From assembly GCF_002931055.1 (NCBI RefSeq), contig NZ_PSXX01000012.1, positions 62,001-126,000 of the forward strand: 64,000 bases of DNA, given 5' to 3'. The translations under genes were made by a program, and so were the position numbers. Origin of the DNA: Pseudoclavibacter sp. AY1H1 (GTDB lineage: Bacteria; Actinomycetota; Actinomycetes; Actinomycetales; Microbacteriaceae). Of the stretch, positions 1-64,000 are shown piece after piece. Position 1 is the stretch's first letter, and every line of letters starts with the position of its first letter. The notes beneath the pieces are model-generated. The model saw nothing but the letters and a program-made list of their open reading frames with translations. It searched no databases and was not told the DNA's origin.

Positions 1-1790
1 GCCGCCAGGTCGCGCTGCTCCTGCGCCTTGCTCGTGAGCAGGAGCGCTGGCTGTGCGTCTTCGATCATGTTGCCGACTCGGTCGATGGGGTACTCGGGGT
101 CGAGGGGGACGTACACGCCGCCGGCCTTGAGCACCGCGAGCACCAGTACGGGGAGGTGTCGGCTGCGCTCGATGCGCACGGCGACCGTGCGCCCCGCACC
201 GACGCCCTCGCCAACGAGGTGGTGGGCGAGCCTCGTCGAGAGTGCGTCCAGTTCAGCGAAGGTGAGCGTGCCGTCTGCGGCGACGACCGCCGTCTCCGCG
301 TCTCGGACCGCTGCGACCTTCGAGAAGGCACGCAGCACGGACTCCTGGCCGATCGGGACATCGTCGCCTGAGCCCTGCTCGAGGAGCCCCGCGATCTCGT
401 CGGCGCGCACGACGTTGGCGTCGGTGACGGTGGTGGTCGCCGGCTCGTCGAGGACCTGCGAGAGCAGCTCGAGCATCCGCCAGGCGTGCTCGCGCAGGAC
501 GTCGCTCGTGTACAGCTCCGCGTCGCCCTCGAGCTGGAGCGTCGGCGCGGCGGCCTCGCTCGTGAGCCCCGAGATGACGACGGACAGGTCATGCACCGGT
601 CCCGTCGACAGGATGTTCACGGTGCCGCGAGCGCGGCCGAAGACCAGCTCGTCGATGACCGGGAGGAGATTGACGGAAGGGCCCGCGAGCGCGTGCGTCT
701 GGGCCACCTCCTCGACTCGGAACTGCTGGTGGGCGACGGCGCCGCGGACCGCGTCACCGGCATTGGCGATGACCTCGGAGAGGCTGAGCCCCGCGGAGAC
801 GTCGACGCGCAGGGGGAGGATGCTCGAGAGCATCGAGGGGGTCGTCTTCGCGACCTTGCCGCGCCGCGCTGTGACCGGGAGGCCGAGGGAGACCCGCGCC
901 TGTCCGGTCATCTTCGACAGGTACAGGGCCACGAGGCCCACGGCCGTCTTCGGCAGGTCGCGGCCCAGCGCTCGCAGACGAGCCGCGTCGGCCTCCGGGA
1001 TGCTCGTCGAGACGCGCACGACGCGCTTGGCGGCGCGTCCGGTCGTGCCCTCGAGGCCCGTGACGACGCTGTCGTCGGCGAGCTGGGCGCGCCAGTAGTC
1101 GGCATCCGCCTCGTGCTTCTCCGACGACGCGTACTCGTCGAGATGCTCGTGGAGCTCGTGCAGGCCGGGCAAGGGAGACGCGCTCCTCGCGGCGAGGTGC
1201 GCGATGGGCCCGGACAGGAGCGTGCCGAGCACGCCGCGAGGGGCGCTCTTCTCGAGCCGGGTGTACGCGCCGGCGAGGTAGCGCAGGCCGACGACGGCCG
1301 AGTAGCCGTCGAGGAGCACGTGGTGGACGCGCTGGAACAGGAGCCAGCGCTCCTCGGCGACTCGGTACAGCGTCGTGCCGAGCAGGTCGCCGCCGGTCAT
1401 CGACCGGGGCGTCTCCAGCTCGAGGTCCATGCGCTCGCGGGCGACCCGGACCGCCTCCTCCTCGCCGAGGCGACGGAGATCGGACGCCGTGAGGAGGTCG
1501 GCCGTCGGGGAGGGGCGCTCGAGCACGGCGTACGGCCCGTCGCCGTCCTCGGCCAGGACGAGGCTCATCGCGTCGAGGTCGGCAACCGTCTTCGTGAACG
1601 CGATCCGCAGCAGCCCCTCATCGACCTGGCCACGGAGATCGAGGTACTGCCCGATCTGGTAGCTGGGGTTCTCGGGGTCGAGCTGCTGGGCATACCAGAT
1701 GCCCAGCTGCGCTGCCGTGAGGGGAAGGCGATCTGGGGAACCCGCGGTGGTCTGCTGGTTCGTCTCGATGCGGCGGCTGGTCTCGGTCAC
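1..1790 (-). CDS. Non-ribosomal peptide synthetase, N-terminal part (condensation + start of adenylation domain), partial
   Basis: About 596 codons are visible; the gene reads off the left edge with no stop. The start is GTG at 1790, chosen because AGGAG lies 6 nt upstream and the protein then opens with PLTAAQLGIWYAQQ, the usual beginning of a condensation domain in EntF/DhbF-like synthetases. The condensation active-site motif HHVLLDG (HHxxxDG) is at residues 156-162 and intact, so amide-bond formation is expected. Around residues 490-596 an adenylation domain begins, with LKAGGVYVPLDPEYP, the A2 core motif; the specificity pocket lies outside the window. Starting with condensation means it takes an acyl or peptidyl group from another protein, as in siderophore or lipopeptide assembly. 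A small secreted peptide gene precedes it on the same strand. The product cannot be predicted from this part. Confidence 0.9.
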   Translation of the reverse strand, partial: MTETSRRIETNQQTTAGSPDRLPLTAAQLGIWYAQQLDPENPSYQIGQYLDLRGQVDEGLLRIAFTKTVADLDAMSLVLAEDGDGPYAVLERPSPTADLLTASDLRRLGEEEAVRVARERMDLELETPRSMTGGDLLGTTLYRVAEERWLLFQRVHHVLLDGYSAVVGLRYLAGAYTRLEKSAPRGVLGTLLSGPIAHLAARSASPLPGLHELHEHLDEYASSEKHEADADYWRAQLADDSVVTGLEGTTGRAAKRVVRVSTSIPEADAARLRALGRDLPKTAVGLVALYLSKMTGQARVSLGLPVTARRGKVAKTTPSMLSSILPLRVDVSAGLSLSEVIANAGDAVRGAVAHQQFRVEEVAQTHALAGPSVNLLPVIDELVFGRARGTVNILSTGPVHDLSVVISGLTSEAAAPTLQLEGDAELYTSDVLREHAWRMLELLSQVLDEPATTTVTDANVVRADEIAGLLEQGSGDDVPIGQESVLRAFSKVAAVRDAETAVVAADGTLTFAELDALSTRLAHHLVGEGVGAGRTVAVRIERSRHLPVLVLAVLKAGGVYVPLDPEYPIDRVGNMIEDAQPALLLTSKAQEQRDLA

Positions 1791-1806
1791 TGTGCGCTCC
1801 TCATAG

Positions 1807-1832
1807 AGGTGCCGAGGTCTCCCTCGGCACCT
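1807..1832 (-). terminator. Hairpin between secreted-peptide gene and NRPS gene
   Basis: A perfect 11-bp stem (AGGTGCCGAGG at 1807-1817 and its complement at 1822-1832) with a 4-nt loop. It follows the peptide gene and ends only about 5-10 nt before the ribosome binding site of the NRPS gene. There is no U-tract, so it could be a terminator, an attenuator or an mRNA-stabilising stem. Confidence 0.55.
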
Positions 1833-1895
1833 GATGTCCTGCTCGGCGTGCGGCGCTGGCCGCTGGGTTGCCTCCTTCGGACGGAGGCGGACCCG

Positions 1896-2132
1896 CTACT
1901 GGAACTGGCCGATCTGGAGAGAGTTGAGGAGACCGCCGAGGTCGATGAGCGGGCCGTCGATCAGGGGGCCGTTGATGAGGGCACCGCCGGCCAGCGTCGA
2001 CACGGAGCTCGAAGCCGACGCGGGTGCGAGCTCGGCGGCGCTCGCGGGAGCGGCCGTCAGGGCGACGGCGCCGAGGGAGAGGGCTGCGGCCGTGGAGAGG
2101 CTGGCGATGGTCCGAGTCGTCGTCTTCTTCAT
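1896..2132 (-). CDS. Small secreted peptide with signal sequence
   Basis: 78 aa, unrecognised family. ATG at 2132 is preceded by GAGGAG at good spacing. Residues 1-33 form a clear Sec signal peptide: a basic start (MKKTTTRT), an Ala/Leu core and a probable signal peptidase I site at APASAA. The predicted mature peptide is about 45 aa: a small Ala/Ser part, then a Gly/Leu/Ile tail containing the tandem GPLIDGPLID and ending LGGLLNSLQIGQFQ. There is no Cys and no transmembrane segment after the signal. It reads toward the NRPS gene with a 105-nt gap containing a hairpin, so the two may be co-transcribed. It could be a surface or signalling peptide or an antimicrobial; nothing in the sequence decides this. 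Confidence 0.75.
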   Translation of the reverse strand: MKKTTTRTIASLSTAAALSLGAVALTAAPASAAELAPASASSSVSTLAGGALINGPLIDGPLIDLGGLLNSLQIGQFQ

Positions 2133-2250
2133 GTGTTGCTCCTCAATTCGCTGTGTCCGGGGTTGGTCACGGGGGTCGTTCGGAGCGCATCTGGCGGCGG
2201 TTTGGCAACAATCCCGCGTCTCTCGGGCATTTCACAGCTAGCCTGAACCC

Positions 2251-5019
2251 GTGTTCGACTGGCTCATAGCGCTCCCCCCACTTCTTGTCGTCCTCCTCGT
2301 GGCGGTCATCGTCACGCTCGAGAGCCTCGGCCTGCCCCTCCCGGGCGAGAGCGTGCTCATCGCAGCCGTGCTCATGAGCGTCGCGGGCACGGGTATCGAC
2401 CCCTGGCTGCTCGCCGCCGCCGCGGCCGTCGGCGCCATCGTCGGCGACTCGATCGGCTACTACATCGGCAAGCGCTGGGGCGCACGACTGCTGCGCTACC
2501 TCTCGCAGCGGTACCCGAAGTACTTCGGCGTCGCGCGCATCAACGCGGCGGTCGGTCTCATGCAGAAGTGGGGTGCGTACGCGGTCTTCTTCGGACGCTT
2601 CATCGCGCTCCTCCGAGTCTTCGCCGGCCCGCTCGCCGGTGCCATGGCCATGCCGTACGGGCGCTTCCTGCTCGCGAACGCGCTCGGCGGTATCGCCTGG
2701 GCCACGGGCGTCACCGCCATCACCGTCGCGCTCGGGAAGAGCGCCCTCGCACTCATCCACGCCTTCGGCTGGGCCGCGCTCGCGGTCGCCGCGGTCCTCG
2801 TCATCGTCATCGTCGCGATCGTCGTCTATCGAGCCCGGAGACGACCAGAGGGTGCGGAGGCGACGAGCGAGACCGAGCAGGAGCTCGACCTCCTCATCCC
2901 CGCGGCGAAGGACGCGCAGGACTCCACCCCGGGAGACGCCGCCGCTCGCGACGCCCTCGCCGCAGCCGTGCGCCCGATCGTCACCTTCGCTCGCCGGGCC
3001 CCATTCACGACCGCGCTCTCGCTCGTCATCATCGCCATCGGCATCGCGACGGGGGCCATGTGGCACCTCTCACGGGCGCAGCCCTGGTACGGCGATGTCG
3101 CCTTCGGCATCCCGCCGCTGGAGGCCGGCATGTGGTGGACCCCCATCACCGGATCGCTGCTCGGCGGCGGCGCCTGGCACTACGCGCTCCTCATCGTGCA
3201 GCTGCTCATCGTCGGCGGCGTCTTCGAGTTCCGTTTCGGCTGGAAGCGCACCGCACTCGTGTTCCTCGGCGGCCAGACCCTCGCGGTGCTCGGCACCCTC
3301 GCCATCGTCGCGGCGCTCGCCCCGACCGGCTGGGAGTGGGCGACGCGCCTCGCCGACGACCTCGACGTCGGCGCATCCGGCGGCATCGCCGCCCTCACCG
3401 CGGCGCTGGTCTGGGTGCTGCGTCCGCCGTGGCGCCTTCGGCTCGGGCTCGCGCTCGGGGCGCTCGTCTCCCTGCGCCTCCTCTACGTCGGCGACCTCGC
3501 CGACATCGAGCACTTCCTGCCGGTCACCGTCATCTTCACGATCTACGCCGTGCAGCGCCATCGCAAGACGGGCCTCGCGACGAGCACGCGCGAAGACCGG
3601 CTGATCGCGTTCACGGCCCTGATCGCGCTCGGGGCGGCCCAGGTCGTCGCCGCGTTCTTCTCGCTCGACGGCCCGCTCGGCAAGACGGACGCGGAGACGG
3701 AGACGTGGGTGGGCGTCGCCATCGACGTCGTCGTCATCCTCCTCGTCGCCAACGGGATCAGGCGGGGCCAGCGCTTCGCCTGGGTCGTCGCGGTGGCGCT
3801 CGGCGTCTTCAACCTCCTGGAGCTCGCCCTCATCGTCGTCGTGGTCGCGACCTCCGGCAGCCTCGACGAGGGCCTCACCATGAACTTCGCCGGCTCCCTG
3901 CTCTGGGTGCTCGTCGTGGTCTTCCTCATCGTCGCCCGCCGCTCGTTCGCGGTCCGCGTGCGGCCGTCGAAGAACTCCCTCTCAGGCGAGCGCCGAGGAA
4001 CGGTCGAGGAAGCTCGCGAGATCCTCCCGAGGGTCGGCGGCAGCACGATCTCGTGGATGACGCTCTGGCCGCGCAACCACTACCTGCTGAGTGCGAAGAA
4101 GGACGGCTACATCGCCTACCAGGAGTACTCGGGCGTCGCCCTCGCGCTCGGCGACCCGGTCGCGCCGAAGGAAGAGCTCAGCGACCTCATCCACGACTTC
4201 GCCTCTCGGGCCGAGCTGGCCGGGCACACGCCCGCCTTCTTCTCGGCGACCCGCGCGACGGTGGATGCGGCCCCCGCGAGCTGGCAGCGCGTGCAGGTCG
4301 CGGAGGACACGATCATCGACCTCCCCGGGCTCGAGCTCAAGGGCAAGCCATGGCAGCCGGTGCGCTCCGCCGTGAACCGTGCAGAGCGCGAGGGCATCCG
4401 CTTCAAGATGACGACCCTCGCCGAGGAGCCATGGGCGGTGCTCGCGCAGGTGCGCGCGATCTCGGAGGACTGGGTCGGCGACAAGGGACTGCCGGAGATG
4501 GGCTTCACGCTCGGCGGCGTCGATGAGGCCCTCGACCCGGCCGTGCGCCTCGGCATCGCGATCGACGACGACGGCAGCGTGCACGGCGTCACGTCGTGGC
4601 TGCCGGTGTACGGACAGGATGGCGCGGTCCGCGGCTGGACGCTCGACCTCATGCGTCGACGTGACGGTGGCTTCAAGCCCGTCATGGAGTTCCTTATCAT
4701 CTCGTCGGCCCTCGCCTTCCGGGACGAGGGCGCCGCCTTCGCCTCGCTCTCCGGAGCGCCGCTCGCGGGCTCGGGGCAGGCGGAGGCGACGGCGCTCGAC
4801 CAGGTGCTGAGCCAGGTCTCCGAGATCCTGGAGCCGCTCTACGGCTTCTCCTCGCTGCACAGCTTCAAGACGAAGTTCAATCCGCGATACGAACCCATGT
4901 ACCTGCTCTACCGCGACGAGGCCGACCTCCCGCGCATCGGCATCGGTCTGACGCGCGCCTACCTCCCGACGGCGACGACGGGTCAGCTCATCAGGGCGGG
5001 TCTCGGCGCGGGCAAGTAG
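2251..5019 (+). CDS. Fusion membrane protein: DedA domain + rhomboid-like domain + MprF-type (DUF2156) domain
   Basis: 922 aa. Residues 1-200 are a DedA-family membrane domain (FGRFIALLRVFAGPLAG, followed by the N..GG..WA segment); DedA proteins include undecaprenyl-phosphate flippases. After a charged linker (about 200-245), residues 255-440 form several membrane segments resembling a rhomboid core, with GASGG (GxSG-like) and a later His in DIEHFLPV. More membrane helices follow to about residue 565. Residues 580-922 match the soluble C-terminal domain of phosphatidylglycerol lysyltransferases (DUF2156), starting near PRNHYLLSAKKDGYIAYQ. Inferred role: envelope lipid handling, perhaps aminoacylation of phosphatidylglycerol. 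The GTG start has TAGCCT exactly 6 nt upstream, so it is probably leaderless. The end overlaps the convergent neighbour by 37 bp. Whether the rhomboid part is catalytic is unknown. Confidence 0.85.
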   Translation: MFDWLIALPPLLVVLLVAVIVTLESLGLPLPGESVLIAAVLMSVAGTGIDPWLLAAAAAVGAIVGDSIGYYIGKRWGARLLRYLSQRYPKYFGVARINAAVGLMQKWGAYAVFFGRFIALLRVFAGPLAGAMAMPYGRFLLANALGGIAWATGVTAITVALGKSALALIHAFGWAALAVAAVLVIVIVAIVVYRARRRPEGAEATSETEQELDLLIPAAKDAQDSTPGDAAARDALAAAVRPIVTFARRAPFTTALSLVIIAIGIATGAMWHLSRAQPWYGDVAFGIPPLEAGMWWTPITGSLLGGGAWHYALLIVQLLIVGGVFEFRFGWKRTALVFLGGQTLAVLGTLAIVAALAPTGWEWATRLADDLDVGASGGIAALTAALVWVLRPPWRLRLGLALGALVSLRLLYVGDLADIEHFLPVTVIFTIYAVQRHRKTGLATSTREDRLIAFTALIALGAAQVVAAFFSLDGPLGKTDAETETWVGVAIDVVVILLVANGIRRGQRFAWVVAVALGVFNLLELALIVVVVATSGSLDEGLTMNFAGSLLWVLVVVFLIVARRSFAVRVRPSKNSLSGERRGTVEEAREILPRVGGSTISWMTLWPRNHYLLSAKKDGYIAYQEYSGVALALGDPVAPKEELSDLIHDFASRAELAGHTPAFFSATRATVDAAPASWQRVQVAEDTIIDLPGLELKGKPWQPVRSAVNRAEREGIRFKMTTLAEEPWAVLAQVRAISEDWVGDKGLPEMGFTLGGVDEALDPAVRLGIAIDDDGSVHGVTSWLPVYGQDGAVRGWTLDLMRRRDGGFKPVMEFLIISSALAFRDEGAAFASLSGAPLAGSGQAEATALDQVLSQVSEILEPLYGFSSLHSFKTKFNPRYEPMYLLYRDEADLPRIGIGLTRAYLPTATTGQLIRAGLGAGK

Positions 5020-5576
5020 CGTCTCGCGTCCTTCGCGCCGAGCCGGGCCGCGTCGGCGAGCCACTGCTCGCGACGCCGCTCGGTCGAGGTCTTGACGGGG
5101 GAGTAGCGGGTGACCGCGATGGGCCCGAGGCCGACGAATCCGAGCACGTGGGTCTTGAGCTGCCTGATCGGCGTGTTGCCGGTCAGGCGCAGGTAGATGC
5201 CTGGGCTGTCTGCGGTGAGGATGATGCGCGCGCTGCGTCCCTTGAGCAGGCCCTTCGGCAGCGGGCCGGAGGCGTCGTAGGCCATGCGCGGCAGGAGCAG
5301 CCGGTCGAAGAACCCCTGCAGGAGTGACGGGACCGAGCCCCACCAGACCGGGGTGACGATCACGATGCGTGCGGCGTCCTGGATCGCGCTCCAGGCTTGC
5401 TGCAGATCTGGTTCGAGCTCCTGGCGCCTGGTGTAGCCGCGTCGGAGATTCTGATCGAAGACGAGGTCGCGGACTGCGAGGACCTGAGCGTCGCCGTGGG
5501 CGTCGGCATAGCGCGCGGCGAGGGCCGCGCAGAGCGAGTCGGGGTTGGGGTGGCCGTCGATGACGAGGGTGTGCAT
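4983..5576 (-). CDS. NAD(P)H-dependent oxidoreductase, flavodoxin-like fold (quinone reductase type)
   Basis: 197 aa, usual length for the NQO1/MdaB/KefF-like family of FMN or FAD quinone reductases. The N-terminus MHTLVIDGHPNPDSLCAAL carries the family's nucleotide-binding GHPNPxS pattern, and residues 85-105 contain the typical TPVWWGSVPSLLQGFFDR segment. It would reduce quinones or related electrophiles in the cytoplasm. It is divergent from a TetR-family gene, and the 70-bp spacer carries repeats that may be the operator, so the regulator probably controls it. Its 3' end overlaps the convergent DedA-fusion gene by 37 bp. Confidence 0.88.
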   Translation of the reverse strand: MHTLVIDGHPNPDSLCAALAARYADAHGDAQVLAVRDLVFDQNLRRGYTRRQELEPDLQQAWSAIQDAARIVIVTPVWWGSVPSLLQGFFDRLLLPRMAYDASGPLPKGLLKGRSARIILTADSPGIYLRLTGNTPIRQLKTHVLGFVGLGPIAVTRYSPVKTSTERRREQWLADAARLGAKDARRYLPAPRPALMS

Positions 5577-5590
5577 TCGGGCTCCAGAGC

Positions 5591-5656
5591 CTTGAAGTGG
5601 ACAGTGTCAAGATGGGACGACAGCCAGCTTAGCTATGATGTTGCTCATGTCAAGAT
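5591..5656. promoter_or_regulatory. Divergent promoter/operator region of oxidoreductase and TetR genes
   Basis: The spacer holds a 21-bp imperfect inverted repeat at 5591-5611 (CTTGA...TCAAG arms) and a 9-bp direct repeat TGTCAAGAT at 5605-5613 and 5648-5656. TATGAT at 5634-5639 is a good -10 box for the TetR gene and lies between the repeats. This layout suits autoregulation plus control of the divergent oxidoreductase; the binding is inferred. Confidence 0.5.
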
Positions 5657-6219
5657 CGGATGCGCCATACCACCACGGCAACCTCGGCCCGGTCCTCGAG
5701 GCCGCAGGCATGGAGCTGCTCGCGCAGAAGTCGCACGCCACGATGAGCCTCCGGGAGCTGGCCCGCGAGGCGGGTGTCAGCCACAACGCGCCGTACCACC
5801 ACTTCGGAGACAAGGCCGGGCTCTTCAAGCGCCTCGGCGAGGTGAGCATGCAGCACCTCGTGCACGCGGTCAGCTCGGCGGATGCTCCCGGGGCCGCCCC
5901 ACAGGAGCGTGCCCTCGCGCTCACCGTCGCCTACGTCGAGTTCGCCGTCGAGCATCCACACGCCTTCACGCTCATCTACGACCCGGAGGTCTGCATCCCG
6001 GGGGCGCCAAGTGCCACGATGGCGCCACTCATCCAGGAGCTCGAGGGGCTGCTCGGGAATGCGGCCGCCGGCCTCGACGCGGAGGCGAGCCCCGCCAGGA
6101 TCGAGGCACGTGCCACGGCGCTCTGGGCAACCGTGCAGGGTTTGTCCCACCTCGTGATCGCGGGCCACCTCACGCTCGCCCAGGTCCAGCCAGCGCTCGC
6201 CGAGTCGCTTCGACGCTAG
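5647..6219 (+). CDS. TetR/AcrR-family transcriptional regulator
   Basis: 190 aa. The N-terminal helix-turn-helix is clear: MSLRELAREAGVSHNAPYHHF, followed by the DKAGLFKRL segment typical of TetR proteins. The C-terminal half (from about residue 80) looks like the WHG-type ligand domain. I chose ATG 5647 over the in-frame ATGs at 5635 and 5638 because TATGAT at 5634-5639 makes a -10 box whose transcript would start at about this ATG. It is divergent from a flavodoxin-fold quinone reductase, the likely target; the inducer is probably an electrophile or quinone. Confidence 0.88.
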   Translation: MSRSDAPYHHGNLGPVLEAAGMELLAQKSHATMSLRELAREAGVSHNAPYHHFGDKAGLFKRLGEVSMQHLVHAVSSADAPGAAPQERALALTVAYVEFAVEHPHAFTLIYDPEVCIPGAPSATMAPLIQELEGLLGNAAAGLDAEASPARIEARATALWATVQGLSHLVIAGHLTLAQVQPALAESLRR

Positions 6220-6252
6220 GCGGTCATGCAGAACCCGGATGTGACTCAGGAG

Positions 6253-6681
6253 TTATGCCAGCGACGCGACGACGGCGGCGATCCTGCGTTCGCGAGTCGC
6301 GTCGGCCTTCGCGGACTCGACTTTGGTGACGTGGGCCTTCCTGGCGCTCGGTGAGAGGGCATCGAAACGCGCCAGCGCGCCCGCGTCGTCGAGCGCCTCG
6401 GCGAGGTCCGCCGGCACCTCCGTGGTGCGCGGCTCGGTGTCGAGCTCGATGACGACGGTGATCGGGTCACCACCCTCTATGCCCGTCTCCTTGCGCTTCT
6501 CTGCGCTGAACGAGATGAGGAAGCGCCCGCCCATGACCGCGACAGTGCTCCGGTACGTGTAGCCGTTGACGGTCACGACGACGGCCGGCTTCTTTCCTGC
6601 GCCGAGCCGCTCGATGACCTCCACTGGCACCTCGATGCCCGTGTTCCTCCCCACGAGGCTCATGGTCGTCGTGAATTCCAT
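6253..6681 (-). CDS. DUF1905/YdeI-OmdA-like protein
   Basis: 142 aa. Residues 1-80 match the DUF1905 beta-barrel-like domain (N-terminal MEFTTTMSLVGRNTGIEVP, then VVVTVNGYTYRSTVAVMGGRF). The C-terminal part (LSPSARKAHVTKVESAKADA) is the OmdA/YdeI-type tail. Proteins of this group are small, cytoplasmic and poorly understood; a link to bacteriocin protection has been suggested for YdeI relatives. It is convergent with the TetR gene (34-bp gap) and monocistronic as far as can be seen. Confidence 0.82.
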   Translation of the reverse strand: MEFTTTMSLVGRNTGIEVPVEVIERLGAGKKPAVVVTVNGYTYRSTVAVMGGRFLISFSAEKRKETGIEGGDPITVVIELDTEPRTTEVPADLAEALDDAGALARFDALSPSARKAHVTKVESAKADATRERRIAAVVASLA

Positions 6682-6794
6682 GCCGAGATTGTTTCACGGT
6701 ATTCCCTGCCGGGATGCCTCGAAATGTCGGCGGCCTGTGCCACGATCGGATGGTGTGACGAGGCCCGTCGTCCATAGGAGAGAAAGGGACGACC

Positions 6795-7205
6795 ATGGCC
6801 GTCATCCTCAACCCGTACATCCACCTCCTCGACAACGCGCGCGAGGCGCTCGAGTACTACAGGGAGGTGTTCGGGGGCGAGCTCGTGCTCAGCACGTTCG
6901 GCGGCTCCGGCATGCCGATGGACCCCTCCGAGTCGGAGAAGATTATGCACGGCCAGCTGACGACTGCCAGCGGGTTCACGATCATGGCCTCCGACACGCC
7001 ATCCTTCATCGAGCCCAACCCCGGACGAACGGTCGAGATCTCGCTCAGCGGCGACGCCGCCGAGGAGCTTCGCGGATACTGGGACAAGCTGGCCGACGGC
7101 GGCGAGATCGAGCAGCCGCTCGTGCAGGCGCCGTGGGGAGACACCTTCGGAATGCTGGTCGACCGTTTCGGGGTCGCATGGATGGTCAACATCCTGGGAA
7201 GCTGA
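6795..7205 (+). CDS. VOC-family (glyoxalase/PhnB-like) protein
   Basis: 136 aa, one vicinal-oxygen-chelate module of the PhnB-like type: it begins NPYIHLLDNAREALEYYREVFGG and contains MHGQLTTASGFTIMASD and the closing WGDTFGMLVDRFGVAWMVN. Such proteins act as small-molecule dioxygenases, isomerases or binding proteins, and the substrate cannot be read from sequence. A GAAAGGGA ribosome binding site precedes the ATG. It lies just upstream of the mevalonate operon with a 74-bp gap and is probably a separate unit. Confidence 0.85.
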   Translation: MAVILNPYIHLLDNAREALEYYREVFGGELVLSTFGGSGMPMDPSESEKIMHGQLTTASGFTIMASDTPSFIEPNPGRTVEISLSGDAAEELRGYWDKLADGGEIEQPLVQAPWGDTFGMLVDRFGVAWMVNILGS

Positions 7206-7279
7206 CGAGTGCCCGAAATGCGTTCGGCCTGGCTGCGCCGTACACTTGACGCCGACCTACTGCGAGGTGAGTGACCCTG

Positions 7280-8278
7280 GTGCCATCGAGTTTCGACGTG
7301 ACGTCGCTTGCTTCTCTCGACACTTCTGCGTTGCCGCGAATCGGACGAGCCGTTGGGCGCGGAAGCGCGCACGCCAAGCTCATCCTGTTCGGCGAGCACG
7401 TCGTCGTCTACGGGAAGCCGGCCGTCGCGCTGCCGTTGCGTGCCATGCGCATGCGAGCGACCGCCTGGCGCGAGGGCACTGAGCCGCGCTTCGAGTCCGA
7501 CCACTACACGGGGCCGCTCGCGGCAGCTCCGGAGATCGTGGAGGCTCCGAGGAAGGCCATCGAGGAGACGCTGCGCGCGATCGGGGGCGAGCTCGCGGGA
7601 CTCACGGTCGCGGTCCGCGGCAACATCCCGCTCGGACGAGGACTCGGGTCGAGTGCCGCGGCGGCCGGCGCGATCGTCGACGCCGTCTCCCGCCTGCACA
7701 ACGTGACGCTCTCCGGTGGTGAGCACTTCGCGCTTGTCCAGCTGGCCGAGCAGGTGGCGCACGGCAAGCCGAGCGGGCTCGATGCGCTCGCAACGACCAT
7801 CCCGTCGCCCATCCGCTTCCAGAACGCGAGCGCCGTGCCCGTGCCGGTCGCCCTCGATGCCTGCTTCGTGATCGCCGACACCGGTGTGCACGGATCCACG
7901 CGCCAGGCTGTCGACGACGTGCGCACCTCGCTCGAACGCGACCACGACGCCACGATGTCGATCATCGACGCCCTCGGGGACCTCTCCGACCTGGCCATCA
8001 CCGACCTCGAGACCAACGAGGCACGCTCGCTCGGCTCCCGGATGTCGGAGGCGCACGTGCTGCTCTCCAGTCTCGGCGTGAGCCACCCAGCCCTCGACGA
8101 GCTGGTCGAGGCTGCGACCGGCGCTGGCGCGTTCGGCGCGAAGCTCACGGGAGGCGGGCTCGGCGGGTGCATCGTCGCCGTCGTCGATCGGGGAAACGCA
8201 GCGGTCGTCGCGGCTGCGCTGCAGAGCGCTGGTGCGATCCAGACCTGGAGCGTCACCAGCACTGGCACGCCGCTGTGA
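7280..8278 (+). CDS. mvk: Mevalonate kinase
   Basis: 332 aa GHMP kinase that phosphorylates mevalonate to mevalonate-5-phosphate, first kinase of the mevalonate pathway. Visible motifs: the N-terminal AHAKLILFGEHVVVYGKPA, the ATP-binding loop PLGRGLGSSAAAAGA, and the C-terminal GAFGAKLTGGGLGGC. Two in-frame GTG codons are possible (7271 and 7280); I chose 7280 because GAGGTGA at 7264-7270 is then correctly spaced at 9 nt. It is the first gene of the operon; its TGA overlaps the GTG of the decarboxylase gene by 3 bases, so the genes are translationally coupled. Confidence 0.95.
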   Translation: MPSSFDVTSLASLDTSALPRIGRAVGRGSAHAKLILFGEHVVVYGKPAVALPLRAMRMRATAWREGTEPRFESDHYTGPLAAAPEIVEAPRKAIEETLRAIGGELAGLTVAVRGNIPLGRGLGSSAAAAGAIVDAVSRLHNVTLSGGEHFALVQLAEQVAHGKPSGLDALATTIPSPIRFQNASAVPVPVALDACFVIADTGVHGSTRQAVDDVRTSLERDHDATMSIIDALGDLSDLAITDLETNEARSLGSRMSEAHVLLSSLGVSHPALDELVEAATGAGAFGAKLTGGGLGGCIVAVVDRGNAAVVAAALQSAGAIQTWSVTSTGTPL

Positions 8279-9282
8279 CCGCGACCGCCGTCGCCTACCC
8301 GAACATCGCGCTCATCAAGTACTGGGGGAAGCGCGATGAGGCGCTCATCATCCCGCAGACCTCGAGCCTGTCGCTGACGCTCGCGGTCTACCCGACGACG
8401 ACGACCGTCTCGCTCCTGGGGGAGGGCCAGTCCCACGAGATCCTCCAGGACGGCACGGCTATGCCGGAGGCCGCGGCCGCCAAGGTCGCGCGCTTCCTGG
8501 ACCACGTCGGCGAACTCGCCGGCAGCGTGCGGTCAGCGCGGGTCGAGACGAGCAACGCGGGACCGACGGGCGCTGGTCTCGCATCCTCCGCCTCCGGCTT
8601 CGCCGCGCTCGCAGCGGCAGCATCGTCGGCGTACGGCCTCGACCTGTCGCCGAGGGAGCTGTCGCGGCTCGCACGGCGCGGCTCTGGCTCGGCCTCACGC
8701 TCGATCTTCGGCGGCTTCGCCGTCTGGAACGCGGGCACCGACGACCTCAGCTCGTACGCCGAGCCGGTCGACGATGCGCACATCGACGCCGCCATGGTGC
8801 TCGGCATCGTCAACGCGGGGGCGAAGTCGATCTCGAGCAGGGAGGCCATGCGCCGGACCGTCGAGACCTCCCCATACAACGCGCCATGGGTCGAGACGAA
8901 CCCAGGCGAGCTGGCGCTCATGCGCGATGCGCTCCGCCGTGGCGACTTCACGGAGGTCGGCGAGATCTCCGAGCGAAACGCCCTCCGCATGCACGCGGCC
9001 ATGCTCGGGGCCGTGCCCCCGGTCCGCTACCTCACGGCGGGCAGCATGGCGCTGCTCGATGCCGTCGCCGCCCTCCGACGCGGTGGGCTCGAGGCCTACG
9101 CGACCATGGACGCCGGGCCGAACGTGAAGACGCTGTGCAGGGCCTCCGAGGCCCCGGCTGTGCGTGACGCGCTCGCATCCGCGGCCCCAGGCACCGAGTT
9201 CGTGATCGCCCCGGCCGGTCCGGGTGTGGCGGTCACGAACGCCGACGCACAGGCAGACGCCGCCCCCGGAGTGGTGCGGTGA
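8275..9282 (+). CDS. mvaD: Diphosphomevalonate decarboxylase
   Basis: 335 aa. ATP-dependent decarboxylation of mevalonate-5-diphosphate to isopentenyl diphosphate. Family motifs: AYPNIALIKYWGKRDE at the start, TSNAGPTGAGLASSASGFAA for ATP and substrate binding, GSGSASRSIFGGFAVW, and AYATMDAGPNVKTLC near the end, all intact. The GTG start overlaps the kinase stop (GTGA), and the stop overlaps the next gene in the same way. It is second in the six-gene mevalonate operon. Confidence 0.96.
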   Translation: MTATAVAYPNIALIKYWGKRDEALIIPQTSSLSLTLAVYPTTTTVSLLGEGQSHEILQDGTAMPEAAAAKVARFLDHVGELAGSVRSARVETSNAGPTGAGLASSASGFAALAAAASSAYGLDLSPRELSRLARRGSGSASRSIFGGFAVWNAGTDDLSSYAEPVDDAHIDAAMVLGIVNAGAKSISSREAMRRTVETSPYNAPWVETNPGELALMRDALRRGDFTEVGEISERNALRMHAAMLGAVPPVRYLTAGSMALLDAVAALRRGGLEAYATMDAGPNVKTLCRASEAPAVRDALASAAPGTEFVIAPAGPGVAVTNADAQADAAPGVVR

Positions 9283-10367
9283 TCGTCGCCGAGGCACCGG
9301 GCAAGCTCTTCGTCAACGGCGAATACGCGGTCGTCGAACCGGGCAGGCACGCCGTGATCGTCGGTGTGTCGAGACTCATCCGAGCGAGCCTGCGGGCTGC
9401 CTCGGCCGACGAGGGCAGCACCGTCAGCTCGCACCAGTTCGGCGCGCAGCCGGTCCCCGTGAACATCGACGGCGACCTCGTCTCGATCGATGCCCCCGGG
9501 GCGGACCTCGTCCGGGAGTGCATCCGAGTGCTCGTCCAGCTGGCGCACGAGCGTGGCATCGAGCCGCAGCCCTTCGCGCTCGACATCGAGAGCGAGCTCG
9601 ACGACGTCAGCGGTCGCAAGTTCGGCCTCGGCTCGAGCGGCGCGGTCGCCGTCGTCACCGTCCGCGCCGTGGCGGAGCACTTCGGCATCAACGTCGGCGA
9701 CGACGCGGTGTACCGCCTCGCGAGCCTCGCCACGATCGAGCTGCGCCCCGCCGCATCGTGCGCCGACATCGCGACGAGCACACTCGGCGGGTGGGTGCAC
9801 TATGCCTCACCGGATCGCCTCGCCGCTCGCGAGCTCCGACGCCGCAGCGGGGTCGAGGCGAGCCTGGTCGAGGCCTGGCCCGGACTCGTCCTCGAGGCGC
9901 TTCCGTCCCCGAGCTCCGTCGTCCTGCACGTGGGGTGGACCTCGGCGCCGGCTTCGACCGCCGAGCTCGTCAGCACCCTGCACGCCGGAGATTGGCGATC
10001 GACCGAGCAGTACGCGGCCTTCCTGACGGAAAGCGACCGCATAACGGCCGCGCTCGTCGCCGCCGTGCGTGCCGAGCGCAGCGAGCTGGCCCTCGCGGCC
10101 ATCCGCGACGCCGAGGCCAACCTCGAGGCGCTGGACGAGCTGAGCGGCATCGGCATCCGCACCGAGGCGCTCTCGGCGCTCATCTCGGCAGCACGCTCGG
10201 TCGGGATCCCCGCGAAGACCTCCGGGGCCGGTGGCGGAGACTGCGGCATCGCCCTGGCACCCGCCCACAACGAGGAGCTCGATGCCGCGTGGCGCGCCGC
10301 CGGCATCGAGGTCCTGGATCTGCACGTCGTACGGCACCGTCGAGTTGGAGTTCGAGAACATGGCTAA
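9279..10367 (+). CDS. Phosphomevalonate kinase
   Basis: 362 aa GHMP kinase of the ERG8/bacterial phosphomevalonate-kinase type; converts mevalonate-5-phosphate to the diphosphate. It begins IVAEAPGKLFVNGEYAVVE, has the ATP-binding stretch GRKFGLGSSGAVAVVTV and the C-terminal KTSGAGGGDCGIAL. The GTG start overlaps the mvaD stop as GTGA. The end overlaps the isomerase gene by 8 bp. All three GHMP kinases of the pathway sit in tandem here and share only these motifs. Confidence 0.94.
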   Translation: MIVAEAPGKLFVNGEYAVVEPGRHAVIVGVSRLIRASLRAASADEGSTVSSHQFGAQPVPVNIDGDLVSIDAPGADLVRECIRVLVQLAHERGIEPQPFALDIESELDDVSGRKFGLGSSGAVAVVTVRAVAEHFGINVGDDAVYRLASLATIELRPAASCADIATSTLGGWVHYASPDRLAARELRRRSGVEASLVEAWPGLVLEALPSPSSVVLHVGWTSAPASTAELVSTLHAGDWRSTEQYAAFLTESDRITAALVAAVRAERSELALAAIRDAEANLEALDELSGIGIRTEALSALISAARSVGIPAKTSGAGGGDCGIALAPAHNEELDAAWRAAGIEVLDLHVVRHRRVGVREHG

Positions 10368-11445
10368 CCGCAAGGACGAGCACGTCGACCTGGCACTCGC
10401 GCAGCGTTCCGGCATCGTCCGGAACGACTTCGACGATGTCCGCTTCATCCATCACGCGCTCGGCGGGGTCGACCGGGCGACCGTCTCGACGGCCGTGCAG
10501 GTGGCTGGCGCGAGCTGGCCGGTGCCGTTCTACCTCAACGGGATGACGGGCGGCAGCGAGCGCACGGGCATCATCAACGGCGACCTGGCGCGCGCAGCTC
10601 GCGAGACCGGGATCGCGATGGCCGCTGGCTCGCTCTCCGCCTACCTCAAGGACGCATCGACGGCCGCCAGCTTCCGCGTCATCCGTGACGAGAACCCCAC
10701 CGGCTTCGTCATGGCGAACGTCAACGCGACCGTGTCGCCGGATGACGCTCAGCGCGCCGTCGACCTGCTCGAGGCGAACGCGCTGCAGATCCACATCAAC
10801 TCGGTGCAGGAGACGGTCATGCCGGAAGGCGACCGGGACTTCGCCGCGTGGCCCGCCGCGATCGAGTCGATCGTGCAGCGCGTGAGCGTGCCGGTCATCG
10901 TGAAGGAGGTCGGCTTCGGACTCAGCGCGAGCACCCTGGAGCGGCTGGCCCAGCTCGGCGTGCAGTACGCCGATGTGAGCGGGCGCGGCGGCACTGACTT
11001 CGCCAGGATCGAGAACTCCCGGCGCCGCCTCGGCGACTACGCGTCCCTCGTGGGCTGGGGCCAGTCGACGCCGGAGGCGCTCATCGAGGCTGACTCGAGC
11101 ACTGCCGCTCTGCCGGTCCTCCTGGCGTCGGGGGGAGTGCGCACGCCCCTCGACGTGCTCCGCGCTCTCGCGCTGGGCGCGCGGGCGGTTGGGGTCTCCG
11201 GGCACTTCCTCGAGGTGCTCGTCGAGCACGGGGTCGAGACGCTCATCGAGCACATCCGCTCCTGGCAGGAACAGCTCACATCGCTCCAGACGATGCTCGG
11301 CGCCGTCACCCCTGGCGCGCTCAGCCAGCAGGAGCTGGTCCTCCACGGCGCCCTCCTCGACTTCTGCACCTCCCGCGGCATCGACCCGGCCACCGTCTCG
11401 CGTGCACGCGGGCGGGGCATTCTCCCATCGAAAGGACAGCGATGA
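10360..11445 (+). CDS. fni: Isopentenyl-diphosphate delta-isomerase, type 2
   Basis: 361 aa FMN- and NADPH-dependent isomerase interconverting IPP and DMAPP. It starts MANRKDEHVDLAL and shows the family segments NGMTGGSERT, GSLSAYLKD, QIHINSVQE, VIVKEVGFGLS, DVSGRGGTDFA, LASGGVRTPLDVLRALALGA. I chose ATG 10360 over an upstream in-frame GTG (10231) because the extra residues lie inside the preceding kinase frame and are absent from the family. It overlaps the kinase gene by 8 bp and the reductase gene by ATGA. An isomerase inside the operon is needed because the mevalonate route yields only IPP. Confidence 0.96.
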   Translation: MANRKDEHVDLALAQRSGIVRNDFDDVRFIHHALGGVDRATVSTAVQVAGASWPVPFYLNGMTGGSERTGIINGDLARAARETGIAMAAGSLSAYLKDASTAASFRVIRDENPTGFVMANVNATVSPDDAQRAVDLLEANALQIHINSVQETVMPEGDRDFAAWPAAIESIVQRVSVPVIVKEVGFGLSASTLERLAQLGVQYADVSGRGGTDFARIENSRRRLGDYASLVGWGQSTPEALIEADSSTAALPVLLASGGVRTPLDVLRALALGARAVGVSGHFLEVLVEHGVETLIEHIRSWQEQLTSLQTMLGAVTPGALSQQELVLHGALLDFCTSRGIDPATVSRARGRGILPSKGQR

Positions 11446-12488
11446 GCACCGAGCTCCTCGACCACGCACCAGTTCCGCTCAAGTGGGTCGGTCCGGTTCG
11501 CGTGACCGGCAACGTCATGGAGGGTGAGCAGCTCGTGCCGCTCGCGACCTACGAGCAGCCCCTGTGGCCGTCGGTCGGCCGTGGTGCCAAGATGTCGATG
11601 CTGGTGCCCGACGGCATCAAGGCGACGCTCATCGATGAGCGCATGAGCCGCTCGGTGCTCTTCGAGGCAGACGACGCCGGCGTCGCGCTCAAGGCGCTCC
11701 GCGAGATCGAGGCGCACATGCACCTGCTGCAGGAGGTGGTCGCGACCAGCAGCCGATTCGCGCGCCTCATCGACCTGCACGCGCAGATCGCCGGCAACCT
11801 GCTCTTCCTGCGCTTCGAGCTCACGACCGGGGATGCTTCCGGCCACAACATGGTGACGCTCGCCTCTGAGCGACTCATGGACTTCATCCTGCGTCGCTGG
11901 CCCGAGCTTCGCTACGAGTCCATCTCTGGCAACTTCTGCTCAGACAAGAAGGCGACTGCCGTCAACGGCATCCTGGGCCGGGGCAAGAACGTCGTCACCG
12001 AGCTGGTGCTCCCGCGCCGCACCGTCGAGCGGTGGCTGCGATCGACCCCTGAGAAGATCGCCCAGCTCAACGTCCGCAAGAACCTCATCGGCACGATGCT
12101 CGCCGGCGGTCTCCGGACGGGCAACGCGCACTACGCGAACATGCTCCTCGGGTTCTTCCTCGCGACCGGCCAGGATGCGGCGAACATCGTCGAGGGCTCG
12201 CAGGGCATCACCCATGCGGAGGTGCGCGACGGCGACCTGTACTTCTCCTGCACGCTGCCCAATCTGATCGTCGGCAGCGTCGGAAACGGCAAGGGTCTCG
12301 ACTTCATCGAGGCGAACCTCGCCCGACTCGGCTGCAAGGAAGAGCGAGAGCCCGGAGCGAACGCTCGGAGACTGGCCGTACTGTGTGCGGCAACCGTTCT
12401 CTGCGGCGAGCTCTCCCTCATGGCCGCCCAGACGAACCAAGGCGAGCTCATGGCCTCGCACATCAAGCTGGAACGCGCCGCGAACTGA
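11442..12488 (+). CDS. mvaA: Hydroxymethylglutaryl-CoA reductase
   Basis: 348 aa. Reduces HMG-CoA to mevalonate, normally the controlling step of the pathway. Seen motifs: ALREIEAHMHLLQEV, TGDASGHNMVTLASE, GNFCSDKKATAVNGILGRGK, NIVEGSQGI, CTLPNLIVGSVGNGKGLD. These agree closely with what I recall of the reductase of the Streptomyces CL190 mevalonate cluster. There is no membrane anchor, so it is soluble. The ATG overlaps the isomerase stop as ATGA; a 26-bp gap separates it from the synthase gene. Confidence 0.95.
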   Translation: MSTELLDHAPVPLKWVGPVRVTGNVMEGEQLVPLATYEQPLWPSVGRGAKMSMLVPDGIKATLIDERMSRSVLFEADDAGVALKALREIEAHMHLLQEVVATSSRFARLIDLHAQIAGNLLFLRFELTTGDASGHNMVTLASERLMDFILRRWPELRYESISGNFCSDKKATAVNGILGRGKNVVTELVLPRRTVERWLRSTPEKIAQLNVRKNLIGTMLAGGLRTGNAHYANMLLGFFLATGQDAANIVEGSQGITHAEVRDGDLYFSCTLPNLIVGSVGNGKGLDFIEANLARLGCKEEREPGANARRLAVLCAATVLCGELSLMAAQTNQGELMASHIKLERAAN

Positions 12489-12514
12489 GCGACGCTCGGA
12501 GACGATCGAAGACT

Positions 12515-13687
12515 ATGACTACACCAATCGGCATCCACGACCTCGCGTTCGCGACGGGGTCACGCGTGCTCGACCTCTCGGTCATCGCCGAGCGGCTCGG
12601 GACCGAACTCGAGAAGTACACGATCGGCATCGGCCAGGAGCGGATGAGCATCACCGCGGCCGACGAGGACGTCGTCACGATGGGTGCGGCCGCGGCCAAG
12701 CAGATCATCGACCGGCACGGCGTCGAGGGCATCAGGACGGTGCTCTTCGCGACGGAGACCGGCATCGACCAGTCGAAGGCCGCCGGTGTGTACGTGCACC
12801 AGCTGCTGGACCTTCCGGCGACCTGCCGCGTCGTCGAGCTCAAGCAGGCCTGCTATTCGGCGACCGCCGCGCTGCAGTTCGCCACCGCCCTGGTCGCCCG
12901 TGATCCCCGTCAGCGGGTGCTCGTCATCGCCAGCGACGTCGCGCGCTACGAGCTCGGCTCGAGCGGGGAGCCCACGCAGGGCGCGGGGGCTGTCGCGATG
13001 CTCGTCGCTGCGGACCCGGACCTGGTGGTCATCGAGCCAGGCTCCGGAGTCTTCACGAGCGACATCATGGACTTCTGGCGGCCGAACGGGCGAGTCACCG
13101 CGCTCGTCGATGGTAAATACTCCATTCGCGCCTACCTGCAGGCCGTCGAGAACGCCTGGAGCGATTACGCGGCCCAGGGTGGATTCCCGATCAGCGAATT
13201 TAGCCGCTTCTGCTATCACCAGCCGTTCACCAAGATGGCGTCGAAAGCGCACCGTCACCTCATCAAGACCGCGGGTGGCGATCTCGACGCCGGGGTGCTC
13301 GACGCGCAGATCGCATCGACGCTGAAATACAACAGAATCATAGGAAATACCTACACCGCATCGATCTATCTGGCGCTCCTCAGCCTCTTGGACAGCGATG
13401 AGGACCTCGAGGCAGCGAAGATCGGGTTCCTCAGCTATGGCTCCGGAAGTGTCGCGGAGTTCTTCGCGGGGACGGTGCAGCCCGGATATCGACAGCATTT
13501 GCGTGCCGAGGAGAATCGGGCGGTTCTCGAGGCGCGAGTCCCCATCGACGCCGCGGAATACCTCGTGTGGCATGAGCGACGCGACCCGAGTGGACTTGGC
13601 GAGTTCGCGCTCCCCAACGAGACGCCCGGTCCATTCCGACTGGCGGGATTCACGGATCTCAAGCGGGAGTACACCTCTACGCAGTGA
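12515..13687 (+). CDS. mvaS: Hydroxymethylglutaryl-CoA synthase
   Basis: 390 aa. Condenses acetyl-CoA with acetoacetyl-CoA to HMG-CoA, the entry to the pathway. The catalytic Cys is residue 113 in ELKQACYSATAAL; the segments FATETGIDQSKA, SDVARYELGSSGEPTQGAG and FCYHQPFTKMASKAH (His region) are present. ATG 12515 gives the family N-terminus GIHDLAF; no strong ribosome binding site is seen, so coupling from mvaA is likely. The second half (about 13110-13570) uses codons rare in its neighbours, such as AGA, ATA, GGA, AAA, AAT and TTT. Last gene of the operon. Confidence 0.96.
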   Translation: MTTPIGIHDLAFATGSRVLDLSVIAERLGTELEKYTIGIGQERMSITAADEDVVTMGAAAAKQIIDRHGVEGIRTVLFATETGIDQSKAAGVYVHQLLDLPATCRVVELKQACYSATAALQFATALVARDPRQRVLVIASDVARYELGSSGEPTQGAGAVAMLVAADPDLVVIEPGSGVFTSDIMDFWRPNGRVTALVDGKYSIRAYLQAVENAWSDYAAQGGFPISEFSRFCYHQPFTKMASKAHRHLIKTAGGDLDAGVLDAQIASTLKYNRIIGNTYTASIYLALLSLLDSDEDLEAAKIGFLSYGSGSVAEFFAGTVQPGYRQHLRAEENRAVLEARVPIDAAEYLVWHERRDPSGLGEFALPNETPGPFRLAGFTDLKREYTSTQ

Positions 13688-13718
13688 TTCCACTGGCCGA
13701 CGGCGTTAGCATTCGGGT

Positions 13719-14561
13719 ATGAGCGAGAACATCACCGTCGGAGTCGCCGGAAACCAGCCTGGAATCGTCGCCACGCGATGGGCGGCCGCGCGAGCATCTC
13801 GCGGTCGGAAACGTCTGAAGCTCGTGCACATCGTCGATCCGAGGATCGCGGGGGCCGGAAACCCAGACCTCCTCATCGAAGCGGAGAGCGCTGCGGCTCG
13901 CATCCTCCAGGAGGCCGAGGAGGCGGCGCTTGCCGTGGACGCGGCGCTCGAGGTCGAGACGGCCGTCATGACCGGCGCCATCATCGAGACCCTCACGGAG
14001 CTGTCCAAGACGTCCAGCCTCCTTGTGGTCGGCAGCAACCGGGGGGAGTCCTCAGGGCGGGCGAGTGGCACGCACAGCGTGCGCGTGGCCGCAGCCAGCG
14101 AATCTCCGGTCGCCGTGATCCCCGATGTCGATCTCTCGGGCCGGCGCGGGGTGGTGGTCGGGGTCGACGGCTCCGACCTCTCGGAGCACGCTCTTGCCGT
14201 GGCGGCTGAGGAGGCGAGCCTGAGCGGAGAGCCGCTCATCCCGGTGCACGCCTGGCACGCCCCGAACGTCTACGGCGGCGGCGTCATCGTGACCGGCGAC
14301 TTCTTCGATGAGCTCCGCCTCTCGGCGGAGGAGACGCTCTCACTGGCCCTCGCCGGGCTGCGGGGGCGCTACCCGGATCTCGAGATCACGCCGGTGGTCG
14401 TGGAGGGCATCCCGGACATGGCGATCGTCGATGCCGCCCATTCGGCGTCGCTCGTGGTCGTCGGCAGTCGTGGACGCGGCACCTTCGCTCGTCTCCTGCT
14501 GGGTTCCGTGAGCCACGGGGTCCTCGCGCACCTCGAGACGCCGACCATCGTCGCCAAGTAG
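13719..14561 (+). CDS. Universal stress protein, two UspA domains
   Basis: 280 aa with two tandem Usp domains (about 1-140 and 145-280). The second has the full ATP-binding pattern G-2x-G-9x-G(S/T) in VVGSRGRGTFARLLLGS; the first has only a degraded version (VVGSNRGESSG), so nucleotide binding probably resides in domain two. It is cytoplasmic and of unknown target. ATG 13719 is preceded by TAGCAT exactly 6 nt upstream, so it is probably leaderless. It follows the mevalonate operon by 31 bp and is followed by a strong terminator. Confidence 0.92.
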   Translation: MSENITVGVAGNQPGIVATRWAAARASRGRKRLKLVHIVDPRIAGAGNPDLLIEAESAAARILQEAEEAALAVDAALEVETAVMTGAIIETLTELSKTSSLLVVGSNRGESSGRASGTHSVRVAAASESPVAVIPDVDLSGRRGVVVGVDGSDLSEHALAVAAEEASLSGEPLIPVHAWHAPNVYGGGVIVTGDFFDELRLSAEETLSLALAGLRGRYPDLEITPVVVEGIPDMAIVDAAHSASLVVVGSRGRGTFARLLLGSVSHGVLAHLETPTIVAK

Positions 14562-14637
14562 GGCGTCTCGCTGCCGCGTTTCCCGAGCGTTTTCATGGGG
14601 AAGAAGTCGTGAATGCGGCGGGTGAGTGACGAAAGGA

Positions 14638-14669
14638 GGGCCGGACGGCATTCGCCGTCTGGCCCTCTT
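14638..14669. terminator. Bidirectional terminator between usp and lsr2
   Basis: Inverted repeat GAGGGCC-g-GACGGC / GCCGTC-t-GGCCCTC with a 4-nt loop, followed by TTCTCT on the + strand and preceded by AAAGG, which reads CCTTT on the - strand. It serves the convergent usp and lsr2 genes. The rest of the 14562-14721 gap shows nothing recognisable. Confidence 0.85.
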
Positions 14670-14721
14670 CTCTGCGTGCGGTCCGTTCCGGGTTGCCCCT
14701 GCGGCCGCTCAGTCCCGCAGC

Positions 14722-15066
14722 TTAGGAGTTCGCCGCTTCGAAGTCCTCGATGATCGAGCCGGGAATGCGGCCTCGGTCGGAGATCTTGTGTCCTTCAGCG
14801 CGAGCCCAGGCACGAATTGCCGCGAGGTCGCGCTTCGGACGGCTGGAGCTGGAACCCGTCGACTTGTTCTTGCGGGTCTTCGCTACCGTGCGGGCCGCCG
14901 ACACGTAGTCAGCGAGCGCGTCGCGCAGCTTCTTGGCGTTCGCGTCCGAGAGATCGATTTCGTAGTCGGTTCCGTCGAGGGCGAATTGGACGGTCTCGCC
15001 TTCGCCTTCGGCGAGTGAACTCGAGTCGATGTCGTCGACGAGCTGATAGATGACTTTCCGAGCCAT
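14722..15066 (-). CDS. lsr2: Lsr2-type nucleoid-associated protein
   Basis: 114 aa, normal length. The N-terminal dimerisation domain MARKVIYQLVDDIDSS is followed by a short linker rich in Lys/Ser. The C-terminal DNA-binding domain (AAIRAWARAEGHKISDRGRI) carries the RGR AT-hook-like motif that inserts in the minor groove of AT-rich DNA. Lsr2 bridges DNA and silences AT-rich, often transferred, genes in actinobacteria. A GAAGGGGAT ribosome binding site lies just upstream of ATG 15066. Its upstream region (15067-15120) is itself notably AT-rich, which would allow autoregulation. Confidence 0.96.
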   Translation of the reverse strand: MARKVIYQLVDDIDSSSLAEGEGETVQFALDGTDYEIDLSDANAKKLRDALADYVSAARTVAKTRKNKSTGSSSSRPKRDLAAIRAWARAEGHKISDRGRIPGSIIEDFEAANS

Positions 15067-15328
15067 GTGGATCCCCTTCGTTTAATGCAGAGCGAATACA
15101 TGCTAGATGATTATCCGGTGATTTGAATCCAGGTTCGTCCAGAAGGCCGAAGTCGGTGCCGAATTCCCCGAACACTAGGTGACGACACGACGAGGTCACG
15201 CACAGCCGAAGGGATTTCGGTTGCCGATCCCGCGGCCCGCCGGAATGCCACTCGGACGCTCGGGAGCGAATGACGGCACCTCAGAGCGGACTGGTGGCTG
15301 GTGCGGGCAGGATACGATTTCGACAGCT
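15067..15328. promoter_or_regulatory. Divergent intergenic region between lsr2 and the AEC transporter gene
   Basis: 262 bp with no gene I can support. The lsr2-proximal part (15080-15130) is AT-rich for this genome. TACGAT at 15313-15318 is a candidate -10 for the transporter gene. No other signal was seen. Confidence 0.5.
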
Positions 15329-16258
15329 ATGAATGTTCTTCAGGGATTCGCGGTCATCGCCGTCATCGTCACGGTGGGCGTGTTCCTGGCACGCAGTGGC
15401 GTGCTCGGGCAGACCGGGCAGACCGGCCTCTCGAAGCTCGCGTTCAACGTGGCGACGCCGGCGCTGCTCTTCACGCTCATGGCAGACGCGCACCTCGAGG
15501 TCCTCTACTCGAGCCAGTTCGTCGTGACCGCGATCGCGATGACTGCCGTGGCACTCGTGTACGGCGCCATCGGCGCGCTGCGCAAGTGGGGGCTCGGCAC
15601 GACGACCTCAGGTGCGATGGCGGCAAGCTACGTCAATGCCGGCAACCTCGGCATCCCCATCGCCGTGTATGTCCTCGGTGATGCGACGCTGGTCGCTCCG
15701 GTGATGCTCGGACAGCAGCTCATCATGGGTCCCATCTTCATGACCCTGCTCGATATCGCCTCGCGGGCCGAGGACGCGCCGAGGCTCCGCTGGTGGCAGA
15801 TCGTGCTGCGTCCGTTCCGGAACCCCATCGTCATCGGTGCGCTCGCCGGCATCGTCGTGAGCGCATCCGGCATCACCATCCCGCCCTTCCTGCTCGATCC
15901 GCTCGAGCTGCTGGGGGGCATGAGCGTTCCTGCCATGCTGCTCGCGTTCGGCATGTCCCTGTGGGGCAACGCGATCCCCTTCCGGGAGCCAGAGCGGGCT
16001 CCTGCGATCGTGGCCACCGTGCTCAAGGTATTCGTGCATCCGGCGCTCGCCTGGCTCATCGGGGCGTGGCTCTTCGGCCTCGATGGGGCGGCTCTGCTCA
16101 TCGTGGTCGTCACCGCGGCCCTGCCCTCCGCGCAGAACGTCTTCACCTACGCCAGCAACTACGGGGTGGGGATGAGGGTCGCGCGCGAAGCGATCCTGGC
16201 GTCGACGTTCCTGTCTGTTCCGGTCATCTTCGTCGTCTCGCTGCTGCTCTCGAAGTAA
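15329..16258 (+). CDS. AEC-family (auxin efflux carrier-like) transporter
   Basis: 309 aa integral membrane protein with about ten hydrophobic segments in two halves, as in the AEC/PIN-like permease family. The repeated family pattern is visible: LAFNVATPALLFTLM in the first half, SYVNAGNLGIPIAVYVLGD, and LGGMSVPAMLLAFGMSLWG, then ALPSAQNVFTYASNYG in the second. Family members export organic acids or similar small molecules; the substrate is not predictable. I chose ATG 15329 because the residues upstream are not family-like and a -10-like TACGAT lies 10 nt before it. Confidence 0.88.
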   Translation: MNVLQGFAVIAVIVTVGVFLARSGVLGQTGQTGLSKLAFNVATPALLFTLMADAHLEVLYSSQFVVTAIAMTAVALVYGAIGALRKWGLGTTTSGAMAASYVNAGNLGIPIAVYVLGDATLVAPVMLGQQLIMGPIFMTLLDIASRAEDAPRLRWWQIVLRPFRNPIVIGALAGIVVSASGITIPPFLLDPLELLGGMSVPAMLLAFGMSLWGNAIPFREPERAPAIVATVLKVFVHPALAWLIGAWLFGLDGAALLIVVVTAALPSAQNVFTYASNYGVGMRVAREAILASTFLSVPVIFVVSLLLSK

Positions 16259-16311
16259 CGAGAGCAGATTGACGCTGGCGCTTCGAATTCGAGGCGGGCT
16301 AGCGTGGGGGC

Positions 16312-16818
16312 ATGGAGCTCTGGCGCGGGGAACTGCGATGGCCGATCAAGTCGTCCTTCGTCGAGTACGTGCGTCGCTCCGGCGGCAAGGTGCTGCTCGA
16401 GGGTGGCGCGTTCGTCGACGACGAGGAGTTCGCCTACCCGCGCGGAGCCACCGACTCGGCGTGGCTGGCCGGCGACGCCCCCATGGGCAGCGCCTCCTTC
16501 ACCGGAGCCGTTCGCCTCACCGGGCACGGCGGCATGCTCGACGTCAGCTTCCGGAACCCGCAGCTCGTCTTCGAGGGTGAGGACGCGAGGCTCGTCGTGC
16601 AGGGTGAGGGCGGCGAGCTCATCGACTTCGCCAGCTGCGAGATCGGGACTCCGCTCGTGCGCGACGACGTCGCCGAGTGGCTCGGGGTGCGGGTGATCCT
16701 CACTCCGGAGGGCTCGAGGGTCTTCAACGGCATGTACCGCCCGTACTCGGAGATGGACTCCCTGAACTTCACGCTCGCCCTGGGTAGGGCGCAATCCCCG
16801 CGGGAGGAGCCCGCCTAG
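16312..16818 (+). CDS. HtaA-domain protein
   Basis: 168 aa, one HtaA-like domain over nearly the whole length: LRWPIKSSFVEYVRRSGGK, FTGAVRLTGHGGMLDVSFRNP, then VILTPEGSRVFNGMYRPYSEMD. HtaA domains bind haem in corynebacterial haem uptake proteins, using Tyr and His side chains; a Tyr at residue 19 and the His in TGHGG are candidates. Unlike HtaA it has no signal peptide or membrane anchor, so it would be cytoplasmic and its link to haem is uncertain. TAGCGT lies 6 nt before the ATG, suggesting a leaderless transcript. Its end overlaps the convergent App1-type gene by 4 bp. Confidence 0.7.
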   Translation: MELWRGELRWPIKSSFVEYVRRSGGKVLLEGGAFVDDEEFAYPRGATDSAWLAGDAPMGSASFTGAVRLTGHGGMLDVSFRNPQLVFEGEDARLVVQGEGGELIDFASCEIGTPLVRDDVAEWLGVRVILTPEGSRVFNGMYRPYSEMDSLNFTLALGRAQSPREEPA

Positions 16819-17963
16819 CGGGTCGCGTCGGGTGCCTGTGCCGGTGCCTGCGTGAGGTCGGGCAGGATGCCAGCTTCGGTCAGCTGCTTGGCGAGTCCCG
16901 CGCCGTCCGGAGCGTAGACCCACGGAATGGGCGCGTTCTTGCGCCAGTGCGCACTGGCCGCGCGTCCACCCGCCAGCACTGCCTCGCTGGTGGACAGCTG
17001 ACGGATGGCGATCGCGAGCACGCGATCTGGGTGGCGGCTCGTGAACTCGCCGTAGATCTGCTCGTCATGCTGTCCGTCGTCGCCGACGAGGATCCACTTG
17101 ATGTCCGGGAACTCCCGCGCGAGGCGGTCGAGGTTGGAGACCTTGTGCTCGAGCCCGGAGCGGAAGATGCGATCCGGGGTTGGCCCCCAGTCGGTGAGCA
17201 GGAGCGGACCGGCGGGGTAGAGGTTTCGCCCGAGGAAGCGCGCGAGCGTCGGGGCGACGTTCCAGGGGCCCGTCGACAGGTAGACGACGGGGGTCTCGCT
17301 GCGCCCGAATGAGGTCAGGATGCGCTCGGAGAGCACGCTCATGCCCGGGGTCGGTGTGCGCGCGTGCACGTCGAGGACGAAGGTGTTCCAGGCTGCGAGC
17401 ATCGGACGAGGCAGCGCCGTCACCATGACGGTGTCGTCGATGTCGGAGAGCAGCCCGACGCGCTGCTCGTCGGCGACGATGAAGACAGGCGCGGTGCTCG
17501 TCTGGCGGTCGAAGCTCTCGAACGTGATGGTGTTCCACCCGGGCTTGAGGTTCGCGGGCAGGTTGATGTCCACGATGCCGCCGCGGTCGGCTTTGACCGA
17601 GTGTCGAACGCCGTCGATGATGACGGTCGCGGGGACGTTGCCTGCGGAGACGCGCGCGAAGCTCCGCCATCCGCGGACGACCGATTCGCGGCGCTTGCGC
17701 CTGAGCAGCCTGGAGAGGCTGAATCGGCGCCGGTTGCCTGGAGGCGCCATGTGGACCCGCGCGAGGGCGCGAACCCAGGACGTTGTCCCGTACCCGGTAT
17801 AGGGCTCGAGGACCGTGAGGTAGCCGCGCTTGCGGACGAGCTTCACGCGCACGAGGCGCACTCGGTCCTCGATGCGGAAGGCGTTGTCGATCACGGCCCT
17901 GACGGGCTTGAGGCTCAGAAGCCAGCGCTCGAGCGGGGACTGGGCGTCGGAGGTCGGCGTCAC
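16815..17963 (-). CDS. App1-type phosphatase-domain protein (DUF2183)
   Basis: 382 aa. Residues about 170-320 form the DUF2183 domain, the catalytic domain of yeast phosphatidate phosphatase App1: GLLSDIDDTVMVT has the HAD-type DxDxT nucleophile motif, with VVYLSTGPWNVAPTLARFL and ILVGDDGQHDEQIYGEF as the later motifs. The N-terminal 160 residues look like a separate beta-rich region. Likely activity: phosphatase on a phospholipid such as phosphatidate, inferred from the family. It is followed by the DedA gene on the same strand (4-bp gap), with which it probably forms an operon. Confidence 0.85.
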   Translation of the reverse strand: MTPTSDAQSPLERWLLSLKPVRAVIDNAFRIEDRVRLVRVKLVRKRGYLTVLEPYTGYGTTSWVRALARVHMAPPGNRRRFSLSRLLRRKRRESVVRGWRSFARVSAGNVPATVIIDGVRHSVKADRGGIVDINLPANLKPGWNTITFESFDRQTSTAPVFIVADEQRVGLLSDIDDTVMVTALPRPMLAAWNTFVLDVHARTPTPGMSVLSERILTSFGRSETPVVYLSTGPWNVAPTLARFLGRNLYPAGPLLLTDWGPTPDRIFRSGLEHKVSNLDRLAREFPDIKWILVGDDGQHDEQIYGEFTSRHPDRVLAIAIRQLSTSEAVLAGGRAASAHWRKNAPIPWVYAPDGAGLAKQLTEAGILPDLTQAPAQAPDATR

Positions 17964-17967
17964 CCGC

Positions 17968-18705
17968 TCATCCTCGCACGCCCGCGGTCTCGGCGTCTGA
18001 GTCGTCGTGGCCCGTCGGGGCGTCGGAGGCGGCTGGAGTGGCTGATGCAGCGGCAGCCTGCGCGTTCGCTTCGTCGAGATCGCGGTTCATGACCTTGCCG
18101 ACGGCGCGCTTGACCAGCCACATGATCAGGAGGAACACGACGATGACGCCGACGAAGAGGTAGCCAGCCCAATGCAGTGACGACGAGAGCTCGCGGAAGC
18201 TAGCGGACGCTCCGGCTGCGGCGCTCACGTAGGCCGTCGACCAGATGACGCAGGCGGGGATGGTCCAGGCGAGGAAGCGCCGGTAGCGCATGCCGCCCAT
18301 CCCTGCCGTCAGCGGCACGAGGGAGTGGAGCACGGGCAGGAAGCGGGAGATGAGGACCGCGGGGCCGCCTCGACGCTGGATGAGGAGCTCCGCGCGCTGC
18401 CATCGCTCGTCTCCGAGCCAGCGGCCGACTCGTGACGCGCGGATCCTCGGTCCGAACGTGCGACCGAGCCAGAACCCGAAGGATTCGCCAAGCAGTGCGC
18501 CCACGATGGAGGCCGCGATCGTCAGGACCCAGGGGAGTGGTGCGTCGATGCCGGTGCTCAGGGCGAGCAGGACCGTCTCGCCGGGCACGATGAGGCCGAT
18601 GAGCACGCTCGTCTCGAGCAGGATCGCGACGCCGACCAGCACGATCCGCCACACCGGAGGCACGGACTCGATGTACTGGAGGGCGGTCTCGATCAGCTCG
18701 TTCAT
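17968..18705 (-). CDS. DedA-family membrane protein
   Basis: 245 aa with four to five hydrophobic segments and the DedA core: LIVPGETVLLALS, GESFGFWLGRTFGPRI, RRGGPAVLISRFLPVLHSLVPLTAGMGGMRYRRFL and the W.A.....W segment. DedA proteins maintain envelope homeostasis and some flip undecaprenyl phosphate. The C-terminal 40 residues are an Ala/Asp-rich cytoplasmic tail. It is upstream of, and probably co-transcribed with, the App1-type phosphatase gene, which fits a joint lipid-recycling role. It is the second DedA protein in the window and divergent from cydA. Confidence 0.9.
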   Translation of the reverse strand: MNELIETALQYIESVPPVWRIVLVGVAILLETSVLIGLIVPGETVLLALSTGIDAPLPWVLTIAASIVGALLGESFGFWLGRTFGPRIRASRVGRWLGDERWQRAELLIQRRGGPAVLISRFLPVLHSLVPLTAGMGGMRYRRFLAWTIPACVIWSTAYVSAAAGASASFRELSSSLHWAGYLFVGVIVVFLLIMWLVKRAVGKVMNRDLDEANAQAAAASATPAASDAPTGHDDSDAETAGVRG

Positions 18706-18721
18706 GCTCTGCTCCCCGCAT

Positions 18722-18954
18722 CCATGTCGCAGACTCTAGGGCCCGAACTTTGGCATCCCTGGAGATTCCCCTCCGTTATCATTTCGTTACATCCACTACA
18801 ATATGTAGAAGTACCTGATCCGAAGGTGAAAACAGCAGAACTTAGGGTGTCCTATTCGACACGATGTAGTAGTCGGGGCGGCGTAGCATTGGGCCAGGAG
18901 TCGCGCTGCGATCCCGGGGCATCACGCCCAACCTCAGACGCATCAGGAGGCACT
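18722..18954 (+). promoter_or_regulatory. cydABDC promoter region with two inverted repeats
   Basis: An AT-rich stretch holds TACAAT (18797-18802) as a candidate -10 inside the inverted repeat CTACA-ata-TGTAG (18796-18808). A second inverted repeat, GTGTC-6-GACAC, is at 18847-18862, and TAGCAT near 18888 may be a second -10. Bd oxidase genes are usually redox-controlled (Rex or similar); neither site is a good match to the Rex consensus, so the regulator is unknown. Confidence 0.5.
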
Positions 18955-20382
18955 GTGGACGCCCTGCTGGATCCACTCATACTCGCGCGGTGGCAGTTCG
19001 GTGTCACGACCATCTACCACTTCCTCTTCGTGCCCGTCACTCTCGGGCTGGTCCTCGCCATCGCCATCTGGCAGACGGCCTGGGTCCGCACGGGCAAGGT
19101 CACCTACCTTCGCCTCACGAAGCTCTTCGGCAAGATGTTCCTGATCAACTTCGCCATGGGCGTCGTGACCGGCATCGTGCAGGAGTTCCAGTTCGGCATG
19201 AACTGGTCCGACTACTCGCGCTTCGTCGGCGACGTCTTCGGTGCGCCGCTCGCGTTCGAGGGGCTCGTCGCCTTCTTCCTCGAGGCCACGTTCATCGGCC
19301 TGTGGATCTTCGGCTGGGACAAGCTGCCGCCGAAGCTGCACCTCGCGACCATCTGGCTCACGATGATCGGTACGTGGACCTCCGCCTACTTCATCCTCGC
19401 CGCCAACGCGTTCATGCAGAACCCGGTCGGCTACGAGATGAACGAGGCCAACGGGCGAGCTGAGCTCGTCGACTTCGGCGCGGTGCTCACCAACCCCGTC
19501 GCGATGGCGGCGCTGCCGCACACGATCTTCGCCTCCCTCATGGTGGGCGCGGCGATCATCATCGCGACCGCCGCCTGGCACCTGAAGCGCGACCAGAACC
19601 ACGACGTCATGCAGCCAGCGCTGAAGTTCGGCCTCTGGTTCATGCTCGTCGGCGGCGTCGGCACGATGCTCAGCGGCGACCAGCTGGGCCTCGCCATGGT
19701 CGAGGCCCAGCCCATGAAGATGGCCGCGGCCGAGGCGCTCTACACGACCGCGACCGGCGCAGACGCCTCCTTCTCGATCTTCACGTGGGGCACCCCGGAC
19801 GGCTCGTCCGAGCTGTTCTCCATCCGCATCCCCTACCTCCTCTCCTTCCTGTCGACGCACACCTTCGACGGCACCGTCGAGGGCATCAACGACCTGCAGG
19901 CCCAGTACACGGCGCTCTACGGCCCTGGCGACTACGCCCCGGTCATCTGGGTCACCTACTGGGCGTTCCGCTGGATGATGGGCTTCGGCATGGCCTCCAT
20001 CGCGGTCGCCGTCGCCGGTCTCTGGGTCACGCGCAAGAAGGCGAAGAACCCGCCGAAGAAGTGGATGTGGAACCTCGCGATCCTCACGGTGCTGTTCCCG
20101 ACGCTCGGCATCACGGTCGGCTGGATCTTCACCGAGATGGGCCGCCAGCCTTGGCTGGTCTTCGGCCTCCTCAAGACGGAGGCGGGCGTCTCGCCCAACG
20201 TGAGCGGACTCAGCGTGCTCATCTCGCTCGTCGCCTTCACGCTCGTCTACGCGATCCTCGCCGTCGTCGAGGTCAAGCTGCTGCTGAAGGCCGCGCAAGA
20301 AGACCCGCCGAGTTTCGATTCCAACGCAGATGGCACCGTCGATGACGTTGCCGCCGTCAAGGTGAAAGCGAGCGTCTACTGA
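18955..20382 (+). CDS. cydA: Cytochrome bd ubiquinol/menaquinol oxidase subunit I
   Basis: 475 aa, a length compatible with a short Q-loop as in many Gram-positive enzymes. The subunit carries haems b558, b595 and d and oxidises quinol. Motifs: ARWQFGVTTIYHFLFVP with His22 as a probable haem ligand, GIVQEFQFGMNW, and GRQPW near residue 400. The GTG start at 18955 has a strong AGGAGG upstream; a longer frame to 18724 is rejected as it crosses the promoter. The stop overlaps cydB (TGATG). First gene of cydABDC. Confidence 0.97.
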   Translation: MDALLDPLILARWQFGVTTIYHFLFVPVTLGLVLAIAIWQTAWVRTGKVTYLRLTKLFGKMFLINFAMGVVTGIVQEFQFGMNWSDYSRFVGDVFGAPLAFEGLVAFFLEATFIGLWIFGWDKLPPKLHLATIWLTMIGTWTSAYFILAANAFMQNPVGYEMNEANGRAELVDFGAVLTNPVAMAALPHTIFASLMVGAAIIIATAAWHLKRDQNHDVMQPALKFGLWFMLVGGVGTMLSGDQLGLAMVEAQPMKMAAAEALYTTATGADASFSIFTWGTPDGSSELFSIRIPYLLSFLSTHTFDGTVEGINDLQAQYTALYGPGDYAPVIWVTYWAFRWMMGFGMASIAVAVAGLWVTRKKAKNPPKKWMWNLAILTVLFPTLGITVGWIFTEMGRQPWLVFGLLKTEAGVSPNVSGLSVLISLVAFTLVYAILAVVEVKLLLKAAQEDPPSFDSNADGTVDDVAAVKVKASVY

Positions 20383-21410
20383 TGGATCTGCAAGTCCTCT
20401 GGTTCTGGATCGTCGCCTTCTTCTTCGTCGGCTACTTCGTGCTCGACGGCTTCGACTTCGGCGTCGGCATCGCCCTCCCGTTCATCGGCAAGGACGACAC
20501 CGACCGACGCGTGCTCATCAACACGATCGGCCCCATCTGGGACCTCAACGAGACCTGGGTCATCGTGGCCGGGGCCGCACTCTTCGCGTCCTTCCCGGAG
20601 TGGTACGCGACGATCTTCTCCGGCTTCTACCTGCCGCTGCTGCTCATCCTGCTCGCGCTCATCGTGCGCGGCGTCTCGTTCGAGTACCGCCACCAGGGCA
20701 AGGGCGTGGAGTGGACGAGGTGGTTCGACTGGATGATCTTCGTCGGCTCGGCCGTCCCGGCCCTCCTCTGGGGTGTCGCGTTCGCGAACATCACGCAGGG
20801 CCTCGCGCTCGACGAGAACTTCAACTACATCGGCTCGTTCTTCGACCTGCTGAACCCGTACGCCCTGCTTGGCGGGCTCACGACGCTCACGCTGTTCTTC
20901 TACCATGGGCTGGTGTTCATCACTCGGAAGACGGAAGGTGACATCCGCGACCGTGCACGATCCCTCGCGCTGAAGGTCGGCGTCGTCGTCGCGGTGCTCG
21001 CGATCGCCTTCCTCGGCTGGACCGTCGTCGCGCACTTCTCGGTCGCAGGTCTTGCCCTCGCGCTCGTCGCCGTCCTCGCGTTCGTCGGCTCCTACATCAG
21101 CACGCTGCTGGGGCGTGACGGCATCGCCTTCGCGCTCGGCGCGCTGACCGTGGCGGCAGCGGTGCTGACGCTCTTCGCCTCGCTCTTCCCGAACCTGCTG
21201 CCCAACACGCTCGACCCCTCCAACCCGCTGACGATCACCAACGGCTCGTCCAGCGACTACACGCTCGGCATCATGAGCTGGGCGGCGCTCATCATCGTCC
21301 CGTTCGTCCTCGGCTACCAGGCTTGGACCTTCTGGGTCTTCCGCAAGCGCATCAGCAGGAAGACGATCACGGGAGACGCGCACGAGGAGCCAGCGGTCGT
21401 CGCCGCCTGA
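20382..21410 (+). CDS. cydB: Cytochrome bd oxidase subunit II
   Basis: 342 aa with eight to nine hydrophobic segments. The diagnostic N-terminus FFVGYFVLDGFDFGVGI and NETWVIVAGAALFASFPEWYA are present. It pairs with CydA in the membrane to form the high-affinity oxygen-reducing complex. Its ATG shares the A of the cydA TGA, so the two subunits are translationally coupled. A 3-bp gap leads to cydD. Confidence 0.97.
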   Translation: MDLQVLWFWIVAFFFVGYFVLDGFDFGVGIALPFIGKDDTDRRVLINTIGPIWDLNETWVIVAGAALFASFPEWYATIFSGFYLPLLLILLALIVRGVSFEYRHQGKGVEWTRWFDWMIFVGSAVPALLWGVAFANITQGLALDENFNYIGSFFDLLNPYALLGGLTTLTLFFYHGLVFITRKTEGDIRDRARSLALKVGVVVAVLAIAFLGWTVVAHFSVAGLALALVAVLAFVGSYISTLLGRDGIAFALGALTVAAAVLTLFASLFPNLLPNTLDPSNPLTITNGSSSDYTLGIMSWAALIIVPFVLGYQAWTFWVFRKRISRKTITGDAHEEPAVVAA

Positions 21411-21413
21411 CCC

Positions 21414-23084
21414 GTGAAACCCCTCGACCCCCGCCTCCTGAGCCACGCCGCGTCGGCACGAAGCTTCTTCGTGCTCGGCGCGGCGCTCGGCGCTGTCCAG
21501 ACCGCATCCATCATCGGCTTCGCCTGGCTCGTCACGCACCTCATCGTGTCCGCGATCGCTGGCGAGCGCGTCGTGGAGCTGCTGCCGTGGTTCGGCGCCC
21601 TGCTCGTCGTGATCGCTGTCAGAAGCGCGGCGACCTGGGGCATGGAGGCCATCTCCGCACGCGCGGCCGCGAAGGTGAAGAGCGAGCTGCGCTCCAAGCT
21701 GCTCGCGTCCATCGCGAAGCTCGGCCCTGCCTGGCTCACGGGCACCTCCAGCTCCCGGCTCACGACGCTTGCCGGCCCAGGCCTCGGCGCCCTCGACACG
21801 TACTTCGCCAAGTACCTCCCGCAGCTCATCCTGACGGCGATCGCCGCTCCCGTGCTGATCGTCGTGATGGCGCTCTGGGACCTCCCATCCGCCATCACGG
21901 TCATCATCACGCTGCCGCTCATCCCCGTCTTCATGATCCTCATCGGCTGGGCGACCGAGAAGGTCCAGAAGCGGCAGTGGACTGCGCTGTCGACGCTCGC
22001 GACCGGGTTCCTCGAGGTCGTGGAAGGGCTGTCGACGCTCAAGATCTTCGGCCGTGCGGAACGCCAGCCGGCGCGCATCCGCGAGGTCACCGACGGGTAT
22101 CGGGTCGCGACCATGAAGGTCCTCCGGCTCTCCTTCATGTCCGGCTTCGCGCTCGAGCTGCTGGCGAGCCTGTCCGTCGCCCTCATCGCCGTCACGATCG
22201 GCATCCAGCTCATCAACCGCGACATGACGCTCGAGGTCGGGCTCTTCGTGCTGCTGCTCGCTCCCGAGGTGTACCTGCCGCTGCGCCAGGTCGGAGCTCA
22301 GTTCCATGCGGCCGCGGACGGCGTCGCCGCCTCCGACGACGTGTTCTCGATCATCGAGGAAGCGGAGAGGGCGCCTACGCCGAGCGATGCGCGCGCTGCT
22401 GCTGCTGCTGCAGGTGGCCCGATCAGTGCAGGCCTCCAGCACCGAGGCCTCGCCTTCACCGGCATCACCGTCGGCTACGAGGGACGCACGGTCCTCCGCG
22501 ACTACAGCCTCGTCGTGCCTCCGGGCGAGGTGACGGCCATCGTCGGCCCCTCAGGCGCCGGCAAGTCGACGCTGCTCGGCGTCGCGCGCGGCACCGTGGG
22601 CGCCTCCGGTGCCGTGACCATCGACGGCGAGCAGCTCACGGGCGACCGCCGCAGGGCCGCGATCGCCTGGATGGGCCAGTCGGCCTCGCTGATCGAGGGG
22701 ACCGTCGCCGAGAACGTGGCACTCGGCCAGCCGGAAGCAGCACCAGACGAGGTCCGTGCGGCCCTCGCCGATGCCGGCCTCGAGTTCCTCGACGGCGAAC
22801 GGATGCTCGGGGTCGCGGGCGCGGGCCTGTCCGGTGGGCAGTCGCAGCGCGTCGCGCTCGCGCGCACGCTCCTGCGCGCCCGCCGACTCGACTGCCCCGT
22901 CGTGCTCTTCGACGAGCCGAGCTCGGCGCTCGACGCCGACACGGAACAGCGCATCGCTGCCGCCTTCCGGAGCCTGGCACAGGAAGGGCGGGCCGTGCTC
23001 GTCGTCAGCCACCGGCGCGCGCTCGTCGCCTCCGCCGACTCGGTGCACACCATCGAACGACTCGAGACGGTGGCGAACGCATGA
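21414..23084 (+). CDS. cydD: CydD half-transporter of the cydDC ABC exporter
   Basis: 556 aa: about six membrane helices (1-310), then an ATPase domain with Walker A GPSGAGKST, signature LSGGQSQR and Walker B VVLFDEPSSALD. CydDC is needed to assemble cytochrome bd, with proposed export of thiols or binding of haem. It begins at GTG 21414. A short Ala-rich linker encoded by repeated GCT codons lies between the membrane and ATPase domains (about 22395-22420). It overlaps cydC by ATGA. Confidence 0.95.
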   Translation: MKPLDPRLLSHAASARSFFVLGAALGAVQTASIIGFAWLVTHLIVSAIAGERVVELLPWFGALLVVIAVRSAATWGMEAISARAAAKVKSELRSKLLASIAKLGPAWLTGTSSSRLTTLAGPGLGALDTYFAKYLPQLILTAIAAPVLIVVMALWDLPSAITVIITLPLIPVFMILIGWATEKVQKRQWTALSTLATGFLEVVEGLSTLKIFGRAERQPARIREVTDGYRVATMKVLRLSFMSGFALELLASLSVALIAVTIGIQLINRDMTLEVGLFVLLLAPEVYLPLRQVGAQFHAAADGVAASDDVFSIIEEAERAPTPSDARAAAAAAGGPISAGLQHRGLAFTGITVGYEGRTVLRDYSLVVPPGEVTAIVGPSGAGKSTLLGVARGTVGASGAVTIDGEQLTGDRRRAAIAWMGQSASLIEGTVAENVALGQPEAAPDEVRAALADAGLEFLDGERMLGVAGAGLSGGQSQRVALARTLLRARRLDCPVVLFDEPSSALDADTEQRIAAAFRSLAQEGRAVLVVSHRRALVASADSVHTIERLETVANA

Positions 23085-24760
23085 CCGGGAATCAGCAACG
23101 CGTCTCCGACGACGAGCGGCGGATCCTCCGTCTTGCGATGCCCTCCGCTCGGCGCCTGTGGCCCTCGATCGCCATCGGCCTGCTCAGCGCGATCTGCGCC
23201 GTGGCGCTGCTCGCGACGAGCGCCTACCTGCTGACCCGGGCGTCGGAGATCATCCACATCCTGCTCCTGGGCATCGCGATCGTCGGCGTGCGCGCCTTCG
23301 CCATCGGACGAGCGGCGTTCCGCTACGTCGAGCGGCTGCTCGGCCACGACGCCTCGTTCCGGCAGCTCGCCGAGCTGCGCGTCGGCGTGCTCGAACGTCT
23401 CATCCCGCTGGCTCCCGCTGGCCTCGCCACGCACCGCCGGGGAGACCTGCTGACACGACTCGTGAGCGACGTCGACGAGCTGCAGTTCCTGCCCCTGCGC
23501 GTCGCGCAGCCGCTCATCATCGCCGGCCTCACGTCGACGCTCGCCGTCATCGGCATCTGGCTCGTGAGCGCCCCGGCCGCACTCGTGCTCGCGATCTGCC
23601 TCGTGCTCGCGGGGATCGTCGCGACCACCACCAATCTCGCGATCTCGGGACGCGCCGACCGCGAGGCCGCGCCGCTCCGGGCGGCCCTCAACGACCGCAT
23701 CTACGAGACCGTCTCCAATTTCGAGACGCTCGAGGCATACGGGGCGCTCGACGCGAAGCTCGCCGAGGTGGACGCCGCGGACGCCAGACTCCGCGACGCG
23801 CTCGTCTCGCGGGCACGGGGGAGCGGCGCCGTCGCCGGACTCGTCATGCTCTTCTCCGGCCTCGCGACGGCGGGCGCGCTTGCCGTCGGCATCGACCCCA
23901 CCGTCGACGGCACGCTGCTCGCGCCGATGCTCACCCTCATCGCGCTTGTGCCGATGGCCCTCTTCGAGATCTTCGCGCAGGTGCCCCAGGCGGTCGCCGC
24001 CTGGCGCCAGGTCAGAGCCAGCGCCGCCAGAGTCGCGGATGTCGCCCCGGCTGCAGCGCCGAAGGAGCTCCCGGATGCTCAGCCGCTGCCCGCCCCTCGC
24101 GCCGACCCGAGCCTGCCGGTGACGCTGACCCTGGAAGACGTCTCGGCAGCGTGGCCGGGTGCGCGCGAGCCCGCGATCAGCTCCGTCTCGCTCGAGCTGG
24201 CTCCCGGCGATCGGCTGCTGGTCGAGGGCGAATCCGGCGCAGGCAAGACGACGCTCGCCAACGTGCTCGTGCGGTTCCTCGACTACGAGGGCTCGTACCG
24301 CGTCAACGGCGTGGAAGCGAAGGCGTACGCGCCCGCACAGCTGCGATCCGTCGTCGGCCTCATCGAGCAACGGCCCCACATCTTCGACGAGAGCATCAGG
24401 CAGAACCTGCTGTTCGCCAAGCCGGGGGCCGACGACGAGGAGCTCAGCGCTGTCCTCGAACGAGTCGGCCTCGGCGAATGGCTCGACGAGCGGGGTGGGC
24501 TGGAGGCGCGGGTCGGCGAGCACGGCGCGCTCGTCTCCGGCGGTCAGGCGCAGCGCATCGCGCTCGCTCGCGGCCTCCTGGCCGACTTCCCGGTGCTCAT
24601 CCTCGATGAGCCGACGGCCAACGTCGACCCGGGTCTCGCCGACAGGCTCGTCGCCGAGCTGCTCGCCGCATCCGGTGACCAGCGCTCCGTCGTGATCATC
24701 TCGCACACCCCGCTCGACCCCTCCCTCGTCACACGCGCGCTTCGGCTCGACGGCGAGTAG
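23081..24760 (+). CDS. cydC: CydC half-transporter of the cydDC ABC exporter
   Basis: 559 aa. Membrane domain at about 20-320 with ALLATSAYLLTRASE and AFRYVERLLGHDASF, the CydC-type signature, then an ATPase with Walker A GESGAGKTT, signature VSGGQAQR and Walker B VLILDEPTANVD. It forms the heterodimer with CydD. The start is ATG 23081 in the ATGA overlap; the same frame is open far upstream, but that part is not protein-like. Last gene of the operon. Confidence 0.95.
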   Translation: MTGNQQRVSDDERRILRLAMPSARRLWPSIAIGLLSAICAVALLATSAYLLTRASEIIHILLLGIAIVGVRAFAIGRAAFRYVERLLGHDASFRQLAELRVGVLERLIPLAPAGLATHRRGDLLTRLVSDVDELQFLPLRVAQPLIIAGLTSTLAVIGIWLVSAPAALVLAICLVLAGIVATTTNLAISGRADREAAPLRAALNDRIYETVSNFETLEAYGALDAKLAEVDAADARLRDALVSRARGSGAVAGLVMLFSGLATAGALAVGIDPTVDGTLLAPMLTLIALVPMALFEIFAQVPQAVAAWRQVRASAARVADVAPAAAPKELPDAQPLPAPRADPSLPVTLTLEDVSAAWPGAREPAISSVSLELAPGDRLLVEGESGAGKTTLANVLVRFLDYEGSYRVNGVEAKAYAPAQLRSVVGLIEQRPHIFDESIRQNLLFAKPGADDEELSAVLERVGLGEWLDERGGLEARVGEHGALVSGGQAQRIALARGLLADFPVLILDEPTANVDPGLADRLVAELLAASGDQRSVVIISHTPLDPSLVTRALRLDGE

Positions 24761-24871
24761 TCTTGGTCGTTGGTGTCCGACGCGAGGAGCCCCGCGCTTC
24801 GCGATGACGCCAGACGACCGCGACGAGAACCACCCTCCGTGCAGCAACCGGCAACGCGAAAGAAGAAATCT

Positions 24872-27421
24872 GTGACCGAAGCGACAGGCGCTGAGCCCCA
24901 GGAATACGACTTCAAGGCTCTCGAAGCGAAGTGGTCGGCTGAGTGGGACAAGCTGCAGCCCTTCGCGACGAACCTCCAGGGTGACGATCGCCCGCGCAAG
25001 TACGTCCTCGACATGTTCCCGTACCCGTCGGGCGACCTGCACATGGGGCACGCCGAGCAGTACGCACTCGGCGACGCCGTCGCTCGCTACTGGCGCCACC
25101 AGGGCTTCAACGTCCTGCACCCCATCGGCTGGGACTCCTTCGGGCTGCCGGCAGAGAACGCCGCCATCAAGAACGGTGGCGACCCCAAGGACTGGACGTA
25201 CGAGAACATCGCGCAGCAGCGCGCGTCGATGAAGCGCTACGCGGCGTCCTTCGACTGGGACCGCGTCATCCACACCTCCGACCCCGAGTACTACCGCTGG
25301 AACCAGTGGCTGTTCCTGCAGATGTACGAGCGAGGTCTCGCGTACCGCAAGTACTCCGACGTGAACTGGTGCCCCAACGACCAGACGGTGCTCGCCAACG
25401 AGCAGGTCATCGACGGGCACTGCGAGCGCTGCGACGCGATCGTCGTGAAGAAGAAGCTCAACCAGTGGTACTTCAAGATCACCGACTACGCAGACCGGCT
25501 CATCGACGACCTCAACCAGCTCGAGGGGCACTGGCCGCAGAAGGTCATCACGATGCAGCGCAACTGGATCGGGCGCTCGCTCGGCGCTGACGTCGACTTC
25601 GTCGTCGAGGGGCGGGATGAGCCCGTCACGGTCTTCACGACGCGCCCCGACACGCTGTACGGCGCCACGTTCATGGTCGTGGCCCCCGATTCTGACCTCG
25701 CGTCCGAGCTCGCCGAAGGCGCAGACGACGAGGTTCGCGAGCGCTTCGCGAAGTACCTCGCCGACACCCGCGCGCTCGACTCCATCGACCGCCAGTCGAG
25801 CGACCGCCCCAAGACCGGCGTCGACCTCGGTCGCTTCGCCATCAACCCCCTGAGCGGCGAGCGCCTGCCCATCTGGGCCGCCGACTACGTGCTCGCCGAC
25901 TACGGCACGGGCGCGATCATGGCGGTGCCCGCACACGACCAGCGCGACCTCGACTTCGCACGCGCGTTCGACCTGCCCGTCAAGGTGGTCGTCGACGTCA
26001 CGCAGGCCGTCACGGGTGTCATCCCGATCATCCCCGAAGACGGGTCGATGCCGGAGTTCGAAGACCTCCACCCCGCCAAGACCGGGGAGGCGCTGTCCGG
26101 CGACGGACGCCTCACCAACTCGGGACCGCTGGACGGGCTCTCGAAGCGCTCGGGCATCCAGGCTGCCATCGAGCTCCTCGACGAGCGTGGCACGGGCCGG
26201 GCCGCGAAGAACTACCGACTCCGCGACTGGCTCATCTCCCGCCAGCGCTACTGGGGAACGCCCATCCCGATCCTCCACGGCGAGGACGGCAAGGAGGTTC
26301 CCGTGCCGCTGGACCAGCTGCCCGTGCGCCTCCCCGAGGCCGAAGGGCTCGACCTGCGCCCGAAGGGAGCCTCGCCCCTCGGCGGCGCGACCGACTGGGT
26401 GAACACGGTCGACCCGGAGACGGGCGAGCCGATGCTGCGCGACACCGACACGATGGACACGTTCGTCGACAGCTCCTGGTACTTCCTCCGCTTCCTCTCG
26501 CCGAACAACGAGCTCGCCGCGTTCGACGAGAAGACGGCCGCGAGCTGGGCGCCCGTCGACCAGTACGTGGGCGGCGTCGAGCACGCCATCCTGCACCTCC
26601 TCTACGCGCGCTTCATCACGAAGGTGCTCTACGACCTCGGGCACGTCGACTTCACGGAACCCTTCTCGGCACTGCTCAACCAGGGCATGGTCGTCATGGA
26701 CGGCAAGAAGATGTCGAAGTCCAAGGGCAACGTCGTGAGCCTCTCGGCCGAGCTCGACCAGTACGGCGTCGACGCCGTGCGCCTGACGATGCTCTTCGCG
26801 AGCCCGCCGGAAGACGACGTCGACTGGGCGGATGTCTCCGTCGCAGGCTCCGGCAAGTTCCTGGCGCGCGCCTGGCGCATCTCCGGCGAGGTCACGAGCC
26901 CCGTCGGCGTCGACTTCGGCGAGGGCGACCGTGGTCTGCGCCGCGAGACGCACCGCTTCCTCGCCGACATCCCGCAGCTGGCCTCCGGCTTCAAGTTCAA
27001 CGTCGTGATCGCGCGCCTCATGGAGCTCACCAACGCGACGCGCAAGGCCATCGACTCGGGTGCTGGCCCGGCTGACCCCGCCGTGCGCGAGGCCGCCGAG
27101 GCCATCGCGGTTGTGCTGGACATGTACGCGCCGCACGCGGCCGAGGACATGTGGGAGCGACTCGGCCACGAGGGCAGCATCTCGCACGTCAAGTGGCCGA
27201 CCGCGGCTCGCTCGCTGCTCACGCAGGACCAGGTGACGGCGGTCGTCCAGATCAACGGCAAGGTGCGGCACCGCCTCGATGTGCCCCCGACGATCGACGA
27301 GGCGTCGCTCGAGCAGCTCGCCATCTCTTCGCCGAAGGTGCAGGCCGCCATCGACGGCCGCGAGATCGTCAAGATCATCGTGCGGGCCCCGAAGCTCGTG
27401 AACATCGCGGTCAAGGGCTAG
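24872..27421 (+). CDS. leuS: Leucyl-tRNA synthetase
   Basis: 849 aa class I synthetase that charges tRNA-Leu, with an editing domain. The HIGH-type motif is HMGH at 57-60 ([16 protein letters not shown]), and KMSKS is at 613-617. The editing domain is recognised by [16 protein letters not shown] chose GTG 24872, which gives the normal N-terminus [12 protein letters not shown] within 20 residues; an upstream GTG (24770) adds 34 low-complexity residues and is less likely. A perfect hairpin terminator follows 32 bp after the stop. Confidence 0.96.
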
Positions 27422-27452
27422 CAGCAGCCAGTCGCCCAAAGCCTGGCGCCAG

Positions 27453-27484
27453 ACGCGCCCCCGCTCAGCCGAGCGAGGGCGCGT
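27453..27484 (+). terminator. leuS terminator
   Basis: Stem ACGCGCCC-c-CGCTC / GAGCG-a-GGGCGCGT with a 4-nt loop, then TTT. It is well placed after the leuS stop. Confidence 0.85.
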
Positions 27485-27520
27485 TTGCGTCTGCGCGTTT
27501 ACCGGTCTACCGCCTTCTCG

Positions 27521-27610
27521 CGGTGGCTTTCCTCGCAGGCGCTTTCCTCGAGGTGGCTTTGCTCGAGGTGGCTTTGCTCGCGGTGGCTTCGCTCGAGGTG
27601 GCTTCTTTCC
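27521..27610. repeat. Six imperfect 15-bp tandem repeats
   Basis: Six units of the type AGGTGGCTTTGCTCG lie head to tail (27521, 27536, 27551, 27566, 27581, 27596), two of them identical. On the - strand one frame reads as pentapeptides of the KATSS/KATSR/KATAR type ending in RRR and a stop at 27507, similar in composition to the basic tails of actinobacterial HU or H1-like proteins. No convincing gene body lies in front, so it may be a gene remnant or plain repeat DNA. Confidence 0.8.
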
Positions 27611-27630
27611 TCTGATCGGCTTCTTCTCCC

Positions 27631-27700
27631 GTTTCGGGATGGCTTTCGCACTTCGGGATGGGTTGCAACCCATCCCGAAGTGCGAAAGCCATCCCGAAAC
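27631..27700. repeat. Perfect 70-bp palindrome
   Basis: The 35 bases 27631-27665 are exactly the reverse complement of 27666-27700, with no loop (centre TTG|CAA). Each arm also contains the direct repeat TTCGGGATGG twice. The same 21 codons are therefore open on both strands, which explains mirror-image frames here. It lies between the leuS terminator and the comEA promoter. The remainder of 27422-27850 shows no gene. Confidence 0.95.
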
Positions 27701-27850
27701 TTGCGATCGACGGCTTCCGCAGCGTGGTCGGTTGAATGGCGTCGGGCGCTCGCGGCCCACTCTGCAGTCACCTGCCCTGTGCGAGAGTCGCCCTCCACAG
27801 GAGGGGACTTCGCGGGCCAGCGGATGCGCGCGCCGTCGTAGCGTCCGAGG

Positions 27851-28522
27851 GTGTCCGAATCCGAGCTGGCCGACCTCTTCGAGCGTCCGCCCCGACCGCG
27901 TCTGCGGATCGGGGTCGGCGCTGCGGTCGTGCTTGTCCTCGTCGTGCTCGCCGGGGCGATCACGCTCGCGGCTCTGCGTCCCACACCGAGTCTCGGTGCC
28001 CTCGGGGAGGTGTCGCCGACCGAGAGCCTCCAGCTGAGCGCAACGGAACCGCCTGCCGGCGTACCGAGCTCCGAGGGGTCGACGCTGCTGGTCCACGTCG
28101 TCGGGGCCGTCACGAGTCCCGGGGTCTACGAGGTGCCGTCGACGGCCAGGGTGGTCGACGGGATCGCCGCGGCGGGTGGTCTTGCCGACGACGCCGACCC
28201 GTCGCTCCTCAACATGGCTCGAACGCTCGTCGACGGCGAGCAGCTGCGGGTTCCGCGGATCGGCGAGGCCCCCTCCGAGCCCGTCGGAGGGGAAGCGGCG
28301 CCGGCCGGTGCCGGGGGTGCGGCCGGCGGTGGCCTCGTGAACCTGAACACGGCGTCTGCGGTCGAGCTCGAAGAGCTGCCGAGGATCGGACCGGCCATGT
28401 CGTCGCGCATCATCGACCACCGTGAGCAGAACGGCGGATTCGGTGCTGTGGAGGAGCTCAAGGAGGTCGCCGGCATCGGGGACGCCACCTACGAGGGGCT
28501 CGTCGACCTGGTGACCGTGTGA
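27851..28522 (+). CDS. comEA: ComEA-type DNA-binding protein of the DNA uptake apparatus
   Basis: 223 aa. A short cytoplasmic start, one membrane helix (about 22-42, VGAAVVLVLVVLAGAITLAA), a linker, an SLBB domain (about 78-135, HVVGAVTSPGVYEVPSTARV) and a C-terminal helix-hairpin-helix DNA-binding domain (NLNTASAVELEELPRIGPAM...GGFGAVEELKEVAGIG). It binds incoming double-stranded DNA at the cell surface. The GTG start has TAGCGT 6 nt upstream (27839-27844), consistent with a leaderless transcript. The stop overlaps comEC by GTGA. Confidence 0.93.
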   Translation: MSESELADLFERPPRPRLRIGVGAAVVLVLVVLAGAITLAALRPTPSLGALGEVSPTESLQLSATEPPAGVPSSEGSTLLVHVVGAVTSPGVYEVPSTARVVDGIAAAGGLADDADPSLLNMARTLVDGEQLRVPRIGEAPSEPVGGEAAPAGAGGAAGGGLVNLNTASAVELEELPRIGPAMSSRIIDHREQNGGFGAVEELKEVAGIGDATYEGLVDLVTV

Positions 28523-31113
28523 CGACTCGGAAAGATCGTGCCGTTCAGGTGGGGAATCTGGGAGCGCTGGCCGAGCGGCTCGATGGTCGAGACGCGCGTC
28601 TCGTGCCGGCGGCGGCCGGCGCCTGGGTCATGGCCTGGATCTGCGTCACGCATCCCTCCCTCGCCTGGGTGTGCGGCATCGGTCTGGCACTGCTCGCGAT
28701 CGTGCTCCTGGCCGCGGCGCGTCTGCGGCCAGCGCTCGCGACGTTCGCCGTTGTCGCGGCCGTCATGGCGCTGCTCGCGGTGAGCGCAGGCGCTCAGCAT
28801 CCCGTGAGGTCTCCCGAGGCGCTTCGCGCGGGCGCCGTGGAGGGGCTTCGGGTGCAGGCGACGGGCACCCTCACGACCCTCGTCGGGGAGGGTGCCGTCG
28901 CTGCTCCAGGCGACGACCGTGGGCGCTGGTCCGGCGCGCAGTTGCAGGAGCCGTCCCACTTCGAGGTGCGCCTCGATTCGTTCGAGGTCGATGGGAGAAG
29001 CGGAGGCAGTGGCGCCTCGCTGCTCGCGTTCGGCCAGCTGAGCATGCCGACGTCGGCGGGGGAGCGGCTCCCAGCCATCGGCTCACGGGTCGAGCTCGAG
29101 GGGGTCCTCGGTCCTGCGGACGCGGGCGACAGCGTCGCCGCTCTGGTCTTCCTCGATGCTCCGGCGCACGTCGTCGCCGCGCCCGGCGGTCTGCTCGAGG
29201 TCACCGCAGGGGCGCGAGACCGGTTCGTCGACGCGGCGCGAACCCTCCCTGGTCTCGGCGCGCAGCTGCTCCCGGGGCTGTCCGTCGGCGACACGCGCCT
29301 GGTCGGGGCCGAGCTGGACGAGCGGATGAAGACGGCCGCGCTCACGCACCTCACGGCCGTCTCGGGGGCGAACTGCGCGGTCGTGGTCGCCGCGACCCTG
29401 GTCCTCGCTCGCCTCTGCGGGCTGCGGCGAGGAGTGCGCCTCGCACTCGCAGCCGCGGTTCTCGCCGTGTTCGTGGCGCTCGTCACCCCGGAGGGCAGCG
29501 TCATCCGGGCGAGCATCATGGCCATGGTCGTCCTGGTGCTCGAAGCCACTCCGCGTCGGTCGACAGGTCTTGCGCTCGTCGCCCTCGCCACGGTGGTCGT
29601 GCTCGTCGCCGACCCCTGGCGGAGCCGAGACTACGGCTTCGCGCTCTCGGTGCTCGCGACGGTCGGGCTGCTGACGCTCGCGAACCCGATCGGCGATCGC
29701 CTCGCACGCGTCATGCCACGGCCCGTCGCGCTCATGCTCGCCGTGCCCGCCTCGGCGCAGCTCGCGTGTCAACCGGTGCTGCTGCTCCTGACCCCGGAAC
29801 TGCCGCTCTACGGCATTCTCGCGAACGTGCTGGCCGCCCCAGCAGCGCCCGTGGCGACGCTCGCCGGGCTGGTCGGCTGCCTGCTCTTGTGGGCCGCTCC
29901 CTGGCTCGGCCAGGCGCTTCTGTGGGTCGCCTGGCTGCCCGCGCAGTGGATCGGACTCGTGGCGATGGCGGTCAGTGACTGGCCCGGGGCGCTGCTGCCG
30001 TGGCCTGGCGGACTCCCGGGGGCGCTGCTCTGTCTCGCCGTCGTCGTCGCGCTCATCGTCCTGCTCCACTGCTGGAGAGCGTGGCTGGCGCTCCTGCTCT
30101 GCGTCGCCCTGGTGGCGTATGTCGGCACGGTCATCGGGCAGGCGGTCCACCTCAGCAGGAGCATCCCAAGTGCATGGCGCTATGCGGCGTGCGATATCGG
30201 ACAGGGGGATGCGCTGCTCGTCACCACGTGGAGCGGCTCGGCGCTCATCGACACCGGTGCGGAGCCCGAAGCGCTGCTGGCCTGTCTGAGGACGCTCGGC
30301 GTCGACGAGCTGCGTCTGCTCGTGCTCACGCACTTTGATCTGGACCACACCGGGGCGGCGACGGCGTTGCTCGAGTCCGGCGTCGGCGTCGGGTCGCTTG
30401 TCGTCCCCGATACTGCCGAGGCGCGAGCGGAGCCGCTCGTCGACGAGCTGCGCGTGACCGGTGCCCAGGTGCACTACGCCGCGAGCGGCGACTCCTGGAC
30501 GCTCGGCGACCTCGCATGGAGCGTCCTGTGGCCGAAGCGCGGGAGCGGCGGGGAACCGGCGAGTGTCGGTGGCAACGATGGGAGTCTCGTGACGCTGCTC
30601 GAACCGACGACGTCCTGCGTGACGGTCTGCCTGTCGCTCGCCGCCCTCGCCGACCTGGGAGAGGAGGCGCAGCGCGGCCTGCTGCGCGAGCACCCGCACC
30701 CGCGGGCCGACATCGTCAAGATGGCGCACCACGGCTCGCGCGACCAGAGCGCGCAGCTCTACGAAGAGCTCTCCTCGTCGATCGGACTCGTCTCGGTGGG
30801 CGCAGACAACGGCTACGGCCACCCGACGGACGCGGCCCTCGGGATGCTCACCGCGGCAGGCACGCGGCCGCTGCGCACCGACGAGCTCGGCACCATCGTC
30901 ATCGGCGAGGGAGGTCACGGAGGTTCGGACCCTCCCGCGGTAGCGGGAGTCGCCACGGCCCCGCGAGCCCGCAGGCGACCTGTGTCGTCGCGCGCACTCA
31001 GGGCGCGGTCAGGGGGATCCTCGCCGCCCACAACCGACGCGTCGAATCCTCCTAGCCCGGTTCGACAGATCGGGGTCTCGGTCGCACGGCCAGATGCGCG
31101 TCGTTACCATTGA
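28519..31113 (+). CDS. comEC: ComEC/Rec2-type DNA-uptake channel with metallo-beta-lactamase domain
   Basis: 864 aa. Membrane helices at the start, an OB-like soluble part, then the competence domain LTHLTAVSGANCAVV and many helices (about 270-540), then a C-terminal metallo-beta-lactamase domain with LTHFDLDHTGA and KMAHHGSRDQS, which may degrade the non-transported strand. It is translationally coupled to comEA. The last 55-60 residues, after LGTIVIGEGGHGG, are Arg/Ala/Pro/Ser-rich and not family-like, so the tail is probably unstructured or reflects a drifted stop codon. Confidence 0.92.
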   Translation: MTTRKDRAVQVGNLGALAERLDGRDARLVPAAAGAWVMAWICVTHPSLAWVCGIGLALLAIVLLAAARLRPALATFAVVAAVMALLAVSAGAQHPVRSPEALRAGAVEGLRVQATGTLTTLVGEGAVAAPGDDRGRWSGAQLQEPSHFEVRLDSFEVDGRSGGSGASLLAFGQLSMPTSAGERLPAIGSRVELEGVLGPADAGDSVAALVFLDAPAHVVAAPGGLLEVTAGARDRFVDAARTLPGLGAQLLPGLSVGDTRLVGAELDERMKTAALTHLTAVSGANCAVVVAATLVLARLCGLRRGVRLALAAAVLAVFVALVTPEGSVIRASIMAMVVLVLEATPRRSTGLALVALATVVVLVADPWRSRDYGFALSVLATVGLLTLANPIGDRLARVMPRPVALMLAVPASAQLACQPVLLLLTPELPLYGILANVLAAPAAPVATLAGLVGCLLLWAAPWLGQALLWVAWLPAQWIGLVAMAVSDWPGALLPWPGGLPGALLCLAVVVALIVLLHCWRAWLALLLCVALVAYVGTVIGQAVHLSRSIPSAWRYAACDIGQGDALLVTTWSGSALIDTGAEPEALLACLRTLGVDELRLLVLTHFDLDHTGAATALLESGVGVGSLVVPDTAEARAEPLVDELRVTGAQVHYAASGDSWTLGDLAWSVLWPKRGSGGEPASVGGNDGSLVTLLEPTTSCVTVCLSLAALADLGEEAQRGLLREHPHPRADIVKMAHHGSRDQSAQLYEELSSSIGLVSVGADNGYGHPTDAALGMLTAAGTRPLRTDELGTIVIGEGGHGGSDPPAVAGVATAPRARRRPVSSRALRARSGGSSPPTTDASNPPSPVRQIGVSVARPDARRYH

Positions 31114-31116
31114 GCT

Positions 31117-32130
31117 ATGGCACAGGCGAAGCGGGCGAGCACCCCCAAGAGGGCGATTCCCGTCCTCACCCACCGGGAGGTGCGGCCTGCTGGCATCGTG
31201 CTGGTGAGCGGCCCGGAGGACTACTTCGCCGAGACCGCGATCACACGGCTCCGCGATGTGCTCCGCGCAGAGTCACCTGACCTCGAGATCACGGAGATCG
31301 AAGCCTCCGGCTACGCAGGCGGGCACCTCACGACCCTCGTCAGCCCATCGCTGTTCTTCGAACCGCGCCTCGTCATCATCCGAGGCGTGCAGCAGTGCAC
31401 GGACGCACTCATCGCCGACGTGGTCGCCTACACGAAGATGCCCGTCGAAGGCGCGACGCTCGTGCTCCGGCACGGCGGGGGAGTGCGCGGGAAGAAGCTC
31501 CTGGATGCCGTGCGGGGCGCGAAGGATGTCGCCGTCGAGATCGACTGCCAGAAGCCAAAGCCGAGCGAGCTCGTGGACGTCGTCGTCGCCGAGGTGCGCA
31601 ACGCTGGCCGACGCATCGAGCCGCAGGCTGCCTCGCTGCTTGTTGCCGCATTCAACACCGACCTCGCTGAGCTCATCGGCGCTGCCCGCCAGCTGCTGAC
31701 CGTCACGAGTGACACCATCACCGACGAGCACGTCGACAAGTACTTCGGCGGCCGCGTCGAGACGACCGGGTTCAAGATCGCGGACGCCGCACTCGCTGGG
31801 CGAGTCCGCGACGCGCTGGCGCTGGTGCGCCACGGCTTCTCGACCGGACTGCACCCGGTGCCCATCGTCTCGGCCGTCGCCTCGAAGCTGCGCATCATGG
31901 CGAAGGTGCAGGGACTCAGCGGCTCGGACGCGCAGATCGCCAGCCGCGCAGGCGCGTCGCCGTGGCAGGTCGGCCAGGCTCGCCGCGAACTCCGCGACTG
32001 GGACGACGCATCCCTCGGACGCGCGATCACGCTGGTCGCTGAGACCGACCACGCCGTCAAGGGGGCGGGGAGAGACCCGCAGTTCGCCGTCGAGCGGATG
32101 CTGCGCTGCATCGCCCTGCGCGACGTCTGA
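31117..32130 (+). CDS. holA: DNA polymerase III delta subunit
   Basis: 337 aa clamp-loader subunit that opens the sliding clamp. Family segments: VLVSGPEDYFAETAITRLR, SLFFEPRLVIIRGVQ, and the C-terminal RVRDALALVRHGFSTGLHPVPIV. It follows comEC as in most bacteria but, with TACCAT 6 nt before the ATG, seems to have its own leaderless promoter inside the comEC end. It is followed by the duplicated 84-bp repeats. Confidence 0.93.
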   Translation: MAQAKRASTPKRAIPVLTHREVRPAGIVLVSGPEDYFAETAITRLRDVLRAESPDLEITEIEASGYAGGHLTTLVSPSLFFEPRLVIIRGVQQCTDALIADVVAYTKMPVEGATLVLRHGGGVRGKKLLDAVRGAKDVAVEIDCQKPKPSELVDVVVAEVRNAGRRIEPQAASLLVAAFNTDLAELIGAARQLLTVTSDTITDEHVDKYFGGRVETTGFKIADAALAGRVRDALALVRHGFSTGLHPVPIVSAVASKLRIMAKVQGLSGSDAQIASRAGASPWQVGQARRELRDWDDASLGRAITLVAETDHAVKGAGRDPQFAVERMLRCIALRDV

Positions 32131-32146
32131 CCGCAGCCGCGCACCC

Positions 32147-32230
32147 GGGCCAACTTCCGTGATGGAACGGCGCTCGCGGGGCACCAGCGTCGCTTGGAGC
32201 GCTTCTGATCACGCAAGTTGGTCAGGTGGT
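32147..32230. repeat. 84-bp hairpin-forming repeat, copy 1
   Basis: Direct repeat of the element at 32287-32370 with one base difference (TTGG versus TGGG near position 60). The ends are inverted (CCAACTTCCGTGAT and ATCACGCAAGTTGG, 13 of 14 paired), so the transcript or single strand folds into a long stem. It is noncoding as far as can be judged. Confidence 0.9.
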
Positions 32231-32286
32231 CTGGTGGTGGCCGGGATGGTCTGTGCGGCGGTTCCGGCCACCTCCGGCGGGTCCGC

Positions 32287-32370
32287 GGGCCAACTTCCGT
32301 GATGGAACGGCGCTCGCGGGGCACCAGCGTCGCTGGGAGCGCTTCTGATCACGCAAGTTGGTCAGGTGGT
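32287..32370. repeat. 84-bp hairpin-forming repeat, copy 2
   Basis: Same orientation as copy 1, 140 bp apart start to start. Flanking bases (GGTGGTGGCCGGGATG) are also partly shared after both copies, so the duplication is longer than 84 bp. It may act as the holA terminator, or be a dispersed chromosomal element. Confidence 0.9.
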
Positions 32371-32417
32371 GGCCGGGATGCTCCGTCGCCTGAAGGTGGG
32401 CCGCGGATGCACTGACG

Positions 32418-32975
32418 CTAGAGCTTGGCCGCGACCCGCAGCACCGTGCCCCAGGTGCGCACCGTGGCCGGCCCGCTCGACGTGTCCGAGCTCTTCGGGC
32501 GGCCGAGGCGCTGCAGCACCGGGCTCTCGATCTGCCCGTTCGGGCAGGACACGTACAGCTCGCGTCCGCGCGCGACCCACCGATCATCCTTGAGGTCGAT
32601 GCCCTCGAGCAGCGCCTCGACACGTTCCAGCGGCGGCTCGGCGCAGAACACGACGACGAGGCGGCTCGGGTGGGGATCGAACTGGCGGAACGGATCGTGT
32701 TCGACGACCGCCCGCCACTCGTCGGCGTCGCGGACGAGCGTGGGCACGTCGAGGTCGAAGGCGGCCGCGATCTCGGTCCGGAGCCGCGTCTCGAGCTCGG
32801 TGTTCGTGACCGCTGCCGGAGCGTCGAGCAGCACGTTGCCGGTCTGCAGGACCGTCGCGATGCTGGTGTGCCCGGCGGCCTCGAGGGCATGCCTGAGCTC
32901 GGCCATCGGCAGCTTTCGATGCTGGCCGAGGTTGATGCTCTGCAGGAGCGCGATACGACGAATCGACCCCCGCAC
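32418..32975 (-). CDS. DUF1697 family protein
   Basis: 185 aa. Matches DUF1697: IALLQSINLGQHRKLPMAELRHALEAAGH, VLQTGNVLLD, and FDLDVPTLVRDADEWRAVV; it ends with RTWGTVLRV as the family does. Function unknown. The start is uncertain: GTG 32975 gives the family-like N-terminus but lies inside the hairpin at 32962-33000, while ATG 33008 adds 11 low-complexity residues; neither has a ribosome binding site. It lies downstream of rpsT on the same strand. Confidence 0.8.
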   Translation of the reverse strand: MRGSIRRIALLQSINLGQHRKLPMAELRHALEAAGHTSIATVLQTGNVLLDAPAAVTNTELETRLRTEIAAAFDLDVPTLVRDADEWRAVVEHDPFRQFDPHPSRLVVVFCAEPPLERVEALLEGIDLKDDRWVARGRELYVSCPNGQIESPVLQRLGRPKSSDTSSGPATVRTWGTVLRVAAKL

Positions 32976-33000
32976 CTCGGAAGAGGATGCGGGGGTCGAT
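32962..33000 (-). terminator. rpsT terminator hairpin overlapping the DUF1697 start
   Basis: A 17-bp stem: 13 bp (ATCGACCCCCGCA with its complement) plus CCTC/GAGG, one bulged base and a 4-nt loop. It lies 19 bp past the rpsT stop on the - strand. There is no U-tract. It also contains the preferred GTG start of the DUF1697 gene, so the stem could hold its translation down. Confidence 0.7.
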
Positions 33001-33018
33001 GTCGGCATGACAGGAGGC

Positions 33019-33279
33019 TTAGAGCGCTGCGACCGTCTTGGCGATGGCCGACTTGCGGTTCGCTGCCTGGTTCTTGTGGATGACGCCCTTGGAGACGGCC
33101 TTGTCGAGCTTCTTGGCAGCGAAGGTGAGCGCGAGCTCAGCCTGCTCCTTGTTGCCCTCGGAGACAGCCGAGCGAACGCGACGGATAGCCGTGCGGAGTT
33201 CGCTCTTGTAGGCGCGGTTGCGCTCGGTCGCCTTGCGGTTGGTGCCGATGCGCTTGATCTGCGACTTGATATTTGCCAC
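33019..33279 (-). CDS. rpsT: 30S ribosomal protein S20
   Basis: 86 aa, the normal size; begins [20 protein letters not shown], basic and helical as expected. It binds 16S rRNA early in 30S assembly. The start codon is GTG. It stands alone on the - strand with a strong downstream hairpin, next to holA as in many actinobacteria. Confidence 0.98.
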
Positions 33280-33393
33280 GTTGCTTCTTTCTTACAGGAA
33301 GGTGTACTGGAACGGTGCCGCACGGAAGAGGGCCGTGCCGCCAATCCGCGCCGAGTGGGCGACGCGTAAGCCAAACAGAAACTCTACCAGGCT

Positions 33394-35007
33394 TCAGGCG
33401 ACGTCGGTACCTGAATCGGCGATGGTGATCTCGAGCTCGGCTGGAGCATCCGTTTTCGTGCCGAACACGACGGTCCCCGTGGCGACCTTGTCGATGAAGA
33501 ACCGGTCGTGGCTGACGACGATGACGGCGCCGGGGAAGTGCACGAGCGCGCGCTCCATGACCTGCGTGCTCGGCAGGTCGAGGTGGTTCGTCGGCTCGTC
33601 GAGCACCAGCACGGATGCGCCCGACAGCAGGCACTGCGCCATCGCGACTCGCGCCCGCTGGCCACCCGAGAGGGTGCCGATGCGGGACTTCAGCTCGGCC
33701 TCGCTGAAGCGGAACATGCTGAGGAACCGGGCGACGGACTTCTTCGTCGCCCGCAGCGCGATGCTGTCCGGCATGGCGTTCACCGAGTGCGACACCGTGT
33801 CGGACTCGTCGAGCTCCGCGAGCACCTGGTTGTACGAGACGACCTTCACGCCGTTCGGCCAGTCGACCCGGCCGACGTCGCCGGACTCCTCGCCCGTGAG
33901 GACGCGCAGGAGCGTCGACTTGCCGCTGCCGTTGGGCCCGATGACGGCGATGCGGTCGCCGCGGTGCACCTCGAAGGTCACGTCGTCGAAGAGGGTCCGG
34001 TCGCCGTAGCTCTTGCCGAGGCCCGAGACGCGGGCGAGCACATCCTTGACGTGCAGCGAGCCGTAGATCTCGGTCACGATCTCGTCGACGGGCCGCGGCG
34101 CTCGCTTCTTCTTGATGCTCGAGAGGCGCTTGCCGAGTCCCTTGCCGCCAGCCTTCGCTGCTTCGCGGCGGTCGGAGATGCCCTCCGCCTCGAAGGCGAG
34201 CAGCTCGGCCTCGTGGACGAACTGCGCCTGCAGGGTCTTGAGCCGGAACTGCTTCTGGATGACGTACTCGCCGAAGTCGCCCGGGTATTCGTGCAGGTGC
34301 AGGTTCTCGACCTCGAGGATGCGCGTGACCACCGCGTCCAGGAACGTGCGGTCGTGCGACACGATGATCGCGGCGCCGCGGAACGAGCGGAACCAGGTCT
34401 CGAGCCACTCGACGCCTGCGACGTCGAGGAAGTTGGTGGGCTCGTCGAGGAGCAGCACGTCGGGCTGCTCGAGCAGGAGCTTGGCGAGCGCCGCGCGGTT
34501 GCGCCAGCCGCCGGAGAGCTTCTCGATGGGGCTCGTGCGGTGTGCCTCGTTGAAGCCGAGCTTCGTGAGGGCGGTGTCGATGTGGCGCTTGTAGTCCCAG
34601 CCGTCCGCGCGGTCCATCTCCTCGAAGAGCTCGGATTGGCGCAGGATGAGGCGGTCGAGCGTATCGGCGTCTGGCTCGGCGGCGATGGCGGCGTCGATCT
34701 CGGCGAGCTCCGCCTCCATGTCGTGCACGTGCGAGAAGAGCGTCTCCAGCGTCTCGAGGATCGTCGACGAGCCGTCCAGCTCGGAGAACTGCGAGAAGTA
34801 GCCGATGCGCACGCCGTCATCGATCGAGACGGTGCCCGTGTCGGGCGAGACCTGCTCGAGGATGAGCTTCAGCAGCGTCGACTTCCCTGAGCCGTTCTGC
34901 CCGATGAGCCCGACTCGATCCCCCCGGTCGAGGGTGAGGAAGATCTCCTTGAGCACGGGGGAGGGGCCGAAGCCGACCTCGACGTCGTTGAGGCGGATGA
35001 GACTCAT
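33394..35007 (-). CDS. ABC-F family ATPase
   Basis: 537 aa soluble protein with two ATPase domains and no membrane helices. Walker [10 protein letters not shown] and GPNGSGKST. Signatures: LSGGW (domain 1) and LSGGQ (domain 2). Walker [12 protein letters not shown] and [12 protein letters not shown] charged linker lies between them (about 235-310). ABC-F proteins act on the ribosome, in translation control or antibiotic protection; the subgroup cannot be fixed here. I chose ATG 35007 because the protein then starts [13 protein letters not shown], as in the family, with GGAAGG upstream. It is divergent from lepA (109-bp gap, nothing else seen). Confidence 0.93.
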
Positions 35008-35116
35008 GCGGTGGTGCCTTCCTGGGCCGTTCTCTGGCGGTGCGCACGCTGGCTGCGCGCTCAAGCGCCGGGCGATGAGCGCTGGGTGCGCGGCTCATGG
35101 GAGAATAGGCGACACC

Positions 35117-36961
35117 ATGTCACCACGCGCCTCCACTCCGCTCGAGCCGGCTCAGACCGACCCCGCCCGGATCCGCAATTTCTGCATCATCGCCCACATC
35201 GACCACGGCAAGTCCACCCTGGCTGACAGGATGCTTCAGCTCACGGGCTCCGTCGACGACCGCGCCATGCGTGCACAGTACCTCGACCGCATGGACATCG
35301 AGCGGGAGCGCGGCATCACGATCAAGAGCCAGGCGGTCCGCATGCCGTGGGCCGTCGAGGGCGACACGTTCGCGCTCAACATGATCGACACGCCCGGCCA
35401 CGTCGACTTCTCCTACGAGGTCTCGCGCTCGCTCGCGGCCTGCGAAGGAGCCATCCTGCTGGTGGATGCGGCGCAGGGCATCGAGGCCCAGACGCTCGCG
35501 AACCTGTACCTGGCGATGGAGAACGACCTCGAGATCATCCCGGTCCTGAACAAGATCGACCTGCCTGCCGCCGACCCTGATCGCTTCGCGGCGGAGATCG
35601 CGAACCTCATCGGCGGCGACCCCGACGACGTGCTGCGCGTGAGCGGCAAGACCGGCATGGGAGTCGAGGAGCTGCTCGACCGTGTCGTCGAGCGCATCCC
35701 AGCGCCGGTCGGTGTGGCGGATGCCCCCGCTCGCGCGATGATCTTCGACTCGGTCTACGACGCCTACCGCGGCGTCGTCACGTACGTTCGCGTCGTCGAC
35801 GGCGAGCTCAAGGCGCGCGACAAGATCAAGATGATGTCGACCGGTTCCACGCACGAGATGCTCGAGATCGGCGTCTCGTCGCCAGAGCCCACCGTGGCCA
35901 AGGGCCTCGGCGTCGGGGAGGTCGGCTACCTCATCACGGGCGTGAAGGACGTGCGTCTCTCGAAGGTGGGCGACACCGTGACGGGCAGCACGCGTCCATC
36001 CGACGACCCGCTTCCCGGCTACACGGAGCCGAAGCCGATGGTCTTCTCCGGCCTGTACCCGATCGACGCGGGCGACTACCCCGAGCTCCGCGAGGCGCTG
36101 GACAAGCTCAAGCTCTCGGATGCGGCGCTCAACTACGAGCCCGAGACATCGGTGGCGCTCGGCTTCGGGTTCCGCGTCGGATTCCTCGGCCTCCTCCACC
36201 TGGAGATCGTCACCGAGCGCCTCATGCGCGAGTTCGATCTCGACCTCATCACGACCGCACCCTCGGTCGTCTACGAGGTCAAGACGGAGGACAAGCAGCT
36301 CCACACCGTCACGAACCCCAGCGAGTACCCCGAGGGCAAGATCCTCGAGGTTCGCGAGCCGATGATGCGCGCCGCGATCCTCGCTCCGAAGGACTACGTG
36401 GGCAAGATCATGGAGCTGTGCGAGGGCAAGCGCGGAGCGCTCATCAGCATGGACTACCTCAGCGAGGAGCGCGTCGAGCTGCGCTACTCGATGCCGCTCG
36501 GCGAGATCGTTTTCGACTTCTTCGACCAGCTCAAGAGCCGGACGCAGGGGTACGCGTCCCTCGACTACGAGCCGATGGGCGACCAGGTCGCCGACCTCGT
36601 GAAGGTCGACATCCTGCTGCAGGGCGAGCGCGTGGACGCGTTCAGTGCCGTCATCCACAAGGACAAGGCGTACGCCTACGGGCTGCTGATGACCGAGCGC
36701 CTCCGCAAGCTCATCCCGCGCCAGCAGTTCGAGGTGCCCATCCAGGCCGCCATCGGCGCCCGCATCATCGCCCGCGAGACGATCCGCGCCATCCGCAAGG
36801 ACGTGCTCGCGAAGTGCTACGGCGGCGACATCTCCCGCAAGCGCAAGCTCCTGGAGAAGCAGAAGGCCGGCAAGAAGCGCATGAAGATGGTCGGACGCGT
36901 GGAAGTGCCGCAGGAAGCCTTCATCGCGGCGCTCAGCGGCGATGTAGAGAAGAAGAAATAG
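35117..36961 (+). CDS. lepA: Elongation factor 4 (LepA) GTPase
   Basis: 614 aa. G1 AHIDHGKST at 26-34, G3 DTPGHVD, G4 NKIDLP, and the LepA-specific C-terminal domain ending in [19 protein letters not shown]. It acts on stalled or mis-translocated ribosomes. A short N-terminal extension ([20 protein letters not shown]) is seen, as in other actinobacteria. ATG 35117 is the only start consistent with family length. Confidence 0.97.
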
Positions 36962-37013
36962 CAAGCTCGACACCAAGACCCAGTCTTTACCTAGTGGAAG
37001 TAGCCTGAGAGAC

Positions 37014-37991
37014 GTGATGGAACAGGACAACCCTTTCGGCCAGGTGCTCGTTGCACTCGTGACTCCGATGACGCACGACGGCGAAGTCGATTGGGCGGGA
37101 GTCGAGAAGCACATCGACGACGTCATCTCGGCCGGCGCTGACGGCATCGTCGTCACCGGCACGACCGGTGAGACGTCGACGCTCACGGACGCCGAGAAGC
37201 TCAAGCTCGTCGTCGTGGGCAAAGAGGTCTCGGCCGGGCGCGCGAAGATCATCACGGGTGGACCGTCGAACGAGACGGCACACGCCATCCAGCTCGCGAA
37301 GCAGTCGGCGGATGCCGGCGCCGACGGCGTCATGGCCGTCACGCCGTACTACAACAAGCCGACGCAGGCTGGGGTGCTCACGCACTTCCGCATGATCGCG
37401 GACGCGACCGACCTGCCGCTCATCCTCTACGACATCCCGGGCCGCACGGGCATCCCGATCACCTACGAGACGATCCTGCGCCTCGCCAAGCACCCGAACA
37501 TCATCGCGGTGAAGGACGCGAAGGGCGACCTCGCGCAGGTGTCCCGCGTGCTCAACCAGACCGAGCTGCTCTACTTCTCGGGAGACGACGCCAACACGCT
37601 CCCGCTGCTCTCGATCGGCGCGACGGGCCTCATCGGCGTGACCGCGAACATCGCGTCGCAGCCGTACCGCATGATGGTCGACGCCGTCAACGCGGGCGAC
37701 CTGCGCACCGCGACGGACGCGCACCAGCGCCTCGAGCCGCTCGTGCGAGCCACCATGACCCACGTTCCGGGAACCGTGGCGACCAAGTACATCCTGCACG
37801 GCCTCGGCCGCATCCAGTCCCCCCGCGTCCGGTTGCCGCTCGTCGGCCCGGAGGAGTGGGAAGCCGCCCTCATCGAGGATGAGCTCGACCTGGTTCGCGA
37901 CGTCGAAGGCGCGAGCTTCACGAACTTCCGGCCTGACCGCAACGCGGCCGCGGGTGGTGCGCTCCCGCGCATCCCAGGCACAACCCGCTGA
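37014..37991 (+). CDS. dapA: 4-hydroxy-tetrahydrodipicolinate synthase
   Basis: 325 aa class I aldolase of lysine/diaminopimelate synthesis, condensing pyruvate with aspartate semialdehyde. The Schiff-base Lys is residue 167 in IIAVKDAKGDL; TGTTGETSTL and ILYDIPGRTGI supply the other active-site residues. GTG 37014 has TAGCCT 7 nt upstream (37001-37006), so it is probably leaderless; an ATG follows directly and could also serve. The next gene is RNase J, 48 bp away, a common actinobacterial pairing. Confidence 0.95.
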   Translation: MMEQDNPFGQVLVALVTPMTHDGEVDWAGVEKHIDDVISAGADGIVVTGTTGETSTLTDAEKLKLVVVGKEVSAGRAKIITGGPSNETAHAIQLAKQSADAGADGVMAVTPYYNKPTQAGVLTHFRMIADATDLPLILYDIPGRTGIPITYETILRLAKHPNIIAVKDAKGDLAQVSRVLNQTELLYFSGDDANTLPLLSIGATGLIGVTANIASQPYRMMVDAVNAGDLRTATDAHQRLEPLVRATMTHVPGTVATKYILHGLGRIQSPRVRLPLVGPEEWEAALIEDELDLVRDVEGASFTNFRPDRNAAAGGALPRIPGTTR

Positions 37992-38039
37992 TTCGACCCT
38001 CACCTCACCAGCGGCAACGCTGACTTCCTGAAGGCTCAT

Positions 38040-39713
38040 ATGACAAAGACCGAACACCTTCCCAAGCTCGCACCAGGCTCGATGCGGATCATCCCGCTCG
38101 GCGGACTGGGCGAGGTCGGCCGCAACATGGCGACGTTCGAGATCGACGGCAAGATCCTCATCGTCGACTGCGGCGTGCTCTTCCCAGAAGAGACGCAGCC
38201 CGGCGTGGACCTGATCCTGCCCGACTTCGACTCGATCCGCGCTCGTCTGGACGACGTCGTCGGCATCGTGCTGACGCACGGACACGAGGACCACATCGGA
38301 GCGGTGCCGTACATCCTCCGCCTCAAGCCGGACATCCCGCTGATCGGCTCCACGCTGACGCTCGCCCTCGTCGAGGCGAAGCTCAAGGAGCACCGCATCA
38401 AGCCGTACACGCTCACGGTCGCCGAAGGGCAGATCGAGGAGATGGGGCCCTTCACGCTCGAGTTCGTGGCCGTCAACCACTCCATCCCGGATGCGCTCGC
38501 CGTGCACATCACGACGGACGCCGGCACGGTGCTCCACACGGGCGACTTCAAGATGGACCAGCTGCCGCTCGACGGTCGCCTCACGGACCTCCGCGCCTTC
38601 GCTCGCCTCGGCGAGGAGGGAATCGACCTCTTCATGGCCGACTCCACCAACGCCGAGGTCCCGGGCTTCACGCCGACCGAGCGCAACATCGGCCCGGTCA
38701 TCGAGGACGTCATCTCGCGGACCAAGGGCAAGGTCGTCGTCGCGAGCTTCTCGAGCCACGTGCACCGCGTGCAGCAGGTCATCGACGCCGCCGCGGCCAA
38801 CGGTCGTCGCGTCGCGCTCATGGGCCGCTCCATGGTGCGCAACATGGGCATCGCGTCCGAGCTCGGCTACCTCAACGTGCCGCAGGGCGTGCTCATCGAC
38901 CACAAGAAGGCGCTCAATCTGCCCGACGACCAGATCGTCTTCATGTCGACGGGGTCGCAGGGCGAGCCCATGGCCGTCCTCAGCCGCATCGCGTCCAAGA
39001 CGCACGCCATCGAGGTGGGGGAGGACGACACCGTCATCCTCGCCTCGAGCCTCATCCCGGGCAACGAGAACTCGGTGTTCCGCGTCATCAACGCACTCAT
39101 CAAGCTCGGCGCGAACGTGGTGCACAAGGCGAACGCGAACGTGCACGTGTCCGGTCACGCGGCGGCAGGCGAGCTGCTCTACTGCTACAACATCCTGCAG
39201 CCGCGTCAGGTCATGCCCGTGCACGGCGAGATCCGACACCTCGTCGCCAACGCCGAGATCGCGAAGAAGTCCGGCATCGCGGACGAGAACGTGCTGGTCG
39301 TCGAGAACGGCGCCGTCATCGATATGCGGGACGGCATCGCGCGCCAGGTCGCGCAGCTCGACATCGGCTTCATCTACGTCGACGGATCCACGGTCGGCAC
39401 CATCACCGACGCCGATCTCAAGGACCGCCGCATCCTCGCTGAAGAGGGGTTCATCTCCATCTTCACCGTCGTCGAGGCGGCCACCGGCAACATCCTCGTC
39501 GGCCCGGAGATCCACGCGCGCGGGTTCGCGCCGGACGAGGCCGTCTTCGACGACATCATCCCGGGCATCCAGAAGGCGCTCAAGGAAGCCGTCGAGGCGG
39601 GCAACTCGAACTCCTACCAGCTCTCGCAGGTCGTGCGACGCACGATCGGCCGCTGGGTCAACACGAAGCACCGCCGTCACCCGATGATCATCCCGGTGGT
39701 CATCGAGGCCTGA
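38040..39713 (+). CDS. rnj: Ribonuclease J
   Basis: 557 aa metallo-beta-lactamase/beta-CASP nuclease that degrades and matures RNA with endo- and 5'-exonuclease activity. Zinc motif HGHEDH at 80-85; the beta-CASP motifs follow ([28 protein letters not shown]). Full length. The family commonly follows dapA in actinobacteria, as here. A hairpin lies immediately after the stop. Confidence 0.95.
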
Positions 39714-39719
39714 CCTCAG

Positions 39720-39755
39720 GCCCCGGGAGTCGCCGATCTCGGCGGCTCTCGGGGC
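39720..39755 (+). terminator. Hairpin after RNase J gene
   Basis: Arms GCCCCGGGAGTCGCCG and CGGCGGCTCTCGGGGC pair at 14 of 16 positions with a 4-nt loop. There is no clear U-tract, but the position directly behind the stop codon fits a terminator. Confidence 0.7.
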
Positions 39756-39798
39756 GTCATCCTCGATCCTGTCGGTGGCCGCGGGTACCTTGGGCACC

Positions 39799-42654
39799 AT
39801 GGCCACAACTCCGTCCAACACCAAGCGAACCCCCGCGCCCAAGAAGCGGGCGAGCGCGGCAGCCGCGAAGGCGCCGGCGGAGACCGAGAAGCCGGGCATC
39901 GCGACCCGCGCCTGGATGGCCGCCGCGAACGTCGCCGGCCAGACCGCTCGGGCGCTCGGGCCCGAGACGCTCGAGAAGGACCAGCGGCGCGACGGATTCC
40001 CGTTCCTGCTCCTCCTGCTCGCGGTCATCGGCGGCGTGGTCGTCTGGTTCTTCCCCGGGAACGGCGTCGCCACGGCTCTGAACGACTACACGTTCGGCGG
40101 GTTCTTCGGCCGCGTCTCCTATGCGCTGCCCGTCGTGCTCGCGTTCTTCGCGCTCTGGCTCTTCCGGCATCCCTCCTCCGTGAGCGACAACGGGCGCATC
40201 GGCGTCGGCCTCTTCCTCGGGATCGTCTCGAGCTCCGCGATCTGCCACGTGCTCGCGGACAGCCCCGACCCCGTCAACGGCATGCCAGCGCTCGCCCTGG
40301 GCGGCGGAGTCCTCGGCTGGCTCCTCGGCGGCACTCTCGGTGTTGTCATCACCCCCATCGGTGCGGCCATCGTCGCGGGTCTCCTCATCCTGCTCTCCGT
40401 CTTCATCATCACGAAGACCCCGCCGCACAAGGTCGTCGTCAGGCTTCGCGAGCTGTGGGCCTGGATGTTCGGCATCGACGAGGAGTCCGCAGCCCACGCC
40501 CGCTCGGCGAAGGCCGGCAAGGCGGCGTCCGGCGACGACGAGAGCCTGCTCGGCGGAGAAGACCGCGGACGCTCGTCGGAGTCGGACCGCCTCCCGTGGT
40601 GGCGACGCAACGACTCCGGCCGCGAAGAGGACGTCGACTACGAGGAGCAGCCGTACGACACCGCCGTCGCCGACACCAAGAAGCACGAGCACCACCGCAT
40701 CGATCCGGAGGCGACGACGACCGTTCTGCGCGGTCTCACCTCCGAGGACCCGGACAACGCGGTGACCGGACCGCAGCCGACCGCGGTCCTCTCCGGAGTG
40801 CGGATGGACGACGCCACCGATGTCATCGACGTCGCCGAGCCCACGCTCTTCTCGGCCACAGGGATCCAGGACGACTCGACGCCGACCGATCCGGACGAGT
40901 TCGCCGATCTCTTCGGGCCACCCGCAGCCGCGGCGCCGGCCACACCGGCGCCGACAGCCGCGACGGCAGAGCCTTCGGCCTCGGCGGAAGACGGAGCCGA
41001 GCAGTGGGATTCCCGCGACGCGGGCGCCCCGGGCCAGGCATACAGCCTCCCGGTGCAGTCGATGCTCTCGCGCGGTGCGCCGGCACTCGCGCGCACCGAA
41101 GCCAATGACCTCATCGTCGAGGCGCTCAACTCGACGTTCGCGCAGTTCAAGGTCGACGCGAAGGTCACGGGCTTCTCGCGCGGCCCGACCGTCACGCGCT
41201 ACGAGGTCGAGGTGGCCCCCGGCGTCAAGGTCGAGCGCGTCACTCAGCTCTCCAACAACATCGCCTACGCGGTCAAGAGCAATCAGGTCCGCATCCTCTC
41301 GCCGATTCCCGGAAAGAGCGCCATCGGCGTGGAGATCCCGAACTCCGACCGCGAGGTGGTCTCGCTCGGAGACGTCCTGCAGTCCCCGGAATCGATCGCA
41401 GCGCGCCACCCCATGACGATCGGCGTCGGCAAGGACGTCGAGGGCGGCTTCGTGCTCGCGAACCTCGCCAAGATGCCGCACCTCCTCGTGGCGGGTGCCA
41501 CGGGGGCCGGAAAGTCGAGCTTCGTCAACTCCATGATCGTGTCGCTGCTCATGCGCGCGACCCCTGCCGAGGTGCGAATGGTCCTCGTCGACCCGAAGCG
41601 CGTCGAGCTCACGCCGTACAGCGGCGTCCCGCACCTCATCACCCCCATCATCACGAACCCCAAGAAGGCGGCGGAAGCGCTGCAGTGGGTCGTGAAGGAG
41701 ATGGAGATGCGCTACGACGACCTCGAGAGCTTCGGCTACCGCCACGTCGACGACTTCAACGCGGCCATCCGCTCGGGCGGCATCGTCCTCCCTGAGGGTT
41801 CGAAGCGGAAGCTCAAGCCGTACCCTTACCTGCTTGTCGTGGTCGACGAGCTCGCCGAACTCATGATGGTTGCCCCGCGCGACGTCGAGGACTCGATCGT
41901 CCGCATCACCCAGCTCGCGCGTGCCGCCGGAATCCACCTCGTACTCGCGACGCAGCGCCCGAGCGTCGATGTCGTCACCGGTCTCATCAAGGCCAACGTG
42001 CCGAGCCGCCTCGCGTTCGCGGTGACCAGCTCCACCGACTCGCGCGTCATCCTCGACCAGGTCGGCGCCGAGTCGCTCATCGGCCAGGGCGACGCCCTCT
42101 TCCTCCCATCGGGAGCCAACAAGGCTGCCCGCGTGCAGGGTGCCTGGGTCAACGACAAAGAGATCATGGAGATCGTGGCGCACGTCAAGCGCCAGGCGCA
42201 GCCCGAGTATCGAGCCGACGTCGCGCAGGTCGTGGAGAAGAAGGAGATCGATGCCGACATCGGCGACGATCTCGAGCTCCTGCTCGCGGCAGCCGAGCTG
42301 GTCGTGAACTCGCAGTTCGGCTCGACCTCGATGCTGCAGCGCAAGCTGCGCGTCGGATTCGCGAAGGCCGGCAGGCTCATGGACCTCATGGAATCCCGAG
42401 AGATCGTCGGTCCCTCAGAGGGGTCCAAGGCGCGAGACGTCCTCGTCACCGCCGAGGAGCTCCCCGGCGTGCTCGCGCGCATCCGCGGCCAGGACCCGGC
42501 GGCAGGTGCTCCGGCATCCAATGCGGCGTCGATGGCCGAGCAGGATGGCATGGCCGCGTCGTTCGACGCCGTCGCGGCCCAATACGATGGGCTGGAAGAA
42601 GTCGAAGCCGAAAGCGGCGACGACGACGCCTGGAGTCTGACAGGGCGCGACTAG
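39799..42654 (+). CDS. ftsK: DNA translocase FtsK/SpoIIIE
   Basis: 951 aa. A basic N-terminus, four membrane helices (about 65-230), a long acidic/Pro-Ala linker, then the RecA-like motor with Walker [10 protein letters not shown] at 566-574, Walker [15 protein letters not shown], and the C-terminal gamma winged-helix domain ([22 protein letters not shown]), which reads KOPS orientation sites. It moves chromosomes through the septum. ATG 39799 has TACCTT 7 nt upstream, so it is probably leaderless. It is followed 14 bp later by pgsA. Confidence 0.96.
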
Positions 42655-42668
42655 CGAGAGGCACAACG

Positions 42669-43301
42669 ATGACCGGCCGAATACTCCGCGGGGGCGATGG
42701 ACCGGTGAGCAACTGGTGCGTGCCGAACCTCATCACCATCGCGCGCATCCTGCTCGTGCCGGTCTTCGTCTGGTTCCTCCTCCTCGACGAATCGAGCGAC
42801 GGCCCTTGGCGCTGGGCGGCCGCGGTGCTCTTCATCGTCGCGATCGCCACCGACAGCCTTGACGGGCACATCGCGCGCAGCAGGAACCTCATCACGGACC
42901 TCGGCAAGCTGCTCGACCCCATCGCAGACAAGGCGCTCACCGGCACGGCACTCGTCATGCTGTCGGTGCTCGGAGAGCTGCCGTGGTGGGTGACGATCAT
43001 CATCCTCGTCCGCGAGCTCGGCATCACCTTCTGGCGTCTCGCCGTCGCCAAGAAGCGCGTGCTCCCGGCCGGACGCGGCGGGAAGCTCAAGACCCTGGTC
43101 CAGGCCATCGCCATCTCGCTCGCCCTGCTCCCGCTCTGGGTCGTGTTCGGGGATTGGGTGCACTGGGTCAACGGGATCCTAATGTCCGCGGCGTTCATCC
43201 TCACGGTGTGGTCTGGTCTCGACTACCTGTGGGAGGCCTACCGGCCACAGAAGAAGAAGGCGCCCGAACTGCGGGCCGATGATGGGAGCACCCTGCGATG
43301 A
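42669..43301 (+). CDS. pgsA: CDP-diacylglycerol-glycerol-3-phosphate 3-phosphatidyltransferase
   Basis: 210 aa membrane enzyme making phosphatidylglycerophosphate. The CDP-alcohol phosphotransferase motif is complete: D62, D65-G66, A69-R70, G79, D83, D87 (DSLDGHIAR...GKLLDPIAD). A GAGAGG ribosome binding site precedes the ATG. The stop overlaps the CinA-like gene by ATGA. It supplies the lipid that an MprF-type protein would modify. Confidence 0.95.
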   Translation: MTGRILRGGDGPVSNWCVPNLITIARILLVPVFVWFLLLDESSDGPWRWAAAVLFIVAIATDSLDGHIARSRNLITDLGKLLDPIADKALTGTALVMLSVLGELPWWVTIIILVRELGITFWRLAVAKKRVLPAGRGGKLKTLVQAIAISLALLPLWVVFGDWVHWVNGILMSAAFILTVWSGLDYLWEAYRPQKKKAPELRADDGSTLR

Positions 43302-43837
43302 CCGGCGGAATCACACCAGCACTCCCACAGACGGTCGAGTTGGGGCGTGTCCTCCTCGAGGCCGGCCTCAGCATCGGCGTCGCGGAGTCCCTGACCGGCG
43401 GGGCGCTCGTCGCCGAACTCGTGAAGATCCCTGGGATCTCGGCGTCGCTGGCGGGCGGAATCGTCGCCTATCGCACAGAGCTCAAGCACTCGCTGCTCGG
43501 AGTCGACGAGGACCTGCTCGCGGAGCGGGGCCCGGTCGATCCTGACGTCGCTGCGGCGATGGCGCTCGGCGCTCGGACAGCGCTCGCAGCGGGTCGCGCC
43601 GATCGCCTCGACATCGGGCTGTCGACGACGGGGGTCGCCGGTCCGCAGGCGCAGGCCGGGCGAGCGCCCGGCATCGTCTTCGTGGGCATCTCCTCGCTCT
43701 TCGGCGATCGGGTGATCGACCTGGACTTCTCCTCGCTCGTTCGACTCGACGACCCCGAGGGCAGTCGGCAGCGCGTGCGTGGGGCGACGGTCGAGGCGGC
43801 TGTTCACAACGTGCTCGAAATGCTCGTGGAACACTGA
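43298..43837 (+). CDS. CinA C-terminal domain protein (nicotinamide-nucleotide amidase, PncC-like)
   Basis: 179 aa, only the C-terminal CinA domain, as is usual in actinobacteria: VAESLTGGALVAELVKIPG and STTGVAGPQAQAGRAPGIVFVG. The family deamidates nicotinamide mononucleotide to nicotinate mononucleotide for NAD recycling. It is translationally coupled to pgsA (ATGA). The terminator follows at 43862. Confidence 0.92.
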   Translation: MTGGITPALPQTVELGRVLLEAGLSIGVAESLTGGALVAELVKIPGISASLAGGIVAYRTELKHSLLGVDEDLLAERGPVDPDVAAAMALGARTALAAGRADRLDIGLSTTGVAGPQAQAGRAPGIVFVGISSLFGDRVIDLDFSSLVRLDDPEGSRQRVRGATVEAAVHNVLEMLVEH

Positions 43838-43861
43838 CGAGGTATCGTGGTCGGAGCCACA

Positions 43862-43892
43862 CGAAGGTTGAGTCGGATCGCCTCAACATTCG
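43862..43892 (+). terminator. pgsA-cinA terminator
   Basis: CGAAGGTTGAG and CTCAACATTCG pair at 10 of 11 positions around a 9-nt loop, followed by GCTTTCTTTC, a U-rich tail. A good intrinsic terminator. Confidence 0.75.
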
Positions 43893-43941
43893 GCTTTCTT
43901 TCAGGAATACCATCGGGGTTTGCTTGGTTGTTCTCAGCGTG

Positions 43942-43961
43942 ACGAAGTCTCCACGAAGTCT
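43942..43961 (+). promoter_or_regulatory. Direct repeat upstream of the ClgR-like gene
   Basis: ACGAAGTCT occurs at 43942-43950 and 43953-43961, 11 bp apart, about one helical turn. It lies just before a candidate -10 (TACAGT) of the regulator gene. A binding site is an inference. Confidence 0.4.
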
Positions 43962-44006
43962 CGTAAGTTACAGTTCTTGGCACACGGCAGTAAGGAGGAC
44001 CCCGCT

Positions 44007-44318
44007 ATGGTCCTAGCGCGTCAAGAGATCGGTGAAGTCCTGCGCGATGTGCGCCTGCGCAAGGGGCACACGCTCCGGCAGGTCGCGGGTCGCGCCTCGG
44101 TTGCACTCGGGTACCTGAGTGAGGTCGAGCGCGGGCAGAAGGAAGCCTCGAGCGAGATCCTCGCTTCGGTGGCCGAAGCCCTCGAGACCCCCCTCTCAAC
44201 CATCTACCGCGAAGTGGGCGACCGTCTGGCCGTTCATGAGCGCTTTGAGACGAGCATCCCGGACACGGTTCCGGACGACCTGCTGCTCGGCATGCGCAAG
44301 CCGCTCGTCACTCGTTAG
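44007..44318 (+). CDS. clgR: ClgR-like XRE-family transcriptional regulator
   Basis: 103 aa. Helix-turn-helix at about 22-45 (TLRQVAGRASVALGYLSEVERGQKE), matching ClgR/PopR, which activate clp protease and stress genes in actinobacteria. The C-terminus (DDLLLGMRKPLVTR) is typical of ClgR, whose level is set by Clp proteolysis. ATG 44007 has a strong TAAGGAGG upstream; a frame open from 43920 is not protein-like. Its position between cinA and recA is conserved. Confidence 0.9.
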   Translation: MVLARQEIGEVLRDVRLRKGHTLRQVAGRASVALGYLSEVERGQKEASSEILASVAEALETPLSTIYREVGDRLAVHERFETSIPDTVPDDLLLGMRKPLVTR

Positions 44319-44390
44319 CGGGACGGCTTCGAAGGTACGTCCAACGGCGTCGCAGCATCTGCTGCGGCGCCGTCGGCGTACGCTTGGGGG

Positions 44391-44621
44391 ATGCGCAAGA
44401 GCGAGTTCGACAGGGCCGTGGTCGATGAGTTCGGCGAGGCCTACGGGCGCTCGCTGATGAGAGACCTCGTGTTGGGGGCCCTCGGCGATCGCACCGCGAA
44501 GCAGGCCCTCGACGATGGCGTCGAGCCGCGTGCGATCTGGCTCGCGCTCTGCATCGACACCGGTGTTCCCGAGGGTAGGCGCCACGGAGTCGGCACGATA
44601 GATCCCGACCGTCGAGGCTGA
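44391..44621 (+). CDS. DUF3046 protein
   Basis: 76 aa. Matches DUF3046: FDRAVVDEFGEAYGRSLMRDLVLGALGDRT, then AKQALDDGVEPRAIWLALC. Function unknown; the family is almost always next to recA in actinobacteria, as here. TACGCT lies 6 nt before the ATG, so it is probably leaderless. Confidence 0.92.
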   Translation: MRKSEFDRAVVDEFGEAYGRSLMRDLVLGALGDRTAKQALDDGVEPRAIWLALCIDTGVPEGRRHGVGTIDPDRRG

Positions 44622-44640
44622 TCTCCGGCCCGCGCGACTC

Positions 44641-44658
44641 CGTGTCGGATCCGACACG
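44641..44658. promoter_or_regulatory. Perfect 18-bp palindrome upstream of recA
   Basis: CGTGTCGGATCCGACACG is fully self-complementary and lies 14 bp before the SOS-box-like site. It could be an operator or the end signal of the DUF3046 gene; there is no loop or U-tract, so an operator is slightly preferred. Confidence 0.5.
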
Positions 44659-44671
44659 CCTGCGGAATGTT

Positions 44672-44698
44672 CGAAGTCGTGTTCTAAGCGCGTAGGGT
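44672..44698 (+). promoter_or_regulatory. recA SOS promoter: LexA box and -10
   Basis: CGAAGTCGTGTTCT at 44672-44685 matches the Gram-positive LexA consensus CGAACRNRYGTTYC at 11 of 14 positions. TAGGGT at 44693-44698 is a candidate -10 about 17 bp behind TTCGAA (44670-44675). LexA bound here would cover the promoter. The leader to the recA ATG is about 175 nt and shows no other recognised element apart from a DnaA-box-like site. Confidence 0.7.
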
Positions 44699-44722
44699 GT
44701 TCCTGTCGGACTCCTCGGAGAC

Positions 44723-44731
44723 TTGTCCACA
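44723..44731 (+). promoter_or_regulatory. DnaA-box-like site in the recA leader
   Basis: TTGTCCACA, the form preferred by high-GC actinobacterial DnaA. A single copy; it may be chance. Confidence 0.35.
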
Positions 44732-44879
44732 GTTGCAGGGTCTCGATCACCGAATGTCGGTGGTCGCCTCTACCGTGAAACTCGAGTAGCCAAGGAACCC
44801 GATCCGCCTTGTCGTCAGCGCTCTCCATCAGCGCGCGACAGCCGAGAGGCGACCGCCACATCCCGAGAGGATCACCACC

Positions 44880-45959
44880 ATGCCAAACCCAGCAGACCGC
44901 GAAAAGGCGCTTGACGCCGCACTCGCTCAGATCGACCGCCAGTTCGGCAAGGGGTCGGTCATGCGCCTCGGAAGCGACGAGCGCGCACCCGTTGAGACCA
45001 TCCCGACCGGCTCCGTCGCGCTCGACGTCGCCCTCGGCATCGGCGGACTCCCTCGCGGACGTATCGTCGAGATCTACGGTCCCGAGTCCTCGGGTAAGAC
45101 GACCCTCACGCTGCACGCCATCGCGAACGCCCAGCGAGCGGGCGGCATCGCGGCGTTCATCGACGCCGAGCACGCCCTCGACCCCGAGTACGCGAAGAAG
45201 CTCGGTGTCGACATCGACGCCCTCCTCGTCGCTCAGCCAGACACCGGAGAGCAGGCGCTCGAGATCACCGACATGCTGATCCGCTCGGGCTCGGTCGACC
45301 TGGTCGTCATCGACTCCGTCGCAGCACTCGTGCCGAAGGCCGAGATCGAGGGCGAGATGGGCGACAGCCACGTCGGCCTGCAGGCACGCCTCATGTCCCA
45401 GGCGCTCCGCAAGCTGACGGGTGGTCTCAGCCAGACCAAGACCACAGCCATCTTCATCAACCAGCTGCGCGAGAAGATCGGTGTCTTCTTCGGCAGCCCC
45501 GAGACGACCGCCGGTGGCAAGGCGCTGAAGTTCTACGCCTCCGTCCGCCTCGATATCCGTCGTATCGAGACCCTCAAGGACGGCACGGAAGCCGTCGGAA
45601 ACCGCACGCGAGTCAAGGTCGTCAAGAACAAGATGGCGCCGCCCTTCAAGCAGGCGGAGTTCGACATCCTCTACGGCGTCGGAATCTCTCGCGAGGGCTC
45701 GCTCATCGACTTCGGTGTCGAGCACGGCCTGGTGCGCAAGTCCGGCGCTTGGTACACCTACGAGGGTGACCAGCTCGGCCAGGGCAAGGAGAACGCCCGC
45801 AACTTCCTCATCCAGCACCCCGAGATCGCTGAGGAGATCGAACGCAAGATCCTGGCGAAGCTCGGCGTCGGGCAGTCTGCCGAGGCTCCTGCCGAGGCAG
45901 TCGAGGCACCACTGGCGCCCGTCGCCGACGCGAAGGTCGCTCAGCGGCGCGGCGCATGA
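44880..45959 (+). CDS. recA: Recombinase RecA
   Basis: 359 aa strand-exchange ATPase and LexA co-protease. Walker A GPESSGKT at 67-74; [22 protein letters not shown] covers loop L2. No intein is present. The C-terminal tail is Ala/Pro/acidic-rich. Upstream is an SOS-box-like promoter. The stop overlaps recX (ATGA), so both are made together. Confidence 0.98.
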
Positions 45960-46798
45960 CCGACGACCTCGCTCCGGTGACGCCCCTCTTCGGGGCGTCA
46001 CCGGAGGGGCGCAAACGCGGCCCCGCTGCCGCTGAAGCTCCGGCTGAAACACGCCCCTCGGCGCCTGAGGCCCCGGCGTCGGGCGTTCACACCGCAGCGG
46101 AGAGCGCTCCAAGACTCGTTTCCATCCCTGGCGGGCAAGGCGATACACAGGCTTTCACGGCCGTCGTGCCCGCTGGGATGGACTCGGAAGCTCGAGAGCG
46201 GCTCACCGCGGAGGCGCAGGAGACGCTCGTGCGGGCCCTTGCTCGCAGCGACCGGTCCACGGAGGAGGCGCGACGCCTCCTCCGGGCTTGGCGTGGTGAA
46301 GATCCCAAGGGTGCGCATGCTCCGGAGGACGGCACCGAGGAAGCCGCCGAGTTCGAAGAGTCCCTTCGCCTCGACGACGACGAGATCGAACAGGTCATCG
46401 AACGGTGCACGGAACTCGGCTACCTCGACGACCTGCGGCTCGCCGAGCTGCTTGTTCACAAGGCGCGAGACAAGAAGCACTCCGGCATCCAGGGAGTCGA
46501 GCGCGCGCTCCGAGAGCGCTTCATCTCGGCTGAGGCCATGACGGAGGCCCTCGCCGAAGTCGACCGTGACGACGAGCTCGAACGGGCTCGCGACCTCGCC
46601 GCCGACCGGCTTCGACGTGTCAAGGGCCTGGAGCCCGACGTCGCGATCCGGCGCATCGCCGGTTTCCTGTCACGACGCGGCTATTCCGCTGGTGTTGCCT
46701 TCAACGCGGCACGCGAAGTCGTGCAGGGCGGACCGAGGTCAGGCAGGTCTTCGAGCGGTTCAGCCGGCGTGTTCTTCGGCGCCACGCCCGTCGAGTAG
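45956..46798 (+). CDS. recX: RecX regulatory protein
   Basis: 280 aa. The RecX domain, with three three-helix repeats, occupies about 85-265 ([55 protein letters not shown]). RecX limits RecA filament growth. The first 80 residues are a Pro/Ala-rich extension. The gene overlaps recA by ATGA and its first codons form a perfect 15-bp hairpin. It overlaps the convergent unknown gene by 39 bp. Confidence 0.92.
45972..46006 (+). promoter_or_regulatory. Perfect 15-bp stem-loop in the first codons of recX
   Basis: CTCCGGTGACGCCCC pairs exactly with GGGGCGTCACCGGAG across a 5-nt loop. It begins 13 nt after the recA stop, inside recX codons 6-17, and lacks a U-tract. It is well placed to reduce or gate recX relative to recA. 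Confidence 0.7.
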
Positions 46799-47710
46799 CG
46801 CCAGCGCCACTCGCTGGCCCTCGGCGTCGCGCGTCACCTCGAGGCGGACAAGCGCCTCCTCGAGGGCTCGGCGGGCGGCAGCCGGGGCACCGGCACGGTC
46901 ATGCGCCTCTGCGAGCACGAATCCGACTCGGCCAGCGGCGCGCAGATCACGTTCCGCTTCGAGCGCAGAGATCGCCGCCATAGCCTGAGCCGTCGCCCCT
47001 GCCGGGTCTCCGTCACGCAACGAGGCGCGCGCTCGCCGCACCAGAACGATCGCAGCCTCCTGCTCATGCTCGGCAACCGGCGCAAGATGCACTGCAGCGA
47101 TCTGCAGGCCAGCATCGAACCCGGCGAAAACCGCGGCACCCGACGGAAACGAGACGGACGACAGGGCCAGGAGCACCTCACTTCGACCAGCGAACGCCAC
47201 AGCAACCGCCGCTTCCGAGCTCGCGGCTGCGGCGGGGGCCACGACCTCGTCGATCCAGCGATCCCACGCGAAATCACTCTGCCGGTACTGGTCGCGCAGC
47301 CCCGCGTCGCACACGATCAGCAGACCGTGACGGGGCTCGACCACCGGTATCTCGCCCTGCAGCTCGCCAGGCAGCGAATGCCAGTACGCCTCCTCGCGGG
47401 GCGCATCGCGCCAGCGCTCGGGCTCGTCGTTCGTCGAGACCGTGAGCGCTTCCACTCGCGAGGCCCCAGACGCATCCGACACCACCGTCGTCGTCGCAGC
47501 CAGCGGGCCGCCGCTCGTCCGGAGGACCAGGCCATCGACACCGTTCTCACCGCCAGCGGGACCTACGTACAGAGCCCCGCTCGGGGCCGAGATCGCAGCG
47601 ACCCGCGCACCATGAGCCTCCACTGGGCCGGCATCGGTCTGCAGCAGACCTCGCTGAAGAGCAAGAGAAGTTGCTGGCGTGACGCCGTCATCTGAGGTCA
47701 TGGCTCGCAT
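46760..47710 (-). CDS. Hypothetical protein between recX and miaB
   Basis: 316 aa, family not recognised. Start ATG 47710 is chosen because TACGCT lies 6 nt upstream (leaderless pattern); an upstream frame to 47815 would run into miaB. No signal peptide or membrane helix is seen. Residues 1-215 are mixed alpha/beta (HGARVAAISAPSGALYVG; HGLLIVCDAGLRDQYRQSDF; VAVAFAGRSEVLLAL). Residues 220-316 are helical and Ala/Arg-rich (AIVLVRRARASLRDGDPAGA...ALEAERDLRAAGRVGFVLAEAHDRAGA), resembling TPR helices in pattern. It overlaps recX by 39 bp tail to tail and is divergent from miaB (58 bp). Confidence 0.7.
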   Translation of the reverse strand: MRAMTSDDGVTPATSLALQRGLLQTDAGPVEAHGARVAAISAPSGALYVGPAGGENGVDGLVLRTSGGPLAATTTVVSDASGASRVEALTVSTNDEPERWRDAPREEAYWHSLPGELQGEIPVVEPRHGLLIVCDAGLRDQYRQSDFAWDRWIDEVVAPAAAASSEAAVAVAFAGRSEVLLALSSVSFPSGAAVFAGFDAGLQIAAVHLAPVAEHEQEAAIVLVRRARASLRDGDPAGATAQAMAAISALEAERDLRAAGRVGFVLAEAHDRAGAPAAARRALEEALVRLEVTRDAEGQRVALALLDGRGAEEHAG

Positions 47711-47768
47711 CCCGTCAGCGTAGCGGTGGGAATGGCCAGGCGTGAAGCGAACGTAGAATTGACGGATC

Positions 47769-49292
47769 ATGAGCGAGACAGCCACACCCATCGCATCATC
47801 CCCGGCAGCACTCAAGCCGGACGGTACTCCGCGGAGCTACGAGGTGCGCACTCTGGGCTGCCAGATGAACGTGCACGACTCCGAGCGCATGTCCGGATCC
47901 CTTCGTGCGGCAGGCTACGTCGAAGCCGACGGAGCCGACCCGGACATCGTCGTCATCAACACCTGTGCGGTTCGAGAGAACGCCGACAACCGGCTCTACG
48001 GCAACCTCGGCCAGCTCGCCGCGATCAAGCGCGAGCACGAGGGCATGCAGATCGCCGTCGGCGGATGCCTCGCGCAGAAGGACCGCGGGACGATCCTCGA
48101 GAAGGCCCCATGGGTCGACGTCGTGTTCGGCACGCACAACATGGGTGCGCTCCCGAGTCTCCTCGAGCGAGCCCGGCACAACGAGGAAGCACAGCTCGAG
48201 ATCCTCGAGTCCCTCGACGTGTTCCCCTCCACACTTCCGACGAAGCGTGACTCGACCTACTCGGGGTGGGTCTCGATCTCCGTCGGCTGCAACAACACCT
48301 GCACGTTCTGCATCGTCCCATCTCTGCGGGGCAAGGAGAAGGACCGCAGGCCAGGCGATGTCCTGAACGAGATCCAGGCGCTCGTCGACGATGGCGCCAT
48401 CGAAGTCACCCTCCTCGGGCAGAACGTCAACTCGTACGGAGTCGAGTTCGGCGACCGGCAGGCGTTCAGCAAGCTCCTGCGTGCCGCTGGCAGCATCGAT
48501 GGGCTCGAGCGGGTGCGCTTCACCAGCCCGCACCCGGCGGCCTTCACGCAGGACGTCATCGACGCCATGGCCGAGACACCCAACGTGATGCCCCAGCTGC
48601 ACATGCCGCTGCAATCGGGCTCCGACCGCATCTTGAAGGCCATGAGGCGCTCCTATCGAAGCGCCAAGTTCCTCGGCATCCTCGACAGCGTCCGCGAGCA
48701 GATGCCTCACGCCGCGATAACGACGGACATCATCGTCGGCTTCCCCGGCGAGACCGAGGAAGACTTCGCAGAGACGATGCGTGTCGTCGAGGCGTCCAGA
48801 TTCGCGAGCGCATTCACCTTCCAGTACTCCATCCGGCCAGGAACACCGGCCGCGACGATGCCCGATCAGGTGCCGAAGGCAGTCGTGCAGGAGCGCTACG
48901 AGCGACTCATGAAGCTGCAGGATCGCATCAGCCGGGAAGAGAACGAGAAGCTGATCGACAGCGTCCAGCGCATCCTGGTCAGCGCAGCAGAAGGCAAGAA
49001 GGACGACGAGACACACCGCATGTCGGGACGCTCGGAGGACAACCGGCTTGTGCACTTCTCGCTCCCAGACGGCGCAGAACGTCCACGACCCGGTGATGTC
49101 GTCACCGCTGAGATCACGGGAGCGGCATCGTTCCACCTCGTCGCAGATGCCACATCGAGCCGCCTCGACGTCCGTCGCACGAGAGCGGGGGACGCCTGGG
49201 ACCGCTCGCTTGCCGAGAGCTGCGCAGTCCCCGCGCCGGCCGGGGCACCTGCTCGCGTCTCGCTCGGACTCCCGACGATCCGGCGCGGCTGA
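47769..49292 (+). CDS. miaB: tRNA-2-methylthio-N6-dimethylallyladenosine synthase
   Basis: 507 aa radical-SAM methylthiotransferase acting on i6A37 of tRNAs. N-terminal cluster cysteines in TLGCQMN, NTCAVR and VGGCLAQ; radical-SAM CxxxCxxC in CNNTCTFC; C-terminal TRAM domain. It ends 2 bp before miaA, which makes its substrate, so the two form one operon. Confidence 0.96.
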
Positions 49293-49294
49293 GC

Positions 49295-50206
49295 GTGTTC
49301 ATCGCCATCGGGGGAGCAACCGGCACGGGGAAGTCGCAGCTGTCGCTGGACATCGCCGCCCGCCTGCGCGCCTCCGGGCGCGGAGCTCAGGTCATCAACG
49401 CCGACGCCATGCAGCTCTATCGGGGCATGGATGTCGGAACCGCCAAGCTCGCCCCCGAAGACCGTGAGGGGGTGCCGCATCACCTGCTCGACGTGCTCGA
49501 TGTCACGGAAGACGCGAGTGTCGCCTGGTATCAAGAGCGGGCTCGAGGGCTGATCGAGGAGATCGAGGCCGAGGGAGATGTGCCCATCCTCGTTGGGGGC
49601 TCTGGGCTCTACATCGCGGCCGTCTGCTTCGATCTGCGCTTTCCAGGGACCGACCCCGCCGTGCGAGCCGAACTCGAGGCGGAGCTGCAGCTCGAGGGTC
49701 CCGGTCCGCTCTTCGCGCGGCTCCGTGCACTCGACCCCCAGGCCGCGGCCACAATCGACGCGCGCAACGGACGGCGCCTCGTGAGGGCGCTCGAGGTGAT
49801 CGAGGTCACGGGGGAGCCGTTCAGCGCTCAGCTGCCTGACCAGGAAGCCAGATGGCGGGACGTGACGTTCGCCGTCGTCGAAGAGCACCGGGAGGTGCTC
49901 ACCCCCAGGCTCGGCGCCCGCGTCGAGCGCATGTGGGAGTCGGGGCTGCTGGAGGAGACGCAGGCGCTTGCCGAGGCCGGGCTGGAGCAGGGCGGCACCG
50001 CCAAGCGCGCGATCGGGTACCAGCAGGCACTCGCGGAGCTTCGGGGCGAGATGAGCCGTGCCGAGGCGATCGCGGAGGCGCAGCTCTTGACCCGGAAGTA
50101 CGCCAGACGCCAGGTCTCCTGGTTCCGACGCTACGAGAGCGCGGTCCGCGCCCAGAGCGGGGAGGGGTTCGCGGCGCAGCGCATCCTCCAGGCCGCCGGA
50201 CTCTGA
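49295..50206 (+). CDS. miaA: tRNA dimethylallyltransferase
   Basis: 303 aa. P-loop GATGTGKS at 7-14, then [17 protein letters not shown] and the catalytic-site PHHLLDVLD. It transfers the dimethylallyl group of DMAPP to A37 of tRNA, so it draws on the same DMAPP pool as the carotenoid pathway. Start GTG 49295, 2 bp after miaB. Confidence 0.95.
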
Positions 50207-50261
50207 CCGGGAGACCACGCACGGCGCACACGGGGATCGAGAGTTCCGTAGCATTGGCCCC

Positions 50262-51173
50262 ATGACACAACTCGCGTTCACCAAGGCGCAGGCCACCGGC
50301 AACGACTTCGTCCTCGTCTCCGACCCGGACGGGGAGCTGGACCTCGGGCCTCAGCGCGTGGCGCGGCTGTGCGATCGCAATTTCGGTGTCGGCGCAGACG
50401 GTCTCATCCGAGCGGTTCGCTCGCAGAACCTCGCTGAAGGGCGCGAGCTGCAGGCAGCCCACCCCCTGGCTGAATGGTTCATGGACTACCGCAACGGCGA
50501 CGGATCGATCGCGGAGATGTGCGGCAACGGGGTGCGCGCGTTCGCGCGCTTCCTCACGGAAACAGGGCTGGTGACCCTTGAGGCGGGTGAGCGGCTGGAG
50601 ATCGGCACGCGTGCCGGTCTGCGGGTCGTCGAGCGAGACGGCACGGGCTTCAAGGTCGACATGGGGCCGTGGCGCCTCGAAGGTGGCGAGCCGCTCGTCA
50701 CCGTCCCGCACATCGGCGTCTCACGCCCGGGGCTCGGGATCGATGTCGGAAACCCTCACGTCGTCGTCGCGCTCTCGAGCGAGGAAGAGCTCGAGCGGCT
50801 CGAGCTCTTCCATGCACCGCTCATCGATCCAGCCCCTGAGCTGGGAGCCAACGTCGAGTTCGTCGTCCCGCACGACCAGCTCGTGCAGGACGGCGTCGGG
50901 CACATCCGGATGCGCGTGCACGAGCGGGGCGTCGGCGAGACCCTCTCCTGCGGCACCGGGGCCGTCGCGTCAGCACTGGCGGTTCGCTACTGGGCGGGCG
51001 CTGGCGCGCCGGATGCCTGGTCGGTCGGTGTGCCGGGTGGCGTGCTGCAGGTGACGGTCGGAGCTGTCGACGGCGTCGAGCATGTCTTCCTGGCGGGGCC
51101 GGCCGAGATCGCCTTCACTGGCAGTATCGAGGACGAGCTCGCTAGCGAACTCGCCTCACCCGCAGCACTCTGA
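50262..51173 (+). CDS. dapF: Diaminopimelate epimerase
   Basis: 303 aa. The two catalytic cysteines are C87 ([11 protein letters not shown]) and C230 ([13 protein letters not shown]). It converts LL- to meso-diaminopimelate for lysine and peptidoglycan. TAGCAT lies 7 nt before the ATG. The C-terminus overlaps the convergent methyltransferase by 32 bp. Confidence 0.95.
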
Positions 51174-51753
51174 AGCCCGCGTCCGTCGAGTGCCGCTCGA
51201 CGGACAGCTCTGGTCCGAACTGCGCCGCGATCCAGGACTGCAGTGAGTCGCCGCCGAGCTTCTTGGCGACGACGAGCCAGGCTTCTCCCTCGGCGCTGAG
51301 GCGCGGCAGCCACGCGGAGAGCAGCTCGTGCAGGGCCTCTTTGCCGATTCGGATGGGCGGGTTCGACCAGATGAGGTCGAAGGTCGTGTCCTCGGGGACA
51401 TCCTCGGGGCGTGTCGGCGTGATGTTGTCGAGTCCGAGGGCCTGCGCGTTCTCACCGGTGAGCAGCAGCGCCCGTTCGTTGACGTCGACGGCCCGCACGT
51501 CCAGTTCGGGCGACTCGAGTGCGAGTGCGAGTGCGATCGGTCCCCAGCCGCACCCGAGGTCCAGCGCGGTTCCGGTCGAGGGCGGCGGGGGTGCTGCGTG
51601 CAGGAGCGCCTGGGTGCCGCGGTCCACGTGCTCAGGGCTGAAGGTACCGCCTGCCGTGATGACGGTCACCGTTCGGCCCCGGAGGTTGGCGACGACGCGT
51701 CGCCGCTCGAGAGGCCCGTCCGGGGTTGCTGAGAAGTAATGCTGAGCGGTCAC
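51142..51753 (-). CDS. RsmC-like class I methyltransferase
   Basis: 203 aa, only the catalytic half of RsmC-type enzymes: [16 protein letters not shown], the SAM loop [30 protein letters not shown], and the NPPF-like motif WSNPPIRIG. Probably an N2-guanine methyltransferase acting on 16S rRNA, by family. The start is GTG 51753 with TAGCGT 6 nt upstream. It is divergent from hflX and overlaps dapF by 32 bp. Confidence 0.88.
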
Positions 51754-51789
51754 CCCTAGACGCTAGCACCGGCGTAGAATAGTACGAAT

Positions 51790-53316
51790 ATGCGAGATTC
51801 TGAGACTCCTCCAGGCGAGAGCAACGACGCGATCGACCGAATCCTCCGAGCCGCGAAGGAACCGGGCGCCACGATGACCCTGTTCTCCTCCGGCAGAGCG
51901 CAGGCGCTGCAGGACGGCGCCAGCACGAGCTATGACGGCGAGGCCGACGGCGACCAGCTCGAACGAGAAGCCAGGCAGTCGCTGCGACGAGTCGAGAGCC
52001 TGCGAACGGAACTCGAGGACGTCACCGAGGTCGAGTACCGCAAGGTGCGCCTCGAGCGGGTCGTGCTCGTCGGCGTCTACCGCAGGAACTCCCTCGAGGA
52101 GGCCGAGAACTCGATGCAGGAGCTGGCCGCGCTCGCCGAAACTGCGGGAGCCGTCGTCCTCGACGGCGTGCTGCAGCGTCGGCCGAACCCCGACCCCGCC
52201 ACGTACCTCGGCCGAGGCAAGGTCGCTGAGCTCAAGGAGATCGTCGCGGCGCTCGAAGCCGACACGGTGGTCGCCGACACCGAGCTCGCGCCCAGCCAGC
52301 GTCGCGCGCTCGAAGACGAGATCAAGGTGAAGGTCATCGACCGCACCGCGGTGATCCTCGACATCTTCTCCCAGCACGCCAAGAGCCGCGAGGGCAAGGC
52401 GCAGGTCGAGCTGGCGCAGATGGAGTACATGCTCCCGCGCCTTCGCGGATGGGGCGAGTCGATGTCCCGGCAGGCCGGTGGCCAGGTCGGCTCCGGCGGT
52501 GCCGGCATGGGGTCACGAGGCCCTGGAGAGACCAAGATCGAGCTCGACCGTCGGCGCATCCGCACGAAGATGGCCAAGCTTCGCCACCAGATCGCCGACA
52601 TGAAGGATTCGCGTGACGTGAAGCGCGCGACCCGACAGCGCAACCAGGTTCCGGCCGTCGCGATCGTGGGGTACACGAACGCCGGTAAGTCGAGCCTCCT
52701 CAACCGCATCACGCATGCGGGCGTCCTGGTCGAGAACGTTCTCTTCGCGACCCTCGACGCGACGGTGCGCAAGGCGGCGACGGAAGACGGTCGCCCCTAC
52801 ACGATTGCCGACACGGTCGGCTTCGTGCGCAACCTGCCCCACCAGCTGGTCGAAGCCTTCCGCTCGACGCTCGAGGAGCTGCAGGCTGCCGATGTCATCG
52901 TGCATGCCGTCGATGCCTCCCACCCGGATCCCGCCGCGCAGCTCGCCACGGTGCGAGACGTCATCGGAGAGGTCGAAGCCCACGATGTTCCCGAGATCGT
53001 GGTCTTCACGAAGGCCGACCTGGTCGATAGCGATCGACGCCTCGAGCTCCAGGGGCTCGCCCCCGACGGCCTCTTCGTCTCCGCGCACACGGGTGAGGGC
53101 ATCGACCTGCTGCTCGGGCGCATCGCCGAGCTCCTGCCAACCCCCGAGGTGACCATCGAGGTCCTTGTGCCCTTCGAGCGCGGCGATCTCGTCTCCTACC
53201 TGCACGAGCGAGGTGCCGTGCTCGAGCTCGAGCACGTGGAGAGCGGCACGCGGCTCAAGGCCCGGGTCCACCCCGACCAGCTCGGACTGTTCGAGGCGTT
53301 CGCGGTCGCAGGCTGA
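51790..53316 (+). CDS. hflX: GTPase HflX
   Basis: 508 aa. N-terminal HflX domain (RNSLEEAENSMQELAALAETAGA; RPNPDPATYLGRGKV), the Gly-rich linker (GGQVGSGGAGMGSRGPGETK), then a G domain with GYTNAGKSS at 294-302, DTVGFVR and FTKAD. It splits stalled or hibernating ribosomes. TAGAAT lies 9 nt before the ATG. A strong terminator follows. Confidence 0.95.
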   Translation: MRDSETPPGESNDAIDRILRAAKEPGATMTLFSSGRAQALQDGASTSYDGEADGDQLEREARQSLRRVESLRTELEDVTEVEYRKVRLERVVLVGVYRRNSLEEAENSMQELAALAETAGAVVLDGVLQRRPNPDPATYLGRGKVAELKEIVAALEADTVVADTELAPSQRRALEDEIKVKVIDRTAVILDIFSQHAKSREGKAQVELAQMEYMLPRLRGWGESMSRQAGGQVGSGGAGMGSRGPGETKIELDRRRIRTKMAKLRHQIADMKDSRDVKRATRQRNQVPAVAIVGYTNAGKSSLLNRITHAGVLVENVLFATLDATVRKAATEDGRPYTIADTVGFVRNLPHQLVEAFRSTLEELQAADVIVHAVDASHPDPAAQLATVRDVIGEVEAHDVPEIVVFTKADLVDSDRRLELQGLAPDGLFVSAHTGEGIDLLLGRIAELLPTPEVTIEVLVPFERGDLVSYLHERGAVLELEHVESGTRLKARVHPDQLGLFEAFAVAG

Positions 53317-53346
53317 CGCACACGCCTCAGTCCTCCTGAGGGAGGC

Positions 53347-53391
53347 ATGCAGAAGAGCGGCGAGCCCATCGGGCTCGCCGCTCTTCTGCAT
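53347..53391. terminator. Bidirectional terminator between hflX and lexA
   Basis: A perfect 21-bp stem with a 3-nt loop, flanked by no U-tract on either side. Because it is symmetrical, mirror-image short frames appear on both strands here; neither is a gene. A smaller hairpin (GCCTC...GAGG) precedes it at 53324-53346. Confidence 0.9.
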
Positions 53392-53429
53392 CTGCTGACG
53401 TGTGCAGGCGCCGGTGCTTCCGGCTGCTC

Positions 53430-54083
53430 TCAGATGGAGCGGAGGACAGCGACGACCTTGCCGAGGATCTCGGACTCATCGCCGAGGATGGGCTCGAAGT
53501 CGCTGTTGCGGGGGAGCAGCCAGATGTGGCCGTCACGCTTGCGGAAGGTCTTGACCGTGGCTTCTCCGTCGAGCATCGCGGCGACGATGTCGCCGTTCTC
53601 CGCGTTGCGCTGTGACCGCACGACGACCCAGTCGCCGTCGCAGATGGCAGCATCGATCATCGACTCGCCAACGACACGGAGCAGGAAGAGCTCTCCCTTG
53701 CCGACGATCTGACGGGGGAGCGCGAAGACGTCTTCGACCTGCTGCTCCGCCGTGATCGGGATGCCGGCTGCGATCCTGCCGACCACCGGGACGAACGCGG
53801 CCTCAGCCGTCTCGTTGGAATCGCCATCGTCGGTGTGGTCGAAGTGCACCAGCACCTCGAGGGCGCGGGGCATGCCCGGATTGCGCTTGATGTAGCCGAA
53901 CTTCTCCAGCTGGCCGAGCTGGTGGGTGACGCTCGACAGGGAGACGAGGCCGACTTCGTCGCCGATCTCGCGCATGCTCGGCGGGTACCCGCGCGTGCGC
54001 ACCGACTCCATGATGCAGGTCAGGATGCGCTCCTGCTTCTCGGTCAGTTTTCTGTAGATGTCGCTCGCTGGCTTCTTGGCCAT
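53430..54083 (-). CDS. lexA: SOS repressor LexA
   Basis: 217 aa. N-terminal winged helix ([23 protein letters not shown]), cleavage site A106-G107 in RIAAGIP, catalytic Ser141 (VGESMID) and Lys178 (ATVKTFRK). I chose ATG 54083, with GGAG upstream, over a longer frame to 54149. An SOS-box-like site lies about 90 bp upstream, so it is autoregulated. Confidence 0.97.
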
Positions 54084-54174
54084 GTCGTCTCCGTCCGCTC
54101 TCCGACACGGAATGTCGGTGGCAGGTGATGCACTGCCTGATAGCGCCAACCCTACCGAGGGTGCACGCAGGTAC

Positions 54175-54188
54175 GAAACATTTCTTCG
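54175..54188 (-). promoter_or_regulatory. LexA box of lexA
   Basis: On the - strand CGAAGAAATGTTTC matches the consensus CGAACRNRYGTTYC at 13 of 14 positions. The one mismatch (G at position 5) is the same as in the recA site. Confidence 0.75.
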
Positions 54189-54203
54189 AGTGTTGTGGAT
54201 GAA

Positions 54204-54222
54204 AGTTCGAGAGATTCGAACT
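54204..54222. promoter_or_regulatory. Inverted repeat between lexA and the LysM gene
   Basis: AGTTCGA-gagat-TCGAACT, perfect 7-bp arms, just upstream of the -35 of the LysM gene. It resembles LexA half-sites in reversed order; its binder is unknown. Confidence 0.5.
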
Positions 54223-54229
54223 GGAAGCC

Positions 54230-54259
54230 TTGACTTGGCACTTTGTTCGTAGCTATATT
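54230..54259 (+). promoter_or_regulatory. Promoter of the LysM gene
   Basis: TTGACT (54230-54235), an 18-bp spacer, TATATT (54254-54259): the closest match to a vegetative consensus promoter noticed in the window. Confidence 0.75.
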
Positions 54260-54308
54260 CAGTACATACATTCGACCACTCGAAGATGTGGACGAATCAG
54301 GAGGAATC

Positions 54309-54626
54309 ATGAACACCACTGCCGTTGCACCACTCCGCCTCACCGTCCGAGGCCGTCGTGTCCTGCTCGCCATCGCTGCGCTGCCCGTCGCCGCAGCCAT
54401 CGCCCTCGGGGCCACGCACATGAACTCCGCGGCGGCCTCGAGCGACGCCGCAGGCGTCGAGTTCGAGTACGTCACCGTCGGCGCTGGCGACACGCTCTGG
54501 GGCATCGCCGAGGAGGTCGCGGGCGATTCCGATATCCGCGACGTCATCGTCGAGATCTCCAAGCTCAACGCTCTTGAGAACGGCACGGTTCAGGCCGGGC
54601 AGCGCCTCGCCCTCCCACTCGACTGA
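54309..54626 (+). CDS. LysM protein, YneA/ChiZ-like SOS cell-division inhibitor
   Basis: 105 aa. One N-terminal membrane helix (about 18-38), then a LysM peptidoglycan-binding domain (YVTVGAGDTLWGIAEEVAGD...LNALENGTVQAGQRLALPL). The architecture and divergent position next to lexA match YneA of Bacillus and the mycobacterial lexA-linked LysM protein, which delay division during SOS. ATG 54309 follows AGGAGG. The role is inferred from architecture and neighbourhood. Confidence 0.85.
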   Translation: MNTTAVAPLRLTVRGRRVLLAIAALPVAAAIALGATHMNSAAASSDAAGVEFEYVTVGAGDTLWGIAEEVAGDSDIRDVIVEISKLNALENGTVQAGQRLALPLD

Positions 54627-54671
54627 GTCCACAGCCCATTCCAGGCGCAGACCGCGTCGTAGGCTTGTGCG

Positions 54672-55760
54672 GTGACCTCGTTCGAAGACCTGCCCATCCG
54701 TGACGACCTCCGCGGACTCACCCCCTACGGAGCGCCGCAGCAGCCGGTGCGCGTTGCCATCAACGTCAACGAGAATCCGCACCCCGTGCCGGAGGTCGTG
54801 GCCAGGCGAATCATCGAGGCGATCGCCCGCGAGCTCCCCGGACTCAATCGCTACCCGGACCGCGAGTTCACGAAGTTGCGCGAGCAGCTGAGCGTCTACC
54901 TGGGCCGGGGCATCGGTCCCGAGCAGGTGTGGGCCGCCAACGGCTCGAACGAGATCATGCAGCAGCTGCTGCAGGTCTTCGGTGGCCCCGGGCGCAGCGT
55001 GCTCAGCTTCACACCCAGCTACTCGATGTACCCCCTTCTCGCCAGAGGGGTTGGGTCCGAATGGATTCCGGTGTCACGCGCTGACGGCTTCGCGCTGACC
55101 GCGGACCTCGTCGCGGAGGCACTTCGTCGAGAGCGCCCCGACATCACCATCATCTGCACGCCGAACAACCCCACGGGCACCGTCACCGATCTCGACGTGA
55201 TCGCGGCTGCGTACGACGCGACCGACGGCATCCTGATCGTCGATGAGGCCTACGCCGAGTTCCTCCCTGATGGTCGGGAGACCGCGCTCTCCCTTCTCCC
55301 GGGTCGCGAGCGGCTCGTGGTCTCGAGGACCATGAGCAAGGCGTTCGCCTTCGCTGGCGCCCGCGTCGGGTACTTCGCGGCTCACGAGGCCGTCGTCGAC
55401 GCCGTCCGACTCGTTCGGCTGCCGTACCACCTCTCCGCGATCACCCAGGCCGCCGCGACCGCAGCGCTCGAGTGCTCGGAGATCATGCTCCAGCAGGTCG
55501 ACGCCATCCGCGAGCAGCGCGACCGCCTGCTGGTGGAGCTGCCCCGTCTTGGCTACAGGCCGTGGGAGTCTGGCGCGAACTTCGTGCTGTTCGGCGACGT
55601 CGCGGATCCCGCGGATACGTTCCAGCAGCTCCTCGACCGCGACATCCTGGTGCGGGATGTCGGCATCCCGAACGCGCTTCGGGTGACCGCCGGGACGCGC
55701 GCGGAGACGAGCGCGTTCCTGGCCGCACTCGCCGAGATCACCGATGCAGGGAAGGCCTAG
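54672..55760 (+). CDS. hisC: Histidinol-phosphate aminotransferase
   Basis: 362 aa PLP enzyme of histidine synthesis. INVNENPHPVP at the start, CTPNNPTGTV, and PLP Lys223 in SRTMSKAFAFAGARVGY. The GTG start has TAGGCT 6 nt upstream, so it is probably leaderless. It begins the hisC-hisB-hisH-priA run. Confidence 0.94.
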   Translation: MTSFEDLPIRDDLRGLTPYGAPQQPVRVAINVNENPHPVPEVVARRIIEAIARELPGLNRYPDREFTKLREQLSVYLGRGIGPEQVWAANGSNEIMQQLLQVFGGPGRSVLSFTPSYSMYPLLARGVGSEWIPVSRADGFALTADLVAEALRRERPDITIICTPNNPTGTVTDLDVIAAAYDATDGILIVDEAYAEFLPDGRETALSLLPGRERLVVSRTMSKAFAFAGARVGYFAAHEAVVDAVRLVRLPYHLSAITQAAATAALECSEIMLQQVDAIREQRDRLLVELPRLGYRPWESGANFVLFGDVADPADTFQQLLDRDILVRDVGIPNALRVTAGTRAETSAFLAALAEITDAGKA

Positions 55761-55769
55761 GCTGGAGCG

Positions 55770-56378
55770 ATGACCACGACGCCACGCACCGCGACCGTCT
55801 CACGCGCGACGAGCGAGTCCTCGATCGAGCTGAGCCTGAACCTCGACGGGACCGGCATCGCCGACATCCAGACGTCGGTTCCGTTCTATGACCACATGCT
55901 GAACGCCTTTGCGAAGCACTCGCTGACCGATCTCACGATCCGTGCGACGGGTGACACGGAGATCGACGTGCACCACACGGTCGAGGACACGGCGATCGTG
56001 CTCGGTCAGGCGATCCGCCAGGCCCTCGGCGACAAGTCGGGCATCGCGCGCTACGGCGATGCGAGGGTGCCGCTCGATGAGTCGCTCGCCGAAGCCGTCG
56101 TCGACATCTCGGGGCGTCCGTTCCTCGTGCACACCGGGGAGCCGGAGGCCTTCATCTACCACCTCATCGGCGGGCACTTCACGGGCGCGATGGTGCGTCA
56201 CGTCTTCGAGGCGATCACGTTCCACGCCGGTCTGACGGTGCACGTCGAGGTCATCCGCGGGCGCGACCCGCACCACATCGCCGAAGCGGAGTTCAAGGCG
56301 TTCGCCCGTGCGTTCCGCGCGGCCAAGCGACTCGACCCGGAGGTCGTGGGCATTCCTTCGACCAAGGGCGCGCTGTGA
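55770..56378 (+). CDS. hisB: Imidazoleglycerol-phosphate dehydratase
   Basis: 202 aa, monofunctional as in actinobacteria. Metal-binding His motifs [11 protein letters not shown] and DVHHTVED, later [17 protein letters not shown] overlaps the hisC stop and lies 6 nt before the ATG. The stop overlaps hisH by GTGA. Confidence 0.96.
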
Positions 56379-57028
56379 CTTCAGTCGCACGTCCGCGGGT
56401 GGTCGTCGCTGACTACGGCTCGGGCAACGTTCACTCCGCCGTGAAGGCGCTCGAAGCGGCTGGTGCTGAGGTCGAGCTGACGGCCGACCGCGCTGCCGCC
56501 GCCGACGCCGACGGCTACGTCGTGCCAGGTGTCGGGAGCTTCGCTCACGTCATGGAGGCCATCAATCGTCAGCGCATCGGGGAGATCGTCGGCCGGCGCC
56601 TTGCAGGGGGGCGCCCCGTGCTCGGCATCTGCGTCGGCATGCAGATCTTCTTCGACGGCGGCATCGAGGGTGGCAGGCGAGCCGAAGGTCTGGGCGAATG
56701 GCCGGGCGAGGTGACCGAACTGCGGGCAGAGGTCCTTCCGCACATGGGATGGAACCTCGTCGACCCCCCGGCCGACTCGAAGCTCTTCGCCGGCATTGCT
56801 CGCGAGCGCTTCTACTTCGTACACTCGTACGCGGCGCATGAGCTCCCGCTCGACCCGCATCCGAAGGCCCGCCCGGTGCTCGTGACCCATGCCGAGCACG
56901 GCGAGCGCTTCATCGCGGCAGTCGAGAACGGCCCGTTGTCGGCGACGCAGTTCCACCCGGAGAAGTCCGGCGAGGCTGGCGTGCGCCTGCTTCGGAACTG
57001 GATCGAGACGCTGCCGAAGCGCGCCTAG
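56375..57028 (+). CDS. hisH: Imidazole glycerol phosphate synthase, glutamine amidotransferase subunit
   Basis: 217 aa. Nucleophile Cys86 in [13 protein letters not shown]; His/Glu of the triad in [11 protein letters not shown]. It supplies ammonia to HisF, which is not in the window. The GTG start is in the GTGA overlap with hisB. Confidence 0.95.
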
Positions 57029-57065
57029 TGCTGCTGCATCGGCGCGCTGCACCGCCGCCTGCCGA

Positions 57066-57149
57066 TACGCTATTGCCCGGACTGCCAGGGCATCCCCTTT
57101 CGGCGTCGATGCCCCGGCGCCTCAGAACGAGAACAAGGAACCTACGCGC
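57066..57149 (+). promoter_or_regulatory. Promoter and structured leader of priA
   Basis: TACGCT (57066-57071) is a candidate -10, giving a leader of about 70 nt. The leader has a 7-bp stem (GGGCATC 57088-57094 with GATGCCC 57108-57114) and AAGGA before the GTG. There is no leader peptide with a His run. Confidence 0.4.
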
Positions 57150-57893
57150 GTGAGCGAATTCAACACGTCACCGGAGCTCGTGCTCTTCCCCGCAATCGAC
57201 CTCGCCGGCGGCAAGGCGGTTCGTCTGGTTCAGGGCGAGGCCGACTCCGCCACGAACTACGGCGATCCTGTGGATGCGGCGGAGGACTGGATCGAGCAGG
57301 GTGCGGAGTGGATCCACCTCGTGGACCTCGACGCGGCCTTCGGGCGCGGGGAGAACCGCAGTGTCATCAAGCGCGTCATCCGGGCGGCCAAGCACGTCAA
57401 TGTGGAGCTGTCCGGCGGGATCCGTGACGACGAGTCCCTCGAGCGTGCGGTGGACGCCGGTGCGCGCCGCATCAACCTCGGCACCGCCGCGCTCGAGAAT
57501 CCGGAGTGGGCGGCGAACGTCATCGCTCGCTACGGCGAGCTCATCGCCGTCGGCCTCGACGTGCGTGGCACCACGCTCGCGGCTCGCGGCTGGACGCGCG
57601 ATGCTGGTGACCTCTGGTCGGTACTCGAACGGCTCGAGGAGGCCGGTTGCGCACGTTACGTCGTGACCGACGTGACGAAGGACGGCACCCTCCAGGGCCC
57701 GAACCTCCAGCTCCTCAGCGACATCCTCGACCGGACCGACCGTCCCGTCGTCGCCTCTGGCGGCGTTTCGAGTCTCGACGACATCGCGGCGCTGCGTGGC
57801 CTCGTGCCGCAGGGCCTCGAGGGCGCGATCATCGGCAAGGCGCTCTACTCGGGGGCCTTCACGCTCGTCGAAGCGCTCGACGTCGCATCCTGA
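57150..57893 (+). CDS. priA: Phosphoribosyl isomerase HisA/PriA
   Basis: 247 aa beta/alpha barrel. Catalytic Asp17 ([14 protein letters not shown]) and Asp174 ([14 protein letters not shown]). In actinobacteria this protein usually serves both histidine (HisA) and tryptophan (TrpF) synthesis; whether both apply here depends on a separate trpF elsewhere. I chose GTG 57150 with AAGGA upstream; a frame open from 56889 overlaps hisH and is rejected. Confidence 0.93.
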
Positions 57894-57910
57894 CTCGAGA
57901 GGTTTGACCC

Positions 57911-58756
57911 ATGCCGTCGCTGCCAGAGCATTTCCAGCCCAGCAAGGCCGACTCTGCTGGCCAGAGCTGGTCTGGGCGGAGCTTCGGCGACAACCCGTTC
58001 CGCGACGACGACGGCACGGCGCCGGCGCAGTTCGTCGCGGCGATCCGGCGCTTCCGGGCTCGGGAGGTGGGTCCCGACGCGGTGGTCGACGCATTGCGTC
58101 AGGCTCGCGTGCTGATCCCGCTCGTGGCGAAGCTGGGCGAAGCCGATGTCAACACGCAGGGTGTGACCGTCGACAAGAGCGCTGATCTCTCCATCGTGAC
58201 GGTCGCCGGCCCAGACGGTCGCACCGTCCTGCCCGTGTTCACCTCGGCGGAGGCGATGAGGGTCTGGAATCCCAAGGCTCGGCCGGTGCCTGCGCTCATG
58301 CAGCGGGCGGCCATCTCGGCGGCTGCCGAGGGCAGCGACCTCATCGTGGTTGATCCGACGAGCGAGACGGAGTTCGTCGTCCGCCGTCCGGCCGTGTGGG
58401 CGATCGCGCAGGAGCAGGGCTGGGCGGCCCCGTGGGTGAACCCGGTTGTCACGGCTGAGCTGTCGAGGGTGATGGCAGAGCTCGACGAGGTGCTTGGCAT
58501 GGATCTCGTGCCCGGCGATCCGGAGGCTCGCCTGGCTGGGCCCGAGCTGCGTGTGGTGCTCCACGTCGGTGGTGACGCTGGCCGCGAGGAGCTCGCGGAT
58601 CTGTCCCGCCGAGCCAGCGAGCTGCTGCAGGGGAGCGAGGCGTTCCGCACAGAGGTCGACTCGCTCGGCATCTCGTTCGCGCGGGCCAGCACTGCTGCTT
58701 CGAGCGACGCGGAGAAGCGGCAGCGAGATTCTAAGCGCTTGTGGTGGAGGCGCTGA
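57911..58756 (+). CDS. SseB-family protein
   Basis: 281 aa. SseB N-terminal domain: VVDALRQARVLIPLVAKLGE, LPVFTSAEAMRVWNPKARPVP, LIVVDPTSETEFVVRRPAV. Cytoplasmic, function unknown in actinobacteria, where it usually lies between priA and infC. Here it is followed by carotenoid genes instead. A GAGAGG ribosome binding site lies before the ATG. Confidence 0.88.
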   Translation: MPSLPEHFQPSKADSAGQSWSGRSFGDNPFRDDDGTAPAQFVAAIRRFRAREVGPDAVVDALRQARVLIPLVAKLGEADVNTQGVTVDKSADLSIVTVAGPDGRTVLPVFTSAEAMRVWNPKARPVPALMQRAAISAAAEGSDLIVVDPTSETEFVVRRPAVWAIAQEQGWAAPWVNPVVTAELSRVMAELDEVLGMDLVPGDPEARLAGPELRVVLHVGGDAGREELADLSRRASELLQGSEAFRTEVDSLGISFARASTAASSDAEKRQRDSKRLWWRR

Positions 58757-58790
58757 GGGGATTGACCAGGCGCGGCAACTCGGGGAAGGC

Positions 58791-58819
58791 TTGCCTGTAC
58801 GCTCGAGCAGAAGTAATTA
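58791..58819 (+). promoter_or_regulatory. Candidate crtE promoter
   Basis: TTGCCT (58791-58796), a 17-bp spacer, TAATTA (58814-58819), in a markedly AT-rich patch (58810-58836, including GATACTCTTATTGCTAG). The patch could hold an operator for a MarR-type crt regulator, but no clear palindrome was found. Confidence 0.45.
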
Positions 58820-58864
58820 GATACTCTTATTGCTAGCCAACCGAGCTAAAGGGAGTGGTGCCGA

Positions 58865-59986
58865 GTGATCCGTGAGCCTCTGGCGAGCCCCCGTGGCCAG
58901 GGTTCGGACTTCGACCTCGCAGCGCAGCAGCTGCTCGAGGTGAGAAGGCGAATCGAGGAGTTCCTGGCCGGACGAGTCGCTGCCGCGGCCGCGATCGACG
59001 AGGGCCTCGCGACGCTGTGGCGCATCACGGCGCGCAGCGCCGAAGGGGGGAAGCTCTTCCGCCCCGCGCTGGTCATGCAGGCCTACCTGTCCTACACGGG
59101 TGCAGCAGAGGTGCCTGAGTCGGTCATGGAACTGGCGACCGCGACCGAGCTGCTCCACCTCGCGTTCCTGACCCACGACGACGTGATCGACAACGACACC
59201 ATGCGCAGGGGGGAGCTGAATCTCCTCGGCAGCGTCGAGGAGATCGTGGGAGGACCGGAGTTCGACGATGAGCGCGGCAACCGCCTGGGGCAGGCCGCCG
59301 CGATCCTGGTCGGCGACCTCCTGCTCTCCGAAGCGCACCTGAGGGTTGCGCGCATCGATCAGCCCCACGCCGTTCGTCTGCGCGTGCTCGATGCCATCGA
59401 GCGTGCCCTCGCGGTCTCGGTTGCCGGTGAGTTCAGCGACGTGAGCCTGTCGGTTCGAAGTGACCATCCGGCATTGGCCGAGGTCCTGTCGATGAGCTCG
59501 AACAAGACCTCCGCGTACACCGTGCTGCTGCCGCTCGAGCTCGGTCTGATCGCGGCGGGTGCCGAAAGTTCGGTGGATGCGCGTCTCATCGCCCAGTTCT
59601 CGGACGCCGCCGGGCTCGCCTTCCAGCTCCAGGACGATCTGTTCGGTGTCTTCGGGGACCAGCACAAGCTCGGGAAGGCGCCGTACTCGGATATCCGGGA
59701 GGGCAAGTTCACGGCGCTCATCGCCCTGGCCTGCGGGACCCCGGTCTGGGGTGAGCTCGAGTCGCTGCTCGGCGACCCGATGCTCAGCGAGGCGGATGGC
59801 GCGAAGGCGCGCGACCTCATCGACGCGTCGGGCTCGCGCGCCGCTGTCGAGCAGGAGCTCGCGGCCCAGTTCTCGAGGGCACGAGCCGCCGCGAGGGCCG
59901 TGGGCGCGTCGGGCCGCGAGGGGGAGCGGAACCTGGCCGAGATGCTGGAGCGTCTGCTGATGCTGCTGGAGAGGCGAACGTCATGA
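58865..59986 (+). CDS. crtE: Geranylgeranyl diphosphate synthase
   Basis: 373 aa polyprenyl synthetase. First Asp-rich motif THDDVIDND, second QLQDDLFGVFGD, and EGGKLFRPALV. It adds IPP units to DMAPP to make GGPP, the substrate of CrtB. The chain length is inferred from its position in the crt operon. GTG start with GGGAG upstream; stop overlaps crtB by ATGA. Confidence 0.92.
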   Translation: MIREPLASPRGQGSDFDLAAQQLLEVRRRIEEFLAGRVAAAAAIDEGLATLWRITARSAEGGKLFRPALVMQAYLSYTGAAEVPESVMELATATELLHLAFLTHDDVIDNDTMRRGELNLLGSVEEIVGGPEFDDERGNRLGQAAAILVGDLLLSEAHLRVARIDQPHAVRLRVLDAIERALAVSVAGEFSDVSLSVRSDHPALAEVLSMSSNKTSAYTVLLPLELGLIAAGAESSVDARLIAQFSDAAGLAFQLQDDLFGVFGDQHKLGKAPYSDIREGKFTALIALACGTPVWGELESLLGDPMLSEADGAKARDLIDASGSRAAVEQELAAQFSRARAAARAVGASGREGERNLAEMLERLLMLLERRTS

Positions 59987-60852
59987 TGTCGCCACTCGAG
60001 CAGTACACGCGCACCGCGGAGAAGTCCGCGGCCGAGGTCATCTTCGCCTACTCGAGTTCCTTCGGGGCGGCCTCGCGCTTCCTCGGGCGCCGGACGGTCA
60101 AGCCGGTGCGCAGCATCTACGCGCTGGTCCGCGTGGCGGACGAGATCGTGGACGGTGTCGGCGCGCTCGCCGGCCTCTCCCTCGAGCAGCAGCACGCGGC
60201 GCTCGACGGGCTCGAGGCGCAGACGCTCGAGGCCATCGAGTCGGGCTTCAGCACGAATCTGGTCGTCCACGCGTTCGCGGTGACGGCGCGACGCTGCGGG
60301 TTCGGGGCCGAGCTGGTCGTGCCCTTCTTCGCTTCGATGCGCATGGATCTCGAACCTCGCTCGCTCGACGTGGAGGAGCAGCGGCGCTACGTCTACGGTT
60401 CCGCGGAGGTGGTGGGGCTGATGTGCGTGCGGGTATTCCTCACCGGTGTCTCTCGCACCCCGGAGCAGCGGGAGCGCATCGACGCGGCGGCCTGCGCGCT
60501 CGGCGCCGCGTTCCAGAACGTGAACTTCCTCCGCGACGTGGGCGATGACGCCGACCGGCTCGGCAGGGACTACCTGCCGGTGGAGGGTCTGGAATCGGCG
60601 CCGCTCGACGAGCGGCGCAAGCTCATCTGGCTCGACCGCATCCGCGCCGATCTTGCGACAGCGGAAGCGGGCATCCCGCTGCTTCCGAGGGATTGCCGAC
60701 GGGGCGTGGCCCTCGCGAGCGCGCTCTTCGCTGCGCTCGCCGACCGCATCGCGGAGACGCCGGCAGACCAGCTGCGCACCACACGCGTGAGAGTTCCCGG
60801 CGCCGAGAAGGCGCGCATCGCAGCACGAGTCCTTCTGGAGACACGATCATGA
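59983..60852 (+). CDS. crtB: Phytoene synthase
   Basis: 289 aa. Joins two GGPP to phytoene. Asp motifs VADEIVD and NFLRDVGDDADRLGRDYLP; FAYSSSFGAASRFL at the start is family-typical. ATGA overlaps at both ends place it in a tightly coupled operon. Confidence 0.95.
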   Translation: MMSPLEQYTRTAEKSAAEVIFAYSSSFGAASRFLGRRTVKPVRSIYALVRVADEIVDGVGALAGLSLEQQHAALDGLEAQTLEAIESGFSTNLVVHAFAVTARRCGFGAELVVPFFASMRMDLEPRSLDVEEQRRYVYGSAEVVGLMCVRVFLTGVSRTPEQRERIDAAACALGAAFQNVNFLRDVGDDADRLGRDYLPVEGLESAPLDERRKLIWLDRIRADLATAEAGIPLLPRDCRRGVALASALFAALADRIAETPADQLRTTRVRVPGAEKARIAARVLLETRS

Positions 60853-62417
60853 GCACCCGAGCAGTAGTCATCGGCGCCGGAATGGCCGGCCTCGCCACAT
60901 CGATCCTGCTCGCGCGGGACGGCTTCGCCGTGACGGTCCTCGAGAAGAACGACAGGGTCGGCGGCCGTGCTGGCCTCCTCGAGGTCGACGGCTTCCGCTT
61001 CGATACCGGCCCGAGCTGGTACCTGATGCCGAGCGTCTTCGACCACTACTTCGCGCTTGCCGGCACGAGCACCGAGGAGCAGCTGGATCTGCGCATGCTC
61101 GACCCCGGCTACCGCGTCTTCCCCGAGCCGGAGCATGCGGGGGGCGCAAGCGAGCCCCTCTCCATCCCCTACGGCCAGGACGCCGTGCGCGAACTCGTCG
61201 CTGAGCTCGAGCCCGAGGCGCTCGGCGCTTTCGACGACTACCTCGAGACCGCGAGACGCGCCATGGACATGGCGGAGGAATCGTTCCTCTATAACACGTT
61301 CAAGAACCCGGCCACGCTGCTCGGCGCCCCCGTTCGCCGCGAGCTCCCCGAGCTGCTGACGTGGCTCACGGTCCCGCTCGAGAAGTTCGTGGAGGAGTCG
61401 TTCACGCATCCGCTGCTCAGGCAGATCCTCGCCTACCAGGCGGTGTTCCTCGGAACCGACCCGCGCCGCGCTCCGGCGATCTATCACCTCATGAGTCGCA
61501 TGGATCTCGTCGAGGGCGTGCAGTACCCCATGGGCGGCTTCACCGCCGTGGTGGATGCGCTGCACCGGCTCGCCGTGGACGCCGGCGTCGAGTTCCGGCT
61601 CGAGGCCGAGGTCACGGACATCGCCGTGGCGCATGGCTGGAGCCGTGGCGTGCACTGGCGCGACGCTGACGGGCAGCGGCACTTCGAGGACGTGGAGGTC
61701 GTCGTCTCCGCCGCTGACCTGCATCACACGGAGACGCGGCTGCTGCCAGAGCGGTACCGCAGCTACCCGGAGCGCGTGTGGAAGCGCACCTCGTCGGGTC
61801 CGGGCGCCGTGCTGGTGATGCTCGGCGTCGAGGGCGAGCTGCCCGCCCTGCCGCACCACTCGCTGCTGCTCACGAAGGAGTGGGGGGAGAACTTCGACGC
61901 CATCTTCGGCGAGGGCGTCGCCCTGCCTGACCCGGTCTCCGTCTATGTCTGCAAGCCGAGCGCCACGGATTCGGCAGTTGCGCCGGACGGGCACGAGAAC
62001 CTGTTCCTGCTCATCCCGGTCAAGGGCGAGGAGAGCATCGGTGGGGGAGGAGCAGATGGGGCGGGAGATGCAGAGGTCGAGCGGATCGCCGATCTCGCGA
62101 TCTCCCAGCTCGCCGAATGGACGGGAGTCTCCGACCTGGAGCGCCGCATCGTGGTTCGCCGGACGCTCGGCCCCGCCGATTTCGTGCACGACTACAACTC
62201 CTGGCGTGGCGGCATCCTCGGCCCGTCGCATGAGCTCGCCCAGTCGGCCATGCTGCGTGCCGGCAACGCGTCCCCGAAGGTCAAGGGGCTCTACTACGCG
62301 GGCGCGACCGTCAACCCCGGCGTGGGCGTCCCGATGTGCCTGATCAGCGCCGAGCTGGTGCTCAAGCACGTGCGGGGCGACCGGAGCGCTGGCCCCCTCG
62401 AGGTCGACCGCCGGTGA
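60849..62417 (+). CDS. crtI: Phytoene desaturase
   Basis: 522 aa FAD enzyme that desaturates phytoene stepwise, probably to lycopene. FAD motif VVIGAGMAGLATSILLA...LEKNDRVGGRA; C-terminal GLYYAGATVNPGVGVPMCL. I chose ATG 60849 in the overlap with crtB; a frame open from 60693 is inside crtB. The stop overlaps the next gene by GTGA. Confidence 0.95.
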   Translation: MSTRAVVIGAGMAGLATSILLARDGFAVTVLEKNDRVGGRAGLLEVDGFRFDTGPSWYLMPSVFDHYFALAGTSTEEQLDLRMLDPGYRVFPEPEHAGGASEPLSIPYGQDAVRELVAELEPEALGAFDDYLETARRAMDMAEESFLYNTFKNPATLLGAPVRRELPELLTWLTVPLEKFVEESFTHPLLRQILAYQAVFLGTDPRRAPAIYHLMSRMDLVEGVQYPMGGFTAVVDALHRLAVDAGVEFRLEAEVTDIAVAHGWSRGVHWRDADGQRHFEDVEVVVSAADLHHTETRLLPERYRSYPERVWKRTSSGPGAVLVMLGVEGELPALPHHSLLLTKEWGENFDAIFGEGVALPDPVSVYVCKPSATDSAVAPDGHENLFLLIPVKGEESIGGGGADGAGDAEVERIADLAISQLAEWTGVSDLERRIVVRRTLGPADFVHDYNSWRGGILGPSHELAQSAMLRAGNASPKVKGLYYAGATVNPGVGVPMCLISAELVLKHVRGDRSAGPLEVDRR

Positions 62418-63106
62418 CGGTCACCACCGTCCACCTCTGGGGAACCGGCAGCGCGAGCGCCGGCCTCTCGCTGACCGCGAAGACCACGCTGCACCTCCTG
62501 GGCCGTCGACGTCCGGAGGGTCTGCGATTCGCGCGTGTCATGGGCACGGCGCGGGCGACGAGCTTCTCCTCGCGCGACGCCGACCTCGGGCATTGGGCGC
62601 TGGTCGCCGCCTGGGAGTCGCTCGAGGCTGCGGACGCGTTCGATCGAGGGGCCCTCGTGGGTGCGTGGGACGCACGCTCGCGGGAGCGACTCAGAGTGCG
62701 GATGCGCGCCATTCGCTCGGTCGGCCTCTGGGGAGGTCGCGAGCCGTTCGGGCCCGCCGTCGCGGAGGCCGAGGAGGGGCAGCGGGTGGCCGTCATCACG
62801 CGGGCGCGGATCCGGGCCTCGTCGGTGCCGCGCTTCACGGGGACCGTGCCACCTATCGCTGCCGAACTCCTCCGCGCGAAGTCGCGCGGTCTCGGTCTCG
62901 CGTTCGGGATGGGCGAGCTGCCAGCAGGCCTCCTCGGCACCTTCACCCTCTGGGAGTCCGAGCCGGCGCTTCGCGCCTTCATCAGCGGCGCACCATCGCA
63001 CAGAGCCGCCATGGCCGACAGCCGAGCGGGCGGATGGTTCGCTGAGGAGCTGTTCGCGCGTTTCGCGGTCGATGCTGTCGAGGGCTGGTCGGCCACAACT
63101 GCATGA
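62414..63106 (+). CDS. CrtA-like (spheroidene monooxygenase-type) protein
   Basis: 230 aa. Resembles CrtA-type carotenoid monooxygenases: LRFARVMGTARATSFSSRD, WALVAAWESLEAADAF, and FTLWESEPALRAFISG...AGGWFAEELFARFAV. CrtA adds a keto group to acyclic carotenoids in phototrophs; the substrate here is unknown. The GTG start overlaps crtI. An 85-bp gap with a short hairpin (CCCGC...GCGGG) follows. Confidence 0.65.
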   Translation: MTVTTVHLWGTGSASAGLSLTAKTTLHLLGRRRPEGLRFARVMGTARATSFSSRDADLGHWALVAAWESLEAADAFDRGALVGAWDARSRERLRVRMRAIRSVGLWGGREPFGPAVAEAEEGQRVAVITRARIRASSVPRFTGTVPPIAAELLRAKSRGLGLAFGMGELPAGLLGTFTLWESEPALRAFISGAPSHRAAMADSRAGGWFAEELFARFAVDAVEGWSATTA

Positions 63107-63191
63107 CCTCTCCCGCGAAGAGCGGGCCACCATCCGCCAGAACGTCAGACGACGCAGATCCAGAGCCACGACCGAGAGGAACGGACTCAAG

Positions 63192-64000
63192 ATGACCGCC
63201 ATCACACGACGACTCATGTGGGTGACACTCGCAGCAGGCATGTTCGTCCAGAGCCTGTTCGCCTTCACCGGCGGCGGCACCGTGCCGCTGACCATCGCGA
63301 GCGTCGCCCTGCTCGCCGCCACCGGGGTGCTCCACGCCTGGGCGACCCGCGGGCCGCGGTTCGCCTCCGTGCTGCTCGCCGCCGCCGCGATCGGCTTCTT
63401 CGCGGAAGTCGTCGGTGTGGCCACGAGCTTCCCGTTCGGACAGTACATCTACACGCCGTCGCTCGGCTTCTCGCTCTTCGAGGTGCCGCTCATCGTGCCC
63501 CTCGCCTGGGTGACGATCGCCTACCCCGCGGTCATCATCGCGCGGAGACTCATCGGCACGGCGCCTGGCGCGCTGCGGCGTATCGTGCGCGTCGCCGTGG
63601 CCGCGTGGGCGCTCACCGCCTGGGATGTCTTCCTCGACCCCCAGATGGTCGATTCGGGGCACTGGGGCTGGAAGCACCCTGACCCGGGGATCCCCGGCGT
63701 CGACGGCATCCCGCTCACGAACTTCCTCGGCTGGTACCTGGTCTCGCTCATCATCTGCGGGCTCATCGACGCCGTCGCCGCTCGCTCGCAGAAGGTCGAC
63801 GGCGCACCGAGCGACGCGGCACCCTTCACGGTCTACCTGTGGACGTACGCGACGTGCGTCGTCGGCAACCTCACGTTCTTCGAGCGACCGAGCGTGGCTC
63901 TCGTCGGCGGCCTGATCATGGGTGCTATCGCGATCCCGCTTGTCGCCGTGCTGCTGCGCGACTGGCGGGCGAGGAGAGCCGAGCGCTCCCTCGTGGCTTC
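63192..64000 (+). CDS. CruF-like carotenoid biosynthesis membrane protein (DUF422), partial
   Basis: 269 codons are visible; it runs off the right edge. Seven or so membrane helices; family segments GFFAEVVGVATSFPFGQY, WDVFLDPQMVDSGHWGW and IPLTNFLGWYLVSL. The family includes 1',2'-hydratases that add water to psi-ends, as in bacterioruberin and myxoxanthophyll synthesis. Together with CrtI and a CrtA-like protein this suggests an acyclic, hydroxylated or C50 carotenoid, which the genes beyond the window would decide. Confidence 0.8.
   Translation, partial: MTAITRRLMWVTLAAGMFVQSLFAFTGGGTVPLTIASVALLAATGVLHAWATRGPRFASVLLAAAAIGFFAEVVGVATSFPFGQYIYTPSLGFSLFEVPLIVPLAWVTIAYPAVIIARRLIGTAPGALRRIVRVAVAAWALTAWDVFLDPQMVDSGHWGWKHPDPGIPGVDGIPLTNFLGWYLVSLIICGLIDAVAARSQKVDGAPSDAAPFTVYLWTYATCVVGNLTFFERPSVALVGGLIMGAIAIPLVAVLLRDWRARRAERSLVA

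Follow-up and report, generated by a model that had tools for sequence, protein, structure and literature searches.

The window analysed here is a 64,000-nucleotide stretch of the genome of Pseudoclavibacter sp. AY1H1. Within it, the leucine--tRNA ligase gene leuS (24770..27421, plus strand; TIGR00396) is followed on the same strand by a comEA-like gene (27851..28522; TIGR01259 with an E-value of 1.5e-24, under the curated cut-off). The co-directional gap between these neighbours holds a perfect palindrome of 70 bp at 27631..27700, about 210 bases 3′ of leuS and about 150 bases 5′ of the comEA-like gene. Its two 35-nt arms (27631..27665 on the plus strand and 27666..27700 on the minus strand) are 100% complementary, meet without a loop and are centred between TTG and CAA, exactly as the initial annotation had described. 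For a sequence of 64 kb with the GC content of the window, 68.3%, about 4e-15 perfect palindromes of 35 pairs are expected by chance.

Each arm carries the same motif twice, another early reading that could be assigned to coordinates in both arms. On the left, TTCGGGATGG forms an outer half-site (27633..27642, plus strand) and an inner half-site (27652..27661, plus strand), and its complement occurs twice on the right, as the inner (27670..27679, minus strand) and the outer half-site (27689..27698, minus strand). In the family to which this palindrome belongs, the outer half-site takes the form TCGGGATGG and the inner one TSSGGATGG, and the columns of both are nearly invariant. A variable linker in the left arm (27645..27654, plus strand; element positions 15–24) covaries across the family with its counterpart in the right arm (27677..27686, minus strand; element positions 47–56). 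A typical element also contains four GGATG/CATCC words, at element positions 8–12 and 27–31 and at their mirror images; GGATG/CATCC is recognised by some type IIS restriction systems.

The palindrome is predicted to be very stable when folded, both as single-stranded DNA (−44.8 kcal/mol, z −16) and within the RNA of 27420–27860 (z −8.0). It does not show the GC-rich hairpin with following U-tract of an intrinsic terminator, and neither a U-tract terminator-like site nor a sigma-70 promoter-like site occurs in 27300–28000, which agrees with the earlier remark that terminator features are lacking. That leuS has a hairpin of its own also held: at 27450..27487 (plus strand), about 143 bases ahead of the palindrome, two 17-nt arms of 88% complementarity enclose a 4-nt loop, and this is probably the 3′ hairpin of leuS. 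Rfam gave five matches up to an E-value of 1. Four of them are to microRNA precursor families and the fifth is to a Burkholderia sRNA, and each falls far short of its gathering score; the best, to a microRNA precursor family, reached 38.2 bits where the gathering score is 100. Just upstream of the palindrome, 27517–27604 consists of 5.9 copies of a 15-bp tandem repeat, CTCGAGGTGGCTTTG, whose unit resembles the palindrome arm (TTCGGGATGGCTTTC); the two relatives G002 and G005 appear different in sequence at this place.

A family of fixed length in one genus

The palindrome had been suggested to be a dispersed repeat, and a genome-wide search had been proposed in which a single occurrence of the arm would count against this. 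That case did not arise, and many further copies were found. A profile search of fetched stretches yielded 56 copies at 26 sites in the host genome (G000), and a BLAST search of the palindrome against the same genome gave 108 matches, that is 54 places with both strands counted. Fetched stretches of five genomes, those of the host and four sister species, contain 205 copies: 56 in G000, 51 in G001, 42 in G002 and 28 each in G005 and G007. The geometry is fixed, with 197 of the 205 copies being full length, ungapped and equipped with four GGATGG half-sites; the other 8, which are partial or gapped, did not enter the column counts. Thirteen of the 205 (8 in G001, 5 in G005) score better as a second palindrome type discussed below. 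They were kept in the column, pairing and context counts, and dropping them leaves no locus without a type-1 copy.

The near-invariant columns of both arms read TC..GATGG on the outer side and GATGG further in, the commonest end columns are G-T-Y-T and A-R-A-C, and the 10-nt flanks of 52 copies share no tag. Among the 197 full-length copies, the one in the window alone has all 35 positions paired; the others among 52 aligned host copies pair at 22–33, bar one that is broken by Ns.

How widely is this family distributed? A scan of 60 genomes, the host included, found it in five, all of one genus; five more members of this genus in the scan lacked it. A profile built from 46 copies, one per site, matched 3 of 199 genomes of the taxonomic family, all Pseudoclavibacter. 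Among named genomes, a degenerate pattern matched 34 stretches, all in four Pseudoclavibacter (P. helvolus, P. terrae, AY1F1 and RFBB5), which is an undercount because the pattern recognises 23 of 52 own copies. The profile detected no further copy in 20 stretches of 20 kb of G002 without a known site (E 0.05), and the 20 stretches searched in G003 had no copy either. An origin from phages or plasmids was rejected, since plasmids and phages gave no match and neither did viral contigs, searched with a pattern that recognises 31 of 52 own copies.

Among known repeats, the closest setting is that of REP sequences. According to PMC3733652 these are palindromes of 20–40 bp tagged GTAG or CGTC, the GTAG class being tied to RAYT genes, and they lie predominantly between co-directional and convergent genes; a looser, tool-based sense of REP, used in PMC12306157, admits 10–71 nt in E. 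coli. The present elements resemble REP and BIME sequences in being short extragenic palindromes with many copies and local arrays, here of 2–7 copies, and in their setting, as 129 of 134 element gaps are convergent or co-directional. They differ in their length of 70 bp, loopless and ungapped in 197 of 205 copies, and in having no GTAG or CGTC at their ends. In addition, a RAYT-type (Y1_Tnp) gene was found in 0 of 10 genomes of the genus by a search that detected one in 5 of 14 control genomes. Length, tag and gene together rule out a REP with RAYT. ERIC, according to PMC2267715, is an intergenic palindrome of 127 bp predicted to form a single long stem-loop. The family shares this intergenic, palindromic character and is REP/ERIC-like in setting, and it is set apart by length, the enterobacterial ERIC measuring 127 bp and the present element 70 bp with four internal half-sites. 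We file the family as intergenic palindromic repeats outside REP and ERIC, the comparison with ERIC being one of length only. Open-access literature on Microbacteriaceae and Pseudoclavibacter palindromes and on bacterial palindromic repeats held no title on this palindrome family among the matches listed, and no paper there matched actinobacterial RAYT.

Shared sites and the evolution of the arms

Clustering by flanking sequence resolved 48 sites, of which 5 occur in five genomes, 7 in four, 20 in three, 7 in two and 9 in one, so that 39 of 48 are common to at least two species. In 10 of 10 genome pairs, orthologous copies resemble each other more closely than copies at different sites do (0–29 of 2000 permutations as high). 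At single-copy loci, the identity of the element is 84.8% compared to 61.4% and 63.5% for its 70-nt flanks, in 99 ortholog pairs that are mutually non-independent and with flank identities taken from a generous alignment whose unrelated baseline is 51%.

The site behind leuS illustrates this history. Its arms contain CGCAC/GTGCG in the window, CTCAC/GTGAG in G002 and CTCGC/GCGAG in G001 and G005. In G007 the element is missing and replaced by TTTCGAGAC, which looks like two element ends joined; TTCGAG, similar to this remnant, is found in another vacant gap of the same genome. Four of the five species with the family hence have an element at this site, which contradicts the recent origin that the initial annotation had offered as one option; together with the other shared sites, this occupancy also rules out a recent insertion. 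An assembly artefact is unlikely, since the G002 assembly has a perfect palindrome of 64 bp at the same place, with a compensatory difference in both arms. The other option, retention through selection, is supported by the shared sites, by the identity of elements relative to their flanks and by the covariation of the arms. Taken as a whole, the family is an old dispersed repeat that is inherited vertically and under constraint. The element has been lost from several gaps, and it is therefore locally dispensable.

What replaces a lost element? We inspected eight gaps in which a sister genome has the type-1 palindrome described so far and the clustering showed none, four in G005 and four in G007. 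In G005, three of the four hold another palindrome, which shares the outer TCGGGATGG and has a new interior; in one of the three it stands alongside a degraded type 1, and the fourth gap shows no palindrome; all four in G007 were without a palindrome in the 300–330 bases viewed. The consensus of this type 2 has 67 matches in G005 and 60 in G001 with both strands counted, or some 30 copies per genome, with at least one type-1 copy (G001:C1:199533) among the weak matches. G000, G002 and G007 have 1–2 type-2 copies each, and the other five genomes of the genus have none. In the fetched stretches, types 1 and 2 often alternate about 100–180 bp apart in several arrays common to G001 and G005; in arrays such as L195:2501-3314, L157:2352-2928 and L190:2357-2824 the interval is about 110–150 bp.

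The two arms do not evolve independently. For 46 sequences, one per site, the covariation score is 0.166 compared to 0.115 ± 0.007 in shuffles (0 of 500 as high), and at positions 15–24 it is 0.371 compared to 0.191 ± 0.016, with slid controls at 0.060–0.122; these shuffles ignore kinship, which can inflate the signal. Measures of the whole structure are less striking, 62 of 500 shuffles being as high for two-sided changes and 51 of 500 for further pair types. With one random copy per site cluster, covariation is found mainly at positions 15–24 and 26–29. Pairing is near chance at positions 3, 13, 25 and 32, where G/C or T/C alternate; a perfect hairpin is therefore not required, and uniform selection for a hairpin is ruled out. 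From the covariation pattern by position it follows that the sequence itself is conserved in the half-sites and that pairing accounts at least in part for the conservation of the linker. Among ortholog pairs, the linker (16–24) shows 63 paired double changes vs 168 one-sided breaks, and positions 4–12 show 8 vs 64. The linkers also bear a mark of lineage: CTCATCT and CTCACTT are prominent in G002 and G007, CTCGCTT in G001 and G005, CACGCCT and CGCGCTT in G000, and CACGCTT is common in most of the genomes.

Is it the RNA whose pairing is conserved? On the transcribed strand of co-directional sites there are 86 G.T vs 73 A.C mismatches (p 0.34), and 21 vs 21 in the linker alone; convergent sites have 170 vs 281, with an orientation that is arbitrary there. 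As G.T does not exceed A.C at co-directional sites, there is no sign of selection on RNA pairing through a G.U excess.

Placement at gene ends and possible roles

With gene calls made in this analysis by a trained gene finder, the 134 gaps that hold an element comprise 83 convergent, 46 co-directional and 5 divergent ones, as opposed to 16, 80 and 61 among the other gaps of at least 100 bp in the same stretches. Counted by site cluster, the placement is 27 convergent, 16 co-directional and 1 divergent, with 3 ties and 1 unplaced. The background of a 400-kb sample of G002 is 24, 84 and 45, and the convergent excess of the clusters over this sample has a Fisher p of 9e-9. A further 11 copies at 8 loci overlap predicted genes and stand outside the gap counts; five of these 8 loci are one site cluster.

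What, then, could explain a palindrome that is dispersed, of fixed length, shared between species at its sites, slower to change than its flanks, correlated in its mid-arm changes and placed at 3′ ends? We consider a two-way boundary at gene 3′ ends the likeliest role, with a probability of roughly 0.45. A mostly intergenic, clade-specific family of 70 bp would already have existed in the common ancestor of the five Pseudoclavibacter species, probably after a first spread as a short mobile element; its copies would since have been inherited in place under purifying selection and would be largely immobile today. The element is its own reverse complement and the same from either side, and therefore both convergent transcripts, or the DNA between them, would meet the same structure. 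In this way it may serve as a two-way boundary for transcription units. Recognition could take place in trans via the four GGATGG half-sites, and the boundary might consist either of a DNA insulator to which a protein binds or of an RNA hairpin that is recognised at the 3′ end.

The pairing of the arms may have been retained because the hairpin itself matters or because template switching during replication copies one arm onto the other. Template switching is reported to create and maintain RNA hairpins (PMC8794818), and it could be a source of paired changes without selection on pairing; on its own it leaves the faster change of the flanks and the uncorrected positions unexplained. Some observations also speak against the boundary itself: there is no G.T excess, some positions pair near chance, even the linker has more one-sided breaks than paired double changes, the genes ahead of elements have hairpins of their own as frequently as elsewhere, several gaps have been emptied, and the window's own copy is flanked by co-directional genes.

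A rather unlikely alternative is that the family is what remains of a miniature inverted-repeat element, with its two terminal repeats of 35 bp set back to back; the element would have spread in the distant past or would still be spreading with some transposase. As promoters and genes exclude insertion, 3′ ends would be where its copies are tolerated, and the similarity of the copies would stem from recombination among them. Such an origin fits elements that are dispersed, mostly intergenic and palindromic, that avoid divergent gaps and that form local arrays, and like a MITE they are non-coding, with inverted terminal repeats and no coding sequence. It also fits the lineage-specific linkers, such as CTCATCT in G002 and G007, the outer TCGGGATGG common to two types with different insides, and the copy numbers of type 2, about 30 each in G001 and G005 vs 1–2 in the other three species, which imply amplification or differential loss. 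Against the relic stand the shared sites with their vertical inheritance and the copies that are intact where the flanks are scrambled; constraint after insertion also sets them apart from MITEs. A convincing target-site duplication is absent as well: the HU gap, compared between G002 and G007 and the sole cleanly comparable vacant gap, permits at most 2 bp, which can be explained otherwise. Y1_Tnp, the sole transposase family covered, provides no parent in 10 genomes of the genus. This absence also weighs against the mobile-element terminus proposed at the outset, as do the BLAST matches, nearly all of which are whole or near-whole elements, with few partial ones that lie mostly in arrays.

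An ordinary bidirectional hairpin at mRNA 3′ ends, acting as terminator or exonuclease barrier for convergent genes without a dedicated recognition protein, appears quite improbable. It would account for the convergent placement, the very stable fold and the fact that type 2 stays palindromic with a different inner sequence. U-tract hairpins, rare throughout, are somewhat rarer at convergent ends that face an element (9/147) than at those without one (7/50); at co-directional ends they are not rarer (7/37 facing an element vs 8/80 without). Plain hairpins are as frequent ahead of elements as elsewhere, genes there having hairpins of their own at a fraction of 0.54 vs 0.47–0.58 for other genes and 0.35 in a coding control (at least 70 nt free). 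The copy in the window has no U-tract, no G.U excess is seen, and pairing alone leaves the invariant half-sites unexplained. A plain intrinsic terminator is likewise not favoured, given the missing U-tract at the window copy and the unremarkable hairpin frequencies ahead of elements.

Chromosome-organising sites bound by a dedicated protein, like those of Noc or SlmA, are a very improbable explanation, suggested by tens of sites with four half-sites each and by their uneven density, and opposed by the strict 3′-end placement, which would not be expected of them, and by the failure to find a candidate protein. In G002, 4 of 35 sites lie on contig C1 (1.47 Mb) and 10 of 35 on C5 (0.43 Mb), with p-values of 7e-4 and 5e-3 for unordered contigs that were picked after the counts were seen. 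In G001, the one genome in which the surroundings of dnaA were counted, 8 of 32 sites fall within about 160 kb of that gene (around G001:C5 298583), where 2.6 are expected. Noc and SlmA sites are likewise sequence-specific and scattered round the chromosome. They are much shorter and are not known to be tied to gene 3′ ends. A dif-site pattern had no match in 7 genomes.

A possible turnover of palindromes at gene ends

The type-1 family is not the only palindrome of its kind in the genus. In 400 kb of G003, one tenth of the genome of a relative without type 1, we found two other palindrome families, A and B (stretches L246, L248, L253, L257, L259, L261 and L262). Each is present in six copies, and of the twelve palindromes one is degraded. 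They have arms of 26–34 bp and loops of 1–3 bases, and measure 53–69 bp in a de novo scan. Ten of these palindromes could be placed, 6 in convergent, 4 in co-directional and 0 in divergent gaps, against a background of 19, 85 and 32. Family B (TTCCGGGTGGTTTTCGGGGTTCCGGGT) has its motif twice per arm, as in type 1, and the likeness of the G003 families to type 1 is a lead on homology.

The palindromes thus vary by lineage: five species have type 1, G001 and G005 among them also have many copies of type 2, perhaps by amplification, and G003 has families A and B. This might hint at something broader, which we judge distinctly unlikely: that intergenic palindromes with little or no loop are a standing part of Pseudoclavibacter gene ends, with the palindrome and its place being kept and the sequence turning over by lineage. 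Copying of one arm onto the other by template switching would then drive the change, a recognition protein would follow it by co-evolution, gaps would be able to switch palindrome type, and convergent genes in general would be served by a two-way boundary system.

Bacterial palindromic repeats are often seen as selfish debris with incidental roles. Here, a family without a recognised mobiliser is locked in length, shared in position across species and slower to change than the adjoining DNA. Whether the host benefits from intergenic palindromes thereby becomes directly testable, as shared sites can be deleted in a culturable actinobacterium, and the family provides a natural series for telling selection on the hairpin from mutational correction of the arms.

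Finally, G001, G002 and G007 contain what appears to be a further hairpin family, GCTGCC...GGCAGC, with arms of 27–32 bp and a loop of 3–8 bases, at L093:2206-2265, L098:3427-3487, L127:2800-2865, L132:3435-3496, L176:3399-3458, L272:945-1006 and L282:11347-11415.
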